This document shows positions 1-64,000 of a stretch of DNA of 64,000 nt, piece by piece. Made by a program: the position numbers and the translations under genes. Origin of the DNA: Sphingomonas sp. 28-63-12 (GTDB taxonomy: Bacteria; Pseudomonadota; Alphaproteobacteria; Sphingomonadales; Sphingomonadaceae); the NCBI GenBank assembly GCA_002281535.1, contig NCGD01000002.1:124001-188000 (forward strand). The letters run 5' to 3'. The notes under the pieces are model-generated. The model had not been told where the DNA came from. It searched no databases and worked only from the letters and a program-made list of their open reading frames with translations. Every line of letters starts with the position of its first letter. Within the stretch, counting starts at the first letter, position 1.

Positions 1-266
1 TTGGCCTTGGCTCCGCACAAATGATGCGAAGTGGATACAAAGAAGGCTGGGGAGTTGGGCGCCATGTGCTTGGCGGGAATTATTTCTACTATGCCCGCGA
101 TCCCTGGGGCAGCTATTGCGAATATTCGGCTGATATCGACTATATTCCAGCCGACTGCGTCTGGCCATCGGCCCAGCATGCCCCCGAGGACAGCTTCTAC
201 CTGTGGGGCCCCGATGTACCGCCCGAACTCGTCGCGAATCTCGAACCAGGAGGCCCATCGGCATGA
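1..266 (+). CDS. VOC (glyoxalase/extradiol-type) family protein, C-terminal part
   Basis: The reading frame is open from the window edge to a TGA at 264-266, so the start lies upstream. The visible 87 or so residues look like the last beta-alpha-beta-beta-beta module of a vicinal-oxygen-chelate protein: a GGNYFYYARDPWGSYCEY stretch carries the conserved DPWG turn and a Glu (in CEY) at the usual metal-ligand position. Many family members with this ending are described as 2,3-dihydroxybiphenyl dioxygenase-like, but the activity here cannot be deduced. The stop overlaps the start of the next hydrolase gene (ATGA), so it is the visible head of the catabolic operon running to 6990. Confidence 0.8.
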   Translation, partial: GLGSAQMMRSGYKEGWGVGRHVLGGNYFYYARDPWGSYCEYSADIDYIPADCVWPSAQHAPEDSFYLWGPDVPPELVANLEPGGPSA

Positions 267-988
267 CGACATTTTTATTGATGCATGGCGGCGGCATGGG
301 CGGCTGGACCTGGAAATTCGTGCGTGAAGGCCTTGAGGCCAAAGGCCACCGCGTGCTGACGCCCACCTTTACCGGCTTTGGTGAACGCAACCACCTGATC
401 AGCCGGGATGCAGGCAATGCGATGCACGTCACCGACATCGTCAATGTCCTCCATTATGAGGATCTGCACGACGTCGTCCTGGTCGCGCATAGCTATGCCG
501 GCGTCGTCGCCCCTGGCATCGTCGCACAGGCGGGTGAGCGAATTGCGCGGGTGATTTATCTCGATGCGATCGTGCCGCATGCCGGCGAACGGATTGTCTC
601 GATGATGGGGTTCGCGAGTGAGGCCGATATGATCGGGCTCGACGCGCTGCTCGAGGCGGGCGAAGGTCCGATCGGTTCGGGTGTCCATGAACAGCAGCGC
701 GCCATGGCAAAGGATCATCCACACCTAATGAGTGCCGAGCGACAGGCTTGGCTCCTCGCCAATCTTACCGATCAGCCGATGCGCGCCACCTGCTGCGCGA
801 TTACCGTCGGCGCCGAAAGCATCTCCAAGCCGGTCGATTATGTCGCCGCCGCACAGACGATCATGACGATGATGCACCCCCGCGCCGCGGCACTTGGCTG
901 GACGATGCATCATCATGAGGGCGACCACGCCTTCCTGGTCGGCGACCCGGAAGGCACCGTTGACCTGATCCTGAAGATCGCTGCCTGA
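263..988 (+). CDS. alpha/beta-hydrolase, plant esterase/hydroxynitrile-lyase-like
   Basis: A 241-residue alpha/beta-hydrolase. The ATG at 263 is chosen because it overlaps the previous stop (ATGA); a longer in-frame extension to 203 would run through the upstream gene. An HGGGMGGW oxyanion-hole segment lies near residues 8-15, the nucleophile is Ser77 in AHSYAG (Ala replaces the first Gly of GxSxG), and a GDHAFL motif near residue 222 supplies the catalytic His. This pattern resembles the small esterases related to salicylate esterases and hydroxynitrile lyases. Its operon place suggests ester or thioester hydrolysis or C-C bond hydrolysis in a degradation pathway; the substrate is unknown. 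Its stop overlaps the next start (TGATG). Confidence 0.85.
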   Translation: MTTFLLMHGGGMGGWTWKFVREGLEAKGHRVLTPTFTGFGERNHLISRDAGNAMHVTDIVNVLHYEDLHDVVLVAHSYAGVVAPGIVAQAGERIARVIYLDAIVPHAGERIVSMMGFASEADMIGLDALLEAGEGPIGSGVHEQQRAMAKDHPHLMSAERQAWLLANLTDQPMRATCCAITVGAESISKPVDYVAAAQTIMTMMHPRAAALGWTMHHHEGDHAFLVGDPEGTVDLILKIAA

Positions 989-1752
989 TGGACATCGGGG
1001 ACCTGTTTTCGGTGCGGGGCCGCGTCGCCCTGGTAACAGGCGGCAGCGCCGGCATTGGCCGGATGATTGCCACCGGGCTCGCCGCTGCCGGGGCGAAAGT
1101 CTACATTTGCGCGCGCTCCGCCGACAAAATAGAGGCGGCGGCCGGAGCAATCCAGGGCGAGGTGATCGGCCTGACCAGCGACCTGTCATCGGTGGCCGGC
1201 GTCGAGGATTTGGCCGCCGAGATTGCCGCCCGGGAAGGCGCCCTGCACATTCTGGTCAACAATGCCGGCACACTCACGGACCATCCCCTTGACGAGTTCA
1301 CTGAGGCGGCGTGGGACGATGTGATCGACCTCAACCTCAAAGCGCCCTTTTTCCTGATGCAAAAGCTTCTCCCGCTGCTTCGCGCCGGTGCAACGGCGGA
1401 ACGGCCAGCAAGCGTGATCAACATCGGTTCGGTCGGGGCGCTCAAGATTGGCCCGCGCGAGGTTTATAGTTATCAGGCATCGAAGGGCGCCATCCACTGG
1501 TTGACCAAGTCGATCGCCAAGAAACTTGGGCCGGAAAACATCACCGTCAACGCCATCGCGCCGGGCTTTTTCGAAAGTGATATGACCGTGATCACGTCGG
1601 ACGAAATGCGCAGCATGGTGATCGGCATGGTTCCGCGTCGCCGTACAGGCACGCCGGAGGATGTCGCCGGAGCGGCAATCTATCTGGCGTCTCGCGCCGG
1701 TGCCTATGTGACGGGATCAGTGATTCCGGTCGAAGGCGGGCTCGCGATCTGA
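988..1752 (+). CDS. SDR-family oxidoreductase (FabG-like)
   Basis: A 254-residue classical short-chain dehydrogenase. The cofactor motif TGGSAGIG is at residues 17-24, NNAG at 91-94, the catalytic Ser at 148, and Tyr162/Lys166 in YQASK; the C-terminus ends in a VEGGLAI-type strand as in FabG-like enzymes. It should oxidise or reduce an alcohol/ketone with NAD(P)H in the cytoplasm. The start overlaps the preceding hydrolase stop by one base, implying translational coupling, and a 52-base gap separates it from the acyl-CoA dehydrogenase gene. Within a beta-oxidation-like operon it may act on a hydroxyacyl or cyclic alcohol intermediate, but this is inference. Confidence 0.9.
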   Translation: MDIGDLFSVRGRVALVTGGSAGIGRMIATGLAAAGAKVYICARSADKIEAAAGAIQGEVIGLTSDLSSVAGVEDLAAEIAAREGALHILVNNAGTLTDHPLDEFTEAAWDDVIDLNLKAPFFLMQKLLPLLRAGATAERPASVINIGSVGALKIGPREVYSYQASKGAIHWLTKSIAKKLGPENITVNAIAPGFFESDMTVITSDEMRSMVIGMVPRRRTGTPEDVAGAAIYLASRAGAYVTGSVIPVEGGLAI

Positions 1753-1804
1753 CCCTATATTCCGATAGGTTGTTTGCAGCCGCTGTTGCGGCATCGCTTC
1801 GCGC

Positions 1805-2968
1805 ATGGATTTCACACTTTCCGAAGAACAAACCGCGTTCCGCGATATGGTGCGACGCTGGGTCAATAAGGAAGCGCCCAAGGACTGGATGCGCGCGCTT
1901 GAGGCCGATGAAGAAAATTATCCCTACGCGCTGTGGGATAAGCTGAAAGAGCAAGGCTTTTTCGGGATCGGCATCCCCGAAGAATGGGGCGGCCTGGGTG
2001 GCGATGTCGTTATGCAGATGATCTTTGCGCGCGAGTTTTCGCGGACAGCCGGTGGATTGCTCTGGGTGTGGGGGCTGACCTCATTCGGTGGCGCGAAAAC
2101 GATCAGCGCCGTCGGTTCGCCCGCCCAGAAAGAACGCTGGCTGCGGCCAATGGCGGCTGGCGATTTGCGCGTGTCGCTAAGCATGACCGAACCCGATGGC
2201 GGCACCGACGTGCTCGGCGCGATGAAAACCTTCGCAACCAAGGTCGATGGCGGCTGGATGCTCAACGGGGCAAAAATGTGGACGACCGCAGCGAGGGCAG
2301 CCGACCGCCTGCTGGTGCTCGCCCGCACCGACCGAAACGCGCCCAAAAAGCATCAGGGGCTGACGATGTTCTTCGTCGATGCCAAGTCCCCCGGCATTAC
2401 CGCCACCTTGCTGCCCAAACTCGGCATGCGCGCAATGGGGTCGTGCTCGGTCGCCTATGACAATGTGTTCGTGCCGGACAGCGACGTGCTGGGTGAGCCC
2501 GGCAATGCCTGGTATGCGATGCTGCCAACGCTGAACAACGAGCGGATCATGGTCGGCGCGCAGTGTCTCGGCGCGATGGACGGCATCCTCGAAGACGCGC
2601 TCGACTATATGAAGACTCGCAAGGCCTTTGGCGGCATCATCGGGCGGTTCCAGGCGCTCCAGCATTATGTCGCTGATATCGCCACATGGCAGCAGACGAC
2701 CGAATTACTGCTCTATTATGTCGCGCAGTTGCAGGCCAACAATCAGCCATGCGGCGTGCAGGCCAATATGCTGAAAATGGTCGCTACCGAAAATGCCGTG
2801 AAGGCGGCCGATCTCGGCATCCAGATCCTGGGGGGCATGGGCTATTCGGCAGAGACCGATATGCAGCGCTATTGGCGCGACCACCGTATCCTGCGGATGA
2901 CTCCGATTTCGAATGAGATGGTACGCAACAGCATTGCCGAAAGCCTCGGCCTGCCGAGGTCCTACTGA
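1805..2968 (+). CDS. acyl-CoA dehydrogenase
   Basis: A 387-residue FAD acyl-CoA dehydrogenase with all three family domains: an N-terminal helical domain (MDFTLSEEQTAFRDMVRRW), a middle beta domain with MTEPDGGTD near residue 125, and a C-terminal helical domain with GGMGYSAETDMQRYWRD. It should introduce an alpha-beta double bond into an acyl-CoA and pass electrons to ETF. At the place where the MCAD type has Glu in IYEGT, this protein has TPIS, a feature of a subset of the family ending in LGLPRSY, so the catalytic base may lie elsewhere. The split hydratase pair follows one base after its stop, matching a dehydrogenation-hydration sequence. Confidence 0.92.
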   Translation: MDFTLSEEQTAFRDMVRRWVNKEAPKDWMRALEADEENYPYALWDKLKEQGFFGIGIPEEWGGLGGDVVMQMIFAREFSRTAGGLLWVWGLTSFGGAKTISAVGSPAQKERWLRPMAAGDLRVSLSMTEPDGGTDVLGAMKTFATKVDGGWMLNGAKMWTTAARAADRLLVLARTDRNAPKKHQGLTMFFVDAKSPGITATLLPKLGMRAMGSCSVAYDNVFVPDSDVLGEPGNAWYAMLPTLNNERIMVGAQCLGAMDGILEDALDYMKTRKAFGGIIGRFQALQHYVADIATWQQTTELLLYYVAQLQANNQPCGVQANMLKMVATENAVKAADLGIQILGGMGYSAETDMQRYWRDHRILRMTPISNEMVRNSIAESLGLPRSY

Positions 2969-2969
2969 C

Positions 2970-3416
2970 ATGGACGACCTTCCGCCTCCACCCGATGTTG
3001 CCGGCACCACGCTCGACGGGACCGACACTTACGTCATCTCCGCCGCCCAGAACGCCACCCTTTGTCGATCGACAGGTGTCGAGCCCAACGCCGATGGCAG
3101 CGCACACCCGATATATTACTATATCGCTACGCAAGTCGCGATGGGCAAATCTGTGGCCGGCATCTGCGCGACGTGCGACTTCGACATTGCCGATGGTCCG
3201 ATGATGGGCAGTTCGGGCGTGGTGTTTTCGGGCCGGCTCAACGTCGAGACACCGTACACGGTGCGCGGGGAAATTACTGGCCTTGTGCGCAAGCGCAGCC
3301 GCAAATTGGGGGTGATGGACGTGCTCGATTACCGGCTCCGCCTGATCGATCCGGCAGGTGTGCAGGTGCTCGAGACGGCCAATATTTGGGTGCTGCCACG
3401 CAAGGAACTCGCATGA
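2970..3416 (+). CDS. MaoC-like hot-dog protein, probable non-catalytic hydratase subunit
   Basis: A 148-residue single hot-dog domain resembling the N-terminal (FAS1/MaoC-N) half of double hot-dog hydratases. The ATG at 2970 follows the acyl-CoA dehydrogenase stop by one base; a longer in-frame start at 2913 would overlap that gene. It lacks the Asp-x-x-x-x-His hydratase motif, which is instead in the next gene. The four-base overlap with that gene suggests 1:1 production. The layout parallels two-protein MaoC hydratases such as ChsH1/ChsH2 of steroid side-chain degradation, in which one half binds a bulky acyl-CoA and the other carries the catalytic residues. That function is inferred. Confidence 0.75.
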   Translation: MDDLPPPPDVAGTTLDGTDTYVISAAQNATLCRSTGVEPNADGSAHPIYYYIATQVAMGKSVAGICATCDFDIADGPMMGSSGVVFSGRLNVETPYTVRGEITGLVRKRSRKLGVMDVLDYRLRLIDPAGVQVLETANIWVLPRKELA

Positions 3417-3805
3417 CCATCGCTGTGGGCGACGCCCTGCCCCCCTTCGTCATCGACAGCGTCAGCGCCGCTGCGATGCAAGACTGGGCGGTTTTCCTGA
3501 CCGATCCCAATCCGATCCATCTCGACGTTGACGCCGTCAAGGCAATGGGCCTGGGCGACCGGCTGATCAACCAGGGGCCCGCCAATGTCGCTTACATCGC
3601 CAATATGGTGATTGCCGCGTTCCCCGGCGCGCGGATCGACAGCATGAACAACCGCTTTGTCGACAATGCCTATGCGGGCGATCGCCTGGTCGCGAGCGGT
3701 ACCATCACCGCCATTGCTGGCAATCTCGTCACCTGCGAGACTTTGCTCATCGCCGACGACACGCGCACCGTGATCACTGGCTCTGTAACCCTCAATTTAG
3801 CTTAA
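3413..3805 (+). CDS. MaoC-family enoyl-CoA hydratase subunit (catalytic half)
   Basis: A 130-residue single hot-dog domain. The start at 3413 forms an ATGA overlap with the previous stop. FLTDPNPIH, near residues 27-35, matches the R-hydratase motif with its Asp and His, followed by a ...NQGPANVAY helix. It should hydrate a 2-enoyl-CoA to the 3-hydroxyacyl-CoA, probably as a complex with the preceding non-catalytic hot-dog protein. The pair sits directly behind an acyl-CoA dehydrogenase, giving consecutive beta-oxidation steps. Single-domain family members can also be thioesterases, but the Asp/His pair favours hydratase. Confidence 0.82.
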   Translation: MTIAVGDALPPFVIDSVSAAAMQDWAVFLTDPNPIHLDVDAVKAMGLGDRLINQGPANVAYIANMVIAAFPGARIDSMNNRFVDNAYAGDRLVASGTITAIAGNLVTCETLLIADDTRTVITGSVTLNLA

Positions 3806-3817
3806 AGGAGACATATC

Positions 3818-4339
3818 ATGCCATCAGGTCCATTTGCCCATGTCTGCATGCTCGTTCACGACCTCGACAAGTCAATCGAGGACTGGACGAAAATTCTGCG
3901 CATTCTCGATCCGAAATCGCTCGAACGCCGCATCGTAAAATATGACGATTATAGCGCTGGCGCCGATGCCGGCATGAAATGGGCAACGTTCGTCAACGAC
4001 GAATCGACCGAAATTCAGTTCATCCAGCCCGGCAAGGGAACGCCGCTGGGTGACCGGCTCGAGAAAATGGGCGAGCATGTCCATCATCTCTGCTTCACCA
4101 CCGATGATGTTCCGGCGGCGATGGAAAAGCTAAAGGCCGAGGGCCTGCAGCTGCCGGGCGGTGGTGTGACTTATAACGACGAGGACATGCCTTGGCAGAA
4201 ATGGAGCTGGGTTGGCCCGAAGAGCGCCCACGGCGTAATGATCGAAGTCGCCTCGCCCTATGAGACCCATGACGACGGTAAATGGTATCACGCACCCGGC
4301 AAGTTCGCCTATAAAGGCGAAGCGATCGCGGCCGAGTAA
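3818..4339 (+). CDS. VOC-family protein
   Basis: A 173-residue vicinal-oxygen-chelate protein with a strong AAGGAG ribosome binding site (around 3805-3810) before the ATG. Two repeated modules are visible: AHVCMLVHDLDKSIEDW at the N-terminus, with a His at the first metal position, and HVHHLCFTTDDV near residue 90, with a second His. A GVMIEVAS segment supplies the expected Glu. An H-H-E metal site and this size suit a methylmalonyl-CoA-epimerase-like or lyase-type VOC enzyme. In this operon it may isomerise or epimerise an acyl-CoA or cleave an oxidised ring; I cannot choose between these. Confidence 0.85.
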   Translation: MPSGPFAHVCMLVHDLDKSIEDWTKILRILDPKSLERRIVKYDDYSAGADAGMKWATFVNDESTEIQFIQPGKGTPLGDRLEKMGEHVHHLCFTTDDVPAAMEKLKAEGLQLPGGGVTYNDEDMPWQKWSWVGPKSAHGVMIEVASPYETHDDGKWYHAPGKFAYKGEAIAAE

Positions 4340-4359
4340 AGCGGCGGGGACGGACAGTC

Positions 4360-5190
4360 ATGGATAATGCGACTGTCCGTTTCGACGGTGATGGCCTTAG
4401 CCTGTGCGCCGATGCGTTTGGCGACCCTGACGCGCCACCAGTGCTGTTCTTCCACGGCGGCGGGCAAAGCCGGCGGGCGTGGCGCGGGTCGGCACGTCGG
4501 GTCGCTGCAGCCGGCTATTATGGCCTCACCTTCGATTTGCGCGGGCATGGCGACAGCGACTGGGCGGGCGACGGCGATTATGATGTGCGCGCGTATGGCC
4601 GCGATGTCACCGGGCTGCTGGATGCCTTTACTCGCCCAGTCGTCTTGGTCGGCGCTTCGCGCGGCGGACAAGCGTCATTGATCGGCGCATCGCAATGCCC
4701 TGCCGCTGTGAGCATGATCATGCTTGCCGATGTCGTGCCGCGATTGCGGGATGATGGCGTCGACGATGTCCGCAGGTTCTTTGCACGCAGTGTGCGTGGC
4801 TTTGCAACGCTGCGGGAAGCAGCCGATGCGCTGGCCACCCTCAACCATCAAGGTCCTGCCGATCCTGCCGGGCTTGCGCGGGCGATGCGGCAAGATGCGG
4901 CGGGCAACTATTTTTGGCGATGGGATCCGCGCACCGTCGATCCGCGCTTTCTCAATCCCCCGTCGGAGGCCGAAGCCGTCGCGGCGGCGGCGGCCTTGGT
5001 GCGATGCCCGGTCATCTTGGTCCGCGCCGAACTCAGCAATGTCGTCACCGACGAAGGCGTTACCGATTTTCAGTCGATCACCCCGCAGCTGCAGGTGATC
5101 GAAGCCAAGGGCGTCGGGCATATGTTTACCGGAGATCGCAACGACGCCTTTGCCGACATGCTGCTCAGCTACTTACCGGTACCGGCATGA
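4360..5190 (+). CDS. alpha/beta-hydrolase
   Basis: A 276-residue alpha/beta-hydrolase. HGGGQSRRAW (about residues 31-40) is the oxyanion segment, DLRGHGDSD the following strand-turn, GASRGG (about 103-108) carries the nucleophilic Ser, and KGVGHMF near the C-terminus supplies the catalytic His. The layout resembles epoxide hydrolases, meta-cleavage hydrolases and haloalkane-type enzymes; no motif fixes the substrate. It is the second hydrolase of the operon. Its TGA overlaps the ATG of the next SDR by four bases, which implies coupled translation. Confidence 0.87.
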   Translation: MDNATVRFDGDGLSLCADAFGDPDAPPVLFFHGGGQSRRAWRGSARRVAAAGYYGLTFDLRGHGDSDWAGDGDYDVRAYGRDVTGLLDAFTRPVVLVGASRGGQASLIGASQCPAAVSMIMLADVVPRLRDDGVDDVRRFFARSVRGFATLREAADALATLNHQGPADPAGLARAMRQDAAGNYFWRWDPRTVDPRFLNPPSEAEAVAAAAALVRCPVILVRAELSNVVTDEGVTDFQSITPQLQVIEAKGVGHMFTGDRNDAFADMLLSYLPVPA

Positions 5191-5918
5191 CCGGCAAGAC
5201 GGCCTTCGTCGTCGGCGGCAGCGGCGGACTGGGCTCGGCGATCTGCCGCGCACTCGCGCGCGATTGGGCACATGTCACGATCGGCTATGCCCAAAATCGT
5301 GCCAGGGCCAATGCGCTGGCAACCGAAATTGGCCACGCCAGCGCAGTGCATTGCGACCTGGCCGACGCCGTGCAGCTGCAGGCCGCGATCAACAGCGTCG
5401 ACGCTATCGGCACGATGGTATTTGCCGCCGGCGTGGCGATCGGCCAGCCCTTTGTCATCAAGATCGGCGAGGATCAGTGGCGCGAAGTGATCGAGACCGA
5501 GATCATTGGCCTGACGCGCGTCATTGCCGCCACTTTGCCCCTGTTTCGGCAGCAGGGCGGCGGCAATTTCGTGATCATCGTCTCGGTCGCCAACACCGCC
5601 TATCCGCCCGGCGATGCGCTATCGGCAGTGCCGAAGGCGGCGCTCGAATCGCTCGGGCGCGCGATCGCCAAGGAGGAAGGCCGGTATAATATTCGCGCCA
5701 ACATGGTGGCGCCGGGTATTATCGATGCGGGGCTTGGGTCGAGCTTCCTCAACGACCTGTACACCCCCGATATCTGGGAAAGGCAGCGCAAGCGAATTGC
5801 GCTGCAGCGGTTCGGGACGGGTGCAGAGATTGCCGAAGCAGCAGCTTTCCTAGCGTCCGACAGGTCGCGCTACATCACTGGTCAGACATTGATTGTCGAT
5901 GGAGGATTCAGTTTATGA
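5187..5918 (+). CDS. SDR-family protein with catalytic Tyr replaced by Ser
   Basis: A 243-residue SDR started at the ATGA overlap (5187). GGSGGLG at residues 10-16 is a good nucleotide-binding loop and DGGFSL the usual C-terminal strand, but the active site is unusual. Lys150 is present, yet four residues earlier there is Ser146 instead of the essential Tyr (LSAVPK replaces the usual YxASK), and the NNAG motif reads FAAG. Ser133 is retained. Either the enzyme uses altered chemistry (isomerase, dehydratase or lyase) or it binds ligand without redox catalysis. The flanking genes and codon use are normal and the frame is intact, so it is not a decayed gene. Confidence 0.85.
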   Translation: MTGKTAFVVGGSGGLGSAICRALARDWAHVTIGYAQNRARANALATEIGHASAVHCDLADAVQLQAAINSVDAIGTMVFAAGVAIGQPFVIKIGEDQWREVIETEIIGLTRVIAATLPLFRQQGGGNFVIIVSVANTAYPPGDALSAVPKAALESLGRAIAKEEGRYNIRANMVAPGIIDAGLGSSFLNDLYTPDIWERQRKRIALQRFGTGAEIAEAAAFLASDRSRYITGQTLIVDGGFSL

Positions 5919-6340
5919 CCGATGACCATCTCGCCCGTGCCACAGCATTCCTGGATGAATTGCATATCGAGGGGACGCCCGATTTCGCCAAGATGGGCGC
6001 CTATTTTACCGAGACCGGAACCTATCAGCCCTTAGTCCCGGCGATCGCCAAAATCACCGGCCCTGCCGCGATCGCGGCTGCGCTTGAGCATCAATATCGC
6101 ACATATTATGAATGCCGCTGCGAGATCCATGCGGCGGCGGCGGCCGGCCGCTTTGTCCTGATGGAGCGCACCGATCACGTGACTTTGGTAAAGGGTGATA
6201 CGCTGGTCAAATCACGCGTCGCCGCCGTTTTCGAATTTGCCGATGACGGCCGCATCGCCAGCTGGCGCGAATATTGGGATACCGGCGACGTGATGGCGCA
6301 AATGGGGATTAATGCCAGCGAACTCGCAGCGGCGATGTGA
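5915..6340 (+). CDS. NTF2/SnoaL-like protein
   Basis: A 141-residue protein whose start overlaps the preceding SDR stop (ATGA). An N-terminal helix pair (FLDELHIEGTPDFAKMGAYF) is followed by curved beta strands rich in aromatic residues (YRTYYECRCEIHAAA, FEFADDGRIASWREYWDTGDV). This cone-shaped NTF2 fold is used by SnoaL cyclases, ketosteroid isomerases and limonene-epoxide hydrolases. No signature picks one activity; Asp and Tyr residues available in the pocket would fit an isomerase or hydrolase. It is followed by a GST gene with a four-base overlap. Confidence 0.8.
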   Translation: MTDDHLARATAFLDELHIEGTPDFAKMGAYFTETGTYQPLVPAIAKITGPAAIAAALEHQYRTYYECRCEIHAAAAAGRFVLMERTDHVTLVKGDTLVKSRVAAVFEFADDGRIASWREYWDTGDVMAQMGINASELAAAM

Positions 6341-6990
6341 CCGCAGTGCTGACCGTCCACCACCTCAACGATTCGCGGTCGCAGAAAATCGTCTGGCTGC
6401 TCGAGGAACTCGAGCTGCCCTTTGAAATCGTCCATTATCGCCGCGACCCCGTCACATTGATGGGGCCGTCGGCGCTGAAGGCACTTCATCCGTTGGGCAA
6501 ATCGCCAGTCCTAGACGAGAATGGCCATTTGCTGTGCGAATCGGGTGCGATCGTCGATTATGTGCTGGCGCGTTACGGCAAGGGCAGGCTCGCACCGGAT
6601 CCGGCTGGGCCCGACCATCAGCGGTTCGTCGAATGCCTCTATTCTGCCGTGTCGGCCGCGACCAACCCGATTATGATCAAAGTCTATGCCCGGGCCTTCG
6701 GCCTGTCAGGCGGTCCGATGGACCAGTCCGCCGACGCCGAATTGGCCCGCGTGCTGCACTATATCGAAGACGGCCTGGGGGCGGGCCCATGGTTGCTCGG
6801 CGCGCAGTTCACGGCTGCCGACATTCAGCTGAGCTTCATTCCGGAACTTGCGCGCACCCTCGGGTCGATCGCGGGCTATCCTGGCCTCGAATCCTGGCTC
6901 GACCGGCTCTATACGCGCCCCGGCTTTAAGCGATCGATTCTGCGCGGTGGCACGTATCAATTTGCCGGCGCGGCAGGGATCGTCGCCTAA
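6337..6990 (+). CDS. glutathione S-transferase family protein
   Basis: A 217-residue GST with a GTG start (6337) overlapping the previous stop as GTGA. The N-terminal thioredoxin-like domain has HHLNDSRSQKIVWLLEELEL, with Ser in the usual activating region, LGKSPVL (cis-Pro), and ESGAIVDYV, which binds the glutathione gamma-glutamyl group. The C-terminal all-helical domain spans roughly residues 85-205 (GAQFTAADIQLSF). In sphingomonads such GSTs often serve reductive or ether-cleaving catabolic steps (for example beta-etherases), so a catabolic rather than stress role is likely here. It is the last gene of the plus-strand operon and converges on the hydrolase gene at 7057. Confidence 0.88.
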   Translation: MTAVLTVHHLNDSRSQKIVWLLEELELPFEIVHYRRDPVTLMGPSALKALHPLGKSPVLDENGHLLCESGAIVDYVLARYGKGRLAPDPAGPDHQRFVECLYSAVSAATNPIMIKVYARAFGLSGGPMDQSADAELARVLHYIEDGLGAGPWLLGAQFTAADIQLSFIPELARTLGSIAGYPGLESWLDRLYTRPGFKRSILRGGTYQFAGAAGIVA

Positions 6991-7056
6991 ACCGCGATAG
7001 CGACTGTCCTCGCGGGGCGATGGCGATCCGGCTAAGAGCAGGCGCCCTAAACGTCG

Positions 7057-7932
7057 TCACTGCGTGCCAAGCGAACCAATCCAACGATCGATCGCCTGCC
7101 ATCCGAGGATCCGGCTTGACGCGAAGTTATGGCAATGCGCGCTGTCCGCCAGCACGACGACGTCGACATTCGTGCTCGACGTAAAATAGCTTGCTTCGGC
7201 GCGCGGATCGGGACTGGTATCGACGACACCGTGAAGGATCAGCACCGGGCAGACGATCGAAGCTGCTGCAGCATGCACGATGCCAGGTGTAAGCGCATCG
7301 CGCCCCAGGCAGGCCGGCGACAGCCCACGCTGCGCCTCATCGGCTTCGATCAGGCCGATTGGCACATCGGCGAGGAAACAGAGCGGCCGCAGCGGCGCAC
7401 GCGGGCTGGGCAGATAGCCATGGGCCGGCAGGGCGGCCATCATCTCAGCACTCGTCGTGCCGCCGAGAAACATCGGTGCATTTGCCCATCCAAGTACCGC
7501 CAGCCGATCAAAGGTCTTGTGCGTCGCCTGGATGGTAATCGCAACCATTGCCCCCATCGAATGGCCGATACCCGTGAGGGTAAACGTGCCGCCAAGGTCG
7601 TTGACAACCTGCCGCACCGCTGCGTCGCAGGCGGCGGCGATCGTGGCGCGAGAAATCTTGCTCTCGGGGTCGGGTGCAGTGCTCTCACCCATCCCCAGCA
7701 CGTCGATCGTCAGCAATGCTTTCCCGGTGCCCGTGACATACTCGGCATAGCTATAGCCGGGATAGTCCCTGAATTCAGGGTGCCAATATTTGCGCGAATA
7801 GCCGCCGCCATGGATGGCCACGACCAGTTCCGACCAAACCGCATCGGGCAGAAACAGGCTTGCTGCAATCTCAACCCGCTCGCCAATCGAGACGGTATCG
7901 CTCACATCAATTCGAAGCGACCGCGGCCGCAT
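7057..7932 (-). CDS. alpha/beta-hydrolase
   Basis: A 291-residue alpha/beta-hydrolase and last gene of the minus-strand P450 operon. The start at 7932 is chosen because its ATG overlaps the P450 stop by three bases (ATGA on the minus strand); an upstream in-frame start at 7986 would lie inside the P450 gene. HGGGYSRKYWHPEF is the oxyanion region, GIGHSMGAM carries the nucleophilic Ser, HGVVDTSPD the acidic residue and DSAHCHNF the His. It probably hydrolyses an ester or thioester produced by the upstream oxygenases. The substrate is unknown. Confidence 0.85.
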   Translation of the reverse strand: MRPRSLRIDVSDTVSIGERVEIAASLFLPDAVWSELVVAIHGGGYSRKYWHPEFRDYPGYSYAEYVTGTGKALLTIDVLGMGESTAPDPESKISRATIAAACDAAVRQVVNDLGGTFTLTGIGHSMGAMVAITIQATHKTFDRLAVLGWANAPMFLGGTTSAEMMAALPAHGYLPSPRAPLRPLCFLADVPIGLIEADEAQRGLSPACLGRDALTPGIVHAAAASIVCPVLILHGVVDTSPDPRAEASYFTSSTNVDVVVLADSAHCHNFASSRILGWQAIDRWIGSLGTQ

Positions 7933-9137
7933 CACGCAGCCCAGACGAGCGGCAGTTCCTTGCACTGGATGATATTGCCCAGCCATAGCGGGACAGGCTT
8001 ATCGGGATCGAGCGTGAATTCGGGCAATTCGGCGAGCAGTAGCTCGGTCGCGATGATAAGTTCACGTCGGGCCAGATGCATGCCGAGGCAGCGATGCGAC
8101 GAGCTACCCATGGCGAGATGCGCCGGCTTGCGATCGAAATCGATCGTATCGGGTGCCGGCCAGGCGTCAGGATCGCGCGCTGAAATCGCGGTCGACATGG
8201 CGATGCGGTCGCCAGCCTTCATTGCGACACCGCAAAATTTGGTGTCGCGCGTTACGGTGCGATAGGTGGTGACCGCAGCATAAGCGCGCATCATTTCCTC
8301 GATCGCCAGGGTCAGTTTTGACGGATCGGCGCGCAGTTCGGCTTGCTGATCAGGGTGCCGCGCGAGATGCCAGATATGGAGGCCAAGATTGGCCGTGACT
8401 GTATCGAGGCCCCCAACGAACAGGTTCCACGCATAACCGAACACCATGTCGTTCGACCAGGGCTCCCCGTCGAGCTCATAGCTCAGCGCATAGGTCAGCA
8501 GGTCATCGGTCGGCGCATGACGTCGCTGTTCGATCGCAGCGAGCAAATACGCCTTTGCCTCATGGGTCGCCTTGATCCGCAACGCCATGTCGGTGCTGTG
8601 AAGCAGGTCCTGCTCCCAGGCCAGAAACTGCGCCGTTTGCGCCTGTGGCAGGCCAAACAGATCAAGGAAGATCGACACGGGGAACGACACCGCAAACGCC
8701 GAGACGAATTCGCAATGGCCGCGATCCTTAAAGGCGGCGATCAGTTCCATCGCCCGGGCGCGCACCACATCGTCAAGCGCAAACATCTTTTGCGGCGCGA
8801 ACACCGGATTCAGCACCTTGCGGACCTTTTTGTGTGTGTCGCCGGTGAGTTCGGTTGGTACCAGGTTCCACGTCTCACCAATCATCGCGGAAAAGCCGCT
8901 AAAACCCTTCTTGGTGAACAGTTCGTCATCGGCGTAGATCTGTTTCAGATCCTCAACGCGCCGTACCACCCAGCCGCCGGTCGCATCGGGATAGATATCG
9001 GGACACCAATAGACCGGGGGCTTGGTGTGATGTTCGGGCGTTATCCTGGTTTCGAAGACATTCTCGAACACCACGCGCCGCTCGGCGATCGGACAGTCCA
9101 TGACGAGGGCATCGGGGACATGTGCAGGCGTTACCAT
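7932..9137 (-). CDS. cytochrome P450
   Basis: A 401-residue soluble bacterial P450. The I-helix contains FVGGLDTVTANL (Asp-Thr pair for O2 activation), EEMMR gives the ExxR of the K-helix, and the haem ligand is Cys350 in SSSHRCLGMHLARREL. In the haem loop the usual Phe at -7 is Met and the Gly at -4 is Ser, an uncommon loop, although Cys, Leu and Gly after it are kept. It should hydroxylate a hydrophobic substrate using a ferredoxin/reductase pair; neither partner is encoded in this window. It lies between an LLM oxidoreductase and a hydrolase in one operon (gaps of 11 and -3 bases). Confidence 0.95.
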   Translation of the reverse strand: MVTPAHVPDALVMDCPIAERRVVFENVFETRITPEHHTKPPVYWCPDIYPDATGGWVVRRVEDLKQIYADDELFTKKGFSGFSAMIGETWNLVPTELTGDTHKKVRKVLNPVFAPQKMFALDDVVRARAMELIAAFKDRGHCEFVSAFAVSFPVSIFLDLFGLPQAQTAQFLAWEQDLLHSTDMALRIKATHEAKAYLLAAIEQRRHAPTDDLLTYALSYELDGEPWSNDMVFGYAWNLFVGGLDTVTANLGLHIWHLARHPDQQAELRADPSKLTLAIEEMMRAYAAVTTYRTVTRDTKFCGVAMKAGDRIAMSTAISARDPDAWPAPDTIDFDRKPAHLAMGSSSHRCLGMHLARRELIIATELLLAELPEFTLDPDKPVPLWLGNIIQCKELPLVWAA

Positions 9138-9148
9138 AAAATTCGCTT

Positions 9149-10069
9149 TCAGACGTTGGGCATGATCTCAGCGGCGACCCAGCGCAGCCGGTCCTGATAA
9201 TCGTCGTAGCCACGCAGGCCCGGCGGCAGCGGCACGATGGTCTCGGTAATTCCCAGGCTCTTCAGCCAGCCGATTTGATCGATGATCTTTTGCGCATCGC
9301 GGGTTCCTGGTGCGCGCGGATCATCCAGCACCTCATGATGCGCGCCCACATTTAACATTTCCAAAGCGAAAAACACCTCGATTGGTCGGCCGTCATATTC
9401 GGGGTGGGATTTGATGGTATCGATCGATTCAGGGAATTTTTCGGGCGGGGTGCGAAATGGTGACCAGCCGTCACCGAAGCGCGCGACGCGCCGGAGCACG
9501 GCCGGAGCGTCGCCGCCCATCCAGATCGGCAGCTTGGGATGCTGCACCGGCTTGGGGGCGAACCCGACATTCTTGAAGCTGACATATTGACCGTCAAATT
9601 CAGGCGCCTCCTGGGTCCACAAGGCGATCATGGCGGCGATATATTCGTCAGCCATCTTGCCGCGTTCATGGAACGGCACACGAAGAGTTTCATATTCCGC
9701 TTCCAGCCAACCGACGCCGAACATCGCCTCCGCCCGGCCGCCGCTCAGCCAGTCGAGCGTCGACCAGGCCTTTGCCTGCACAATCGGATTTTGCAGCGGC
9801 ACGATCGACACAGACGAGGACAATTTCATCCGCTTCGTGTGTCCAGCGATGAAGCCCAGCGCGACTGTCGTGTGGAAATAATGATCCCCCGACAGCGCAA
9901 TATGCTCGGTTGGGATGACGAAATGCTCCCCCAACATGCATTTGTTGAAACCGAGGCTGTCGACAAAGCGCATTGCCTTGCCGACAGCCGCGCCGTCGAG
10001 CGCATATTCCCAAGGCTGCACCATCGCAGCCACGTGCATCGAATTGGGGACGCCGACGTTGAGTTTCAT
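9149..10069 (-). CDS. LLM-class flavin-dependent oxidoreductase
   Basis: A 306-residue luciferase-like TIM barrel. Typical segments are SLGFNKCMLGEHF near residue 40, KLSSSVSIVPLQNPIVQAK near 85, the GRAEAMFGVGWLEAEYE loop near 110-126, and PKLPIWMGGDAP near 180. Family members use reduced FMN or F420 to hydroxylate, Baeyer-Villiger oxidise or desulfonate. The overall form resembles the F420-type subfamily, but no F420 biosynthesis gene is visible here and sphingomonads normally use FMN in this family, so the cofactor is open. Only one base separates it from the upstream NTF2-like gene. Confidence 0.88.
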   Translation of the reverse strand: MKLNVGVPNSMHVAAMVQPWEYALDGAAVGKAMRFVDSLGFNKCMLGEHFVIPTEHIALSGDHYFHTTVALGFIAGHTKRMKLSSSVSIVPLQNPIVQAKAWSTLDWLSGGRAEAMFGVGWLEAEYETLRVPFHERGKMADEYIAAMIALWTQEAPEFDGQYVSFKNVGFAPKPVQHPKLPIWMGGDAPAVLRRVARFGDGWSPFRTPPEKFPESIDTIKSHPEYDGRPIEVFFALEMLNVGAHHEVLDDPRAPGTRDAQKIIDQIGWLKSLGITETIVPLPPGLRGYDDYQDRLRWVAAEIMPNV

Positions 10070-10070
10070 G

Positions 10071-10676
10071 TTATTTGTACGGATCGACAGGCTGCAGCGC
10101 CGGCATCACTTCGAGGTCGATGAGCATCGAGAGCACGTCGGAGATCGAATAAATATGGACGATCTTGTCGCCTTCGAAGCGCAGCCACGAGAACCACAAC
10201 ACGTTCAGCTCATTCCCGGTCGGCTGCACACCCATATAGGGGCCGCCGGTATGCTTGCCGTGATGATGGCACAGCACGCAGATTTCATCGTCGCCACGAC
10301 CCCAGGCCTTTAGCGTGCGATAAATGCTGGGCGGAAACGTCTTGTACAGGCCCTGCGGCGAGGTCTTCCAGACATGATAGGTGCCGAGATCGGGCCGGTT
10401 GGGATTGTCATAGGTCATCTTCTCGGTATCGAAAAATGTGTCCATCCCGTCCCAGTCACCCCGGTTAATCACCTCGTGCAGGTTCATCCACTGGGTAACC
10501 ATGAAGGCTTGGCGCTCTGTCAGACCAGCCAGAATCTCGGCACGCTTTTCAGCGGGGAGAACGAAATCGGATTCGGTAAACGGTGCGAGGCCACCCATAT
10601 AAACTCCTGTGGTTCGATGTGTCCGGTACATCATGGCATCCATGACTTCCGGCTGCTCTCCATCCGTTTTCGACAT
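10071..10676 (-). CDS. NTF2/SnoaL-like protein
   Basis: A 201-residue protein, first gene of the minus-strand operon. The start at 10676 (MSKTDGE) is preferred because GGTGAGG lies about 11 bases upstream; a start 36 bases earlier (10712) is possible. Recognisable NTF2-fold features are a helical N-terminus (MVTQWMNLHEVINRGDWDGM), an NPNRPDLGTYHVW stretch, and a final strand segment with FSWLRFEGDKIVHIYSISDV. It is longer than the 140-residue NTF2-like protein at 5915. The role could be isomerase, cyclase or hydrolase. An SDR gene starts 82 bases away on the opposite strand. Confidence 0.78.
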   Translation of the reverse strand: MSKTDGEQPEVMDAMMYRTHRTTGVYMGGLAPFTESDFVLPAEKRAEILAGLTERQAFMVTQWMNLHEVINRGDWDGMDTFFDTEKMTYDNPNRPDLGTYHVWKTSPQGLYKTFPPSIYRTLKAWGRGDDEICVLCHHHGKHTGGPYMGVQPTGNELNVLWFSWLRFEGDKIVHIYSISDVLSMLIDLEVMPALQPVDPYK

Positions 10677-10758
10677 CGCTCGCTTTGCCTCACCTACCCT
10701 TGGGAGGGCCATGGGACGCGCGATTCATCGATGCTGAGCGCTCAAGCCGAAGGAGCAC

Positions 10759-11478
10759 ATGATGGAAAACAAGACAGCAATCGTCACCGGAGCGTCATCG
10801 GGCATCGGTGAGGCGATCGCCCGGGGGCTGAGCGCCAGGGGGGCACGCCTGATCCTGACGGCCAGGCGCGGTGAGCGGCTCGAGAAACTGGCCGAAGAAT
10901 TGGGCGGTGAGATCGCGATCCACGTCGCCGACATTGCCGATCCCGCCACCCCCGGGGCACTCCTGGCGCTGGCGCGGGCACGTTTTGGCCAGGCCGACAT
11001 GCTGATCAACAACGCTGGCATCCTGCGTGTCGGGACGGTCGAGAGCTTCGATCTTGACGCGCTCGAGCCGATGATTGCGACAAATTACACCGCTGTCGTT
11101 CGCTGCTCGATTCTGTTCGCGCGCGATATGCAGTCGCGCAGGCAGGGATCAATCGTGAATATCTCCAGCATCGGCGCGCATCTGACGGCTGCAGGCAGCG
11201 GTATTTATGGCGGACTCAAACGCGCCCTGGAGACCTTTACCGACACGTTGCGGATCGAGCTTGCGGCTTCGGGCATCCGAGTTGGACTCGTCGCGCCCGG
11301 CACCACCGGCACCGAAATTTTTGACGATATGAAGCGCAAGGGTGCGACGGGATGGGACGAATATACGCCACCGCTAATGCCAGAAGATGTCGCCCGCGCC
11401 GTTATCTATCTGCTCGATCAGCCACCGCGCGCGAATGTTGCGCGCGTGCACGTCTATGCGAGCGGCGAAAGCTTCTGA
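10759..11478 (+). CDS. SDR-family oxidoreductase
   Basis: A 239-residue classical SDR with an AAGGAG ribosome binding site ending five bases before the ATG. GASSGIG is at residues 10-16, NNAG near 84, the catalytic Ser in NISSIG near 133 and Tyr/Lys in YGGLK near 151-155. It is monocistronic, divergent from the NTF2-LLM-P450 operon and closed by a rho-independent terminator directly after the stop. It should be an NAD(P)-dependent alcohol dehydrogenase or ketoreductase of the same pathway, with substrate unknown. Confidence 0.9.
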   Translation: MMENKTAIVTGASSGIGEAIARGLSARGARLILTARRGERLEKLAEELGGEIAIHVADIADPATPGALLALARARFGQADMLINNAGILRVGTVESFDLDALEPMIATNYTAVVRCSILFARDMQSRRQGSIVNISSIGAHLTAAGSGIYGGLKRALETFTDTLRIELAASGIRVGLVAPGTTGTEIFDDMKRKGATGWDEYTPPLMPEDVARAVIYLLDQPPRANVARVHVYASGESF

Positions 11479-11487
11479 AACGACAAG

Positions 11488-11510
11488 AGGCGGGATCGCT
11501 CCCGCCTTTT
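11488..11510. terminator. rho-independent terminator between convergent genes
   Basis: An 8-bp perfect stem (11488-11495 with 11500-11507) closes a TCGC loop and is followed by three further Ts on the plus strand. It lies 10 bases after the SDR stop and 20 bases before the stop of the convergent TonB receptor, so it may serve both directions. Confidence 0.8.
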
Positions 11511-11529
11511 GCCGATCATTGAGGTAACA

Positions 11530-14016
11530 TCAGAACTTGAAGCTGATCGTGCCGCCATAGGTGCGTGGGGCACCCTGGAACTGGTTCGTCGAGCCAATCC
11601 CGGTATAGCTGTTGAACACGTTAGTGAACCAAGGCTGGTTGGTCAGGTTACGCCCCCAGATCGCGAATTCGATCTGCGGCTTGGCCAGCGCAAAGCTGAT
11701 CCGGCCGTTGAGCAGGCCATAGGCGCGAATGACCGATGCTGCGTTGCCGGCATTGACTGCAGCAATTTGCGCCGGTGTCGCTCCCAATGCGGGGCTATTC
11801 ACATCGAATGCGCGCGAGGAAACATAGGCATAATCGCCATGGATAGCGAGAGTACCTGCATTCATCTTGAACTCCTGGGTCGCACCCGCGCTCCAGGTCC
11901 ATTTCGGCGCTTGCGTGACAGGTTCCACCGACCGATCGACGCCGGCTTCGGTGCGGCTTCCAGACGCGTATTTGGCGTCGAGATAGGCCACGCTGCCGGT
12001 CATCTCCATGCCCCGCCAGGGCTGTGCCGTGCCTTCAAATTCGACGCCAGCGGTGTTCACCTTGCCCGAATTCGACACGAACTGGGTGAGCGACTGCGCA
12101 CCGGCTGCGTTGGTGAAGACAGCGTTGACGATCCGCTGCACATTTGCCTGGCGTGCGCCGAAGACCGCGATGTTTGTCCGCAGGTGGCGATCGAAGAAAT
12201 CAACCTTGATCCCAACTTCAGCATCCTTGACCCGTTCAGGTTCGAATGAACTCGAAAACCCCTGTGGCACCGGACGTGAGTTGAACCCACCCGACATCGA
12301 GGCACCGCTTGTCTTGGCATAGACAAACACGCTGGGGCTGATCTTATAGTCGACGCCCAGCGTCCATGCCGGATAGCTAAAGTTGCGCGATTCCGCATTC
12401 ACGCACGGTGCAACACTCGCTTTTTTGCCGATGTTCGCGCCGACATTGCAAACCGGGTCGGCAGCGCGCCAGTCGGTGATCCCCATCCGGTTGATACTGC
12501 GATTGTCCCAGGTGTAGCGAATCCCACCCGTAACCCGGAATTCATCGGTGATCCGATAATTGACCTGTGCAAACATGCCCTTTGATTCAGAGGCATAGGT
12601 CGCAAGGCTGCGGGCATAAGCTGCAATCGGCGTGTTGTAGAAAATTGCCGAATCAGACCGCTCACTGCCGGTTTCGCGGAAATAATAGAGGCCACCGATC
12701 CAGTCGAGCCGGCCGGCCGTGCCAGCAAGCTGCAATTCCTGGCTGAACTGCTCATTGATATATTCGGTGACGAATGCACCACCGCCGGTTGGCGTACCGG
12801 TCAGGTCCAGGCTGTTATTGGCCCGCGAATTCCGATAGCCCGAAATGGACTTCAGCCGGGCGCCGCCCATATCCCAAGTAAACGTGCCGGTTACTGACTT
12901 GCCAACCGTCAGATTGTGCAAATTGTCGATTTCGGGGTTACCCGTTGTCGGCCGGCCATACGTGGCCAACCAGTTGTTGCCCGAAGCACCCGCCGGGGTG
13001 AAGTACGGATTGACATAAGATTGCAGGTTCGGATTGGCACCGGGCTGCAGGAAATTGGCGAACAGTGCCGCCGGGACGCTGAACGTTGCCGACAACGGGA
13101 TCGGCGCATTGGCTGGAATCGCCCCGGACTGCACGCCCGCCGAGATATTCGTAAAGCTTTGCAGCGGACCGGATGGGTTGATCGCGGATACGGCGTTCGG
13201 GTTACCGCTGTCGCGATAGTCGTTGAAATCCCCCGAAATCGTTGCCGTGATCGGCAGGTTGGAAGGCGACCATTTCAGCGTCAAGCGACCAAAATAATCG
13301 CCCGAGACATTGCCCTGCCCTTTGCCCGAGGTGAGATTGGGGTAAAAATTGTCGCGAGCGTTATAGCGCAGCGCAACACGCGCCGCGACATCACTGCTCA
13401 GCGGCACGTTGTAAACGCCTTCGACCATCCGCTGGTTGTAGTTGCCATAACCAAGCTTCAAACTGCCTTCATAGCGATCGGTCGGCTGGTTGCTCGTCAG
13501 GTTAAGGGCGCCACCGGTGGTGTTGCGACCGAACAGCGTGCCCTGCGGACCGCGCAGCACCTCGGCGCTGGCCGCATCGAGAAACCCGAGATTGCCGACG
13601 ATTGGCCGCGCCACATAGACGCCGTCGATATAGATACCGACCGACGCATCGGACAGCGAGTTCGGGCTGTTCTGCGCCTGACCACGAATGGCGAGATAAA
13701 CGATCGACGCAGGGCCAGTACCGCCCGTACCGATACTCAGGCTCGGCGTCGTGCGGGCAAGATCAGTGACGACCAGGATTTGCTTGGTCTCGAGCGCGAC
13801 CGAATCGAGCGCGGTCACAGCGACCGGGATCGTCTGCAGGTTTTCCGAGGTACGGCGCGCAGTCACGACAATATCGGCAATGCCCTCGCGCTCGCTCGGT
13901 GTTGCGGTTACCGCAGCAGCCTGTGCGGCTTGAGCGTGCACCGCCTGGGACCATAGACCTGTTGAGCCGACAATCGCGACGCTCAACATCAAATTGGCTT
14001 TCAGTGTTTTTTTCAT
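11530..14016 (-). CDS. TonB-dependent outer-membrane receptor
   Basis: An 828-residue receptor of the type abundant in sphingomonads. The ATG at 14016 is chosen for its GGGAGG ribosome binding site and the signal peptide it gives (MKKTLKANLMLSVAIVG..., cleavage after AVHAQA). A plug domain follows, with IADIVVTARR and later VLRGPQGTLFGRNTTGG near residues 140-160; the barrel ends in SFKF with a terminal Phe. It imports a large substrate using proton-motive force relayed by TonB/ExbBD, which are not in the window. The position between catabolic operons suggests it imports their substrate. The 281 bases to the divergent NTF2-like gene hold both promoters; I could not place them with confidence. 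Confidence 0.93.
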   Translation of the reverse strand: MKKTLKANLMLSVAIVGSTGLWSQAVHAQAAQAAAVTATPSEREGIADIVVTARRTSENLQTIPVAVTALDSVALETKQILVVTDLARTTPSLSIGTGGTGPASIVYLAIRGQAQNSPNSLSDASVGIYIDGVYVARPIVGNLGFLDAASAEVLRGPQGTLFGRNTTGGALNLTSNQPTDRYEGSLKLGYGNYNQRMVEGVYNVPLSSDVAARVALRYNARDNFYPNLTSGKGQGNVSGDYFGRLTLKWSPSNLPITATISGDFNDYRDSGNPNAVSAINPSGPLQSFTNISAGVQSGAIPANAPIPLSATFSVPAALFANFLQPGANPNLQSYVNPYFTPAGASGNNWLATYGRPTTGNPEIDNLHNLTVGKSVTGTFTWDMGGARLKSISGYRNSRANNSLDLTGTPTGGGAFVTEYINEQFSQELQLAGTAGRLDWIGGLYYFRETGSERSDSAIFYNTPIAAYARSLATYASESKGMFAQVNYRITDEFRVTGGIRYTWDNRSINRMGITDWRAADPVCNVGANIGKKASVAPCVNAESRNFSYPAWTLGVDYKISPSVFVYAKTSGASMSGGFNSRPVPQGFSSSFEPERVKDAEVGIKVDFFDRHLRTNIAVFGARQANVQRIVNAVFTNAAGAQSLTQFVSNSGKVNTAGVEFEGTAQPWRGMEMTGSVAYLDAKYASGSRTEAGVDRSVEPVTQAPKWTWSAGATQEFKMNAGTLAIHGDYAYVSSRAFDVNSPALGATPAQIAAVNAGNAASVIRAYGLLNGRISFALAKPQIEFAIWGRNLTNQPWFTNVFNSYTGIGSTNQFQGAPRTYGGTISFKF

Positions 14017-14297
14017 TTTGGCATCCTCCCTGAATACGCCTTGATCCAAGGGCATAAATCCACCCGCAAAGGCGATCAGACCGTCGTTCAAGACTTTAAT
14101 ATACGGTTGCTGTGGTCAGCGTCCGCACGGCACTCTCTCTTCCGGCAGGCTCAAACCCCAGGACCTGGCGCTGACTGCTCTTGTCGTATTGACGTTGCGG
14201 AATGCGCGGGGCGTGCTCCCCTATCTTTTGACAGGCCGCTTCACTTTTCGGTCGACCCTAGGTGGCAGCGTTGCAGGATTGTCACAGGAGCCTTGTC

Positions 14298-14756
14298 GTG
14301 AATCTTCAGGAAATTTCGGATCGCATGGAAATTCAGGACCTGATGGTCGCCTATTGCTACGCGATAGACCATCGCGACTATGAGGCGCTTGACCAGGTAT
14401 TCACTGCCGATGCCGTCATCGACTATTCAGAGATGGTTGGGGTGAAGGGCGATTTGCCGACAATCAAGGCATTTTTAAGCGAAAGCCTGGGGCAGATCAG
14501 CGCCTGTCAGCATATTATCTCGACCAGCCAGATTAAGATCGACGGAGACCGCGCATCCGGGCGAACCATTTGCACCAACCCGATGGTCGTCCGCGAAGGG
14601 CAGCATTTCTTGATGTTCGGCCTTTGGTATCGTGACGAATTCGTCCGCACTGACCAAGGCTGGCGCATCTCGTCACGCTATGAAGAAAATAGCTGGCGAT
14701 TCAACGTGCCCGAAGCGCTCACCATGCCATCGCCGCCCGAACGCCATCCGGTTTAG
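14298..14756 (+). CDS. NTF2/SnoaL-like protein
   Basis: A 152-residue protein. The GTG at 14298 is chosen because AGGAG (14286-14290) sits seven bases upstream; an earlier ATG at 14262 lacks a site. It starts with EISDRMEIQDLMVAYCYAIDHRDYEAL and DQVFTADAVIDYSEM, the typical opening of the SnoaL-like 4 group, in which Tyr, Asp and His of the pocket resemble scytalone dehydratase and related lyases. It is divergent from the TonB receptor. It is the third NTF2-fold gene of the island, which suggests a multi-ring or polycyclic substrate needing isomerisation or dehydration. That last point is inference. Confidence 0.8.
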   Translation: MNLQEISDRMEIQDLMVAYCYAIDHRDYEALDQVFTADAVIDYSEMVGVKGDLPTIKAFLSESLGQISACQHIISTSQIKIDGDRASGRTICTNPMVVREGQHFLMFGLWYRDEFVRTDQGWRISSRYEENSWRFNVPEALTMPSPPERHPV

Positions 14757-14885
14757 CGTTGATTTCAAGCGGATCGATTTCACCGTAGCCCGCGGTGCAA
14801 TCAGGGGCGCTGGCCCCCCGCAATCGCGGGAGTCCAGCCGATTCGCTGCGTTTCCGCAGACGGTTTGGATAACCCGACCTTTCCT

Positions 14886-15269
14886 TTAACTGGTTTTTGC
14901 TTTTGCCTTGGCCTGCGCCGCCGCAATGCCTTGATAGACGGCCGTGACATTGCCGGCACCTGCATAGGTCAGCAGGAAGCGAGGAATTTGGGCAAGCTGC
15001 TCATCGGTGAACTCACCGTTGGTGATTGCGCCGCCCATCTGGATTTCAATCAGGTCGGCCCGGCCCAGCATTGCCGTCGCACCAAGGACCATCAATCTTT
15101 TGTCGCGGATCGACAGCGTGTCGTCGCCCCAGACTTCGGCGAATTGATAGCCGACAATATCGCTGACGAAGGGTGACTCGCGATGCGGCACCATCATCTC
15201 ACGCGATCCCGGCCCATAGACCCGGTCGACAACCGCCAATCCCTTTTCCCACTGCGCGTCGTCGACCAT
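14886..15269 (-). CDS. carboxymuconolactone decarboxylase-like protein
   Basis: A 127-residue all-helical protein of the CMD family. The ATG at 15269 has AGGAG nine bases upstream and is preferred over an in-frame ATG at 15293. Recognisable blocks are SIRDKRLMVLGATAMLGR and the final ...YAGAGNVTAVYQGIAAA helix. It has no Cys, so it is not an AhpD-type peroxidase, and the His of PcaC-type decarboxylases (EIxxH) is Gln here, so its activity is uncertain. It ends the VOC-dehydrogenase-CMD minus-strand operon, 16 bases after the dehydrogenase gene. Confidence 0.85.
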   Translation of the reverse strand: MVDDAQWEKGLAVVDRVYGPGSREMMVPHRESPFVSDIVGYQFAEVWGDDTLSIRDKRLMVLGATAMLGRADLIEIQMGGAITNGEFTDEQLAQIPRFLLTYAGAGNVTAVYQGIAAAQAKAKAKTS

Positions 15270-15285
15270 CTTTTTTGCTCCTAGA

Positions 15286-16119
15286 TTATCCATCGAGACC
15301 GACCACTTCACGCCCGGTGTCGCGCGTCAGCTTGGCCAACGGCAGGTCAACGCCCAGCGTCGCCCCCAGATCGATCGCCGCGGCGAGATCCTTGTCGAGC
15401 TGGCCCAGCACATAGAGCCGTAATTTGCCCTCGCCCGCATCCGTCAGCGGATCAAGCGGACGGCCCATCATCATCATCGGCCCACCGACGGCATCGGCGC
15501 TGTCCTCGATCACGCGCGTCAGCTGGTGCACATCGATTCCGGCCGCCCTGCAGAGCTTCGCCGCTTCATAGCCGGCGCGCGCGCTGCCATAAACAACAAT
15601 GTTGCGGGCAATCTTGGCCGCCATCCCGGCCCCGGGACCACCCATCACCGAGACGGATCGCGCGAACGCATCGAGCACCGGCATCACCGCCGCGAGCGGT
15701 TTTTCGTCGCCGCCGACGAGGCAAATCAAGCCGTTCTCGGCGGCCTTGGGCCCGCCGGTCACGCCACTATCGATCAAGCCGACACCCGCTGCATCGGTCA
15801 GCACCCGGATGCGGCCAAGGTCGGTCAGCGAAACCGTCGACAGCACAACGATGTTCATGCCCGGCCGCGCCTGCGTCAACACGCCATCATCGCCCGACAG
15901 CACCTCGATCACCTGATCGGCGCTCAACACGGCAATCAGGATGGTATCGGCTAGCCGCCCGACCGCTGCATTGGACCCGGTCACTTGACCGATTGTCGGC
16001 CAGCGCTCGACAATATCAGGCATCAGATCATTGACTGCCGTCAGCATCCCGGCGCGCGCAAGGCACGTTGCCACGCCGCCGCCTATCGCTCCCAATCCGA
16101 TCACGCCTGCCGTTGCCAT
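15286..16119 (-). CDS. NAD(P)-dependent 3-hydroxyisobutyrate dehydrogenase-family enzyme
   Basis: A 277-residue beta-hydroxyacid dehydrogenase. The start at 16119 has GGAAGGA seven bases upstream. The Rossmann motif GVIGLGAIGGG opens the protein, GLIDSGVTGGPKAAENG (about 118-134) is the substrate loop, and the catalytic Lys is in GAGMAAKIARN (about 165-175). It should oxidise a 3-hydroxy acid or reduce the matching semialdehyde or ketone in the cytoplasm. It lies mid-operon between a VOC protein gene (20-base gap) and a CMD-family gene. The precise substrate is unknown. Confidence 0.9.
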   Translation of the reverse strand: MATAGVIGLGAIGGGVATCLARAGMLTAVNDLMPDIVERWPTIGQVTGSNAAVGRLADTILIAVLSADQVIEVLSGDDGVLTQARPGMNIVVLSTVSLTDLGRIRVLTDAAGVGLIDSGVTGGPKAAENGLICLVGGDEKPLAAVMPVLDAFARSVSVMGGPGAGMAAKIARNIVVYGSARAGYEAAKLCRAAGIDVHQLTRVIEDSADAVGGPMMMMGRPLDPLTDAGEGKLRLYVLGQLDKDLAAAIDLGATLGVDLPLAKLTRDTGREVVGLDG

Positions 16120-16139
16120 GCCAATTCCTTCCAAGAAAA

Positions 16140-16649
16140 TTACGTTAGACGGGGATAGGCTGGCACTGCTGCCGCCATCTGCGCGAGGATCGCCGGGGAC
16201 ATCCAGACATGTTCGACAAGGTGGCCGATCGCGCTGCGTTCGTCAGTATAGCAATAGCGTACGTCGTCACCAACCGCACCGCCGAACACGATCTTGTGCC
16301 GGGCGGTATCGATCGAGGCAAGGTGCTGATCCCAATGGGCCAGCGGGCCCTCAATCCGAAAGGCGACATGATGGAAGACGATCGCCAGATCGGCCCCGGC
16401 GGGGAGCGAGTCGCTGAACAGCGGCGCGCTGCTGCCCTGGGGTTCGATTAATTCGATCTCGACGCCACCAACCCGTGCCAGCGCAATCTTTAGCGTGGGC
16501 GCCTCTGCGTCTCCACCACTGGCCGCCCCGGTCGAGAACACCCAAAATCCCGGCGCACCGTAATCACGCTCGATGAGTGCCGTCGCCGCTGCCAGGTCGT
16601 TGGTCACATAGGCAATTTGCGCATGGCGGGCATGGGGACGGGCGAACAT
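16140..16649 (-). CDS. VOC-family protein
   Basis: A 169-residue glyoxalase-fold protein and first gene of its operon. The first module is ARHAQIAYVTNDLAAATALI, where the usual first metal His position is Gln, followed by VEIELIEP with Glu; the second module has IVFHHVAFRI with His and ends in IGHLVEHVWM. The altered first ligand may mean a modified or absent metal centre. It has the size of lactoylglutathione-lyase-like proteins in catabolic clusters. It faces the phosphotransferase gene across a 125-base divergent gap. Confidence 0.8.
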   Translation of the reverse strand: MFARPHARHAQIAYVTNDLAAATALIERDYGAPGFWVFSTGAASGGDAEAPTLKIALARVGGVEIELIEPQGSSAPLFSDSLPAGADLAIVFHHVAFRIEGPLAHWDQHLASIDTARHKIVFGGAVGDDVRYCYTDERSAIGHLVEHVWMSPAILAQMAAAVPAYPRLT

Positions 16650-16774
16650 GACCGTGGCTGTGCGGCACCATCCGCTGCCCCACTCCTATCCGATGGCGGG
16701 GCAAGGGCCGTCACACCGTGCCGACTATGCCTCAATACATATTCCTGAATGAACGATGATGAGGATTGCCGACG

Positions 16775-17878
16775 ATGGCGCTGCCCGAATCCCACCCCTA
16801 TCCCCAGCGGACCGAGCCCCTTCCGTGGACCCGCGACGAGGTGACACCCGGCTGGCTTGGGCGCACGATGGCCAACCGCTATCCCGGCCTTGAAGTGACG
16901 AGCATGAAGGTCAACCAGCTGTTCGACAGCCACACGACCAAGATGCGGATCACGGTCGACTATAATGATGCCGGCAAGGCTTACGGACTGCCGACGAATC
17001 TCTGCCTGAAATCGAACTGGTCGGGAATGTTCGCTGACGTCGACATCTGCGAGATCGAGGCGCGATTCTACCATTTCATCACACCGCATCTGAAGGTCCC
17101 GACGGCCACCTGCTATTATGCCGATTGGGACGATGGCGACAAACATCATGGCCTGATCGTGCTTGAAGATCTGGTCGATCGCGGCGGTATTTTTGCGCAT
17201 TCGACCGATCATCCCGGAGCCGACGGCGTGGAGAGCGCGCTGACCAATCTCGCGCAACTGCACGGCAGTCTTTGGGACAGTCCGATCCTCGATGCCAATT
17301 CATGGCTGCAGACATCAATGCGGACCCCGGTCGATCACGATCAGGTCCGGATCATGTGGCAGTGGATCGAGGAAAATCTCAAGGACCCGAATTTCCGGGC
17401 CATCGCGCCGAAACATTATCTCGATGACCCGCGCCGTGTGGAGCGCGCGTACGACAAACTGGTCGCTTACGAGCGCGCGTTTGATGCGCCCTATTGCATC
17501 ATCCTGGGCGATTGCCATCAGGGGAACACCTATGTGCTGCCCTCGGGCGAGCGGTTGTGGCTCGACTGGCAATTGGGACGCAAGGGGCGCCCGTGGCGCG
17601 ATTTGACCTATTTCATGGTGGGGTCGCTGACCATTGACGAACGCCGCGCCCACCAGAAGGATCTGCTCGCCCATTATCGCAACCAGCTGATTGCCACCGG
17701 CGCCCAGCATGTGCCCGGGCTTGACGAGATCTGGGAACAATATCGTCGCTGGGTGATGTACGGCATCCAGGCCTGGACAGCGAATATGGACAGCTGGGGC
17801 CAGAACGGGCTGCCAATGAACGAACGCTTCTTTACCGCCGGCGAGGATCTGGAAACATGGGCACTGCTCGGCTGCTAA
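16775..17878 (+). CDS. phosphotransferase family protein (aminoglycoside/ecdysteroid-kinase-like)
   Basis: A 367-residue protein with the aminoglycoside-phosphotransferase/choline-kinase fold. The ATG at 16775 has GAGGA nine bases upstream; an in-frame TTG at 16766 is too close to that site. The N-lobe contains NLCLKSNWSG with the ATP-binding Lys, HGLIVLEDLVDRGG is the hinge region, LGDCHQGNTYVL (about 248-259) carries the catalytic Asp and Asn, and LDWQLGRKG the metal-binding Asp. Proteins of this subgroup phosphorylate hydroxyls of small molecules such as steroids or sugars, and some occur in terpene or steroid catabolism. The SDR gene that follows overlaps it by 22 bases. Confidence 0.85.
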   Translation: MALPESHPYPQRTEPLPWTRDEVTPGWLGRTMANRYPGLEVTSMKVNQLFDSHTTKMRITVDYNDAGKAYGLPTNLCLKSNWSGMFADVDICEIEARFYHFITPHLKVPTATCYYADWDDGDKHHGLIVLEDLVDRGGIFAHSTDHPGADGVESALTNLAQLHGSLWDSPILDANSWLQTSMRTPVDHDQVRIMWQWIEENLKDPNFRAIAPKHYLDDPRRVERAYDKLVAYERAFDAPYCIILGDCHQGNTYVLPSGERLWLDWQLGRKGRPWRDLTYFMVGSLTIDERRAHQKDLLAHYRNQLIATGAQHVPGLDEIWEQYRRWVMYGIQAWTANMDSWGQNGLPMNERFFTAGEDLETWALLGC

Positions 17879-18621
17879 GCGGTAAGGTCGCGATTGTCAC
17901 CGGCGGCTGTTCGGGCCTGGGGCTGGCGGTCGTCGAGGCGCTGAGTGCACACGGCGCCCGCATCGCGATCCTCGATCTCGCGCCGGCGCCCGATCATCTG
18001 GCCCGAAATCCGGCGGTGACTGTCCATGCCATCGACATCACCGACGATGATCAGGTTGCAGCCGCGATCCGCGCTACGATCGAGCGCGACGGCAGAATCG
18101 ATATCTGCATCAATTGCGCCGGGATCATTGCGGGCGGGGCCGTGATCGGTCCAGACGGCCCGTTGCCGATCGCACTGTTCCGCCGCGTGATTGACGTCAA
18201 CCTGAACGGCACCTTCTTAGTGCTCAGCCGCGCGGCGGTTGAAATGGCGCGAAACCCGCTCGATGCGGCCAATCCCGAACGCGGCGTGATCATTAACGTC
18301 GCATCGATCCGCGCCTTCGACGGGGGCGCCGGCGGAACTGCCTATGCAGCGAGCAAGGGCGGTGTCGCTGCGATGACACTCGCCCTCGCCCGCGATCTGG
18401 CGCCGCAAGCCATCCGCGTCGTCACGATCGCCCCCGGTATCATCGACACCCCGATGATCAGGGATCTGCCCGCCACGACCCGCGACACGCTGATCGAGAA
18501 GCAGCTCTTCCCGGCCCGCTTCGGCGGCGCCACCGAATTTGCCAGCCTGGTCATCCACGTCCTCAGCAACCGTTTCATGAACGGTGAAACGATCCGGCTC
18601 GACGGCGGGGTTCGCGTCTAG
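17857..18621 (+). CDS. SDR-family oxidoreductase
   Basis: A 254-residue SDR. The ATG at 17857 lies inside the preceding gene (22-base overlap) with GAGGA about 10 bases upstream. TGGCSGLG is at residues 15-22, NCAG near 85, NVASI near 147 carries Ser, and YAASKGG near 165 gives Tyr and Lys. The form resembles 3-hydroxyacyl-CoA dehydrogenase type II (HSD10-like), including the ALARDLAPQAIRVVTIAPG block. It would fit oxidation of a 3-hydroxyacyl-CoA or hydroxysteroid-like alcohol. It converges on the FAD oxidoreductase gene with only four bases between the stops. Confidence 0.9.
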   Translation: MGTARLLSGKVAIVTGGCSGLGLAVVEALSAHGARIAILDLAPAPDHLARNPAVTVHAIDITDDDQVAAAIRATIERDGRIDICINCAGIIAGGAVIGPDGPLPIALFRRVIDVNLNGTFLVLSRAAVEMARNPLDAANPERGVIINVASIRAFDGGAGGTAYAASKGGVAAMTLALARDLAPQAIRVVTIAPGIIDTPMIRDLPATTRDTLIEKQLFPARFGGATEFASLVIHVLSNRFMNGETIRLDGGVRV

Positions 18622-18625
18622 CCAG

Positions 18626-20203
18626 CTATCGCATCTTCTTGAGTGCGCGCATCGCCCGGTCGGCGGCGATCCGGCCAGCGATGCCGGACACCCCGCCACC
18701 GGGATGCGCGCCGGCACCACCGATCAGGAATCCGGGGAAGATTGGCTTTGGGCCGCCAAACCCGGTCGCCGGCCGATGGATGCCGGCACGCAGCGCTCCG
18801 AAATCGACATGGGTGACGCAGCCATTGGTGACATTCAGCCGCAATTCACGCTCGCGCGGCGTTTCGACGAACCGGCCGATTTCCGAATCAAACCCGTCAT
18901 AAAATTCCGAGACTTGCGTGACGATGGACGCCATCGTGCGATCCTTGACCGCGGCGGACCAGCCGTCGCGCGCGTCGACCGCCATTGCGGGCAGGTAGAG
19001 ATAGGCTATCGACTGGCCCTCTGGCGCCTGGCTCGGGTCGCAATTGGACAAGGGTGTGACCGACACAGCATGCCGGATCGGAATATCGCCGCGTTTGGCG
19101 GCCGCAAAGCTGCCGCGCACCTCTTCGGGCAAACCGATCAGCCCGACTGCCTTGTTGAGATCGGCGTCGTCGTGGCGCAGCTCCTGATGCCTTTTGAGCA
19201 TGAGCGGCTTTGCCATGGCAACATTAGCCAGAAAGGGTGCCGCATTCGAGCGGTTCGCCGGCGCGTGCTCGATGCGCTTCATCAGCATCCGATCGACACC
19301 GTCCGGCGTGGTTAGCGCCATGGCGGTGCGCGGATCGCAAGTCGCGATCACCATCTTCGCGCGTATCACCCGGCCGTCGGCTAGCCGTACGCCCTTCGCA
19401 GCGCCTGCTTCGATCAAAATCTCAGACACCGGTGCGTTCAATTCGATGCTCGCGCCACTCGCCTTGATGCTCGCCGCCATCGCATCGGCAAAGGCTTGCA
19501 GACTGCCGATCGGTTTGCCGGTCCCGAGCCGGTGCGTCACCGCGAAGATCATATAAGCAGCCGCGTTGCCGTCATCATCGACCGGCCCCGCCCCGGCAGC
19601 GACACCCAGCAGCAGGCCGATCGTTGCCGGATCTTCGAACCGCTCGCACGCGATCTGGTCCGATGTCGCCTTCGAAATGGCGACCAGTTCGTCCTTGAGC
19701 TTGATATTGCGTACAGCGCTGCCGATCATCTTCGCCATGTTGCGCGCATCCGGGCGGCCGGGTTCGGCCATCATCATCGGAAACCCGATATCCATCAGCG
19801 CATCCAGGCACTTCATGAACGCGATATAGGCCTTGCCGTCGTTGCGGTTGATCCGGGAGATATCTTCGGCGGTGCGACGATAATCGCGAAACAGCGCGAT
19901 CGAGCTGCCATCGGGATGGAGATAGGCATAGCTCGGATCGGGATCGACCGTGCGCAGGCCGTATTTCTCGAGCTCGAGGTCCTCGATGATTCCCGAGCCG
20001 CGGGCAAAGAGCAGTTCGACGGCGCAGGGGGTGACCAGATGCCCGGGCGCTTCCGGAATCATATAGCCCGAACTGGTCATCCCGCCGACCTTGGCCATCC
20101 GCTCGACCACGACGACACGCTTGCCGGCGCGCGACAAGTAGCCGGCAGCGGCCATCCCGTTATGGCCGGCACCGACGATGACGACGTCAACCGGGTCCGT
20201 CAT
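18626..20203 (-). CDS. FAD-dependent oxidoreductase (phytoene-desaturase-like)
   Basis: A 525-residue flavoprotein. The dinucleotide-binding motif VVIVGAGHNGMAAAGYLSR begins at about residue 8 and is followed by the VVVVERMAKVGG strand; a second FAD-binding block, GLFLIGGAGAHPGGGV-like, is near residue 495. This is the phytoene dehydrogenase/retinol saturase-like group (COG1233), which desaturates or isomerises hydrophobic polyene or ring compounds. It is coupled to the preceding SDR gene by a four-base overlap. It has no membrane segment, so it is probably cytoplasmic or peripherally bound. Confidence 0.9.
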   Translation of the reverse strand: MTDPVDVVIVGAGHNGMAAAGYLSRAGKRVVVVERMAKVGGMTSSGYMIPEAPGHLVTPCAVELLFARGSGIIEDLELEKYGLRTVDPDPSYAYLHPDGSSIALFRDYRRTAEDISRINRNDGKAYIAFMKCLDALMDIGFPMMMAEPGRPDARNMAKMIGSAVRNIKLKDELVAISKATSDQIACERFEDPATIGLLLGVAAGAGPVDDDGNAAAYMIFAVTHRLGTGKPIGSLQAFADAMAASIKASGASIELNAPVSEILIEAGAAKGVRLADGRVIRAKMVIATCDPRTAMALTTPDGVDRMLMKRIEHAPANRSNAAPFLANVAMAKPLMLKRHQELRHDDADLNKAVGLIGLPEEVRGSFAAAKRGDIPIRHAVSVTPLSNCDPSQAPEGQSIAYLYLPAMAVDARDGWSAAVKDRTMASIVTQVSEFYDGFDSEIGRFVETPRERELRLNVTNGCVTHVDFGALRAGIHRPATGFGGPKPIFPGFLIGGAGAHPGGGVSGIAGRIAADRAMRALKKMR

Positions 20204-21039
20204 GCGACCACTGCGCTAGTATATGCCTTGGCCCATTCAGCCAGCGCCAGCAGGCGCGTCTTCCGATCGGCTTCGATCTGCGGAATTCTGGTCTCATCGG
20301 GGCCGTCGGGCACAATGATCAGCGGTTCTTTGCCCAGCTTGGCAAGCGCAAGATGCACCACCGCGGCAGGATCATAAGCATTGCCGATATCGAACGCAGT
20401 CCCGGCAACGGCCCGGCGCAAGGTTGGCGTGTCCATGGTCGGCGCGGCCACGCCGATGATGTCGATATCCTGGCCATCAAGCTCCGCCCAGAGCGATTCG
20501 GCAAAGTTGAGTTCGAATGCCTTGGTCGATGAATACATCACCAGCCAGGGCTGGCCGCCAAGCCCTGCCCCCGACGACATAACGATAAAACCGCCCCGAC
20601 CGCGCGCCTTGAAACGATTGCCGAAGCCATGAACAGCCTCGACCAGATTGGTGGCATTCATCGTCAGCAGTCCCAGCGAGCGCTCGACCGGCGCATCGAA
20701 AAAGCTGTTGCCTGCCCCATCGGCACCGGCGTTCGAAACATAAAGGCCAATATCCAGGTCGCGGGTCGCGTCGACGAGCCGATGCCCCGCTCCTGGTGCC
20801 ATCAGATCTGCGGCCAGGGTACGATAAACGATGCCATGCGCCGCAGCGAGCCGGGCACCGAGCGCTTCGAGCATCTCGGGCCGGCGCGAGACCAGCACCA
20901 GATTCAATCCGATCGCAGCCAGTTGCTCGGCATAGCAGGCGCCGGTTCCCTCTGACGCGCCGGCGATGACGGCCCATGGGCCGTAGCGATTGGCGAAGGT
21001 GACACCGTCAAATGTCGGCAGGTTGATTGTACGAGTCAT
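20200..21039 (-). CDS. SDR-family oxidoreductase
   Basis: A 279-residue SDR. The start at 21039 (MTRTINLP) has AAGGGG upstream; an in-frame extension to 21081 lacks a site. GASEGTGACYAEQLA (about residues 26-40) is a variant cofactor loop, SNAGADG near 103 matches NNAG, and Tyr/Lys are in YSSTKAF near 165-169. It resembles the hydroxysteroid-dehydrogenase-like (DltE/HSD17B12-like) group. It is the first gene of a two-gene operon with the FAD oxidoreductase and marks the right edge of the catabolic island. Confidence 0.88.
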   Translation of the reverse strand: MTRTINLPTFDGVTFANRYGPWAVIAGASEGTGACYAEQLAAIGLNLVLVSRRPEMLEALGARLAAAHGIVYRTLAADLMAPGAGHRLVDATRDLDIGLYVSNAGADGAGNSFFDAPVERSLGLLTMNATNLVEAVHGFGNRFKARGRGGFIVMSSGAGLGGQPWLVMYSSTKAFELNFAESLWAELDGQDIDIIGVAAPTMDTPTLRRAVAGTAFDIGNAYDPAAVVHLALAKLGKEPLIIVPDGPDETRIPQIEADRKTRLLALAEWAKAYTSAVVA

Positions 21040-21585
21040 GGCGATACCCCTTTGTTCGGAGCATAATCGGGAGCGCGGCACCGCCGCCTGCCAAGCGGAA
21101 GGCAGGTCTGGCCGCAGAGGGCATCGAACCCATCACCCAGCCTGTTGATTGTTGCCGTACGCCACAGCATCGACCCTCAACAATAGCTGGGGAATGACGG
21201 CGAGCGCCAGATATCGCCCTTGACGATGGGAAAGCCCCCGCGGGAGTCGCGACCAAAATGGCGCGGTATGATGCGCGGCAACGGCTACCGGTATCGGCCG
21301 TGCGAACGGCGGGGGTTTTCGCCAATGCCACCGCAGCCCCACGCGCAATGGATGGGTAAAAATGGCGCCGCAAAACGGCAAACCGATTTTGGCCAAATGA
21401 TATCTCGAAAGCCACATTGGCCACATCACCAGGCATCGTTCGCACACGTGCACTCATACAAACGCAACATGCATCAACTGATTGATCTGGCTAGGAAAAC
21501 ACCAGACCGCGATGAATCCTAATTTCACGGGGGAAATTCGGCTGCGCCGCCTAAGGCGTTGCTATTATACAATAAAATATGAAAT
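21040..21585. other. gene-free stretch between the catabolic island and tRNA-Ser
   Basis: About 546 bases with no convincing gene. The open frames here have no ribosome binding site and atypical composition (many Trp, His, Arg). No transposase remnant, att duplication or recognisable RNA was seen. It probably holds the promoter of the SDR-FAD oxidoreductase operon. Confidence 0.5.
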
Positions 21586-21675
<90 letters not shown>

Positions 21676-21808
21676 GCGAGGGAATCGCGCGGAAGCCACC
21701 CCAGAAAAGTGCCCCCGCTGACCGGTCGAAGGCGGGCCACTAGCTCAATCATTCGGTAGATACAAGCATCCCGCTTGTGCCACGCGCAACAACCACTAGA
21801 TTAGCCCC

Positions 21809-22189
21809 ATGCACCGCGCCCACATCCCCGCCCTCCCCGTCAAATCCTCCGTGCCGCTGCCCGCCGTCGCGCATGCCAATTTTGCGATTGGCGATGTCGT
21901 ACGGCACCGGCTGTTCGATTTTCGCGGCGTGATTTTCGATGTCGATCCCATCTTTGCCAACAGTGAAGAATGGTATGATGCGATCCCGCTCGATATCCGG
22001 CCGCGCAAGGACCAGCCCTTTTACCACCTGCTCGCCGAGAATGTGGAAAGCAGCTACGTCGCCTATGTCAGCCAGCAGAATCTGGTGCTCGACGAGAGCG
22101 AAGAGCCGATCGATCATCCGGCCATTGCCGGCCTGTTCACTGGCTATGCCGATGGCCGCTATCGGCTTCGTCGGGAACACCGCCACTAG
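21809..22189 (+). CDS. hspQ: heat-shock protein HspQ
   Basis: A 126-residue HspQ/YccV-family protein. FAIGDVVRHRLFDFRGVIFDVDP, the SEEWYDAIP core, RPRKDQPFYHLLAEN and YVAYVSQQNL are the near-invariant blocks. In Escherichia coli HspQ is a hemimethylated-DNA-binding protein that acts as a specificity-enhancing factor for the Lon protease. The N-terminus is about 20 residues longer than in enterobacteria; no better internal start with a ribosome binding site was seen. It stands alone between tRNA-Ser and a convergent TonB receptor gene. Confidence 0.92.
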   Translation: MHRAHIPALPVKSSVPLPAVAHANFAIGDVVRHRLFDFRGVIFDVDPIFANSEEWYDAIPLDIRPRKDQPFYHLLAENVESSYVAYVSQQNLVLDESEEPIDHPAIAGLFTGYADGRYRLRREHRH

Positions 22190-22592
22190 AACCAGTTTGC
22201 CCGGGCGAATCGTCTTTAGCCAATATCCCTGCGGGCTTGCGGCGTTGGGCCGCCGGCAGATGCGCCAGCGCCGTTGAATCAAGCCAATAGCAGCGGGCTC
22301 GTTGCGCGCTGCACCCGATGGCCGCCCCGGGCGGGCGAGGGCGCGCATAGCGGCGACAGGCCAGGATTTGCATGCGCGATCCGTCCCCAGCCCCGCTGCG
22401 CGCGCCCTGACGGGCGCACGGCAGTGGCCAGAGCATTTTCCGCCCGCCGAGAGACACCCATTCCCAGCGACGGCTGCCCACCCCCGCGCGAGTGAACGAT
22501 TGCGGGCGCTTCGCCTCACCCGACGGGCCGTCGCCGGACCGGTGATTCGATCGCGCGCCAACGCGCGCACGCTGCCCCACCATCTGGGCCAC
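22190..22592. other. gene-free GC-rich stretch after hspQ
   Basis: About 400 bases between hspQ and the terminator of the convergent TonB receptor. Open frames exist on both strands only because the GC content is very high; they have low-complexity Arg/Pro/Ala composition and no ribosome binding sites. No RNA gene or repeat was recognised. Confidence 0.5.
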
Positions 22593-22620
22593 AAAAAAGG
22601 GGGCCAATGGCCCCCTTTTT
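22593..22620 (-). terminator. rho-independent terminator of the second TonB receptor
   Basis: A seven-base GC stem (22599-22605 with 22609-22615) with an AAT loop is flanked by A-tract and T-tract, which extends pairing and gives a U-run on both strands. It begins 21 bases beyond the receptor stop codon. Confidence 0.85.
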
Positions 22621-22641
22621 CGACATGCCCTCCCAGGCAGC

Positions 22642-25254
22642 TTAGAAGCTGACGGCGATCCGGCCATATACAAACCGGCCGTTGAAGCCGAAGGGCGACA
22701 GGCTGGAATATGGCAGGAAATAGGCGTTGTTGCCGAACACGCCGCCCGCTGGCGAGCGATCGGGATAGACGTCGAACACGTTGTTCGCACCGACCGCAAG
22801 TTCCACGCCGTGATAGATTTTGGCGCGCACTTCGGCATCGCTTACCCATTTCGGCGTGAGCGTGAAGTCGGCAGGGCCGGCCCCGCGCGCAACCGCCAGC
22901 GATGTCGACGAACCCGGCGAGAAGACCGAGCCGAAGCGATTGGTGCGGAAGGTCGCCGAGAAGGCGTCCATGCTCCAGTCTACAGCGAGGTTCAGCTTGT
23001 CGCGTGGCTGGCCGTCGGTCAGGCGGAACGATTCGGCGCGGCCGAACAGGACCAGCCCTGGCAGTGACGGCAGCACGGCCCGATCGGTGATCTTGGTCTC
23101 GTTATAGTTATAGCCCGCCGTCAGCCGGAACGTGCCCAGCCCGAATTCCGGCACGCGATAGGTGCCGACAATGTCGAGCCCCTGCGTCTTGGTGTTGACG
23201 CCGTTGACGAAGAAGCGTGCCGAGGTGACGTTGTTGATGCCGGCGGCTTGCAGGATTGCCACGACGGCTGCGCCCTGCAGGTTCTCGGTCAGCACAACAC
23301 GGTCGCGAATGCGGATGTTGTAATAGTCGATCGTGAGGTTGAAGCCCGTGAACGGGTTAAGCGCGAAACCGCCGCCGAAGTTGGTCGCCTTTTCGGCCTT
23401 GAGCTGTTGCGAGCCAAGCGCGCGGGCCACCGGATCGGAGACCGGGAAGGTGCCGACTTCGATCAGCGTGCCGGCGACATTGTTGGTCGAGGTTGTCGCG
23501 AAGAACTGCTGCGCAAGGCTTGGCGCACGGAAACCGGTCGAGACCGATCCACGCACCGCGAAGCCGGGCAGGAATTCCCAGCGGCCAGCGATTTTGCCGT
23601 TCACCGTGCTGCCGAAATCCGAGAAATGCTCGTAGCGACCAGCGGCCTGGAAGGTCAGCGTGTCCGTCACATCGGCATCGAGCTCGACATAACCGGCAAA
23701 GCTGTCGCGCGAAACATCAACCGCGTTGTTCGGCCGGAACCCAGGGAACACCTGGGCGCCACCGGCACCGTTGAAAGGAGCCGCCGAGAATGGCCCGTTG
23801 ATATAGCTCGCTACCTGGCCGGGGCGGATCTTGAAATTCTCGTTGCGATATTCACCGCCAAAGGCGACGCCGAAGCTCTTGAGGAAGCTGACCTCATATT
23901 TCTTGCTGAGATCGAGATTGACCACCGTCTGGCCGGCCGCAATGCCACCGGCATCGAATACGCGCGGGCTGTTCAGGCCGCCGAGCGAGACATTGAAGCT
24001 GTTCTCGACCGAATAATCGAGCTGGTTCGAGCCATAGACGACCGACAAGTCGCCCTTCCAGCCGCCACCGATTTCGCCCCTGACACCAACGGCGCCTGAG
24101 ACATCCTCAATCTCGGAAGCGATCAGCGGCAGGAAGCCGTCCGGATAATATGGCACGAAGCTGGTCGTCGACGCCGCGAAATCGCGGTTGCGGGCATCGT
24201 TGCTGCGGCGATAGAAGCCGGCGCCGTCGGCGTCGCGGATCCCATAGCTGCCAAAGGCATAGAGCTCGACATCGGGCAGCAAATCATAGCCGGCATTGAC
24301 GAAGAAGTTGAGATCCTTCGCCTTGCCGTCGCCGTAGCGGTGATTGTAGCGGTTGATCGTCAGCTCACGCGGATCGCCGACTGTGGCATATTGCCGACGT
24401 GGATCGGCACCCGAACGATTGGTCGGGTCGCGATCGCGATACTGGCCGGAAAACACGAAATACCCCTTGTCACCAATCGGCAGGCCAAGGCGTGCCGCCA
24501 GGGTCAGCGTGTTGCCGTCGGTGACGTGCCGGTCATTGCCCGTGGTGTTGAGCTGCAGCAGATCATTGGTCGTGCCGCCGGCCGTTGCGACGATCGGCAG
24601 TCCGGTCGGGCCCACCGCAACGCCAGTAACCTGGGATACGCCGTCCATCGTGGTGATATATTCGCCATAGGTCACCGAAGCGTCGACGCCAGCCTTCTTG
24701 TTGAGCTGGATGTTGATGACGCCGGCAATGGCATCCGAACCATATTGCGACGAGGCACCGTCGCGCAGCACTTCGATACGCTCAATGGCGATCGGCGGAA
24801 TTTCGTTGAGATCGACTGCTGATGATCCGCGGCCAACCGAGCCGTTGAGGTTGAGCAGCGCCGATGTGTGCCGGCGCTTGCCATTGATCAGGACCAGCGT
24901 CTGATCGGGCGCGAGGCCCCGCAGCGTCGCCGGACGCAGCGAATCGGTGCCATCGGTGAGCGACGGCTGCGGGAAGTTAAAGGACGGGACCAGCTGGCTC
25001 AGCAACTTGTTGGTTTCGGTATAGCCCGCCTGGGTCAGCTGTTCGCCGCCGATCACATCGATAGGCACCGCGCTCTTGGCCACAGTGCGATCATTAAAGC
25101 GGCTGCCGGTGACGATGATCGGATCGTCATTGGCCGGCGCCGCGTCCTCAACCGCCAAAGATGCCGGAGCAGTCTGTGCATATACCGGCGCGGCGATAGT
25201 GATGGCGATGGCCGATACCGAATAGGCCAAACGCTTGATCAGCTGAATATTCAT
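22642..25254 (-). CDS. TonB-dependent outer-membrane receptor
   Basis: An 870-residue receptor. The ATG at 25254 has GGGGAG seven bases upstream and gives a signal peptide (MNIQLIKRLAYSVSAIAITI..., cleavage after VYAQ). Plug features are PIIVTGSRFNDR near residue 47, LRGLAPDQTLVLINGKRRH near 110 and RIEVLRDGASSQYGSDAIAG near 155-174, the usual sphingomonad oar/siderophore-independent receptor form. The barrel ends in GRIAVSF with terminal Phe. The ligand is unknown; no transporter or regulator is adjacent. It is monocistronic with its own promoter and terminator. Confidence 0.93.
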   Translation of the reverse strand: MNIQLIKRLAYSVSAIAITIAAPVYAQTAPASLAVEDAAPANDDPIIVTGSRFNDRTVAKSAVPIDVIGGEQLTQAGYTETNKLLSQLVPSFNFPQPSLTDGTDSLRPATLRGLAPDQTLVLINGKRRHTSALLNLNGSVGRGSSAVDLNEIPPIAIERIEVLRDGASSQYGSDAIAGVINIQLNKKAGVDASVTYGEYITTMDGVSQVTGVAVGPTGLPIVATAGGTTNDLLQLNTTGNDRHVTDGNTLTLAARLGLPIGDKGYFVFSGQYRDRDPTNRSGADPRRQYATVGDPRELTINRYNHRYGDGKAKDLNFFVNAGYDLLPDVELYAFGSYGIRDADGAGFYRRSNDARNRDFAASTTSFVPYYPDGFLPLIASEIEDVSGAVGVRGEIGGGWKGDLSVVYGSNQLDYSVENSFNVSLGGLNSPRVFDAGGIAAGQTVVNLDLSKKYEVSFLKSFGVAFGGEYRNENFKIRPGQVASYINGPFSAAPFNGAGGAQVFPGFRPNNAVDVSRDSFAGYVELDADVTDTLTFQAAGRYEHFSDFGSTVNGKIAGRWEFLPGFAVRGSVSTGFRAPSLAQQFFATTSTNNVAGTLIEVGTFPVSDPVARALGSQQLKAEKATNFGGGFALNPFTGFNLTIDYYNIRIRDRVVLTENLQGAAVVAILQAAGINNVTSARFFVNGVNTKTQGLDIVGTYRVPEFGLGTFRLTAGYNYNETKITDRAVLPSLPGLVLFGRAESFRLTDGQPRDKLNLAVDWSMDAFSATFRTNRFGSVFSPGSSTSLAVARGAGPADFTLTPKWVSDAEVRAKIYHGVELAVGANNVFDVYPDRSPAGGVFGNNAYFLPYSSLSPFGFNGRFVYGRIAVSF

Positions 25255-25307
25255 GATTTCTCCCCACAGGAATAACCGCCCTGACACGGCATTCTTTGAC
25301 AAAAAAG

Positions 25308-25335
25308 ATCATAGCCCCTGCGCCTTTGGTAACAA
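25308..25335 (-). promoter_or_regulatory. probable sigma-70 promoter of the TonB receptor at 22642-25254
   Basis: On the minus strand TTGTTA (25335-25330) and TATGAT (25313-25308) are separated by 16 bases. The predicted start of transcription lies about 50 bases before the ATG. Confidence 0.45.
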
Positions 25336-25437
25336 TAGTGCGCAATCATTTGTCACGCACCGGTCACACGATTGTCATTCCGGGTGTGGCTTCAGCGACA
25401 CACGACGTGCAGGCACCGGATGCCGGACGCTCGGCGG

Positions 25438-25466
25438 TTGACAGGCCGCGCCCCTTGGCATAATTC
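25438..25466 (+). promoter_or_regulatory. sigma-70 promoter of rplU-rpmA
   Basis: TTGACA at 25438-25443 and TAATTC at 25461-25466 with a 17-base spacer; the initiation point would lie about 55 bases before the rplU ATG. Confidence 0.65.
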
Positions 25467-25528
25467 GCCACTCTTTCCGCGCAGGTTCGTCCGAGCGTGG
25501 GCTGATCTATTGGAAAGTGATTTTAGCC

Positions 25529-25897
25529 ATGTTCGCAGTCGTGCGCACGGGCGGCAAGCAATACCGCGTTGCCGCTGGAGACAAGATCGTCGTCGAAAAG
25601 CTCGACGGTGAAGCCGGGGCGTCGATCACGCTTGGTGACGTTCTGTTCGCGGGCGAAGGCGCCGAGCTGAAGTCGGTCGAGGGCTTGACCGTCGCCGCCG
25701 AGATCATCGCGCAGGCGAAGGCCGACAAGGTCATCGTGTTCAAGAAGCGCCGCCGCCACAATTATCGCCGTCGTAACGGTCACCGCCAGCAGCACACGAT
25801 CCTGAAGATTCTGAGCATCGGTGCGGCCGAAGACAAGAAGCCCGCCAAGGCCAAGAAGGCAGCGCCCGAAGGCGACGCCGCGACCGCCGAAGCGTAA
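25529..25897 (+). CDS. rplU: 50S ribosomal protein L21
   Basis: 122 residues, started at the ATG giving [14 protein letters not shown], the invariant L21 N-terminus; another in-frame start 12 bases earlier is not conserved. [18 protein letters not shown] near residue 75 is the L21 rRNA-binding signature. The C-terminus carries an Ala/Lys-rich tail (about residues 102-122) common in alphaproteobacteria. It is followed by rpmA after 26 bases, the standard rplU-rpmA operon. Confidence 0.98.
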
Positions 25898-25923
25898 GAC
25901 AGAAAATCTGAGGAAGACAGACA

Positions 25924-26199
25924 ATGGCACATAAGAAAGCAGGCGGCTCTTCGCGCAACGGTCGCGATTCGGCAGGCCGTCGCCTTGGCGTGAAGAAGTT
26001 CGGCGGCCAGGAAGTGGTTCCGGGCAACATCCTGGTGCGCCAGCGTGGTACGAAGTTCTACCCGGGCCGCAATGTCGGCATCGGCAAGGATCATACGCTG
26101 TTCGCGCTCGTCGAGGGCCGCGTTGAATTCCATGCCGGCAAACTTGGCCGAACCTTCTGCTCGGTAGCCGCAGCGGAAATGGCGATTGCCGCCGAATAA
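25924..26199 (+). CDS. rpmA: 50S ribosomal protein L27
   Basis: 91 residues beginning [16 protein letters not shown], the conserved flexible N-terminus that reaches the peptidyl-transferase centre, and continuing with [10 protein letters not shown] and [21 protein letters not shown] ribosome binding site precedes it. It is the second gene of the rplU-rpmA operon, terminated by the hairpin at 26267. Confidence 0.98.
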
Positions 26200-26266
26200 C
26201 ATCGGGTAACCAGCCGGGTTGCCCACCAGGGTGATCCGGGGTTCCTGCCACAGGAACCAACCAAAC

Positions 26267-26299
26267 AAGGGAGGCGGGTCACCCCGGCTCCCTTTTTTC
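26267..26299 (+). terminator. rho-independent terminator after rpmA
   Basis: A 7-bp stem (26267-26273 with 26288-26294), partly extended inside the loop by GGGT/ACCC pairing, is followed by a T-run. It lies 67 bases after the rpmA stop. A smaller inverted repeat (GTTCCTG/CAGGAAC) at 26241-26257 precedes it. Confidence 0.8.
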
Positions 26300-26376
26300 T
26301 TGCTCCCTCAACAGCTTTGTCGCGAACACGTCATCCCGATGTGCGAGCGGCAGGGCGACCGACGAGGAGAGTAGCT

Positions 26377-26943
26377 ATGTTCGCTCGGACCCCCAGACTG
26401 ACGCTGCGCCCCGGCTGGCCCGAGGATGCCGCCGCGCTGACTCAGGCGATCGCGCATGAGGCGGTGGCGTTCAAGCTCGCCCGCCTGCCCTGGCCCTATA
26501 CCGCCGCGAACGCGGCGGAATGGCTCAACCGGCCACAGTCGCCGCGCGATTTCACGCTGCTGATCATGGCCCATGAAGGGCTCTGCCCCCGCCTTGTTGG
26601 TGCGATCGGCATTCATCCCGACGAGGGTCATGGCGACATCAAGGGCGGGCATGAGATCGGCTATTGGCTGACGCCCGACGCCTGGGGGCGTGGCTATGCG
26701 ACTGAGGCGGGCCACGCGATGCTGGGGATTGCCCGGCACGCGATCGGGCTACGCCGGCTGCGCTCGGGGCATTTCATCGACAACCCGGCCTCTGGGCGCG
26801 TGCTGGCCAAGCTCGGCTTCCGCAATACCGGCGTGGAAATGCGGCATTGCCTGGCGCTCGGCATCGACAAACCCTGCGCGAAGCTGGAGCTTGACCTGTC
26901 GACAGAAGGGTCGTGCGAAGACCCGGAGCGCATGGCGGCGTGA
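26377..26943 (+). CDS. GNAT-family N-acetyltransferase (RimJ/RimL-like)
   Basis: 188 residues, started at the ATG with GAGGAGAG upstream. The opening RTPRLTLRPGWPEDA is the typical RimJ/RimL beginning, and WGRGYATEAGHAML near residue 105 carries the acetyl-CoA pyrophosphate-binding R/Q-x-x-G-x-A loop; FHRSG-type SGRVLAKLGF follows. It transfers an acetyl group, possibly to a ribosomal or other protein N-terminus or a small amine. In many sphingomonads this gene lies between rpmA and obgE, as here. Confidence 0.88.
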   Translation: MFARTPRLTLRPGWPEDAAALTQAIAHEAVAFKLARLPWPYTAANAAEWLNRPQSPRDFTLLIMAHEGLCPRLVGAIGIHPDEGHGDIKGGHEIGYWLTPDAWGRGYATEAGHAMLGIARHAIGLRRLRSGHFIDNPASGRVLAKLGFRNTGVEMRHCLALGIDKPCAKLELDLSTEGSCEDPERMAA

Positions 26944-27007
26944 CACAAGAAAGCCGTTCGGGGTGAGCAATGCTCAACCCGAACGGCAATTTGTAACGCC
27001 CAAGTGA

Positions 27008-27877
27008 TCAGGCCGCCGCCAATTCTCTTTCTGCCCGTGGCAGCAAAGCAGCTTCATAATCGCTCTCGGCGAGTGCGATCAGCTTGCGGTCGTCATGGTG
27101 CCACGGGTGAAATCCGGGGAGGAAAAACGAGAACCAAGCGCCCATCACCTTGCGGCCCATGCCGGGGGCACCAAACACATACCAAAAGAGTTTCGCCCAG
27201 ACGACCGGACCGGTCAGCCCGTCCTGCCGCAGCAGCTCCAGCATACCCTTACGGCGCCCCTCGAAAAATTTGAATGTGGTGAGCAGCATGACAATGGCCT
27301 TGACCCGCCAGCGCGTAAAGCGCGGCCAGTCACGCGTCGCATGCAGCCAGGTATCATAAGCGACACCCTTGTGCTCGATTTCCTCGGCGGCGTGCCAGCG
27401 CCACAATGCAACCGGCTGCTGCTCACCGCCTGCGAGATGCGCGGGCGTCGCGATCAGCTCATGCGCGATGATTGCGGTAAAATGCTCGAGCGCCATGGTC
27501 GCGGCGAGATTGGCGATAGCGGGGCGCCCTTTGGTCAGCGCCAGCGACTCGTCGACATGCTGCTCGAGCAACGACACATCATAGCCCTGGTCGGTGACAT
27601 GGCGGTTGAAGGCGACATGTTCGCGGGTGTGCATCACCTCCTGCTTGATAAAGGCATTGATCTCGGCGGTCAGCTTGGGCGGTGTGCCGTCGCGAAACTG
27701 CCGCACACTGTCGATGAAATAACCTTCGCCCTTCGGGAAGGTGACCGACAGGGCGTTGTAAAAGGCGGTGGCATAGGGGTTATTGTTCAGCCACCAGCGC
27801 CCCATTTTGCGATCGCGGCCAAAGCGCAGATCGCGCGGCGTGATCGTCAAATCAGCGGGACTGGTTGCTTTCGCCAC
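27008..27877 (-). CDS. predicted metal-dependent hydrolase (PF10118-like)
   Basis: 289 residues with a GTG start (27877) and GGAGG six bases before it. Conserved acidic and His clusters lie in four helices: KQEVMHTREHVAFNRH near residue 80, ALEHFTAIIAHELI near 131 and WHAAEEIEHKGVAYD near 162. This ferritin-like E-x-x-H arrangement suggests a di-iron centre, although the family is only called a predicted metal-dependent hydrolase. Its promoter region is shared with a divergent TetR gene and contains a tandem repeat (27913-27956), so it is probably the TetR target. Family members often occur with lipid-related genes. Confidence 0.8.
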   Translation of the reverse strand: MAKATSPADLTITPRDLRFGRDRKMGRWWLNNNPYATAFYNALSVTFPKGEGYFIDSVRQFRDGTPPKLTAEINAFIKQEVMHTREHVAFNRHVTDQGYDVSLLEQHVDESLALTKGRPAIANLAATMALEHFTAIIAHELIATPAHLAGGEQQPVALWRWHAAEEIEHKGVAYDTWLHATRDWPRFTRWRVKAIVMLLTTFKFFEGRRKGMLELLRQDGLTGPVVWAKLFWYVFGAPGMGRKVMGAWFSFFLPGFHPWHHDDRKLIALAESDYEAALLPRAERELAAA

Positions 27878-27912
27878 AAAAACCTCCGAACAGAATGATT
27901 CAGCATTGCTTG

Positions 27913-27956
27913 CTTACATCACTGTCAATAGGTCCTACTTACACTCGTGTCAATAG
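27913..27956. promoter_or_regulatory. tandem 19-bp operator-like repeat in the divergent hydrolase/tetR promoter
   Basis: Two copies of CTTACA-N4-TGTCAATAG lie at 27913-27931 and 27938-27956. All 15 fixed positions are identical and only the four central bases differ. Each copy is an imperfect palindrome (TTACA...TGTcAA), and their 25-base spacing is about two and a half helical turns. On the minus strand each copy supplies a TTGACA usable as a -35 for the hydrolase gene. The second copy covers the GTG start of tetR. Confidence 0.65.
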
Positions 27957-28546
27957 CCCGCCGCCGCCTCTCCCCCGAAGAATCGCGCGATAATGCGCTC
28001 GAAGCAGCGCGTGCGCTGCTGCTCGAATCCGGCCCGCAAGCAGTTACGCTCAAGGCAGTGGCCGCGCGGATCGGCCGAACCCATGCCAATCTCCTGCATC
28101 ATTTTGGCTCGGCCGCCGGCCTGCAAAAGGCACTGATTGCCGCAATGGCTGATTCGATCGTCGGCACGATCGCTGCCGCGGTGATGCGGGCGCGTACCGG
28201 AGACCATGATCCGCGTGAAGTCGTCGACCTGACCTTTGACGCCTTTGGCAAGGAAGGCGCAGGTGCGCTGGCCAGCTGGATGATCCTGTCGGGCAATTTG
28301 GATGCGCTCGATCCGATCCTGGCGGCGATCCACGGGCTGGTCGATCAGCTCGCCGAGGATCAGGAAATGCACGGCCCGTCGCTGCGCGAGGAAACGCTCT
28401 CGCTCGTCCTGATGGCGCTGGGCGATGCCCTGCTCGGCGGCCCGATGGCCAGCGCGCTGGAGCTGCCGCGCGGTACCGCGCGCGAGCTGGCCGTCCAGCA
28501 ACTCACCGCCTCGCGTCTGGCGGCGGGCCTGCCCGTCAAGGCCTGA
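27947..28546 (+). CDS. TetR-family transcriptional regulator
   Basis: 199 residues. The N-terminal HTH is clear: SRDNALEAARALLLESGPQAVTLKAVAARIGRTHANLLHHFGSAAGL (about residues 13-60), with a recognition helix containing THANLLHHF. The ligand-binding half is helical with no known signature. The frame is open at a GTG (27947) lying in the second operator repeat and without a ribosome binding site, so the mRNA may be leaderless or the true start may be slightly downstream. It most likely represses the divergent PF10118 hydrolase and itself. Confidence 0.88.
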   Translation: MSIARRRLSPEESRDNALEAARALLLESGPQAVTLKAVAARIGRTHANLLHHFGSAAGLQKALIAAMADSIVGTIAAAVMRARTGDHDPREVVDLTFDAFGKEGAGALASWMILSGNLDALDPILAAIHGLVDQLAEDQEMHGPSLREETLSLVLMALGDALLGGPMASALELPRGTARELAVQQLTASRLAAGLPVKA

Positions 28547-28592
28547 TTGCCAACGCACTGGATAAAATGCCGCATTCCGCTAGAGAGCGCGC

Positions 28593-29636
28593 ATGCATTT
28601 TCTCGATCAAGCCAAGATTTTCGTCCGTTCGGGTGCCGGTGGCCCCGGTGCGGTCTCTTTTCGTCGTGAAAAGTTCATCGAATATGGCGGCCCCAATGGC
28701 GGCAATGGCGGCAAGGGCGGCGATATCGTGTTCGAAGCCGTTCCCGGCCTCAATACGCTGATCGATTTCCGCTATACCCAGCATTTCCGGGCACCACGCG
28801 GCAAGGGCGGCGCCGGGCAGAACCGTACCGGCGCGGGTGGCGGCGATCTGATCATTCGCGTGCCGGTTGGCACGCAGGTGCTGAGCGAGGACAAGGAACA
28901 TGTGCTGGCCGACTTTACAGTGCCGGGCCAGCGCACTGTCTTCATGCGGGGCGGCGATGGCGGGCGCGGTAATGCCAGCTACAAGACGTCGACCAACCGC
29001 ACCCCGCGCCAGCATGGCACGGGCTGGCCGGGCGAGGAAGGCTGGGTCTGGCTGCGGCTGAAACTGCTCGCCGATGCGGGGCTGGTGGGGCTGCCGAACG
29101 CCGGCAAATCGACCTTCATCAACGCGACGACCAATGCCAATGCCAAGGTCGGCGATTATCCCTTCACCACCACCAAGCCGCAGCTCGGCGTGGTCAGCCA
29201 CCGCAACCGTGAATTCGTGCTCGCCGATATCCCCGGCCTGATCGAGGGCGCGGCTGACGGCGCTGGCATCGGCGATCGCTTTCTGGGCCATATCGAACGA
29301 TGCAAGGTGCTGCTTCACCTAGTCGATGCGACCGAAGACAATCCGGTCGAAAACTACCGGATCGTGCGCGGCGAGCTCGAAGCTTATGGCGGCGGCCTGG
29401 TCGATAAGCCCGAAGTGATCGGCCTCAACAAAATCGACGCGCTGCCCGCCGCCGAGATCAAGAAACTCGCCACCAAGTTGAAGCGCGCAAGCAAGGCCGA
29501 GGTAATGCTGCTCTCGGGCGCCGGGGGCGAAGGCATCGAGGCGGTGCTCGACCGGCTGGTCGATGCGATCGGCCCGCTAGAGGCGGCGCCGGCCGCAGGA
29601 GACAGCGAAGAGGCAGCGGAATGGTCGCCGATCTGA
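28593..29636 (+). CDS. obgE: GTPase ObgE/CgtA
   Basis: 347 residues. The Gly-rich Obg fold occupies residues 1-158 (FRREKFIEYGGPNGGNGGKGGD, GGDGGRGNASYK), followed by the G domain with GLPNAGKST (Walker A), DIPGLIEGA (switch II), NKID and the LSGAGGEG G5 region. Obg is an essential GTPase acting in 50S assembly and stress/cell-cycle control. The C-terminus is short and has no OCT or TGS domain, as usual in this group. It overlaps the next small membrane-protein gene by 16 bases. Confidence 0.97.
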   Translation: MHFLDQAKIFVRSGAGGPGAVSFRREKFIEYGGPNGGNGGKGGDIVFEAVPGLNTLIDFRYTQHFRAPRGKGGAGQNRTGAGGGDLIIRVPVGTQVLSEDKEHVLADFTVPGQRTVFMRGGDGGRGNASYKTSTNRTPRQHGTGWPGEEGWVWLRLKLLADAGLVGLPNAGKSTFINATTNANAKVGDYPFTTTKPQLGVVSHRNREFVLADIPGLIEGAADGAGIGDRFLGHIERCKVLLHLVDATEDNPVENYRIVRGELEAYGGGLVDKPEVIGLNKIDALPAAEIKKLATKLKRASKAEVMLLSGAGGEGIEAVLDRLVDAIGPLEAAPAAGDSEEAAEWSPI

Positions 29637-30049
29637 AGCCGCCCCCCGGTCTGCGCGCGTCAATGATCGCACTCGACGGCGGCATGCTGGCCTATTGGGC
29701 GATTGCGGCACTTGCCTGCATTGGCGTGCTGCACCTGCCACCGGATGTGATGTATCAAGGCTACGGAGACCCTGTCATCGATGCGTGGAACTGGTCTTTC
29801 GCGCCCCTTGATCTGGGCTTTTCGATCATGGGCCTGGTCAGCGTCGCGATGGCAAGGCGCGGCGACCCGCGCTGGCGGCCGGTGGCGATCGTCTCGCTTG
29901 CATTCGCGTTCTGCGCCGGGCTGATGGCAATCAGTTTCTGGAGCCTGACCGGCGATTTCGCGGTTGCCTGGTGGCTGCCCAATCTGTTGCTGATGGCGGT
30001 ACCGGGCGTCTGGCTGGCCCGATTGGCGCAGTCTGGCAACGCTGGCTGA
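29621..30049 (+). CDS. small integral membrane protein (DUF5360/YvaD-like)
   Basis: 142 residues with four predicted membrane helices at about residues 16-38, 57-75, 86-107 and 114-135. The motif NWSFAPLDLGFSIMGL between helices 1 and 2 recalls the DUF5360 (YvaD) family, a match from memory and therefore tentative. It starts inside the obgE 3' end (16-base overlap) and proB begins four bases after its stop, so all three are cotranscribed. The function is unknown. Confidence 0.7.
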   Translation: MVADLKPPPGLRASMIALDGGMLAYWAIAALACIGVLHLPPDVMYQGYGDPVIDAWNWSFAPLDLGFSIMGLVSVAMARRGDPRWRPVAIVSLAFAFCAGLMAISFWSLTGDFAVAWWLPNLLLMAVPGVWLARLAQSGNAG

Positions 30050-30053
30050 TCCG

Positions 30054-31178
30054 ATGTCGGCCGACGCCTTCTCTGCCGCTACCTGTCCGCGCCTGATCGT
30101 CAAGGTCGGCTCGTCGCTGCTCGTCACGCCCGGCGGCGAGGTGCGACGCGACTGGCTGGCCACACTCGCCGCCGACATCGCTACGCGCGCCAAGGCCGGC
30201 CAACAGATCGCCGTCGTTTCGTCGGGCGCGATTGCGCTTGGCGCACGGCGGCTGAAGCTCGCCAAGGGCGGCCGCGCCAGCCTGGAGGACGCCCAGGCTG
30301 CCGCCGCCACCGGCCAGATCACGCTCAGCCAGATCTGGGCGGAACTGCTGGGCGCCGAAGGACTGACCGCCGCGCAGATGCTGGTCACGCTCGACGATCT
30401 TGAGGACCGGCGCCGCTATCTGAACGCCTCGGCAACGCTGGCGCGGCTGTTATCGCTTGGCGTCGTGCCGGTCATCAATGAGAATGATTCGGTCGCGACC
30501 GCCGAAATCCGCTTTGGCGATAATGACCGGCTCGCCGCCCGGATTGCGCAAGCAGCGGGTGCGCAGGGCGTGATCCTGCTCTCCGATGTCGACGGGTTGT
30601 TCGATGCCAACCCCCTCACCCACCCCGAAGCCCGGTTGATCGATCAGGTCAAGCGGATCGACGCCCGGATCGAAGCGATGGCGAGCGGCGATAGCGCATC
30701 GGGAATGGGATCGGGTGGCATGGCCTCCAAGATCGCCGCGGCGCGGATCGCGACCGGCGCCGGCGTCGCCCTTGCCATCGCGTCGGGCCATCATGATCAT
30801 CCGCTGCTGGCCTTCGCAACAAGCGGGCGCGGCAGCGTGTTCGTGCCGGAGCGCACCGCGAACGCACGCAAGGCCTGGCTCGCCGGCGGGTTGACCGCCA
30901 AGGGCGAGATCGCCGTCGATGCCGGTGCGGTCGTCGCCCTCAAGGCAGGCAAGAGCCTGCTTGCGGCCGGGGCGATTTCGGCCACCGGCCAATTCCTGCG
31001 TGGCGATCTGGTCGCGATCATCGGCCCCGATGGCGCTACGGTAGCCCGGGGTCTGAGCGAATATGATGTCGGCGATGCGGCGCGGCTGTGCGGCAAGCGG
31101 AGCGACGATCACGCCGCAATCCTGGGCCACGCGCCCCGTGGGGCGCTGGTCCATCGCAGCCACATGGCGCTGCTGTGA
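30054..31178 (+). CDS. proB: glutamate 5-kinase
   Basis: 374 residues. LIVKVGSSLLV opens the amino-acid kinase domain, VSSGAIALGARRL lies near residue 58, INENDSVAT and FGDNDRLAARIA near 141-160 bind glutamate and ATP, and a PUA domain fills about residues 285-365 (KGEIAVDAGAVVALKAGKSLL). It catalyses the first step of proline synthesis and is normally feedback-inhibited by proline. obgE-proB linkage is common in alphaproteobacteria. The stop overlaps the next GTG start. Confidence 0.97.
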   Translation: MSADAFSAATCPRLIVKVGSSLLVTPGGEVRRDWLATLAADIATRAKAGQQIAVVSSGAIALGARRLKLAKGGRASLEDAQAAAATGQITLSQIWAELLGAEGLTAAQMLVTLDDLEDRRRYLNASATLARLLSLGVVPVINENDSVATAEIRFGDNDRLAARIAQAAGAQGVILLSDVDGLFDANPLTHPEARLIDQVKRIDARIEAMASGDSASGMGSGGMASKIAAARIATGAGVALAIASGHHDHPLLAFATSGRGSVFVPERTANARKAWLAGGLTAKGEIAVDAGAVVALKAGKSLLAAGAISATGQFLRGDLVAIIGPDGATVARGLSEYDVGDAARLCGKRSDDHAAILGHAPRGALVHRSHMALL

Positions 31179-32080
31179 TCATCGCGCTGACGGGCGGCAC
31201 CGGATTTGTCGGCAAGCGGCTGATCGCGTTGGCGACCGAGGCGGGGCATCACGTCCGCGCCCTCACCCGCAGACCGCGGCCCGAGCTGCCGAGCGTCACC
31301 TGGATCGATGGCGCGCTCGACACGCCCGGAGCACTCGCCAGATTAGTGGACGGCGCGCAGGCCGTCATTCACGTCGCCGGTGTCGTCAACGCCCCAGACC
31401 GCACCGGGTTCGCGCACGGGAATATCGACGGGACGCAGGCGATGATCGACGCAACTATGGCGGCGCGTATCCTTCGATTCGTGCATGTCTCATCGCTCGC
31501 CGCCCGCGAACCGTCACTGTCCAACTATGGCTGGTCAAAGGCCGAGAGCGAGCGCCGGGTCGAAACCTCGCCACTGGCCTGGACGATCGTCCGACCGCCT
31601 GCCGTCTATGGTCCCGGCGACCTCGAAATGCTCGACACCTTCCGCATCGCCAGGCTTGGCGTCGCGCTGATGCCGCCGCCCGGCAAGATTGCGGTGATAC
31701 ATGTCGACGATCTCGCCCGGCTGTTGCTGGCGCTGGCGACGCAGGATACCGGCCGGCTGATCATCGAGCCCGATGACGGCACGCCCGGCGGCTGGACGCA
31801 TGCGGATTTCTTCGCACGGGCGATTGGACGCGCGATCGGCAAACATGTCTGGCCGTTACCGCTGCCGCGCGCGCTGTTGGCGACAGCCGCATGGCTCGAC
31901 GGCCTGATCCGCAGATCCGATGCCAAGCTCACCCCCGACCGGGTCGGCTATATGTGTCACCCTGACTGGACGGTCGATCCCGCGCACCAACCGCCACCCG
32001 CGCTCTGGCAGCCGATGATTGCTACGACCGACGGGCTGGCCGCGACGGCTGCATGGTATCGTGCGCAGGGCCTGCTATAG
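31175..32080 (+). CDS. NAD-dependent epimerase/dehydratase-family reductase, possible ceramide reductase (CerR-like)
   Basis: 301 residues with a GTG start in a GTGA overlap with proB. LTGGTGFVGKRL (residues 4-15) is the extended-SDR cofactor loop, and VSSLAAREPSLSNYGWSKAE (about 108-127) carries Ser and Tyr-x-x-x-Lys. In Caulobacter an extended SDR (CerR) encoded beside spt and its ACP reduces the 3-oxo-ceramide intermediate. The same neighbours here make that role attractive, but it rests on context. A complex-I NDUFA9-like role is the main alternative. Confidence 0.75.
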   Translation: MIIALTGGTGFVGKRLIALATEAGHHVRALTRRPRPELPSVTWIDGALDTPGALARLVDGAQAVIHVAGVVNAPDRTGFAHGNIDGTQAMIDATMAARILRFVHVSSLAAREPSLSNYGWSKAESERRVETSPLAWTIVRPPAVYGPGDLEMLDTFRIARLGVALMPPPGKIAVIHVDDLARLLLALATQDTGRLIIEPDDGTPGGWTHADFFARAIGRAIGKHVWPLPLPRALLATAAWLDGLIRRSDAKLTPDRVGYMCHPDWTVDPAHQPPPALWQPMIATTDGLAATAAWYRAQGLL

Positions 32081-32145
32081 ATTCGCCAGAATACCGCCGC
32101 ATTTGGCTGCCACGGACTGCCCCTATCAAAGCGACAAGGACCGAC

Positions 32146-32388
32146 ATGAGCGACCGCACCGCCGTTTACGACACCGTCACCACCCTGATCGAGCCGTTCA
32201 ACAAAAAGGGCGTCGCGCTCAGCGATGCGACCACCTTCCAGGGAGATCTCGAATGGGACAGCCTGACGGTGATGGATTTCGTCGCCGCGATCGAGGATGA
32301 TTTCGACATCATCATCACGATGAACATGCAGGCCGAAATCGAGACGGTTGGCCAGCTGGTCGATGCCGTCGTCAAGCTGAAGGGTTGA
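32146..32388 (+). CDS. acyl carrier protein, probably dedicated to sphingolipid synthesis
   Basis: An 80-residue ACP. The phosphopantetheine site is Ser39 in EWDSLTVMDF, within an acidic four-helix sequence (FVAAIEDDFDIIITM). AAGGA precedes the start. It lies four bases before spt, the arrangement in which a specialised ACP (AcpR in Caulobacter) delivers the fatty acyl group to serine palmitoyltransferase. It is distinct from housekeeping AcpP, which would have DSLDTVEL and sit with fab genes. Confidence 0.9.
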   Translation: MSDRTAVYDTVTTLIEPFNKKGVALSDATTFQGDLEWDSLTVMDFVAAIEDDFDIIITMNMQAEIETVGQLVDAVVKLKG

Positions 32389-32392
32389 GCCA

Positions 32393-33661
32393 ATGAGCGA
32401 CGCCATTGCCACCGCCGACGCCTTGCCGATCGATCCCGTCACGGTTGCGCCCGAGCACGACCTGTTCACCAAATTCGACGCGCTGATCGCAGAGAAGCAG
32501 GCGCTGATCGATACCGGCGTGCGCGACCCATTCGGCATCGTCATGGATCAGGTCAAATCGCCGACCGTCGCGGTGATCCGGGGCAAGGAAACGATCCTGC
32601 TCGGCACCTATAATTATATGGGGATGACCTTCGATCCAGACGTTATCCAGGCCGGCAAGGATGCGCTCGACCAATTTGGATCGGGCACCAATGGCAGCCG
32701 CATGCTCAACGGCACGTTTCGCGATCACATCGATGCAGAAGATGCGCTCAAGGAATTCTACGGCGCGTCATCGGCAATGGTGTTTTCGACTGGCTATCAG
32801 GCCAATCTCGGCATCATCTCCACGCTCGCCGGCAAGGGCGAATATATTATCCTCGATGCCGACAGCCATGCGTCAATCTATGATGGCTGCGCGCTTGGCA
32901 ACGCCGAAATCGTCCGCTTCCGCCACAACTCGGTCGAGGATCTCGACAAGCGGCTCGGCCGGCTGCCAAAAGAGCCGGGCAAGCTCGTCGTGCTCGAAGG
33001 CGTCTATTCGATGCTCGGCGATATCGCACCGCTGAAGGAAATGGTTGCCGTCGCCAAGAAGCATGGTGCGATGGTGCTGGTCGACGAAGCGCATTCGATG
33101 GGCTTTTTTGGCGACCATGGCCGCGGCGTTTATGAGGATCAGCAGCTCGACCTCGGCACCGAGGTGGATTTCATCATCGGCACCTTTTCCAAATCGGTCG
33201 GCACCGTCGGCGGTTTCTGCGTGTCGAACCATCCCAAGTTCGAAGCAATGCGGATGGTCTGCCGCCCCTATATCTTCACCGCGTCGCTCCCGCCATCGGT
33301 GGTGGCCACGGCGGCGACCTCGATCCGCAAGCTGATGCACGCGCACAACAAGCGCCAGCACCTGTGGGAAAATGCGCGGCGGCTGCACGGCGGACTGAAG
33401 GCGATGGGCTTCAAGCTCGGCACCGACACCCCGCAATCGGCCATCATCGCCATCATTCTGGAAGATCAGATCCAGGCGGTAATGATGTGGCAGGCCCTGC
33501 TCGACAATGGTCTTTATGTGAACATGGCCCGGCCGCCAGCGACACCCGCCGGCACCTTCCTCTTGCGCTGTTCGCTCTGCGCCGAACACACCACCGAACA
33601 AGTGACGCAGATATTGAGCTTGTTTGAAGCCGCAGGCAGGGCCGTGGGGGCGATCGGCTGA
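32393..33661 (+). CDS. spt: serine palmitoyltransferase
   Basis: A 422-residue alpha-oxoamine synthase very close, by eye, to the well-studied soluble homodimeric Sphingomonas enzyme, including YNYMGMTFDPDVI, FGSGTNGSRMLNGT, GVYSMLGDIAPLKE and YVNMARPPATPAGTFLLRCS. His159 in DADSHAS stacks on PLP and Lys267 in GTFSKSVGTVGG forms the Schiff base. It condenses L-serine with a long acyl thioester to give 3-ketodihydrosphingosine, the first step of the sphingolipids that replace LPS in sphingomonads. The specialised ACP precedes it; the downstream histidine kinase is 58 bases away. Confidence 0.97.
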   Translation: MSDAIATADALPIDPVTVAPEHDLFTKFDALIAEKQALIDTGVRDPFGIVMDQVKSPTVAVIRGKETILLGTYNYMGMTFDPDVIQAGKDALDQFGSGTNGSRMLNGTFRDHIDAEDALKEFYGASSAMVFSTGYQANLGIISTLAGKGEYIILDADSHASIYDGCALGNAEIVRFRHNSVEDLDKRLGRLPKEPGKLVVLEGVYSMLGDIAPLKEMVAVAKKHGAMVLVDEAHSMGFFGDHGRGVYEDQQLDLGTEVDFIIGTFSKSVGTVGGFCVSNHPKFEAMRMVCRPYIFTASLPPSVVATAATSIRKLMHAHNKRQHLWENARRLHGGLKAMGFKLGTDTPQSAIIAIILEDQIQAVMMWQALLDNGLYVNMARPPATPAGTFLLRCSLCAEHTTEQVTQILSLFEAAGRAVGAIG

Positions 33662-33719
33662 CCCAATCCCGCAGGCAATGCTATGCATGCTCTGCCCTTA
33701 ACGCTATCGTGGCGCTGTG

Positions 33720-35693
33720 ATGATCGAAACCGCCACACCAGAGACGATGGGCGGCGCAAAAGACGCGCGCATGCGGGTTCGGCTGTTGTTCGCGGTGGCA
33801 GCGCTTGGCGCCATCGTCCTGGTCGGGTTGATCCTGACGATGAGCGAGGCCAATCGCCAACGTGATCGCGCGCTGGTCCTGCAGACCCACAGTTCGCAGG
33901 TCACCCTGCTCGCGCGCACGCTTTCAGCGACGACGGCGCGGGCCGAGGCCTCGCTCGGTCGCTATGTGATCAGCGCCGATAACCGGCTTGGGGTGCGCTA
34001 CAGCGATCTGTGGCGCCGGGCTGGCGACCAGATCGACCAGCTCGACAAGGTGACCTATGCCGATAGCCCCGAACAACGCGACCGGATCGACGCTCTGCGG
34101 CGCGCCTATCGCCAGCGCAGCGCCGAACTTTCGCTGATCGCGCTCAGCACGCGGTACAAGAAGAATGACCAGGCGCTGGCCCGCTATTATCAGGCGCGCG
34201 AATCCAAGCCGTTGCTGGAGATCAACGCGCTGCTCGACGATATTATCGATGCGGAACGGGCGCTGCTGACCGATCGCACCAACGAAGCGTTGCAATCGGT
34301 CAAGCGATCAACCGACGCAGCACTGGTCCTGGTGGCGTTCGGCGTGATGATCGTGCTCGGCGCAATCGCGCTGGGATGGACCACCGTCCAGGCGCTGGGT
34401 CAGCGCGGCCAGGCGCGCGCCGAGGCCGATTCCGAACGCGAGCGCGCCTTTGAACTCGAACGCGCCGTGGCGCAGGCCACAGCTGAACTCAAGCAGCAGG
34501 CGATTGAACGGATCGCCACGGAGGGCAAGCTGCGCCAGGTCCAGAAGATGGAAGTCGTCGGCCAGCTAACCGGCGGCATTGCTCATGACTTCAATAATAT
34601 GCTTGCCGTTGTTCTCGGCGGGCTCGAATTGGCGCGCCGCAATATCGCCAACCCGACCGCAGCATTGCGCAATATCGACAATGCCACCGAGGGCGCCAAT
34701 CGCGCGGTGGCACTGACGCGCCAGTTGCTCGCCTTTTCGCGCGCCGACGCGCTGCAACCGGCGGCACTCGATACCGGCGACCTGATCCAGGGCATGTCGG
34801 ACCTGTTCGATCGCACATTGGGCGACGCGATCATCGTCACCACGGTCGACGAGGGGCTCGACTGGCGCATTTGGGCCGATCGCCATCAGCTCGAAAATGC
34901 CTTGCTCAACCTGGCCGTCAATGCGCGCGACGCGATGGAGGGGCGCGGCACGCTGACGATCACTACCAGCGGCCAACGGCTTGCCGGCGGCGAGATCGGC
35001 AACTGCCCCGCCGGCGATTACGTCACCATTGCCGTGACCGATACCGGCTGCGGCATGGCGCCCGACGTGCTGGAGCGCGTGTTCGAACCGTTTTTCACCA
35101 CCAAACCGGTTGGCAAGGGCACCGGCCTCGGGCTCAGCCAGATCTTCGGCTTTGTCCGACAGTCGGACGGAGAGATCGTCATCCGGTCGGAAACCGGTAG
35201 CGGAACGACGGTGACGCTGTACCTGCCGCGCCACACAGGCGAAGCCGTTGCGCAACCGGCAGACGAAGCGCACGCGCCGCCGGTCTCTCCGACACTTCAC
35301 CGCCTCGCAATCCTGGTCGTCGAGGATGAGCCGCGCGTCCTTGCCGCGACGATTGCCGCGCTTGAAGCGCTCGGCCACCACCCGATCGGCTGTGGCGATC
35401 CGTGTGACGCACTGGATCTGATCGCTGCCAATCCCGGTATATCGCTAGTGATATCGGATGTGTTGATGCCCAATCAGACCGGCCCGGAATTGGTCGCCCA
35501 GATCGTGGCCAAACACCCGAAAATGGCGGTGTTCTTCGTCACCGGGTTCGCCGGCGAGGCCGATGGATCGGCAGAGATTGGTGACCATATCGTGCTGCGC
35601 AAGCCATTTACGATTACCGCCCTCGAACGCGCGATCGCAACCACCATGGCGGCGCAGAGCGATGTCGGCCAACGCCGCAGCGCCGCTGCATGA
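33720..35693 (+). CDS. hybrid sensor histidine kinase with receiver domain
   Basis: About 657 residues (an overlapping GTG at 33717 is an alternative start). A first membrane helix (about 21-43) and second (about 198-221) flank a periplasmic helical CHASE3-like domain. A coiled coil leads to the HisKA domain with His289 in GGIAHDFNN. The ATPase domain has NLAVNARDAM (N box), DTGCGM (G1) and GKGTGLGLSQIFG (G2), and a C-terminal receiver has Asp580 in VISDVLMP. No separate response regulator is adjacent; output may pass through phosphotransfer. The position between spt and lptFG hints at envelope sensing, but this is inference. Confidence 0.92.
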   Translation: MIETATPETMGGAKDARMRVRLLFAVAALGAIVLVGLILTMSEANRQRDRALVLQTHSSQVTLLARTLSATTARAEASLGRYVISADNRLGVRYSDLWRRAGDQIDQLDKVTYADSPEQRDRIDALRRAYRQRSAELSLIALSTRYKKNDQALARYYQARESKPLLEINALLDDIIDAERALLTDRTNEALQSVKRSTDAALVLVAFGVMIVLGAIALGWTTVQALGQRGQARAEADSERERAFELERAVAQATAELKQQAIERIATEGKLRQVQKMEVVGQLTGGIAHDFNNMLAVVLGGLELARRNIANPTAALRNIDNATEGANRAVALTRQLLAFSRADALQPAALDTGDLIQGMSDLFDRTLGDAIIVTTVDEGLDWRIWADRHQLENALLNLAVNARDAMEGRGTLTITTSGQRLAGGEIGNCPAGDYVTIAVTDTGCGMAPDVLERVFEPFFTTKPVGKGTGLGLSQIFGFVRQSDGEIVIRSETGSGTTVTLYLPRHTGEAVAQPADEAHAPPVSPTLHRLAILVVEDEPRVLAATIAALEALGHHPIGCGDPCDALDLIAANPGISLVISDVLMPNQTGPELVAQIVAKHPKMAVFFVTGFAGEADGSAEIGDHIVLRKPFTITALERAIATTMAAQSDVGQRRSAAA

Positions 35694-35787
35694 TTTGGCT
35701 GCTGACGGCGGCGTTGCGGCACGATATAGCCGCGCAAGCCAGGACGCGTTCGGCGTCCCCCTTTGCGTTTAGGTCGCCCCGTTTTTC

Positions 35788-36984
35788 ATGACTTCGCTCG
35801 ATCGCTACATGGCTCGTCTGATCGCGGTGCCGCTGATCGCCAATCTCGTCATCGCGCTGATGCTGCTGGTGATCGATCGAATGCGAATCCTGTTCTCGTT
35901 CGTTGCGACCGAGGGTGGCCCGGTCAGCGTCGTCTGGCAGATGCTCGCCAATCTGGTGCCCGAATATCTGGGGCTCGGCATTCCGATCGGGCTGTTGCTG
36001 GGCGTGCTGCTGGCATTTCGTCGACTGGCGACCAGTTCGGAGCTCGATGTACTGCGCGCGGTCGGCATCAGCTACACCCGGCTGCTCAAGGTGCCCTATA
36101 TGTTCACGCTGGGCCTCGCGCTGCTGAACCTCGCAATTGTCGGCTTCGTCCAACCCTATGCGCGCTATGCCTATGAAGGGCTGAGCTACGAACTGCGGAC
36201 CGGGGCGCTCGGCGCCTCGATCAAGGTGGGCGAGTTCACGACCTTTCCCAAGGGCGCGACCGTCCGCATCGAGCGCAGCGAAGATCAGGGGCGCAAGCTT
36301 TCGGGGATTTTCGTCCATGCCAACACGGCCCGGGGTGGATGGACGGCGGTAACGGCAGCGACCGGCCAGTTTCTCGCTACCGACAATCCGGACGAGATCA
36401 TTTTCCGGCTGACCAAGGGCACCTTGATCAGCAACGAACCCGGCTTTTCGGTCCCGCGGGTACTGACCTTCACATCGCACGACCTGCCAATCCCGTTGCC
36501 CAAGGCGGAAAGCTTTCGGAACCGCGGCGGCCGCAATCTGGAACTCACCTTGCCGGAACTCGTCCGGATCGGCCGCGATCCGCGCAGCCCGGCGATGCTG
36601 CGCGATACCAGCCGCGCCGCCTTCCATTTCCGGCTGGCCGAAGTCGCATCGATGTTCCTGCTACCGCTGCTCGCGCTGGCGCTCGGCGTGCCGCCCAAGC
36701 GATCGTCGTCAGCGCTCGGTGTGTTTCTCGCGATCGTGATGATCGTCACCTATCACAAGGTGAATGAATATGCCGAGTCGGTCGGCGGGCTGGGCCTGAT
36801 CGACCCGTTCGTCGCCTTGTGGGTACCGTTTACGGTGTTCGCCGGACTGGTCCTCTGGATGTATTATCAGATCGCGTTCGTGCCTGGCGGCCAACCGATC
36901 GGCGCGCTTGAGCGTGGCTTCTCCACGCTCGGCAAGGCGATCAGCAGGCGCATGCCCGGCCAGAAATTGCGAAAGGCCAGCTGA
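35788..36984 (+). CDS. lptF: LPS/lipid export ABC permease LptF
   Basis: 398 residues with the LptF/LptG (YjgP/YjgQ) layout: three N-terminal membrane helices within residues 1-125, a periplasmic beta-jellyroll domain (about 130-290) and three C-terminal helices (about 295-375). SSELDVLRAVGISYTRLL is the cytoplasmic coupling helix. With LptB2 and LptG it extracts lipid from the inner membrane for transport to the outer membrane. Sphingomonads commonly have glycosphingolipids instead of LPS, so the cargo here may differ. The stop overlaps lptG by one base. Confidence 0.93.
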   Translation: MTSLDRYMARLIAVPLIANLVIALMLLVIDRMRILFSFVATEGGPVSVVWQMLANLVPEYLGLGIPIGLLLGVLLAFRRLATSSELDVLRAVGISYTRLLKVPYMFTLGLALLNLAIVGFVQPYARYAYEGLSYELRTGALGASIKVGEFTTFPKGATVRIERSEDQGRKLSGIFVHANTARGGWTAVTAATGQFLATDNPDEIIFRLTKGTLISNEPGFSVPRVLTFTSHDLPIPLPKAESFRNRGGRNLELTLPELVRIGRDPRSPAMLRDTSRAAFHFRLAEVASMFLLPLLALALGVPPKRSSSALGVFLAIVMIVTYHKVNEYAESVGGLGLIDPFVALWVPFTVFAGLVLWMYYQIAFVPGGQPIGALERGFSTLGKAISRRMPGQKLRKAS

Positions 36985-38078
36985 TGCAGGCGCGGTTCTT
37001 CCCGTCGCGGACGGTGTCGCTATATATGGCCCGGCTGTTCGTCGTGCGCACTTTTGCCATCCTCGCGGCGCTGGTAATCGTGCTGCAGGCGCTTGATCTG
37101 CTCAGCGAATCCGGCCGAATCCTCGCGGTGCCGGGCAACGGCAATGCCGAGATCTGGCGCTATATCGGCTATCGCACCCCGCAGATCATCGGGGTTTTTC
37201 TGCCCTTCTCGGTGCTGCTCAGCACCATTCTCACGCTCAGCATGCTCAACCAGAATAGCGAGGTCATCGCGCTCAAGGCTTCGGGGCTCTCCGCTCATCA
37301 GGTGCTTGCGCCGCTGATCCTGACCGGGTTCATCATCGCGATCGTGGCGTTCGCCTTCAACGACCGGGTGGTGTCCCGCGCGACGGCGGCGCTCAACCGC
37401 TGGGACAAGGTACAATTCGCTGCCGTCCCGATCGATCGCGGCGACCGGCTCAACGTGTGGGTGCGTGACGGCGATGACCTGATCAATGTCACCTCAGCCA
37501 AGGGCAAGGGCAATGCCGTCGTGCTGACCGGCGTGACCCTTTATGATCGCCAGGCCGGCAATCTGATCGGCGTCGTCCGTGCGGAAAAGGGCGTGCGCGT
37601 CTCGAATGGCTGGCGGATACAGCGCGCGATCCGGTTTGATGTCGCCAGCGGCAAATCGCGCCAGCTCGGCGACATCGTGATCGCACGCAGTGTTCGGCCG
37701 GATCAGTTCACCCTGACCAACGTCGATCCAAACGGCTTGTCCTTCGGCGCGCTCAGCAGCGCGATCAACGATCTCCACGATGCCGGTCGGCCGACCAAGG
37801 CACTGGAGGGATCGTTGTGGCACAAGATTTCGGGGCCGCTGTCCTCGGTGTTGATGCCGTTACTCGGCGCGGTGGCAGCGTTCGGCATCGCGCGGTCCGG
37901 CAAGCTGTTCATCCGCGCCGTGATCGCGATGGCGTTGGGCTTTGCCTATTTTGTCGCAGACAACTTCGCAATCGCCATGGGCGACCTCGGCGCTTACCCG
38001 CCGCTACTGGCGGCATGGGCGCCGTTCGTGCTGTTCCTGCTGATTGGCGAGCTCGTCCTCGTCCGATCCGAAGAATAA
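36984..38078 (+). CDS. lptG: LPS/lipid export ABC permease LptG
   Basis: 364 residues, same layout as LptF: N-terminal helices, QNSEVIALKASGLSAHQVL coupling helix near residue 90, a periplasmic jellyroll (about 135-265) and a C-terminal helical bundle containing LPLLGAVAAFGIARSG. The TGATG overlap with lptF indicates coupled synthesis of the heterodimer. It converges on the desaturase gene with only three bases between the stops and no terminator in the gap. Confidence 0.92.
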   Translation: MQARFFPSRTVSLYMARLFVVRTFAILAALVIVLQALDLLSESGRILAVPGNGNAEIWRYIGYRTPQIIGVFLPFSVLLSTILTLSMLNQNSEVIALKASGLSAHQVLAPLILTGFIIAIVAFAFNDRVVSRATAALNRWDKVQFAAVPIDRGDRLNVWVRDGDDLINVTSAKGKGNAVVLTGVTLYDRQAGNLIGVVRAEKGVRVSNGWRIQRAIRFDVASGKSRQLGDIVIARSVRPDQFTLTNVDPNGLSFGALSSAINDLHDAGRPTKALEGSLWHKISGPLSSVLMPLLGAVAAFGIARSGKLFIRAVIAMALGFAYFVADNFAIAMGDLGAYPPLLAAWAPFVLFLLIGELVLVRSEE

Positions 38079-38081
38079 TTC

Positions 38082-39203
38082 TCAGTCCGCCGCGCGCGGC
38101 CGCATGGTGCTCACGACGATTTTGCGCACCAGGCCGGGTAGCCCTGGATAATTGGCGCGGTGATAGGGTGATGTCTCGTCAAGCGCCGCGGCAAGCCGGC
38201 GATGCGCCTCCGCCAGCGCATGATAGGGCAGGCTTGGCAACAGATGATGCAGCGCATGGTAGCGTAAGCCTACCGGCGCCCACAGCATCGGCAGCATCGC
38301 GGGCGGCGGCACGTTGACGCTGTCGAGATACTGCGCCGTCACCGTCATCGCTTCGCCCTCATTCTCCCAAAGATGCGCCACCAGCGTGCGAACCTGATTC
38401 AGCACAGCAACGGCTGCGGCGATGACCATGAAGATAATGAAGCCGCGCAGCGGCACCAGCCCGGTCGCTACGCTGCCCAGCAGCACGATGGCAAAGATGC
38501 TCGCGCCAGCCGCCTGCCATCGCCACTGGCGCAACAGGTCGCCCTCCGGCGCACGGCGTGCGAAAGCGGGGTTGATCGACAGCGCCGACATCCGCGTAAT
38601 CACCAGCCCGCGCACGCGCGGCGAGATCGCGGCCAGTGGGCTCAACACGGCAAAACGGAACAGCAGCAGTACCGGCGCGATCAGCGAGGCGGCGATGAAC
38701 AGCGGCAGCGACCAGGGCTTCATCAGCGCCAGCGGGAGATATTCGGGATCTTCGGCCGTGCCATAGCGGGTGCGCGCGTGATGCAGGGTATGCACGCCTT
38801 CATACATGAAGGAAGGCACCATCAGCGGAATACCGATCACCGCATTCCAGACGAAGCGAAAGCCCGGCACCGCGCTGTGCTTGATGTGGGTTAGTTCGTG
38901 AATGAAGCTGCCCGCCCGGTACAAGGCCAGCACCGACACGATGCCGGCAAGGATCGCCCAGGCGGGTGACGCCAGCAGGATAGCAGCGGCAAGCGCCCCA
39001 TAGCCGATCGCCACCGACAGGCCGAGATCGGTCCAGTACACTATCGGCTTGGGCGGGTTGAGGTCGCGGGTGAGCTCAACGGCGGCGCGCAGCATCGCCA
39101 TGTCGTCGGCGATCCGTTCGCGTTGCGCGGCGTTGGTCCGCGGCGTCGAAATGTCGGCGTTACGCCGATCCAGGGAAACGATGCTCGTCATGGGCTTGGG
39201 CAT
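38082..39203 (-). CDS. membrane fatty acid desaturase
   Basis: 373 residues from the ATG at 39203 (an ATG at 39191 is equally possible; neither has a clear ribosome binding site, and a longer open frame to 39368 has atypical composition). Three His boxes are present: HELTHIKH, HTLHHAR and YHALHHLLP, with pairs of membrane helices between them. These bind the di-iron centre that introduces a double bond or hydroxyl in an acyl chain. The proximity to sphingolipid and Lpt genes suggests modification of membrane or sphingolipid acyl groups, which is unproven. Confidence 0.88.
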   Translation of the reverse strand: MPKPMTSIVSLDRRNADISTPRTNAAQRERIADDMAMLRAAVELTRDLNPPKPIVYWTDLGLSVAIGYGALAAAILLASPAWAILAGIVSVLALYRAGSFIHELTHIKHSAVPGFRFVWNAVIGIPLMVPSFMYEGVHTLHHARTRYGTAEDPEYLPLALMKPWSLPLFIAASLIAPVLLLFRFAVLSPLAAISPRVRGLVITRMSALSINPAFARRAPEGDLLRQWRWQAAGASIFAIVLLGSVATGLVPLRGFIIFMVIAAAVAVLNQVRTLVAHLWENEGEAMTVTAQYLDSVNVPPPAMLPMLWAPVGLRYHALHHLLPSLPYHALAEAHRRLAAALDETSPYHRANYPGLPGLVRKIVVSTMRPRAAD

Positions 39204-39315
39204 TGCCCAAAAATAGTGGCAGCATGGTGGCGATACCAGAGGGCGTGGGTCACCCGCTTGACACCGGGCCGCGAACAACGGACTGCACGCGCTTCGTCTC
39301 AAGAGGGGCCGTATC

Positions 39316-40473
39316 TTGGCAAGCCATCCACTCGCCGTCCGCCCGGTCAGCAGCGCCGCCGATCGCAAGATGTTTATCGATGCCGCCTATTTGCTAAACG
39401 GCGACGATCCGAACTGGGTACCGCCGCTGCGCAGCGAACTCGCCAGCACGATCGACCCCAAGAAAAACGCATGGTTCAGCCACGCCCATGGCCAGCTGTT
39501 CATCGCCACACGCGGCGGCAAGCCGGTTGGCAGAATTTCAGCGCATATCGATAAGCTCGCGCTAGAGATGGCGGCGGACAAAGGGTTTGGCCCCGGCACC
39601 GGCTTTTGGGGCATGTTCGATGCCGCCGATGCGAACACCGCGAAGGCGCTGATCAACACCGCCGAGGATTGGCTGCGCAACCAGGGCATGACTCGCGCGA
39701 TCGGCCCCGTCAGCTTGTCGATCTGGGAGGAGCCCGGCCTACTGATCGAGGGCCATGATCACGCGCCAACGGTAATGATGGGCCATCATCCCGCCAAATA
39801 TCAGGCCTGGATCGAAGATGCGGGCTATCAGCCGGTCAAGAAGCTGCTGACCTATGAGCTGGACATCACCGTCGATTTCCCGCCGATCGTCAACCGGATC
39901 ATCGCCTCTGGCGAGAAAAATCCGCGCATTCACATTCGTCCGGTCGACAAGAAGAATTTCGAGGCAGAGGCCGAGATCATCCTCGCCATTCTCAACGATG
40001 CCTGGTCGGACAATTGGGGCTTCGTCCCGCTCACGCCACCCGAAATCGCCGACGTCGGCAAGAAGTTGAAGCCGATCGTCTTCGAAGACCTGATCCAGAT
40101 TGCCGAACTCGACGGCGAACCCGTCGCCTTCATGATCACCCTGCCCGATCTCAACGAGGCGATCGGACCGCTCAAGGGATCGCTGCTGCCGTTCGGTTGG
40201 GCCAAGCTGCTGCTCTGGCTCCGCAAGCCGCAGGTCCGCACCATGCGAGTGCCATTGATGGGCGTCGTCAAGCGGCTGCAATCGTCCCGCATGGCAAGCC
40301 AGCTTGCCTTCATGATGATCGAATATATCCGGCGCGCATCGGTCGCGAATTACGGCGCGACCCGCGGCGAGATCGGCTGGATCCTTGACGACAATCAGGG
40401 GATGCGGTCGATTGCCGAAACGATCAACAGCCGCGTCAACCGTGTCTATCAGGTCTACGCCAAGCCGCTCTGA
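39316..40473 (+). CDS. GNAT-fold acyltransferase, candidate bacterial ceramide synthase
   Basis: 385 residues with a TTG start preceded by GAGGGG; the alternative ATG at 39370 would remove the conserved LAVRPVSSAADRKMFI segment. Recognisable blocks are NWVPPLRSE, HAHGQLFIATRGGKPVGRISAHID, GFWGMFDAAD, GPVSLSIWEEPGLLIEG and a C-terminal GNAT-like half with DAWSDNWGFVPLT and GWILDDNQGMRSIAE. Proteins of this family are annotated only as N-acetyltransferase. A GNAT-superfamily protein performs N-acylation in Caulobacter ceramide synthesis (bCerS), and the spt gene is 6 kb away here, so that role is proposed. The identity is not proven. Confidence 0.72.
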   Translation: MASHPLAVRPVSSAADRKMFIDAAYLLNGDDPNWVPPLRSELASTIDPKKNAWFSHAHGQLFIATRGGKPVGRISAHIDKLALEMAADKGFGPGTGFWGMFDAADANTAKALINTAEDWLRNQGMTRAIGPVSLSIWEEPGLLIEGHDHAPTVMMGHHPAKYQAWIEDAGYQPVKKLLTYELDITVDFPPIVNRIIASGEKNPRIHIRPVDKKNFEAEAEIILAILNDAWSDNWGFVPLTPPEIADVGKKLKPIVFEDLIQIAELDGEPVAFMITLPDLNEAIGPLKGSLLPFGWAKLLLWLRKPQVRTMRVPLMGVVKRLQSSRMASQLAFMMIEYIRRASVANYGATRGEIGWILDDNQGMRSIAETINSRVNRVYQVYAKPL

Positions 40474-40484
40474 TGGGCCGACAT

Positions 40485-40519
40485 CCAACCGGGCGACGGC
40501 ATTGCCGCCGCCCGGTTGG
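40485..40519. other. long perfect hairpin between convergent genes, no U-tract
   Basis: An 11-bp perfect arm (40485-40495 with 40509-40519) continues, after one mismatch, into a 4-bp stem with an ATT loop. It lies 11 bases beyond the acyltransferase stop and 11 before the stop of the small secreted protein. Neither side has the T-run of a classical terminator, so it may be a rho-dependent end, an RNA-stabilising 3' hairpin, or a protein site. Confidence 0.6.
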
Positions 40520-40530
40520 CTCGACTGCCA

Positions 40531-40827
40531 TCACGCGCTCGGGTGATCGACATCGACCCCGTCGCGCGCCCAATCGGCGCGAGTCTTGCAAATCCGCCGC
40601 GGCAAGCGCGAACCGGTCAGCGCTTCCGATTTTGCGCAATATTTGCGCCCATCGGCCCGAGCTTCCTCGCTCGGCGATTGCGGCGCGGGCGTTGGCTCAG
40701 CGGTGGCTGGCTGGGCGCGATCGGGCTGAAGCGACGCCATCGCAGGCGACGCGCCCAAAGCGGCGACGAGCAGGCCGCCGGCCAGAACGGCACCAACGCT
40801 GCGTGACATGGATTGACGTACAAACAT
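40531..40827 (-). CDS. small secreted protein of unknown function
   Basis: 98 residues with an AGGAGG ribosome binding site six bases before the ATG. A signal peptide is evident (MSRSVGAVLAGGLLVAALG, cleavage near PAMAS), then a Pro/Ala/Glu-rich linker and a compact C-terminal motif with KYCAKSEALTGSRLPRRICKT and RADWARDGVDVD. Two Cys in that motif could form a disulfide in the periplasm. Proteins ending in this C...GSR...C.T...W pattern are frequent in sphingomonads and remain uncharacterised. Confidence 0.75.
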   Translation of the reverse strand: MFVRQSMSRSVGAVLAGGLLVAALGASPAMASLQPDRAQPATAEPTPAPQSPSEEARADGRKYCAKSEALTGSRLPRRICKTRADWARDGVDVDHPSA

Positions 40828-41152
40828 ACAAACCTCCTAACAAATCAGCGCCGGTCATTGCCGTCGCATCAGGGTAGGTGCATTATTCATGCCATACACT
40901 CAACACTATGAAAATCAATGTTTTAATCTATTTTAGATGAACGCCCTGTAAGATTGCCTTGCCAACTCATCGCGGAATTCACCAATGCTTGGCACAAATA
41001 CCGGCGTGCTCGAACCCCCTTGCTTTGGCCCGAATCCTTCGCCGCGAACAGCCGCGCGCCGCCATTTCCCGAGGGGTAAAATGTGGTGCCATCCGGCTGA
41101 AATCCAGCGCAGGCAAAGCTAATTGGCAAACGCTGTGCTGGCCGCCGATTCG
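40828..41152. other. gene-free stretch with the probable promoter of the small secreted protein
   Basis: The 325 bases contain an AT-rich patch. On the minus strand TTGATT (40918-40913) and TATGGC (40896-40891) with a 16-base spacer form a possible promoter for the secreted protein. The remaining 200 bases towards xth show no gene, repeat or RNA that I can recognise. Confidence 0.4.
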
Positions 41153-41926
41153 CTACCCGCGCAACAAGGCCCAGGTCGGGGCATGGTCACTGGCCTTTTC
41201 GCGGCCGCGATATTCCTTGTCGACGCGCGCATCGATCAGCCGGTCGGCTGCCTGCGGACTGAGCAGCAGATGATCGATCCGAAACCCCGCATCGCGCTGC
41301 CAGGCACCGGCCTGATAATCCCAAAAGGTCCACACCCCACCGCCCGGATGCCGAGTGCGCAACGCATCGGTCCAGCCCTGCGCGACCAGCGTGCGAAAGC
41401 CGGCGCGGCTTTCGGGCTGCATTAGCGCGTCGTTGGCCATGGCTGCGACCGAATAGGTGTCGTCGTCATTGGGGATAACGTTGTAATCGCCCGCGAGCAC
41501 CACCGGCCGCTCTTCGGCCAGCAACGCGCGCGCGCGCGTCGCCAGCCGATCGATCCAGCGCAGCTTGTAATCGAATTTCGGGCCCGGCTGCGGATTGCCG
41601 TTGGGCAGATAAATCGACGCCACGACAAGGCCGGCAACGTCGACCTCCAGATAGCGGCTGTGATCGTCTTCGGTCTCGCCGGGCAGGCCGCGTTGCCGCT
41701 CGACCGGATCGACCCCTTTGGCCAGCACGGCGACGCCATTGAACGCCTTTTGCCCATGCCAGACGGCGCCATAGCCAGCAGCGCGGATGTCGGCCTCCGG
41801 AAAGGTCTCATCGCTCGATTTGAGTTCCTGCAGGCAAACAATATCGGGGGCCTGCTCAGCCAGATATTCCATCAATCGCGGCAGCCGGGCCTTGATGCCG
41901 TTGACATTATAGGTGACGATTTTCAT
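41153..41926 (-). CDS. xth: exodeoxyribonuclease III
   Basis: 257 residues of the AP-endonuclease/exonuclease III family. MKIVTYNVNGIKARLPRL opens the protein, LQELKSSDE carries the metal-binding Glu, FNGVAVLAKG and GDYNVIPNDDD contain the catalytic Asp/Asn, and GFRIDHLLLS ... SDHAPTWALL the final Asp-His. It removes AP sites and 3' blocks during base excision repair. It lies 22 bases downstream of erpA and is probably cotranscribed with it. Confidence 0.96.
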   Translation of the reverse strand: MKIVTYNVNGIKARLPRLMEYLAEQAPDIVCLQELKSSDETFPEADIRAAGYGAVWHGQKAFNGVAVLAKGVDPVERQRGLPGETEDDHSRYLEVDVAGLVVASIYLPNGNPQPGPKFDYKLRWIDRLATRARALLAEERPVVLAGDYNVIPNDDDTYSVAAMANDALMQPESRAGFRTLVAQGWTDALRTRHPGGGVWTFWDYQAGAWQRDAGFRIDHLLLSPQAADRLIDARVDKEYRGREKASDHAPTWALLRG

Positions 41927-41948
41927 CGGGGCGACGGATCAGGCGCGA

Positions 41949-42302
41949 TCAAATCGCGAAGCTGGAGCCGCAGCCGCATCCCGATGCTGCCTGGGGGTTG
42001 TCCACGCGAAATGCCGTGCCGCCCAGCGTCTCGACGAAATCGACCGAGCAGCCGCGCACCAGGTCAAGGCTGATCGAATCCACCACCAATTTCACCCCGG
42101 CGCGCTCGGCGACGATATCGTCACCCTCAACACCATCGGCGAGCCCGAATTTATATTGGAAGCCCGAACAGCCCCCGCCGTCGACAGACAGGCGCAGGAT
42201 CGCCGGCTTACCCTGCTTGGCAGCAATGGTGGCGACGCGCGCCGCTGCGGACTCGGTCAAAATCACATCGGGGATCGCGGACTGTGGTTCGGTCATCGTC
42301 AT
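41949..42302 (-). CDS. erpA: iron-sulfur cluster insertion protein (A-type carrier)
   Basis: 117 residues. The three Cys ligands of A-type carriers are present in GGGCSGFQYKFG and ASGCGCGSSF at the C-terminus. GGTAFRVDNPQA and VLTESAAARV are typical ErpA/IscA/HesB blocks. It delivers [4Fe-4S] or [2Fe-2S] clusters to apoproteins. ATG codons exist at 42302 and 42296; the first is used here. No isc or suf gene lies nearby, which favours ErpA over IscA. Confidence 0.9.
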   Translation of the reverse strand: MTMTEPQSAIPDVILTESAAARVATIAAKQGKPAILRLSVDGGGCSGFQYKFGLADGVEGDDIVAERAGVKLVVDSISLDLVRGCSVDFVETLGGTAFRVDNPQAASGCGCGSSFAI

Positions 42303-42354
42303 GGCAACCGAGATAAGCGCTCGGCACCGTTCCGGCAACCTTCGGCAATAGCCG

Positions 42355-43542
42355 TTATTTTGCGCCCCGGGGGCCGCCAACCGCCAGTTTGGCCACCAGC
42401 GCCTGATCCTGCACCGATCGCAGGAAATCAGCCGATTGCAGGAACGGGATCGGGTTGACCGCCTGGCCGTCGATCCGCACTTCATAATGGAGATGGCTGC
42501 CCGTCGAGCGGCCGGTTGACCCCATCAGCGCGATCAGCTGCCCGCGGACCACGCGGGTATTCGGCACCACCAGCAGCTTCGACAAATGGCCATAACGCGT
42601 TGCGATGCCGCGGCCATGATCGACTTCGATCATGTTACCATAGCCACCCGCGCGCTCTGAACGTGACACAATGCCATCGGCTGTTGCGTAAACCGGCGTG
42701 CCGATCGCACCTGGAATATCGACACCGGCATGCATCGCCGCGACACCCCGGAAGGGATCGCTGCGGACGCCATAACTGCTGGTGAAGCTGACCCGGGTAA
42801 CCGGCTGCGCCGACGGGATCGCGATCACGCCACGCTCAAGCGAATCGAGCTTCTTCCAGGTCATGAACAGCGACCGGAACTGCTTGTCGGCCTCTGCATC
42901 AGCGACACTGGCGCCGCTATCGATCGGTTCGAACGGGCCGCCCACTGCGACCTTGCGCGGCAGGAAGCGTTCAGGCGCGAACCCGAGCCGGCGGACATTA
43001 TTGGCAGCGAGCATGTAGCGCGCTTCGGCCAGGGCGCGAGCCTTCACTGCAAGTGCCAGCTGGCGCTGCTCGACACGCTTGAACGGCGCGATCACATCGG
43101 CGGCGGCGGCGGCGGTCTTGGCATCGATCGGTTGGGTGGTCAGCGCGACCTTGGTGCCCTTTTTGCCTTCGAGCACGGCAGCGATCAGCGCCTGGCGCTG
43201 TTCAACGCGCGCAGCATGAACTTCAGCGGCATATTTCACGGCGGCAAGATTGGCCTGCATCGTGACGAGTTTGTTCTGGAGCTGGACGACCTTCACCTCG
43301 GGCGAGGCGGGCGTTTCGAGCACACCGCTCAACTGCACTGCAGTCACCGCCGCATGAGCAACGCCATATGCCGAAAAGCAAAGGGTGATGCCGGCAACGC
43401 CTGCCAAAGCGGCCTGGGTGCCACCGGCAATGCTGAACCGGCGAAGATCACGGCCATCATGAAAGATGAAGTCCCGCGTCTTGAACTGGCTCCGGACCTG
43501 CGCAATGCGGTCCGCAATCGAAATCGTCGTCTTCTTGACCAT
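42355..43542 (-). CDS. M23-family metallopeptidase (LytM domain)
   Basis: 395 residues from the ATG at 43542. A basic N-terminal segment precedes one membrane helix (about residues 42-62, GTQAALAGVAGITLCFSAYG), then a coiled-coil region (about 80-200) rich in Ala, Lys, Glu and Gln, and a C-terminal LytM domain with HAGVDIPG, and GSHLHYEVRIDG carrying the zinc-binding H-x-H. It should be a periplasmic peptidoglycan DD-endopeptidase anchored in the inner membrane. The motifs are complete, so it is predicted active rather than an EnvC-type regulator. Confidence 0.92.
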   Translation of the reverse strand: MVKKTTISIADRIAQVRSQFKTRDFIFHDGRDLRRFSIAGGTQAALAGVAGITLCFSAYGVAHAAVTAVQLSGVLETPASPEVKVVQLQNKLVTMQANLAAVKYAAEVHAARVEQRQALIAAVLEGKKGTKVALTTQPIDAKTAAAAADVIAPFKRVEQRQLALAVKARALAEARYMLAANNVRRLGFAPERFLPRKVAVGGPFEPIDSGASVADAEADKQFRSLFMTWKKLDSLERGVIAIPSAQPVTRVSFTSSYGVRSDPFRGVAAMHAGVDIPGAIGTPVYATADGIVSRSERAGGYGNMIEVDHGRGIATRYGHLSKLLVVPNTRVVRGQLIALMGSTGRSTGSHLHYEVRIDGQAVNPIPFLQSADFLRSVQDQALVAKLAVGGPRGAK

Positions 43543-43771
43543 GAATCCCCGGCGATCTGATTGCCGGCACCAAATGATGGTACCCGCGACATCGCGCTCA
43601 CGGCCCCTCCGCAGCGTCGACACCGCGTCTTCGCAACCAGACCCGCCATCGGCAATAGCCGGCGTGCCATCATGGGTTGGACCGATGGCGAGTCGCGGCG
43701 AAACGTTGAAACCCCGTTAATTCTGGATCAATTTGGGACGTCATACGTTGAAGCACTGCCGGGTAATGCGA

Positions 43772-43800
43772 CCGAATCGGTCTCCGATCAGCCGATTCGG
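43772..43800. other. 9-bp inverted repeat downstream of the peroxiredoxin gene
   Basis: CCGAATCGG (43772-43780) and CCGATTCGG (43792-43800) can form a perfect stem with an 11-base loop. It lies 28 bases after the peroxiredoxin stop on the minus strand, without a T-run. It may help end the glnE-bcp transcript. Confidence 0.5.
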
Positions 43801-43828
43801 CGATCGTTGCGTGCGTGAACCCCACCCC

Positions 43829-44296
43829 TCACCCCAGCGCGCGCACCGCCTCAAGCACTTCGACCGCATGGCCGGGCACCTTCACGCGTCGCCAGCTGCG
43901 AACCAGATTACCCTCGGCATCGAACAGGAAGGTCGATCGGTCGATCCCCATATAGGATTTGCCGTACATGCTCTTTTGCACCCAAACACCGAACGCTTCC
44001 ATCGCCGCGCTGTCGTCATCGGTGGCGAGCGGTACCGTCAGGTCGTATTTGTCGATGAACTTTTGATGCTTGATCGGCGGGTCCTTGGAAACACCGAGCA
44101 CAGCCGTCCCTAGCGAGCCGAACTCCTTGAGATGCTGGCTGAAATCCTGCGCTTCGCGGGTGCAGCCCGATGTATCGTCCTTGGGATAGAAATACAGCAC
44201 GAACGGCGCCCCGACATAACTGCGCAAATTGACCTTGCCGCCACTCGAGGTGGTGAGCTCGATTTCTGGAATTTTCTCGCCTTCATCCAACGCCAT
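43829..44296 (-). CDS. bcp: Bcp/PrxQ-type peroxiredoxin
   Basis: 155 residues. The peroxidatic Cys is in KDDTSGCTREAQDF near residue 45, with LYFYPKDDT before it and GVSKDPPIKHQKF after. In typical two-Cys Bcp/PrxQ proteins a resolving Cys lies five residues after the first; here that position is Gln and no other Cys occurs, so the enzyme should act as a one-Cys type needing an external thiol. It reduces hydroperoxides in the cytoplasm. Its start lies 14 bases inside the end of glnE. Confidence 0.9.
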   Translation of the reverse strand: MALDEGEKIPEIELTTSSGGKVNLRSYVGAPFVLYFYPKDDTSGCTREAQDFSQHLKEFGSLGTAVLGVSKDPPIKHQKFIDKYDLTVPLATDDDSAAMEAFGVWVQKSMYGKSYMGIDRSTFLFDAEGNLVRSWRRVKVPGHAVEVLEAVRALG

Positions 44297-46997
44297 GATC
44301 TTCGTCCCTTCCGCCCAGCTGATGCCAGCTTGCCCGCACCTCCTGCCGAGTCACATCAAGCAGCGCAACCACCTCGTCCCACCCGGACAGCGCGAGGGCG
44401 CGGACAATCAGCGCCCGCGTCGCCGGCCCCGGCGGCTCCAGGTTGGGCGCGACGAGCCGCGTCGTCACCAGCAGCCGGGTCAGAAAATCATGCGCCGCAC
44501 GCGTCGATGGCGGCAGCAGGCCCGCTGCCACCAGCAGATCGATGGCGGTACCAAGATCGGGATCAAAACCAAGGCCATGGCTAAGCTGGGCCAGATGCAC
44601 GGTAAATTCCAGATCGACCAGGCCGCCCGGCAGCAGCTTGGCGTCGAGCGGCCCGGTCGGTGGCTTGTGGGCCGCCATCTCGCTGCGCATCGCAACCGCA
44701 TCGGCGACAAGATCGCGATCCGGGCGGGCGCCGTTCAGTACCAGCGCAATGATCGCGGCCACCTCTGCCCGCCCCCCTGCCGAGCCGAAGATAGGGCGTG
44801 CGCGAGTCAGCGCCATATGCTCCCAGGTCCAGGCGCTTTCCTGCTGATAGCGGGCGAACCCTTCTGTCGAAACGACCAGCGGCCCCTGCGCACCCGAGGG
44901 CCTGAGCCGGGTATCAATCTCGTAAAGCGGGCCGGCTGCGGTCGGCACCGACAGTGCCGCTGTCACACGCTGGGCAAGCCGATTATAATAAAGCACTGCA
45001 CTTAAAGGCTTCTCCCCATCGGATTCAGACCGGTAGTCGCCGGTGAAAAGATAGATGAGATCGAGATCGGAGGCGTGGGTGAGCAGGCCGCCGCCCATCC
45101 GCCCCAGCGCCAATATCACCAGCTCGCTAGCCGGAACCTGGCCATGGCGGCGGGCGAAATCCTCAATCGTCGCGCGAACGATCACGTCGATCGCCGCTTC
45201 GGCGACGCGCGCATAGCCGGCGGCAACCGCTAGCGGATCGCTGACTCCGGCGACGATCTGCGTGCCAAGCGCGAACCGCTTTTCACCGACCACGCGGCGT
45301 GCATGATCAAGCACCGCCTGATAATCCATGCCCTCGCGCGGCACGATCTGCGCGATCAGGGCCGGCACATCGCCGACCGGATCGAGCGCGGTCGAATCTA
45401 TCAATCCGTCAAGCAGTTCGGGGCGCTGGCCAAGCACGTCGGCCAGCGGCGGCGCATGGCTAAGGATCGCCCCGAGCAGCCGGGTGACCGCCGGCTGCGC
45501 CTCGAGCAGGCGGAAGAAATTGATCGCGCTCGAAAGCCGCGCCAGAATATGGTCGAGCCGCATCATCGCGCCACCGGGATCGGGTGCCTGCCCCAGCGCA
45601 GCAACCAGCCCGGGCAGCACCGCTTCCAGTGCCTGACGTGCCGGCCCACTTCTGAGCGCGGGATAGGCCCCTGCCCGCCAGCTATCGATCCGCTCGCGCG
45701 CAACCGGCGCGGCGGCATCGTCGAAACCCGCTGCAGCCAGCGCACCGAGCAACCGCGCGGCATCGTGCGACAATGTATCGCCCGGATCAGGCTCGATGCC
45801 GTCATAAATGGTGCCGACCCGGTCGACATGCGGCCGCAGCAGCGCCAGCAACGCCGGTCCATCGCCAAGCCCGTGGAGCGCGGCGAGTGAATCGAGCGCG
45901 AGGCCGATCGGCAGATGATGCGTCTGGCGATCATCGACCATCTGCGCGCGATGCTCGATCGTGCGGAGCAGGCTATAGGCCGCCGCCAGCTCCGCGGCCT
46001 GATCGGCGTCGATCCAGCCGCCATCGGCAAGACAAGCAAGTGCGTCCCGCGTCGCCGCCGCCCTGACGGGCAGGTTACGACCGCCATGGATCATCTGGTG
46101 GATCTGCGCGAAAAACTCGACCTCGCGGATGCCGCCGCGCCCGCGCTTCAGGTCATAGCCCGGGCCGAAGAGCTGGCCCTGGGCGTGGTGATCGCGGATC
46201 CGCCGGGAAATCCCCCTGATCTCTCCGATCGCGCCGAAATCCAGCGCGCGCCGCCACACAAAGGGCTGCACCGTCTCCAGGAAATGCCGCCCTAGCGCCA
46301 GATCGCCCGCTGCCGCCCGCGCCCGAATAAACGCCGCGCGCTCCCATGGCAGCGCCTGCGATTCATAATAGGCAATTGCCGCATCGGCCCGCAGCACGAT
46401 GGGCGTAATTTCGGGCGAAGGGCGCAGCCGCAAGTCGACCCGCAGCACATAGCCATCGCCGTCGCGCGTCTGCAGCAGTTCGATCACCCGCCGGCCGATC
46501 CGGACAGCGGCATCATCGGCCGTCTCGCGCGGTCGGCAGGGCAAGGTAGCGGGATCGAACAACAGGATCGGATCGATATCCGACGAATAATTGAGTTCGT
46601 GACTGCCCTGCTTGCCCAGGGCAATCGCGGCAAAGCCGGTCGCAGGCGCGCCGGGTGTGCGCTCGTCGATCGCGGCACGGATCGCCGCATCGAGCGCATA
46701 ATCGGCAAAGTCGGAAAGCGCGCGGGTCACCGCTGTCAGGTCATAGAGCCCGGCAAGATCACCGATCGCCACCAGCAGCGCCAGCCGCCGCCGCTCGATC
46801 CGGAGTCTTTGCCCGATCGGCATCACCGGATCGTCGATCCGCACCGACAGAGCATCGGGCAGCGCGCCGCAGGTGATCCGATCGACCAGCGCGGTTTCCC
46901 GGCCAATCAACTGGGCCAGAAATGGCGCGTGGCGCCGTGCCCGGTCGATGGCACCGCTGATCGCTTGGGCGATGGGCGCCGGATTCGTCATCGTCAT
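44283..46997 (-). CDS. glnE: bifunctional glutamine synthetase adenylyltransferase/adenylyl-removing enzyme
   Basis: 904 residues with two nucleotidyltransferase domains. The first (deadenylase) has GKQGSHELNYSSDIDPIL near residues 126-143, the second (adenylyltransferase) GRMGGGLLTHASDLDLIYLF near 631-650, separated by a helical region that binds PII. It adjusts glutamine synthetase activity to nitrogen status. The start at 46997 is an ATG (with another two codons later). It is followed by bcp with a 14-base overlap, an arrangement I have seen in sphingomonads. Confidence 0.95.
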   Translation of the reverse strand: MTMTNPAPIAQAISGAIDRARRHAPFLAQLIGRETALVDRITCGALPDALSVRIDDPVMPIGQRLRIERRRLALLVAIGDLAGLYDLTAVTRALSDFADYALDAAIRAAIDERTPGAPATGFAAIALGKQGSHELNYSSDIDPILLFDPATLPCRPRETADDAAVRIGRRVIELLQTRDGDGYVLRVDLRLRPSPEITPIVLRADAAIAYYESQALPWERAAFIRARAAAGDLALGRHFLETVQPFVWRRALDFGAIGEIRGISRRIRDHHAQGQLFGPGYDLKRGRGGIREVEFFAQIHQMIHGGRNLPVRAAATRDALACLADGGWIDADQAAELAAAYSLLRTIEHRAQMVDDRQTHHLPIGLALDSLAALHGLGDGPALLALLRPHVDRVGTIYDGIEPDPGDTLSHDAARLLGALAAAGFDDAAAPVARERIDSWRAGAYPALRSGPARQALEAVLPGLVAALGQAPDPGGAMMRLDHILARLSSAINFFRLLEAQPAVTRLLGAILSHAPPLADVLGQRPELLDGLIDSTALDPVGDVPALIAQIVPREGMDYQAVLDHARRVVGEKRFALGTQIVAGVSDPLAVAAGYARVAEAAIDVIVRATIEDFARRHGQVPASELVILALGRMGGGLLTHASDLDLIYLFTGDYRSESDGEKPLSAVLYYNRLAQRVTAALSVPTAAGPLYEIDTRLRPSGAQGPLVVSTEGFARYQQESAWTWEHMALTRARPIFGSAGGRAEVAAIIALVLNGARPDRDLVADAVAMRSEMAAHKPPTGPLDAKLLPGGLVDLEFTVHLAQLSHGLGFDPDLGTAIDLLVAAGLLPPSTRAAHDFLTRLLVTTRLVAPNLEPPGPATRALIVRALALSGWDEVVALLDVTRQEVRASWHQLGGRDEDHGVG

Positions 46998-47074
46998 GCA
47001 ACGCCTGCCAATTTTTGGCAGCCGGTGATGTGCACCGGCGGCAACAAAATGCGCGCTAAGCCGTTATAGGCTGC

Positions 47075-47269
47075 ATGTCGATCTTCTCACTCTCTCCAAG
47101 CGACCAGCCACCGGCGGCGCCGTTTGCCGTTGCGACACCGCGCCGGCACGACGATATCGGCTTTGCGCTCGGCAGCGCCTTTCCCAGCGCCGGCGCGGTA
47201 CCGCCGGATATGCTGGCCATGCTGGCCAGCCTCGATTGCGCCACCAAGAACCAGCCGCCAGAGGCATGA
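47075..47269 (+). CDS. small protein with a NepR-like C-terminal motif
   Basis: A 64-residue ORF with coding-like third-position GC, divergent from glnE and convergent with ecfG. Its C-terminal half, FALGSAFPSAGAVPPDMLAM followed by LASLD, follows the NepR pattern seen in this window's own nepR (ALRSVY...IPPEMLDLLGKLE): A-L-x-S-x-aromatic, then hydrophobic-P-P-acidic-M-L-x-hydrophobic-L-x-x-L-acidic. The N-terminal part is Pro/Ala-rich and unlike NepR. It has only a weak ribosome binding site. It may be a divergent anti-sigma paralog next to its sigma factor, an unrelated small protein, or not translated. Confidence 0.5.
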   Translation: MSIFSLSPSDQPPAAPFAVATPRRHDDIGFALGSAFPSAGAVPPDMLAMLASLDCATKNQPPEA

Positions 47270-47312
47270 TTTTCGCGCGCCGCGCCAAGGCGCCCGGACG
47301 CGCGCCTATCTT

Positions 47313-47969
47313 TTATCGGTCGGTATAGCCCCGGTCGCGGCTCAGTTCATCGACGTCGTTCATGATCGTTTCAAGCACCGTGCGTCCCGGCGGATTGCTG
47401 TGGGTGCGTCGTGACGGGAGCGAGCCGTCTGTCAGGAGGGTCTCGAGCGCGACGCGCCCGCGCGCAACGCGGCTTTTGATCGTCCCTACCGCAACGCCAC
47501 AGATTTCGGCCGCCTCTTCATAAGCAAATCCGCCAGCGCCGACCAGGATAAGCGCCTCGCGCTGCGGCTGTGGCAGGTGCAACAGCGCGCGCTGCATATC
47601 GCCCAGCTCGACCTGCTTGTCCTGAGCGGCGGGTGCCGCCAGAATCCGGTCGGCGACCAGATCATCCCATTCGCCGCGAAAGCGCGACCGTCGCATTTGC
47701 GACAGATAGAGATTGCGCAGGATGATGAAGGTCCAGGCGCGCATATTCGTTCCGGCCTGAAAGCGGGCCCGGGCAGCCCAGGCCTTCAACAGGGTTTCCT
47801 GGACCAGATCATCGGCAAGATCCCGGCTGCCCGACACCGAGCGACCAAAAGCGCGCAAATGCGGGATGACCTGCGCGAGTTGCGCCTTGAATTCGGCGTC
47901 AGGCAGCGCAATCCGCTCTTCGGGAATCGCGTCCGGCGCATCGTCATCAATGTCGTGGTGATCGGTCAT
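47313..47969 (-). CDS. ecfG: ECF sigma factor EcfG (general stress response)
   Basis: 218 residues of the ECF15/EcfG type. Region 2 contains LADDLVQETLLKAWAARARFQ and NMRAWTFIILRNLYLSQMRR, region 4 the helix-turn-helix GFAYEEAAEICGVAVGTIKSRVARGR, followed by a 45-residue tail. EcfG recognises GGAAC-N16/17-CGTT promoters. In unstressed cells NepR holds it; phosphorylated PhyR takes NepR away. phyR and nepR lie about 0.3 and 1.3 kb upstream. Unlike the common nepR-ecfG operon, ecfG here is transcribed on its own or after the small membrane peptide. Confidence 0.94.
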   Translation of the reverse strand: MTDHHDIDDDAPDAIPEERIALPDAEFKAQLAQVIPHLRAFGRSVSGSRDLADDLVQETLLKAWAARARFQAGTNMRAWTFIILRNLYLSQMRRSRFRGEWDDLVADRILAAPAAQDKQVELGDMQRALLHLPQPQREALILVGAGGFAYEEAAEICGVAVGTIKSRVARGRVALETLLTDGSLPSRRTHSNPPGRTVLETIMNDVDELSRDRGYTDR

Positions 47970-48090
47970 GCGACTCCGTTCGGGCTCGCGATAGCAATTG
48001 TCCGGAGCCGAACGTGGCGCCGGGTGTCGTCAGGCCAGCACTCGTTGTTGCGCACCCGCATCGGCGGCGTTCCCCTCAACATGGCCGCGC

Positions 48091-48228
48091 TCAACGAATG
48101 AACAGCACAGCGAAGATAATGACGATAAGCACCAGCGAGATGCCGAGCACGAAGCGCACGCCGTTGCGCGTGGTCCCCGCCCGGGCATCTTGGTCGCTGA
48201 TATGCACTGAGTTTTTTTGATCGGTCAT
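48091..48228 (-). CDS. 45-residue single-span membrane peptide in the stress locus
   Basis: A small gene on the minus strand between phyR and ecfG. The product begins MTDQKNSVHISDQDARAG, is hydrophilic for about 24 residues, then has one uninterrupted hydrophobic helix (about 25-44, FVLGISLVLIVIIFAVLFI) and ends in Arg. Codon use is that of the neighbours. The ATG follows directly on an inverted repeat (48229-48252) that would hide the ribosome binding region. The inferred topology is a cytoplasmic N-terminus. Function unknown; the position suggests membership of the EcfG regulon. Confidence 0.72.
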   Translation of the reverse strand: MTDQKNSVHISDQDARAGTTRNGVRFVLGISLVLIVIIFAVLFIR

Positions 48229-48252
48229 ACGGGTTCAACTCATCAAACCCGT
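48229..48252 (-). promoter_or_regulatory. inverted repeat abutting the start of the 45-residue peptide gene
   Basis: ACGGGTT (48229-48235) and AACCCGT (48246-48252) pair perfectly around a 10-base loop. On the minus strand the hairpin ends at the base before the ATG, so the ribosome binding region lies in the loop and 3' arm. It may act as a translational control element or end the phyR message. Confidence 0.5.
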
Positions 48253-48268
48253 TTTGGGTCCGTATCGA

Positions 48269-49072
48269 TTATTCAGCCGGCAAGGTTGCCTTGTCGAAGA
48301 ACAGCGCTTGGGCAATCGCCGCCTTCACGGTCGACCGCTGGAACGGTTTGGTGATCAGGAAGGTCGGCTCGGGCCGTTCGCCGGTCAACAGCCGTTCCGG
48401 GAAAGCAGTGATGAAGATCACCGGCACCGCAAACTGGGCCAGGATATCCTTGACCGCATCGATACCCGAACTGTCGTCCGCCAACTGGATATCGGCGAGG
48501 ACCAGGCCAGGCCGATCCTCCATCGCCAACGCAACCGCCTCGTCGCGTGTGACGGCAACGCCAGTCACGTCATGGCCGAGATCACGCACGATCGTCTCGA
48601 TATCCATGGCGATGATTGGCTCGTCCTCGACGATCAGGACGCGGGCACGCGTCTGCTTCTCGATTTCGGCAAGCGCATCGCTGACCAGCGAGTCGAGCGT
48701 CGACGGATCGACATCGATCAGGAACGCGGCGTCCTCGGGAGTGAAGCCCTCCATGGCGGTGAGCAGCAGTGCCTGGCGCGAAAGCGGCGTCATCCGCGCT
48801 AGCCGGGCGCGCGCAATGCTCTCGGGATCGCCGCCGATCACCGTTAGCTCATGCCCGCGTCCATCCAGGTTGGTCGATGCCCAGATCACCTGAAAAGTTC
48901 GGTACAGTCCAAGCCGTGGATCGACATCACGGGGAAATTCTTCCGGTGCCGCAACGATCGCCTCGAGCGTGGCGCGTACATAATGATCGCCGTGCGACTG
49001 GCTGCCCGTCAGGGCGCGCGCATAACGGCGCAAAAAGGGGAGATGCGGTGCAAGCTGTTGTCCAAGCGACAT
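48269..49072 (-). CDS. phyR: anti-anti-sigma response regulator PhyR
   Basis: 267 residues from the ATG at 49072 (GGGAG upstream). The N-terminal sigma-like domain (about 1-140, LAPHLPFLRRYARALTGSQ ... SIARARLARMTPLSRQALLLT) mimics EcfG without a full DNA-binding capacity, and the C-terminal receiver (about 143-260) has Asp194 in VLADIQLADDSSG, with EDE near 149-151 and Lys in FLITKPF. On phosphorylation it binds NepR and frees EcfG. It is divergent from nepR across 231 bases. Confidence 0.96.
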   Translation of the reverse strand: MSLGQQLAPHLPFLRRYARALTGSQSHGDHYVRATLEAIVAAPEEFPRDVDPRLGLYRTFQVIWASTNLDGRGHELTVIGGDPESIARARLARMTPLSRQALLLTAMEGFTPEDAAFLIDVDPSTLDSLVSDALAEIEKQTRARVLIVEDEPIIAMDIETIVRDLGHDVTGVAVTRDEAVALAMEDRPGLVLADIQLADDSSGIDAVKDILAQFAVPVIFITAFPERLLTGERPEPTFLITKPFQRSTVKAAIAQALFFDKATLPAE

Positions 49073-49184
49073 GATCGACAAATTCTCCCTGCGTGACTGT
49101 CCGCTCAATGTGCTGGCGGCAGTGCGTCGTTACAATCGGTAATGCGTCTTTCACAAAATAGATTTGTGTTTTTGCATCGCAGGC

Positions 49185-49209
49185 GGAACAATCGAGCGGC
49201 TATTTGGTT
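49185..49209 (+). promoter_or_regulatory. probable EcfG-dependent promoter of nepR
   Basis: GGAAC at 49185-49189 and GGTT at 49206-49209 with a 16-base spacer match the EcfG consensus GGAAC-N16/17-CGTT at eight of nine positions. The transcript would start about 88 bases before the nepR TTG. Confidence 0.6.
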
Positions 49210-49303
49210 TCATGGGCCTAGGGCAGACGCGTGGAAATAATCTGCGCGCCCTACTGCACAGGCATCCATCGGACCGTTCGGTCAACGTTTTAGGGGGTTT
49301 TCG

Positions 49304-49468
49304 TTGAGTTCTGATCGTGAGACGTCGAAGAAAGCGCCCCCCCAGCGCTCCGCCAAGGCTCGTGGCGGCGATCAGGAAATGGGTCAGGCGCTGCGTTCTG
49401 TGTATCAACAGACGATCGATGAGCAGATTCCACCCGAAATGCTCGATCTGCTGGGCAAGCTTGAATAA
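49304..49468 (+). CDS. nepR: anti-sigma factor NepR
   Basis: 54 residues, shorter than most gene callers accept. The start is TTG at 49304 with a G-rich site (49293-49297) upstream; no ATG is available before the conserved part. The NepR core is unmistakable: MGQALRSVYQQTIDEQIPPE followed by MLDLLGKLE, the two amphipathic helices that clamp EcfG and are captured by PhyR. The first 25 residues are basic and unstructured. It is cotranscribed with the downstream kinase (gap of nine bases) and probably autoregulated by the EcfG-type promoter at 49185. Confidence 0.93.
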   Translation: MSSDRETSKKAPPQRSAKARGGDQEMGQALRSVYQQTIDEQIPPEMLDLLGKLE

Positions 49469-49477
49469 CCATCGATA

Positions 49478-51082
49478 ATGGATGCCTCCGCCAGCGATGA
49501 TGGCCCCAAGATGCGGCGATGGATCGCATGGCTGGCGCGGTTGCCGACCGGCGCCAAACTTTTTTTGATTCTCAGTGCAGCGTTGTTGCCGCTCGCGCTG
49601 ATCGCGCTGTTCGCTGCCCGCCAGACGACCCAGGCTGCCGATGCCGAATTGGTCTCGCGCACCCGCAGCGCCGCCAATGAGAGCACCCACGCGCTCGATA
49701 TTGAGCTGGCCGGGGACATGACGGCATTGCGCGTCGCCCTCAACGCGCTCGATGCCGACGGCCATGATACACCAAGCTGCGCGCGGGCGCAGGGCGTCTT
49801 CGCCGAACAGCTGGCCATGGGCGCGCGCTTCACCATTGCCGACCGGGCGGGCCAGGTCCGCTGTGGCAGTGCCGCCAAAATCGACTTACCCGTTGAAATC
49901 CCCGATCGCGCCGGCGCGATTGCAGCGAACATCGCGCCGGAAGAAGGGTTGGTGCTGGCAATGGCCGCCCCCAGCGGCAAACTGACCGCCAAGGCGGTGT
50001 TTCCGAAAGCGATGCTGGCGCAGATCGCCCGGCCGAATGGTTTCATGCCGCCCTATGCAGCAACCCTGATCCATGACGGTCAACGGCTGACGCTGCAGGA
50101 TCTGCCGAGCATGACGCCGTTTGATCGCACCGAGTCGGTCGCGCTGCCGCTTGGTATCAATGGATTGAGCTTTGAAATCACCTTGCGCAGCGTGCCGATC
50201 AGTTCGGCGTTGATCGTCGCCATGCTCCTGCCAATCCTGATGTGGGCGGCAGCGGCCGGCATTGGCTGGTTTGTCGTCGACCGACTATTGATCCGTCCGT
50301 TGCGGGAATTGCGGACACTGGTGGCGGGCTACCAGCCCGGCAGCGTCCTCGATATCGGGCTCGCCCGATCGATGCCGGCACAGGAAATCCGTGAACTCGG
50401 CGAAACATTTCGAACGATTACCGGCACCGTTGCCGCGCATGAGGCCGGGCTGGCCGAAGGCCTGGTCCGCCAGACCAAGCTGACGCGCGAAGTGCATCAC
50501 CGGGTCAAGAACAACCTGCAGGTCATTTCGAGCCTGATCAATTTTCACGCTCGCGGCGCTCGCTCGATCGAGGCGACGGTTGCCTATGCCTCTATCCAGC
50601 GCCGGGTCGATGCGCTTGCGGTCGTCCACCGCAACCATTTTGCCGAGCTTGAGGAAACGCGCGGCCTCAGCCTGCGGTCGGTGATTGGCGACCTCGCCTC
50701 CAATATCCGGGCCAACGCACCGGAAACTGCCGGCCTGTCGATCGTTCTCGACCTGGACAGCTACCTGAGTACGCAGGATGTCGCGACGGCCGTCGCCTTT
50801 CTGCTCACCGAAATCGTCGAGCTGGCGATGATGGTCCAGAGCGATGCTGCGCTGCGGATTTCGCTCAAGCCGGAAATTGACGACGCCGAACCAACCGACA
50901 GGCGCGCGGTGCTGAGGATCAGTTCGCCGGCGCTGATCGATGGCGAACAACTCAGGACCGAGCTGTCGGAACGCTATGGACGGGTCATCGAAGGCCTGTC
51001 GCGCCAATTACGATCGAAATTGCATCATGATCCGCTGGTCGGCGCCTATGAAATCGTGATTGCCACCACCGGCCGCGACTGA
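49478..51082 (+). CDS. phyP: PhyP-like membrane sensor kinase/phosphatase of the general stress response
   Basis: 534 residues. Membrane helices at about 26-47 and 248-270 flank a periplasmic sensor domain (about 48-247) with two Cys, followed by a HAMP-like segment and a HisKA_2 dimerisation domain with LTREVHHRVKNNLQVISSL (His341). The C-terminal ATPase region is degenerate: EIVELAMMV replaces the N box, and no DxGxG or GLGL boxes follow. In Sphingomonas Fr1 the kinase-like protein encoded beside nepR, PhyP, acts as a negative regulator, probably removing phosphate from PhyR. Position and degeneracy fit that role. Confidence 0.85.
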   Translation: MDASASDDGPKMRRWIAWLARLPTGAKLFLILSAALLPLALIALFAARQTTQAADAELVSRTRSAANESTHALDIELAGDMTALRVALNALDADGHDTPSCARAQGVFAEQLAMGARFTIADRAGQVRCGSAAKIDLPVEIPDRAGAIAANIAPEEGLVLAMAAPSGKLTAKAVFPKAMLAQIARPNGFMPPYAATLIHDGQRLTLQDLPSMTPFDRTESVALPLGINGLSFEITLRSVPISSALIVAMLLPILMWAAAAGIGWFVVDRLLIRPLRELRTLVAGYQPGSVLDIGLARSMPAQEIRELGETFRTITGTVAAHEAGLAEGLVRQTKLTREVHHRVKNNLQVISSLINFHARGARSIEATVAYASIQRRVDALAVVHRNHFAELEETRGLSLRSVIGDLASNIRANAPETAGLSIVLDLDSYLSTQDVATAVAFLLTEIVELAMMVQSDAALRISLKPEIDDAEPTDRRAVLRISSPALIDGEQLRTELSERYGRVIEGLSRQLRSKLHHDPLVGAYEIVIATTGRD

Positions 51083-51126
51083 GTTTTCAAATTAATGATC
51101 GACAAGAAAAAAATATCATCGGGTCG

Positions 51127-51151
51127 GGAACCGATAATTGCGACCGTCGTT
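51127..51151 (+). promoter_or_regulatory. consensus EcfG (general stress sigma) promoter
   Basis: GGAAC at 51127-51131 and CGTT at 51148-51151 with exactly 16 bases between: a full match to the alphaproteobacterial EcfG promoter. It lies in the 212-base gap between phyP and the convergent tatC, so it drives no protein gene; the following hairpins suggest a small RNA. Confidence 0.75.
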
Positions 51152-51157
51152 GTATGG

Positions 51158-51259
51158 TCGGACAGCGAATTTAGCCCCCCCGCTCTCGCTGTCCACGAAC
51201 TGGGCCCGGACGCGCCAACCCTCCCCCCCCCCGGTAGCGCGTCCGGGTCTTAATTTTTT
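51158..51259 (+). ncRNA. candidate EcfG-dependent small RNA with two C-rich loops (GsrN-like)
   Basis: Predicted transcript of about 100 bases beginning 6-8 bases after the -10 element of the promoter at 51127. The first hairpin has a perfect 9-bp stem (51160-51168 with 51186-51194) whose 17-base loop contains seven Cs (51175-51181). The second has an 11-bp perfect stem (51205-51215 with 51237-51247), extended by two pairs, with a 21-base loop holding ten Cs (51223-51232), and ends in a T-rich tract. Promoter, structure and location beside nepR-phyP recall Caulobacter GsrN, a stress sRNA that pairs through a C-rich loop. Existence and targets are inferred. Confidence 0.65.
51203..51259 (+). 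terminator. rho-independent terminator (3' hairpin of the candidate small RNA)
   Basis: The 13-bp stem (51203-51215 with 51237-51249, one G-T pair) is followed by TTAATTTTTT. It would also stop read-through from phyP into the antisense strand of tatC. Confidence 0.8.
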
Positions 51260-51294
51260 CCTGACATTGACCGGACAATCGCCCGTGCTGCTGG

Positions 51295-52068
51295 TTAGTC
51301 GTCCGTCGCAGGCACTGGTCCGCGCCGCTTCTCGGTGATCCAGATGCCAATGATCGCGATCTCGTATAAAATGATCAGCGGAATCGCGAGCAACAACTGT
51401 GATCCGATATCCGGCGGTGTGAGCACCGCTGCGACCCCCACCGCCGCGACAATTGCGTAGCGCCGCGCCGAAATCAGCTGCTTGCGCGTGACGATCCCGG
51501 CGCGCTCGAGCAGCATCAGCAAAATCGGCAACAGGAACGACAGACCAAAGCCGAACAGGAACTGCATGATGAACGACAGATAATTGTCGATCGCTGGCAG
51601 AGCTTCGCGCTCCACGCCGCCAACGCTGCCCTGGAAGCCGAGCAGGAAATGCAGCGCCATCGGCACCGCGACATAATAGGCCATCGCTGCTCCGGCGGTG
51701 AACAGCACCGGCGTTGCGTACAGAAACGGCAGCAGCGCGCGCTTTTCCTTGCCGTACAGCCCAGGCGCCACGAACTGCCACAACTGGTTGGCGATGATCG
51801 GGAACGAGACCATTGCGGCGGCAAAAAACGCCACCTTGATCTGGACGAAAAATGCCTCGAACAGCTGGGTGTAGATCACCCGGTGCTGGCCCGCCCGCAA
51901 CAGCGGCTGAAGCAGGAAGCCGAAAATCGGTTCCGAAAAATAAAAACAAATGCCAAAAGCCACCGCCACCGCAATCGCGCAATAGATCAGCCGACGGCGC
52001 AGCTCGATCAGGTGATCAAGCAGGGGGGCCCGAGATTGGTCGATCTCATCCAGCACTTCGGCGTTCAT
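51295..52068 (-). CDS. tatC: Sec-independent translocase subunit TatC
   Basis: 257 residues with six predicted membrane helices. LLDHLIELRRRLIYCAIAV is the conserved N-terminal twin-arginine-recognition segment, FFVQIKVAFFAAAMVSFPII and FLYATPVLFTAGAAMAYYV follow, and the Glu of the second cytoplasmic loop region is in LPAID...F. TatC binds the RR signal peptide and recruits TatA. It overlaps tatB by four bases and ends the long minus-strand run. Two RR-type signal proteins are encoded at 60346-62980. Confidence 0.96.
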   Translation of the reverse strand: MNAEVLDEIDQSRAPLLDHLIELRRRLIYCAIAVAVAFGICFYFSEPIFGFLLQPLLRAGQHRVIYTQLFEAFFVQIKVAFFAAAMVSFPIIANQLWQFVAPGLYGKEKRALLPFLYATPVLFTAGAAMAYYVAVPMALHFLLGFQGSVGGVEREALPAIDNYLSFIMQFLFGFGLSFLLPILLMLLERAGIVTRKQLISARRYAIVAAVGVAAVLTPPDIGSQLLLAIPLIILYEIAIIGIWITEKRRGPVPATDD

Positions 52069-52475
52069 GATGTGGCGCTCGGCGGCGTCTGCGCTGGCAT
52101 GGGCACGCCTTCGGCAGCGGCAATTTCCTCGTCCGTCAGCGCAGGCGGGGCCGGATGATGCAGCACGGGCGCTTCGGTCATGGCCGGTTCGCCCTCCCCA
52201 TCCAGCATGGTCGTCGGCAACATCGGCTGGGTGCTGACGACCGGATGCTCGCGCATGATCCGCTCATTTTCCGCCGCCCATTTCTCTTCCATTTCCTTCA
52301 GCTCGGCTTCGCGCACCATCGTGTCGAAGCCGGCCCGGAACTGGCCCATGACGCCACGCGCCTTGGCCACCCACTGGCCGACAAAGCGCATCGCCTTGGG
52401 CAAATCCTTGGGGCCGATGACCACCAGTGCGACAACCGCGACCAGCAGCAGTTCGGAAGGAGCAATATCGAACAT
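52065..52475 (-). CDS. tatB: Sec-independent translocase subunit TatB
   Basis: 136 residues. MFDIAPSELLLVAVVALVVIGPKDLP is the conserved membrane helix, hinge and amphipathic-helix start; VAKARGVMGQFRAGFDTMVREAELKE continues the amphipathic helix, and a Pro-rich acidic tail follows. TatB works with TatC in the receptor complex. It is 44 bases after tatA and four bases overlap tatC. Confidence 0.94.
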   Translation of the reverse strand: MFDIAPSELLLVAVVALVVIGPKDLPKAMRFVGQWVAKARGVMGQFRAGFDTMVREAELKEMEEKWAAENERIMREHPVVSTQPMLPTTMLDGEGEPAMTEAPVLHHPAPPALTDEEIAAAEGVPMPAQTPPSATS

Positions 52476-52519
52476 TAATCGGGCCCGGCGTTAAAGAGCG
52501 GCGCTGCGCAGGGACGATA

Positions 52520-52765
52520 TTAGCGGTCGTCGCGCGCGCGCTCTGGCGCGGCGTCGAGCACGACATCGGGATCCCGCTTGGCATCGATCCGGCTTGGCTC
52601 GCGCTTGACCGCGGCAGCCGCCTCGTCTTCCTCGGCCATGCCCTTTTTGAAATTTTTGATGCCCTTGGCGACATCGCCCATCATGTTCGAGAAGCGACCG
52701 CCCCCGAGCACGAGGATGGCAATCACGCCGAACACCAGCCAATGCATCAGGCTGAAACTACCCAT
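52520..52765 (-). CDS. tatA: Sec-independent translocase subunit TatA
   Basis: 81 residues. [41 protein letters not shown] shows the short membrane helix, the FG-type hinge (here GGGRF), and the Lys-rich amphipathic helix of TatA; the charged tail (about 45-81) is variable. TatA oligomers form the translocation path for folded proteins. It follows scpB after 29 bases. Confidence 0.93.
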
Positions 52766-52794
52766 TACGCGTCTCCTTCAGGATAGAACCCTAT

Positions 52795-53370
52795 CTAGGC
52801 TTCTTCCTCGCCATTTGCCACCTCATGCTGCTCCATCGCCAAATCAACCGGATCGAGCAGCCCGGCCGCCCGCAAATCTTCCAGTCCCGGCAGATCGCGG
52901 CGACTGATAAGCCCGAAATGAGCGAGGAATTCAGGCGTCGTTGCATAGGTCAACGGCCGGCCCGGCACTTCCCTGCGCCCGGCCGGTCGTGCCCAGCCCG
53001 CCTCCATCAGCACATCAATAGTGCCCTTGGAGATTTGCACACCGCGGATCGCCTCGATCTCGGCGCGCGTGACAGGCTCATGATAAGCGATGATCGCCAG
53101 CGTCTCAATCGCCGCCCGGCTCAGCTTGCGGGGCTCGTCGCGGTCACGGCGGAGCAGATGCGCCAAATCCGGTGCGGTTTCGAAGTGCCAGCGATCGCCG
53201 CGCCGAACCAGACCGATGCCGCGCCCGGCATAATCCGCCTCGATCTCGGCCAGCGCCGAACGAATATCGCCGTCGCCGGCATGGGCCCGCATTTGGTCAA
53301 TCGTCAGCGGCGCATCGGCCGCGAACAGCAATGCTTCGATCGCACGGACGAAATCATCGGGCGGCGTCAT
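52795..53370 (-). CDS. scpB: segregation and condensation protein ScpB
   Basis: 191 residues with two winged-helix domains; AIEALLFAADAPLTIDQMRAH opens the first, and LSRAAIETLAIIAYHEPVTRAEIEAIRGV followed by LMEAGWARPAGRREVPGRPLTYATTPEFL is the ScpB signature. With ScpA and SMC it forms the condensin complex. It starts inside the scpA end (four-base overlap). Confidence 0.95.
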   Translation of the reverse strand: MTPPDDFVRAIEALLFAADAPLTIDQMRAHAGDGDIRSALAEIEADYAGRGIGLVRRGDRWHFETAPDLAHLLRRDRDEPRKLSRAAIETLAIIAYHEPVTRAEIEAIRGVQISKGTIDVLMEAGWARPAGRREVPGRPLTYATTPEFLAHFGLISRRDLPGLEDLRAAGLLDPVDLAMEQHEVANGEEEA

Positions 53371-54146
53371 GCCGGTCGCCGCAGATACAGCGGCGCAAAG
53401 GCCGATTGCTGCCGCAGTTCCACGCGCCCCTGTCGGGCCAGTTCGAGCGAGGCGAGGAAGCTCGACGCCAGTGCCGATTTACGAAACGCCCCGTCCGCCT
53501 GGGGCGGCAGAAACGCCTCGATCGTCGTCCAGTCAATCTGCTCGCCGAGCAGCCGCGCGACCCGCTCGAGCGCTGCCTCCAGCGTCATGACTGGGCGGTT
53601 GGCCACGATATGCATCACCGGCCGCGTCCGCGCGCTGACTCGGCCATAAGCAGCAATCAGATCATAGATTTCCGCCTGCCAGCGGGCCTTGCGCACCGTC
53701 TTCAACCCCTCGGGCGCGCCGCGCTGGAACACATCGCGCCCCAGCCGGTCGCGCGCCATCAGCCGCGCGCCGCCGTCGCGCATCGCGTTCAGCCGTTCGA
53801 GCCGCAATTGCAGCCGCAGCGCCAGTTCCTCGGGAGACGGCTCGACCTCGGGATCGCGCGGAAGCAGCAGCGCCGATTTGAGATAGGCGAGCCACGCCGC
53901 CATCACCAGATAATCGGCTGCCAGCTCAAGCTTCAACGACCGCGCCGCATCGACATAGGCGAGATATTGATCGACCAGCGCCAGGATCGACAGCGCCCGC
54001 AGATCGACCTTCTGGTTGCGCGCGAGTGCCAGCAGCAAATCGAGCGGTCCCTCCCAGCCATCAATATCGACGGTCAGGACGTCCGATGCCGCCTCATCCG
54101 GGGATGGCAGCGGCGCGCGCGCGTCGATGATGGACTCCTCGGGCAT
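53367..54146 (-). CDS. scpA: segregation and condensation protein ScpA
   Basis: 259 residues of the kleisin family. The N-terminal segment WEGPLDLLLALARNQKVDLR is the SMC-neck-binding signature, ADYLVMAAWLAYLKSALLLP follows, and the C-terminal winged helix (FLASLELARQGRVELRQ) binds the SMC head. It works in chromosome compaction and segregation. It follows the hypothetical gene at 54243-55247 by 96 bases, the usual alphaproteobacterial order nagZ-...-scpA-scpB-tat. Confidence 0.95.
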   Translation of the reverse strand: MPEESIIDARAPLPSPDEAASDVLTVDIDGWEGPLDLLLALARNQKVDLRALSILALVDQYLAYVDAARSLKLELAADYLVMAAWLAYLKSALLLPRDPEVEPSPEELALRLQLRLERLNAMRDGGARLMARDRLGRDVFQRGAPEGLKTVRKARWQAEIYDLIAAYGRVSARTRPVMHIVANRPVMTLEAALERVARLLGEQIDWTTIEAFLPPQADGAFRKSALASSFLASLELARQGRVELRQQSAFAPLYLRRPA

Positions 54147-54242
54147 CGGCTCTTTTGGTCATCCAGGCGACTGCCGCCCGTTCCTTGGCCGATGGATTAG
54201 GACTAATCCGCGTGTCTCGACAAGCACCAAGCGTGGCCGCGC

Positions 54243-55247
54243 TCAGCGCCGGGCGAAAAGCCGTCCGAACAGGCTCGTCTTGGGCGGCGGCGCCTCTTCC
54301 TCGCCAGCCGCGGCCAGCTTGCGGCGAAGTTCGACCGCGGAGAAGCGATGGAGATCGATCGGTGCGTTGAGCCGGACCGGGGCCGGATCGGCCATCGGCG
54401 CACCATCGCTCTGCTCCTCAACGATCTCCAGAGACGCAGGCAGCGCAGGCGCCAGTCCAGCCGAACGCTCGGGCGAGCGCTCAGGCAGCCGTTCAGGTGA
54501 CCATTCTGGCGACCGTTCAGGTGCCAGCGCCGCCGCCAGCCCCGCCGCCGGTGACGACAATTGGGAGGCCGGGGGCCGACGATCAGGCACCATGACCGAT
54601 TCCAGAAAAGGCCCGCAATCTCGCGACCCGATCACCACGACCATCGGACGCGGCAGCCCCATCCGCACCATTTCGCGATGCACCAGGCGATGGAACTGCA
54701 CGCTGCGCCACCAATCGGCCAGGAACAGCGCGATACTGGCCTGCGACCCGGGCTCGGGTGGATCGTCGCGGGTCTTTTCTTCCTCGATCATGCCATGGAG
54801 CATCGCCATACCCTCGACGGTCAACATTACCGCCTCGACATCCTCGCCGACCCCGTGCCAGGTCGCCCCGCTCTGCGAATTGTCCGCCAGTATTTCGTCG
54901 TGCGATGCGGAGGAAAAGGGAAAGCAGGCGTCATCATAAAAGCACAGATCGACGCATGGCTCGCCGGTCACGCTGTCCCTTCGGCCGGTAATGTCGATCC
55001 CGACAGCGCTGATATCGGCCCGGTCAGGCCCAGCCAGCGCCTCACCCAATGCCGCCCAGCCCTCCAGGCGAAGCGCCTCGAGCGGCATCTGGCCACAAAC
55101 ATCCCAAAGTTCAGGGGAAATCCGCGCGATATCGGCGGCAAGGCGCGCCTCTGCCTCGTCGGCGCGGCCGTGGCGAACCATGTGCGCGATCGCGCTGCCA
55201 TAATCCTGTTGCCCCGCCGGGCTGACAATGTCGTCCAAAGCGCTCAT
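54243..55247 (-). CDS. hypothetical protein with a PERS-type tandem repeat
   Basis: 334 residues, not recognised. The N-terminal two thirds look like a folded, acidic domain (MSALDDIVSPAGQQDYGSAI ... ADWWRSVQFHRLVHREMVRM); a Pro/Ser/Ala-rich linker at about 225-285 contains five consecutive four-residue units of PERS type (residues 243-262). The C-terminus is basic, with FSAVELRRKLAAAGEE and LFGRLFARR. There is no signal peptide or membrane helix. It is encoded between nagZ and scpA, in the same direction, and may share their operon. Confidence 0.75.
   Translation of the reverse strand: MSALDDIVSPAGQQDYGSAIAHMVRHGRADEAEARLAADIARISPELWDVCGQMPLEALRLEGWAALGEALAGPDRADISAVGIDITGRRDSVTGEPCVDLCFYDDACFPFSSASHDEILADNSQSGATWHGVGEDVEAVMLTVEGMAMLHGMIEEEKTRDDPPEPGSQASIALFLADWWRSVQFHRLVHREMVRMGLPRPMVVVIGSRDCGPFLESVMVPDRRPPASQLSSPAAGLAAALAPERSPEWSPERLPERSPERSAGLAPALPASLEIVEEQSDGAPMADPAPVRLNAPIDLHRFSAVELRRKLAAAGEEEAPPPKTSLFGRLFARR
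54462..54521 (-). repeat. five-copy 12-bp tandem repeat within the hypothetical gene
   Basis: Sixty bases encode PERS-PEWS-PERL-PERS-PERS. Because the unit is 12 bp, changes in copy number keep the frame, so this could be a length-variable site. Confidence 0.7.
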
Positions 55248-55330
55248 CTCTATCGCTGACCTCTGACAATTCAGGGCTCGTCGATAACAGTCGGATGCTT
55301 AAAATTCGCCTAGCGCGCCGTCGATGCGCG

Positions 55331-56338
55331 TCACGCGGCGGCGAGCAGTGAATCGCGCTTGGCAATCAGTGCCGCCATGTCGCCCTCGGGCGCCACCCCC
55401 GCGATTGTCGCCATGGCGCGATCGAGCCGGGCGCGGGAAACCGCGGACATTTCGCCTGTCAGATTGGCAATTTCCGCCATCTCGTCCATCCGCCCCCAGC
55501 AATCGAGCACCAGATCACACCCCGCCGCCAGGGCGCCCGCCGCCTTTTCGCCTGCCGTGCCAGACAGCGCCTTCATGTCGATATCATCGGTCATCAACAG
55601 CCCGTCAAAGCCGATCCGGCCGCGGATGATCTCGTTGACGATGATCGGCGACAAGGTGGCCGGGCGATCCGCATCCCAGGCCTGGAATACTATATGCGAG
55701 GTCATCCCCATCGGCGCCGCATTGAGCGCGCGGAAGGGCTCGAGATCGATCTCGAGCTCGGCGTCGCTCGCCGTGACCGTGGGCAAATGATAATGGGTGT
55801 CGACAATCGCGCGACCATGGCCGGGCATGTGCTTGACCACGCCGACGACACTGCCCCGCCGCAATCCGTCGATGATCGCGCGGCCCATCGCCGCGACCCG
55901 CATCGGCTCGCTACCCAGCGCGCGTGTCGCGATGGCCGGGGTGGTGTCGGGCTGACAGACATCGAGCAACGGCAGGCAATCAACATTGATCCCGACCTCG
56001 GCGAGCATCAGCGCGATCGCCTGGGCATTGGCGCGGGCCGCTTCGATCGCTGACATCGGCGCGACGTCATAGAGCGCGTCAAACGCCGGCCCGGCAGGGA
56101 AAGCGGGCCATTCCGGCGGCCCCATCCGCGCCACGCGCCCGCCTTCCTGATCGATCAGGATCGGCACATAGTCACGGCCCGAAAGCGCGCGCAGCTCGCT
56201 TGTCAGCGCCAACAGCTGCGGTCGGGTCGCAACATTGCGCTTGAACAGGATATAGCCGGCCGGATCGGCTTCGCGATAAAAGGCCCGTTCATCGGCGGTC
56301 AGGGCGAGCCCTGACAGCCCATAGATCACTGGTTTCAT
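55331..56338 (-). CDS. nagZ: beta-N-acetylhexosaminidase NagZ (GH3)
   Basis: 335 residues. LIDQEGGRVARM near residue 63, GVVKHMPGHGRAIVDTHYHLP near 165-185 with the catalytic His, and GLLMTDDIDMKAL near 248 with the nucleophilic Asp are the GH3 NagZ motifs. It removes N-acetylglucosamine from anhydro-muropeptides in the cytoplasm during peptidoglycan recycling. It follows the SPOR-protein gene by 15 bases. There is no signal peptide, as expected. Confidence 0.95.
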   Translation of the reverse strand: MKPVIYGLSGLALTADERAFYREADPAGYILFKRNVATRPQLLALTSELRALSGRDYVPILIDQEGGRVARMGPPEWPAFPAGPAFDALYDVAPMSAIEAARANAQAIALMLAEVGINVDCLPLLDVCQPDTTPAIATRALGSEPMRVAAMGRAIIDGLRRGSVVGVVKHMPGHGRAIVDTHYHLPTVTASDAELEIDLEPFRALNAAPMGMTSHIVFQAWDADRPATLSPIIVNEIIRGRIGFDGLLMTDDIDMKALSGTAGEKAAGALAAGCDLVLDCWGRMDEMAEIANLTGEMSAVSRARLDRAMATIAGVAPEGDMAALIAKRDSLLAAA

Positions 56339-56353
56339 GGCCGATCGGCTAAC

Positions 56354-57085
56354 CTAGTTGCGGGCGACGAAACAAGCCTCGCCGGCGACGCTCAGCTTGG
56401 CGCAGAGTTCGCTGGCCTGTGTCGCGCTGCCGGCATTCACCCGCAACCGGTACACCGTCTTGCTGCCGACGGTTGCGACCTGCACCGATTTGCCGAGCGG
56501 ACCCAGATAGCTGAACCGCTTGGTCGCACGGGCCCAGGCGGCATTGGCCGATCCTTCATCTGGGAACGAGCCCAGCTGGACCAGCGCGCCGCCCGACGTC
56601 CCGCTTGGCGCCGCGGGCTTGACCATCGGCAAGGCACCCGGCGCCGGTGCCTTCAGCATCCCGCCCGATGGTGGCACCATTACGGCACCGGTCTTGCCGG
56701 CAACCTTGGTCGGCGTGGTGGGCGTGCCGGCTACCGGCGCTTCGGGCACCGCCTGCAAGTCGATTGACGCGTTACCTTCATTCTTGCCGACGCTGGTCGC
56801 AAAGGCGGTATCGCCCTCTCCCTCGACCTTCATGCCGCCCGGTGAATCGGGCTTGACCTTGTAATTGCCTTCGAACGCCGCGATCAGTTCGCCGGTGCCC
56901 TTGGTGAGGCTGCGATGCTGATACCAGTAAATGCCATAAATGGCGGCAGCGATCAGCCCCAGGCCGATCAGCACGAAAAAACCGATCCGCACGATCGACG
57001 GGCCGTCCCGATAATCTTCGTCGACGGTCTCCAGCCAGGGCAGCCGGTCTTCGTCGCGAATGTCATAGTCGCCAGCCGTCGCCAT
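56354..57085 (-). CDS. SPOR-domain cell-division/cell-wall protein
   Basis: 243 residues from the ATG at 57085, which overlaps the argS stop by one base, with AGGAG inside argS. A cytoplasmic N-terminus (about 1-34) precedes one membrane helix (FFVLIGLGLIAAAIYGIYWY), a Gly/Pro/Ala/Thr-rich linker (about 80-160) and a C-terminal SPOR domain (about 165-243, GGALVQLGSFPDEGSANAAW) that should bind denuded peptidoglycan at the septum. The two Cys in LCAKLSVAGEACFV can form the usual SPOR disulfide. It is an FtsN-like architecture. Confidence 0.88.
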   Translation of the reverse strand: MATAGDYDIRDEDRLPWLETVDEDYRDGPSIVRIGFFVLIGLGLIAAAIYGIYWYQHRSLTKGTGELIAAFEGNYKVKPDSPGGMKVEGEGDTAFATSVGKNEGNASIDLQAVPEAPVAGTPTTPTKVAGKTGAVMVPPSGGMLKAPAPGALPMVKPAAPSGTSGGALVQLGSFPDEGSANAAWARATKRFSYLGPLGKSVQVATVGSKTVYRLRVNAGSATQASELCAKLSVAGEACFVARN

Positions 57086-58812
57086 CAACTCATCTCCTGC
57101 ACCGCCTCGACACCCATGATGCCAAGACCGCTCCGTATGATCTGTCCTATCGCATCGGCGAGGAAAAGTCGCGCACAGGTAAGCGGTGCATTATCCACGA
57201 TCAGGAATCGACGATCGGGGCGATCATTGCCGACATTCCATTGCGCATGCAAAAGGGCAGCGAGATCATACAGATAAAAGGCGATGCGGTGTGGCTCGCG
57301 TGCCGCCGCCGCTGTCTCGACGATCCGGGGGAATTGCGCGGCGAGCTTCACCAGCACCAGCTCTTCTGTATCAAGTTGGGACAGATCGACCGCGCCGCAG
57401 CGGATTCCGGCTTCTGCCGCCCGCCGATGCAGCGAGGCGATTCGCGCATGCGCATACTGGACATAAAAGACCGGATTGTCCTTTGACGCTTCCACCACCT
57501 TGGCGAAATCGAAATCCATCTGCGCATCTGATTTGCGCGTCAGCATGGTGAAGCGGACGACATCCTTGCCGACTTCATTGACGACATCCGCCAGCGTGAC
57601 GAAATTGCCCGAGCGCTTCGACATTTTGACAGGCTCGCCCGCGCGTAACAGCCGCACCATCTGCACCAGCCGCACGTCGAATTTCTTCTCGCCATTGGTC
57701 AGCGCCTGCACCGCTGCGACGATCCGCTTCACCGTACCGGCATGATCCGCGCCCCAGATGTCGATCATCTCATCAGCGGATTGCGATTTTTGGTAATGAT
57801 AAGCGAGATCCGCCCCGAAATAGGTCCATTGCCCGTTCGACTTGCGGATCGGCCGGTCCTGGTCGTCGCCAAACTGGGTCGATCGGAACAGCGGCAGCAC
57901 CACCGGCTCCCAATCCTCGGGCGTCTCGCCCTTGGGGGCTTCCAGCACGCCATCATAGATCAGCCCGCGTGCGCGCAACTCGGCCTCGGCCGCCTCGGGC
58001 TTGCCCGCCGCCTGCAATTCAGCCTCTGACGCGAACAGATCGTGATGGATGCCGAGCAGCGCGAGATCGGCCTTGATCAGCACCAGCATCGCCGCCACCG
58101 CACGCGTCCGGAACAGGATCAGCCAGTCGGCCTCGGGCGCAGCGGCATAGCGATCGCCAAATTCGGCCGCGAGCGCCTGGCCGACCGGCACCAGATAGTC
58201 GCCCGGATACAGGCCTTCGGGGATCTCGCCGATATCGGCCCCCAGTGCCTCGCGGTAGCGCAGATGCACCGAGCGGGCGAGCGTATCGACCTGCCCGCCG
58301 GCATCGTTGACATAATATTCGCGGATCACCTTGTGCCCGGAAAATTCCAGCAGGCTGGCCAGCGCATCGCCAACCACGGCGCCCCGGCAGTGTCCCATAT
58401 GCATCGGCCCGGTCGGGTTGGCAGAAACATATTCGACGTTGACGATCGACTTGCTGGCCGGGCTGGTCCGACCATAGCCGTCGCCCTGGTCGCGGATCGC
58501 GGCCAGCTCGGCGCGCCAGGTCGCGTCGGTCAGCGTCATGTTGATGAAGCCGGGGCCGGCGACCGCAACGCTCGCCACCTCGGGCAGGGCGCGCAGGTGT
58601 TCCGCGATCTTGTCGGCCAGCGCACGCGGATTGGTCCCCGCCGGCTTGGCGAGCACCATCGCGGCATTGGTCGCAAGGTCACCATGGCTGGCGTCGCGTG
58701 GCGGTTCCACCGTCACATTGCGTCGCTCCAGCCCGCCCGGAAGATCGCCCGATGCGACCAGCGCATCAAGGGTGGCGTCGATATGCGCGGCAAACCGGTG
58801 GTAAAGCGTCAT
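57085..58812 (-). CDS. argS: arginyl-tRNA synthetase
   Basis: 575 residues. The N-terminal Add-1 domain (about 1-115) recognises tRNA, followed by GPMHMGHCRGAVVGD (HIGH motif) near residue 128, VKMSKRSGN (KMSKS) near 402 and an anticodon-binding C-terminal domain ending LGIMGVEAVQEMS. It charges tRNA-Arg. It is the first gene of the minus-strand run argS-SPOR-nagZ and faces the M20 peptidase gene across a divergent gap. Confidence 0.97.
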   Translation of the reverse strand: MTLYHRFAAHIDATLDALVASGDLPGGLERRNVTVEPPRDASHGDLATNAAMVLAKPAGTNPRALADKIAEHLRALPEVASVAVAGPGFINMTLTDATWRAELAAIRDQGDGYGRTSPASKSIVNVEYVSANPTGPMHMGHCRGAVVGDALASLLEFSGHKVIREYYVNDAGGQVDTLARSVHLRYREALGADIGEIPEGLYPGDYLVPVGQALAAEFGDRYAAAPEADWLILFRTRAVAAMLVLIKADLALLGIHHDLFASEAELQAAGKPEAAEAELRARGLIYDGVLEAPKGETPEDWEPVVLPLFRSTQFGDDQDRPIRKSNGQWTYFGADLAYHYQKSQSADEMIDIWGADHAGTVKRIVAAVQALTNGEKKFDVRLVQMVRLLRAGEPVKMSKRSGNFVTLADVVNEVGKDVVRFTMLTRKSDAQMDFDFAKVVEASKDNPVFYVQYAHARIASLHRRAAEAGIRCGAVDLSQLDTEELVLVKLAAQFPRIVETAAAAREPHRIAFYLYDLAALLHAQWNVGNDRPDRRFLIVDNAPLTCARLFLADAIGQIIRSGLGIMGVEAVQEMS

Positions 58813-58942
58813 GGCAGATCCGAATAATGGCTAGAGCCGGGCGCCTTAGCCGATGCGTCCAGCAGCGCAAAGAGTAGCGTCGCCCGGGCTTTTGCTTAAG
58901 CTGCGACAAATTCATTTGGCAAGATCGTTCGGGGAGCCTCCA

Positions 58943-60187
58943 ATGCGCACATATAATTCCGGCCTGCTTGCCGCTGCCCTGCTTGTGTCGACGCCCGGCA
59001 TTGCCGCTCCGGCGGGCAAGAACAGCCCCGTGTGGAAAGCGGCCGCGGCGGCGCGCGCCAGCCAGATCGCGCTGCTCGAAAAGCTGGTCAACATCGATTC
59101 GGGCACCAGCGACAAGCTTAGCGGGCAAAAGGCTTCCGACCTTGTTGCCAGCGAATTGCGCGCACTGGGAATGACGGTCGATCTCGTGCCGGCCGAACTG
59201 CCCACCTTGCCCGACAATGTCGTCGCGACACTGACAGGCAGCGGCAAGGGCCGCGTCCTGCTGATCGCGCATACCGATACCGTGTTCGGCCCGGGCACCG
59301 TCGCCAGGCGTCCGTTCCGGACGGACGGCACCCGCGCCTATGGGCCCGGCGTGTCGGACGAGAAAGGCGGTGTTGTTGAAGGTATTTACGCGATCAAATT
59401 GCTGCGTGATCTGAAGTACGCCGATTTCGCCAAAATCACGTTTCTAATCGAAACGTCGGAAGAGGTCGGTTCGCCGGGCTCGCGCGCGCTGATCGGGCGA
59501 CTCTTGGCGGATGCCGATGCCGAGCTGAACCTCGAACCCGGTGACGCACCGGACCAGATGACGGTTTGGCGCAAGGGCAGCAACGCCTTCACCATCACCG
59601 TCAAGGGTCGCCCCGCCCATGCCGGGGTTGCCCCGCAGGACGGCCGCAACGCTGCGCTTGAACTGATCCACCAGATTCAGCTCGCCGATCCGCTGCCCAA
59701 GACTGGCGACGGTGTGACCGCCAATCTCACGCTGCTCAGCGCCGGCGCCCGCTACAACATCATTCCCGAAGATGCCGAAGCGACCTTCAATGTCCGCATC
59801 CGCACCAAGGCCCAGGGCGAGGAGATCGATGCGCAGTTCCGCCGCAATGCGCAGACCACCGTCATTCCCGAGACCCAGGTCAAGGTGACGCGCAAGATCA
59901 GCTTCCCGCCGCTCCCGAACAATGTCGGGACCGACTCGCTGGCCGATAGGGCCGAGCGGATTTATCGGACAGCCGGCCTCAACATCACGCGCGGAGGCAG
60001 CGGCGGCGCGTCCGAATCCGCGCTTGCCGCCGAAGCCGGCGTCGCCGCGCTCGACGGCCTGGGCCCGGTCGGCGGTGGCTTCCATTCCGAACTCGAATAT
60101 CTCGAACTCAGCTCGCTCACGCCAAGGCTCTATCTGCTGACCAGCCTGATCATGGAATTGGGCAAAAACCCACCTGATCGCCTGTAG
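58943..60187 (+). CDS. exported M20-family metallopeptidase (carboxypeptidase G2-like)
   Basis: 414 residues from the ATG at 58943, with GGGGAG upstream. A signal peptide is visible (MRTYNSGLLAAALLVSTPGIAA). Metal-binding residues lie in IAHTDTVFG (His110), GPGVSDEKGGV (Asp), ETSEEVGS (Glu-Glu, with the general base) and FHSELEYLEL near the end. A dimerisation domain sits between about 205 and 310 (FTITVKGRPAHAGVAPQDGRNA). It is like glutamate carboxypeptidases and aminoacylases acting in the periplasm. It is monocistronic. Confidence 0.9.
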   Translation: MRTYNSGLLAAALLVSTPGIAAPAGKNSPVWKAAAAARASQIALLEKLVNIDSGTSDKLSGQKASDLVASELRALGMTVDLVPAELPTLPDNVVATLTGSGKGRVLLIAHTDTVFGPGTVARRPFRTDGTRAYGPGVSDEKGGVVEGIYAIKLLRDLKYADFAKITFLIETSEEVGSPGSRALIGRLLADADAELNLEPGDAPDQMTVWRKGSNAFTITVKGRPAHAGVAPQDGRNAALELIHQIQLADPLPKTGDGVTANLTLLSAGARYNIIPEDAEATFNVRIRTKAQGEEIDAQFRRNAQTTVIPETQVKVTRKISFPPLPNNVGTDSLADRAERIYRTAGLNITRGGSGGASESALAAEAGVAALDGLGPVGGGFHSELEYLELSSLTPRLYLLTSLIMELGKNPPDRL

Positions 60188-60345
60188 CAGCGCACGCCCG
60201 GGTACAATGAGATCGCTTCCCCGGCATAGGCCCGGATTCAGCCGTGACGGTCTACCCTATGCCGTGCGGCGCCAGCGATTTCCCGCCAGGCGACTTGGCC
60301 ACGACCTTCGCTGGGCAAGCGGACTCCCATTGGGCCGATAAAACC

Positions 60346-61494
60346 CTAAACCAAGCCGGCCACGCCCTGCGCGGTCGTGCCCGGGAACAGCGCCGGCATC
60401 AGCCGCGCGGGATCAAGCCCGAAATGCCCTGCCACCGCGCCCCCGATCAGCGCATCGAGCGCCATGGTCGGTTTCAGGTCTCGCCCGTCATAGAGCGCCG
60501 ACGGTGCCAGCCCCGGCCAGTCGGCGAGCACCCGCCCGCCCTTGACCGCGCCGCCAATCAGCATCGTCGATGATGCCGTGCCATGATCGGTGCCGCCCGT
60601 GCCATTCACCGCCACGGTTCTCCCGAACTCGGTCGCCACCAGCACCAGCGTCTCCGGCCAGAGCGGCCCGAGCCCGTCCTTCAGTGCGGCGATCATCGCA
60701 TCGAGCCCGGCGAGCTGCACACCCAATCGTCCGCGCTGCCCGGCATGCGTGTCCCAGCCGCCCGTCTCGATCATCGCGATCCGCGCGCCATCGTCGGGCG
60801 CCAGCAATTTGGCCGCCAGCGCACCGGTCGCGGCAGCATTGCGGCCGTTGTCGGCGGTCATGTCGCTGGTCAGCATTCGGGTATTCATCGCTTCGCTCCA
60901 CAGCGCGTGGAGCTGGCCATCGCCCTGATAAAGCATCGACACGCGCTGGAGCAGATCGTCGCTCGCCTGTGGCAATGCCGACGGCGCATAGGACGCCACC
61001 TCATGCGGCCCACGCAGCGCCACCGGCACCGTTGCCGCCACCGCAATCGCGCGCGCCTGATCGGCCGGCAACTGGCCCAGCAGCCGATTGAGCCAGCCAT
61101 CCTTGACCTGATAGGCGCCTACCCCGCCGGTCTCGAGCACATTTTGCCCATCAAAATGCGATCGATCACGATAGGGTGATGCCACGGCATGCGCGAATAG
61201 CGCCTGGCGTTGGCCGAACAGCGCGCCGATCGTCTTCAGATTGGGGTGCAGCGCGAACAGTGAATCGAGCTTGGGCGCGCCGTCGAAATCCGCCGCCAGC
61301 ACGCCGCGCGCGCCGACAAAAGCGGGGTCACCAACCGGGGCAATGGTTCCCAACCCATCGGCGGCACCGCGCTGGATGACGAACACGAAGCGCTTGGCGG
61401 TGGCTGCCCGCGCGAACACCAGACGCGGGGCGAAACCAAGCGCGCACGCACTCGCCGCGCCGGCACCGATGAAAAAGCGACGATCGATCATCAT
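60346..61494 (-). CDS. DUF1501-family exported protein with twin-arginine signal
   Basis: 382 residues from the ATG at 61494 (GGAG six bases upstream; the adjacent ATG at 61491 is equivalent). The N-terminus MMIDRRFFIGAGAASACALG is a twin-arginine signal. The mature part contains ETGGWDTHAGQ, VATEFGRTVAVNGTGGTDHGTAS, the sulfatase/phosphatase-like core of DUF1501. It is paired with the DUF1800 gene one base upstream, a widespread two-gene unit of unknown function. It is probably periplasmic, exported by the Tat system at 51295-52765. Confidence 0.88.
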   Translation of the reverse strand: MMIDRRFFIGAGAASACALGFAPRLVFARAATAKRFVFVIQRGAADGLGTIAPVGDPAFVGARGVLAADFDGAPKLDSLFALHPNLKTIGALFGQRQALFAHAVASPYRDRSHFDGQNVLETGGVGAYQVKDGWLNRLLGQLPADQARAIAVAATVPVALRGPHEVASYAPSALPQASDDLLQRVSMLYQGDGQLHALWSEAMNTRMLTSDMTADNGRNAAATGALAAKLLAPDDGARIAMIETGGWDTHAGQRGRLGVQLAGLDAMIAALKDGLGPLWPETLVLVATEFGRTVAVNGTGGTDHGTASSTMLIGGAVKGGRVLADWPGLAPSALYDGRDLKPTMALDALIGGAVAGHFGLDPARLMPALFPGTTAQGVAGLV

Positions 61495-61495
61495 T

Positions 61496-62980
61496 CTATC
61501 TCCGCATGAATTCAGGGGCGACGAACAGCAGCGCAAGCGCCTGGCCCGGGCTGTCGGCATTGGCGATGGCGGCCTGGGTGGCGGCACTTAATGCGCCCGG
61601 GAATATCTTTGGCGCGAGCGCGCGGGCATCGACGGCACCGCCCGCGCGGGTCGCCATGCGCTCCGCCGCCTCGACCCGCCGCATCACCGCATCGGGTCCG
61701 GCCCAGGTGGCCGTGACATCGTCAAAGCCCGCCGGCGACCCGGGCCGCCAGATCGGCTGACCAAGCTGGTTCATCAGGCCCGTCACCTGCTGCGCCGGCG
61801 CGTCTTTCATGTCCAGCGCGCGCATTGCCGCGATCGACCATTCCCAGGGCGATCGGAACTTGGCTGGTGCCGGGTCCCACACTTCGGGCGAGGCGATCAG
61901 CGCGCGGTACAGCGTCGGCAAGTCGCCGCCCGATTGCAGAAACGCCGCCTTCAGCCGCGCGACCATCGCAGGCGGCGGCGTGTCGCCGACGAAATGCCGG
62001 GCCAGCTTGGTGGCGAGATGTTCGGCCGTCGCGGGGTGAACGGCCAGATCATCAAGCACCGCCTGTGCCTGGGCTACGCCCGGCTGATCATAGCGCCGGC
62101 CGATGATTGTCCGCGCACCAGGTTCGTGGATCGGTTCGGCAAAGACGAAATCTCCGGGCGCGCCATCGGCCCCCGCAAAGCGCGCCAGCGGCCCGCGCGT
62201 CAGGCCCGCTACTGTCCAGCCCGTCATCGCCCGCGCAAATTCGGTGACGTCGGCCTGGCTATAGCCGGTGCGCACACCCAGCGTGTGGAGCTCCAATATC
62301 TCGCGCGCGAGATTTTCGTTGATCCCGACCTTGCGCTGCCCGCGCGCCGCCACCCGGCTGCCGACCAGGCTGTTGGGCCCGATCGATTGCGCCTGATCGA
62401 GATAGAGCAGCATCGCCGGATGGCGCTCGACCGCGCTCAGCATATCGCCGAACCGGCCCAGAACATGCGGCCGTATCGCCTCGAACTCGAGCAGGCCCGC
62501 CATCCCGATCACGGTCAGTTTGTCGGCCGAAACCGCAAAATGATTGGCCCAGAAATGGACCATGCGCTCGACAAACGGCGCCGGCGTCACCAGCGCGACG
62601 CTCGCCCGGGCGCCAACGCAGGCGACATAATTATCGCGCCCCTGGCCGCGCGCAAATTGGCGTGCTTGCTTGACCGGATCGGGTTCTGCCCCTGCACCAG
62701 CCGGCTTTGCCATCATCGCTGCAGAATCGCCTTCAGCCTGCGCAGAGTTGGCTTGCGGACGGGTCCGCAGCCCCGCCTGTCCCATGCCGCGCTGGGCGGC
62801 CAGATAATCGGCGAGTTGCCCGGCAATCGCGCGGCGGCTCGGCAGCGCGGCGATCGTCGCCGGGCGCGCATCGAAGCGATTAAATTGCCCGGTCAGCCAG
62901 CGCTTGGCATCGCCCGGCAAGGGCTCATCGGCGCGCGCGCCCAGCCCCAGCCTATTCAGTGCGATATGGGTATCGGGCAT
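61496..62980 (-). CDS. DUF1800-family protein
   Basis: 494 residues from the ATG at 62980 (GGAG eight bases upstream); earlier in-frame starts at 63007 and 63019 are less likely. IALNRLGLGARADE opens the domain, and RMVHFWANHFAVS, GINENLAREILELHTLGV, EFARAMTGWTV and TKLARHFVGDTPPP are the typical DUF1800 blocks. No clear signal peptide is visible with this start, so it may stay cytoplasmic or be exported with its DUF1501 partner. The biochemical function is unknown. Confidence 0.87.
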   Translation of the reverse strand: MPDTHIALNRLGLGARADEPLPGDAKRWLTGQFNRFDARPATIAALPSRRAIAGQLADYLAAQRGMGQAGLRTRPQANSAQAEGDSAAMMAKPAGAGAEPDPVKQARQFARGQGRDNYVACVGARASVALVTPAPFVERMVHFWANHFAVSADKLTVIGMAGLLEFEAIRPHVLGRFGDMLSAVERHPAMLLYLDQAQSIGPNSLVGSRVAARGQRKVGINENLAREILELHTLGVRTGYSQADVTEFARAMTGWTVAGLTRGPLARFAGADGAPGDFVFAEPIHEPGARTIIGRRYDQPGVAQAQAVLDDLAVHPATAEHLATKLARHFVGDTPPPAMVARLKAAFLQSGGDLPTLYRALIASPEVWDPAPAKFRSPWEWSIAAMRALDMKDAPAQQVTGLMNQLGQPIWRPGSPAGFDDVTATWAGPDAVMRRVEAAERMATRAGGAVDARALAPKIFPGALSAATQAAIANADSPGQALALLFVAPEFMRR

Positions 62981-63150
62981 GACGCGGTCTCCGATCGGGT
63001 GGCGCATGGCATGATGCACCCGCTATGTCGCAAAACGTTGTCAGCGCTGAAATCCTTCGCGCGCCACCAAGGCTGTCGTCGCACCCACAGGGCAGGTCGT
63101 CGCGCGGCAGGAAGAAGGTGCCGCCGGGGGCGGCGCGACGGTCGATGCCG

Positions 63151-64000
63151 CTAAAACCCCTCGGGCAGATCGATCGGCCCGACAAGCTCGTGATAGCGGC
63201 TGACGGCGTAGCGATCGGTCATCCCGGCGATGAAATCGGCGATATGGCGACTGCGCTGCGGCTCATCGCCGGGCAGCCGTTCGGCCCAGTCAGCAGGCAG
63301 CCGACCGGGATCGGCGCGATAGGCCGCGAACAATCCGCCGATAATGCCCTCGGCGATCGCCGCCGCCGCCAGCTGCCGCGGATGGTGATAAAGCTCGGCA
63401 TACATGAAGCGCTTCAACACACGCTCTTCTTCGCGCATCTTCGCCGAAAAGCCGACCAGACAGCGCCCGGCCGCGCGCACATCCTCGACTGAGCCCACGC
63501 CTGAACCGGCAATCCTTGCGCGTGTATCGGCGATCAGATCGGCGACCATCTCGCCAATCTGGGTGCGGATCAGCTCACCGATCAGCCGTGCCGGTGCGAC
63601 ATCGGGAAAGCGCGCCCGCACGTCGCCCCATATTCGCGACACCATCGGCACCGCGAGCAATTGGTCGAGCGTCAGCAGGCCGGCGCGCAGGCCATCGTCG
63701 ATGTCGTGATTGTCGTAGGCGATGTCATCGGCAATCGCTGCCACTTGCGCCTCAAGCGAGGGCCAGCGTGCCAGATCGAGCGGCAGCGCCGCGTCCGCCT
63801 CGGCCAGCGCCCAACCCGGCGCGGTCACCGGCCCGTTATGCTTGGCCAGCCCTTCGAGCATTTCCCAGGAGAGATTCAAGCCGCGCCAACGCGGATAGGG
63901 CGCCTCGATCGTCATCAGCGCGCGCAGCGTATGGCCATTATGATCGAACCCGCCCTCGCAGGCCAAAGACTTGGTCAGTGCCGCCTCGCCAGCATGGCCA
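63151..64000 (-). CDS. dGTP triphosphohydrolase-like protein, C-terminal part
   Basis: Open to the window edge, so the N-terminus with most of the HD motif is outside. The visible 282 residues begin GHAGEAALTKSL, the end of the HD-domain PPFGHxGE motif, followed by CEGGFDHNGHTLR, WRGLNLSWEMLEGL, AQVAAIADDIAYDNHDIDDG (the second HD-like Asp) and a C-terminal helical half. This is the dGTPase/dNTPase family (deoxyguanosinetriphosphate triphosphohydrolase-like) that controls dNTP pools. Substrate range in alphaproteobacterial members is not settled. Confidence 0.9.
   Translation of the reverse strand, partial: GHAGEAALTKSLACEGGFDHNGHTLRALMTIEAPYPRWRGLNLSWEMLEGLAKHNGPVTAPGWALAEADAALPLDLARWPSLEAQVAAIADDIAYDNHDIDDGLRAGLLTLDQLLAVPMVSRIWGDVRARFPDVAPARLIGELIRTQIGEMVADLIADTRARIAGSGVGSVEDVRAAGRCLVGFSAKMREEERVLKRFMYAELYHHPRQLAAAAIAEGIIGGLFAAYRADPGRLPADWAERLPGDEPQRSRHIADFIAGMTDRYAVSRYHELVGPIDLPEGF

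Follow-up and report, generated by a model that had tools for sequence, protein, structure and literature searches.

A Probable Small-RNA Family under General Stress Response Control in Sphingomonads

We describe a small RNA gene of Sphingomonas that very probably represents a real and widespread family under the control of the general stress response (GSR) in sphingomonads, and that we have not found described in the open literature. The RNA, ~102 nt long, is modelled at 51158..51259 on the (+) strand of the window (the whole 64-kb stretch of DNA analyzed here). It is supported by the stability of its fold, by paired changes in its stems and by counts that distinguish the two strands; its 5′ end is predicted from the position of the promoter.

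Results

The RNA Gene Lies within the GSR Locus

The candidate RNA sits in a 212-base gap inside the GSR locus. Two genes of this locus lie on the (−) strand: that of an EcfG-type sigma factor (47313..47969; Pfam Sigma70_r2, Sigma70_r4_2 and PhyR_sigma2), whose EcfG label comes from the locus context, and phyR, which encodes the anti-anti-sigma response regulator (48269..49108; Pfam PhyR_sigma2, PhyR_sigma-like and Response_reg). On the (+) strand are a 54-aa nepR-like ORF (49304..49468), assigned to the GSR anti-sigma factor from its translation and from a NepR family protein at the same spot in Sphingomonas parapaucimobilis, and, upstream of the RNA, the gene for a PhyP-like HisKA_2/HWE histidine kinase (49478..51082; Pfam PF07568 and PF07536), named phyP in the original prediction. 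The other side of the gap is formed by the convergent tatC gene (51295..52068, (−) strand; Pfam TatC), which we used as a synteny anchor. A plasmid record of S. parapaucimobilis, NZ_CP155750.1, has the identical gene order, except that an entericidin gene separates the RNA stretch from tatC. The RNA stretch carries no listed feature in that record, whose feature table omits RNA genes.

Two further elements of the locus were seen in passing. Between phyR and ecfG (47970-48268, (−) strand) is a short ORF for a small, single-span membrane peptide of ~45 aa, and a hypothetical protein is annotated at the matching place in S. parapaucimobilis. In relatives, the gap between the RNA and tatC contains a GGAAC-N16/17-CATT element in 20 of the 23 loci inspected (for example L070:1596-1932), followed by a gene for a small entericidin A/B-type lipoprotein, read by eye and annotated in NZ_CP155750.1. 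This element is probably a second stress promoter with a variant −10 sequence. A search of the window gave no convincing copy of it; the RNA-tatC gap there is only ~34 bases.

An EcfG-Type Promoter Is Conserved Upstream of the RNA

The original prediction began from a promoter of the EcfG type, that is, of the general stress sigma factor, and we read it exactly as described: GGAAC (51127-51131), a 16-base spacer and CGTT (51148-51151), together occupying 51127..51151 on the (+) strand of the gap between the kinase gene and tatC. It agrees with the EcfG consensus in PMC7083833. Taken alone, the motif proves little. One exact copy was found in the window against 0.39 expected, at least one copy occurred in 29 of 100 shuffles, and the whole genome holds 15 copies, compared with 56 for a mirrored control; in a stretch the size of the 212-base gap, about 0.001 copies would be expected.

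We trust the promoter because of its conservation, not because of the occurrence of the motif alone. GGAAC-N16-NGTT was kept in 35 of 35 aligned copies from the genus, with CGTT in 30, TGTT in 4 and GGTT in 1. We also scanned for an exact 22-base motif from loop 1 of the RNA, which does not touch the promoter; it occurs in 116 stretches, 80 of which were listed and tested. The promoter was present in 78 of these 80 named loci, with a spacer of 16 bases in 62 and of 17 in 16, the whole element shifting by one base accordingly, and the remaining two have GGAAC-N16-CATT. Displaced control windows, up to four per named locus, gave no promoter match at all. We reject a chance promoter-like match on the grounds of this conservation together with the empty control windows.

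The RNA Forms Two Hairpins with C-Rich Loops

Hairpin 1 (51160..51194, (+) strand), read directly and supported by covariation, has a 9-bp stem whose arms, 51160-51168 and 51186-51194, form nine perfect pairs; its loop carries seven C residues (51175-51181) followed by GCUC. Hairpin 2 (51202..51250, (+) strand), for which the fold provides additional evidence, pairs 51202-51215 with 51237-51250 in a 14-bp stem that would also serve as the terminator stem. Its core (51205-51215 with 51237-51247) is perfect, and its outer three pairs include two G-U pairs, so that the claim of two perfect hairpins holds for the first and is slightly generous for the second. The loop of hairpin 2 reads CCC-T-C10 in the DNA (CCCUC10 in the RNA), with the C10 run at 51223-51232. 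A terminator-like site was flagged with its end at 51247, and the hairpin is followed by a T-rich tail, TAATTTTTT (51251..51259, (+) strand, read directly). The predicted C7 and C10 runs, T-rich end and length of about 100 bases were thus all borne out by the sequence. The folding energy of the RNA strand is −49.3 kcal/mol (z −6.55), and none of 200 shuffled sequences was equally stable.

The reverse strand folds too (z −3.48), and a sigma-70-like match was flagged on it at 51195-51168. Across 48 aligned copies we counted 49 G-U cells versus 7 A-C cells in the modelled orientation. Because of this excess, the (+) strand is the likelier RNA strand, and the same counts oppose an RNA from the reverse strand.

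Across the same 48 copies, the loops remain C-rich although the stems change. For loop 1 the longest C run is 6-10 bases in 47 copies, 34 of which have exactly 7; for loop 2 it is 5-14 in 47 of the 48, the window's copy included, with CCTCC present in 28 of the 48. From these run lengths, loop 1 is length-constrained and loop 2 is length-variable. A small coding ORF is disfavored because the lengths of the C runs differ between species.

The RNA Is Conserved within the Genus

A DNA search with window positions 51100-51275 as query covered 61 genomes, 37 of the same genus and 24 from other families of the order. It matched 36 genomes, all of them among the 37 of the genus, and none of the 24 others. 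The only genome of the genus without a match (G007) is fragmented, 84% complete and also lacks a full match to the kinase. We aligned 35 of the 36 copies with MAFFT, leaving out one (G006) whose contig ends inside the RNA. In this alignment 98.5% of 805 cells were paired, and both sides had changed in 10 of the 23 pairs. No shuffle out of 500 reached the observed pairing, and structures slid along the alignment paired only 33-47%.

A Promoter-Bearing Family Extends over 34 Genera

To look beyond the genus we used a covariance model built without the promoter (R1) and a second model (R2); in the large scans 11-15 candidates were scored for each genome, so the following are minimum counts and copies may have been missed. 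R1 matched at least 93 of 249 genomes of the family, in at least 39 of 96 genera. In a sample of the order it matched at least 82 of 296 genomes, every one of them in the family, and in a sample of the class 2 of 337, both in the genus. With R2, matches rose to at least 108 of the 249 genomes and at least 44 of the 96 genera of the family, and in the class sample to 3 of 337, only one of which (L300 in genome G605) is from another family and lacks an EcfG promoter. At L300:2061-2161 there are nonetheless twin C-rich-loop hairpins, a possible independent case of the same architecture.

Among 40 first-round R1 matches that we fetched, 33, spread over 30 genera, had GGAAC-N16/17-NGTT upstream. 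None of the other seven reached 36 bits, and they resemble ordinary terminators. A second round of 20 fetched matches included 12 with the promoter, adding three genera, and eight without. Counting the genus itself, the 30 genera of the first round and the three of the second, we have seen promoter-bearing copies in 34 genera of the family. We prefer this count because the R1 and R2 tallies of 39 and 44 genera include matches without the promoter; we discounted the weak promoterless matches of both rounds, which are probably terminators or decayed copies. Two promoterless loci of the second round, L282 and L295, adjoin tatC and may have lost their promoter. One genus (g46) has the promoter site about 10 bases further down, nearer to the model start; its very divergent copies L285 and L301 come from 2.1-Mb genomes of lower GC content and lie near tatC and a PhyP-like kinase gene.

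The genomic setting is also shared. Of the 33 promoter-bearing matches of the first round, 28 had TatC encoded in the fetched flanks and 31 had TatC, PhyP or PhyR nearby, two of these by weak kinase or regulator matches only. At five promoter-bearing loci (L122, L148, L287, L288 and L289), the fetched flanks contain no PhyP and no TatC. Four of these, L148, L287, L288 and L289 (in genomes G284, G072, G276 and G065), are second copies of the RNA with a GGAAC-N16-NGTT of their own.

When 48 copies from across genera, including that of the window, were aligned to R1, 97.0% of cells were paired and all 23 stem pairs had changed on both sides; this alignment is fitted to the structure and so favors pairing. 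None of 500 shuffles was as good, and slid versions gave 31-45%. The original prediction had staked itself on a covariance search of this gap across relatives, and it came through: the promoter is kept, and the stems show compensatory changes.

The exact loop-1 stretches belong, among the matches listed, to Sphingomonas, Stakelama, Sphingosinicella, Sphingomicrobium, Allosphingosinicella and unclassified bins. All 80 listed stretches were matched by R2, although two are truncated at the stretch end; the match to hairpin 1 is given by construction. The exact motif was also seen in seven viral (phage) stretches, with a best model score of 18.3 bits. Separately, four loci (L144:2478-2564, L147:2418-2505, L153:2482-2564 and L156:2403-2484) carry terminators with C-rich, CCCCCTCCC-like loops directly 3′ of apparently one same gene; these could be 3′UTR-derived RNAs.

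We also examined 28 genomes without a match, from 28 genera of the family. tatC was present in all 28, and the RNA model found nothing at these tatC loci, of which 27 are informative, as one (L328) ends inside tatC; another (L320) has a single promoter-like match and no match to the RNA model. The RNA gene therefore seems to be absent from its usual place in those genera and, because tatC is there without the RNA beside it, would be dispensable in them. Erythrobacter litoralis belongs to the same order. The absence agrees with PMC5869019, which reports no apparent gsrN-like gene in that species.

The RNA Resembles Known C-Rich-Loop RNAs

No Rfam family matched the RNA at curated thresholds, the sole match above a gathering score being a tRNA elsewhere. 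Below threshold, the 212-base query gave E-values of 0.024 for ar14, 0.23 for Scr3202, 0.36 for Atu_C10 and 4 for 6C. None of these recurred in 13 loci from other genera, searched less sensitively as one 65-kb query, and we judged them to be effects of chance or composition. By definition, a 6C RNA has two hairpins with at least six consecutive C in each. The window's RNA, with C7 and C10, has this trait, and its score against the 6C model (RF01066) was 17.0 bits, E 4, compared with a gathering score of 47. Against alpha-r14/NfeR1 (RF02344) it scored 21.7 bits, E 0.024, where the gathering score is 58.8; that family has three hairpins, each with CCUCCUCCC, and the window's copy has two and no CCUCCUCCC.

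The closest parallel in regulation is GsrN of Caulobacter crescentus, which activates katG by pairing of its C-rich 5′ loop with the katG leader (PMC5869019). Both RNAs have a stress ECF sigma promoter, a length of about 100 nt, an intrinsic terminator and a C-rich loop in the 5′ portion (with six C in a row in GsrN, seven here), and GsrN homologs typically lie near GSR genes (PMC5869019). Two of the three criteria by which the authors of that study searched for GsrN, a near-consensus EcfG/SigT promoter upstream and closeness to the ecfG-nepR-phyR locus, describe this RNA as well; the third is intergenic transcription that depends on the GSR (PMC5869019). The two differ in that the RNA described here has no sequence match with an EcfG promoter outside the family in the class sample and has a second C-rich loop in its terminator hairpin; the G tract of the katG leader, moreover, is not seen here. 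The description "GsrN-like" in the original prediction is supported as an analogy only.

In its loops the RNA resembles the 6C/B11 RNAs of Actinobacteria, which likewise have two C-rich loops and a last hairpin that is the terminator, and which pair with G tracts near ribosome-binding sites (PMC12395582, PMC10470900). B11 of Mycobacterium marinum, from a different phylum, differs in having three stem-loops, two of which carry six and nine C in their loops, and its terminator loop represses targets via their G tracts (PMC12395582); in M. abscessus either C-rich loop of B11 suffices (PMC10470900). Twin C-rich loops in one RNA are thus not new, and the suggestion that they would make a notable variant was overtaken by these mycobacterial RNAs (PMC12395582, PMC10470900). 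Overall, the RNA is analogous to GsrN in its wiring and to 6C in its loops.

Other systems are more distant. The rhizobial "cuckoo"-type RNA NfeR1 (alpha-r14) is also from Alphaproteobacteria and linked to stress, and its hairpins expose C-rich anti-Shine-Dalgarno loops, but it has three such motifs, three hairpins with CCUCCUCCC and a sigma-70 promoter (PMC10746234). The SuhB sRNA of Sphingopyxis granuli comes from the same order but is 61 nt long and controlled by growth rate (PMC6563040), and the Zms RNAs of Zymomonas are small RNAs from the same order (PMC6970203, PMC7064620). In the open-access literature that we covered, we recognized no GSR small RNA of sphingomonads. In their main text, the sphingomonad regulon papers PMC6599016 and PMC7083833 make no mention of sRNA, small RNA or intergenic, and the one "non-coding" in PMC7083833 is the SuhB title in its references.

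A Search for Targets

We looked at the katG leaders of Sphingomonas in 30 loci, fetched from 50 matches over the cut-off. GGGGG occurred within 60 bases before the chosen start in 1 of the 30, where the choice of start was crude and none was found in L346. katG is thus not supported as a target, and the best known GsrN target is not seen here. A scan of the genome for GGGGGG-N2-12-ATG gave 179 sites versus 53 for a mirrored control, with overlapping matches counted and ATG turned into GTA in the mirror. The first 30 of the 179 matches comprised 20 distinct sites, and 7 of these opened an ORF at least 100 aa long, compared with a background of 30%; the scan therefore identifies no targets. By eye, two of the seven ORFs are glutathione peroxidase-like (L366) and glucokinase-like (L367), which we note only as a lead.

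Discussion

Stress activates PhyR, which binds NepR and so frees EcfG. We think it likely that the best explanation of our data is a C-loop RNA that is made from an EcfG promoter and regulates mRNAs by pairing at their G-rich ribosome-binding regions. EcfG would transcribe the RNA from 51127-51151, a promoter whose conservation is observed and whose activity is predicted, and the two covarying hairpins would present the C-rich loops to G-rich stretches at or near the ribosome-binding sites of target mRNAs. We infer this mode of pairing from the conservation of the loops and from the precedents of GsrN, B11/6C and NfeR1. It would mostly lower, and sometimes raise, translation of the targets, and the RNA would probably adjust the set of proteins produced under stress. 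Of the two seeds, that in loop 1, mostly C7 followed by GCUC, would be under the tighter constraint; loop 2, which belongs to the terminator hairpin, varies in length and often contains CCUCC, the complement of the GGAGG ribosome-binding core.

Might the locus hold nothing more than a pair of terminator hairpins, serving phyP and the convergent tatC, with a promoter-like match by chance? The T-rich tract after hairpin 2, the position between two convergent genes and a promoter motif that by itself could turn up in the window by chance would all fit. We nevertheless consider this very improbable: the promoter, which follows the phyP stop and precedes hairpin 1, is retained by 78 of the 80 listed named loci and gave no match in displaced windows, hairpin 1 has no T tract, and promoter-bearing copies occur at five loci (L122 and L148 among them) whose fetched flanks contain neither PhyP nor TatC. 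The C-rich loops might instead bind a cold-shock-type or other polypyrimidine-binding protein, making the RNA a sponge and not a base-pairing regulator. Loops that are kept as C runs, with the length of loop 2 left free, would suit an RNA that titrates a protein, and the G-tract scan identified no targets; but the precedents with C-rich loops pair with G tracts in mRNAs (PMC12395582, PMC10470900, PMC5869019), and we regard a sponge as quite unlikely.

It is also unlikely, in our estimate, that the RNA and Caulobacter GsrN are true orthologs, diverged past sequence recognition and sharing the same core targets. The RNA does share with GsrN, which was compared by its published description, a sigma dependence as judged from the promoter, closeness to the GSR locus, a length near 100 nt, an intrinsic terminator and a loop rich in C close to the 5′ end (PMC5869019). 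Against orthology, R1 and R2 match just 2 and 3 of the 337 genomes in the class sample, where the one match from another family has no EcfG promoter, and the G tract was found in a single katG leader of 30. The reading that we favor is a C-loop RNA that pairs with ribosome-binding regions. A fuller version of it, which we offer tentatively and hold to be less likely than not, is that the RNA forms a lineage-specific, post-transcriptional arm of the GSR, long kept in sphingomonads and working through two seeds: a near-fixed C7 loop, and a terminator loop with CCUCC and a C tract of variable length. The terminator loop would evolve, perhaps switching by slippage, and so change the set of ribosome-binding sites that the RNA masks during stress. 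Some genera would have added a second promoter-bearing copy.

Work on the GSR of sphingomonads has so far centered on kinases, PhyR, NepR, EcfG and the protein genes that they regulate. An RNA behind an EcfG-type promoter, as seen in 34 genera, would add to the response an arm for repression or retuning, and would explain how a sigma factor, an activator, could lower gene expression. It would also be a second, apparently separate case beside GsrN in which RNAs with C-rich loops have been recruited to alphaproteobacterial stress control.
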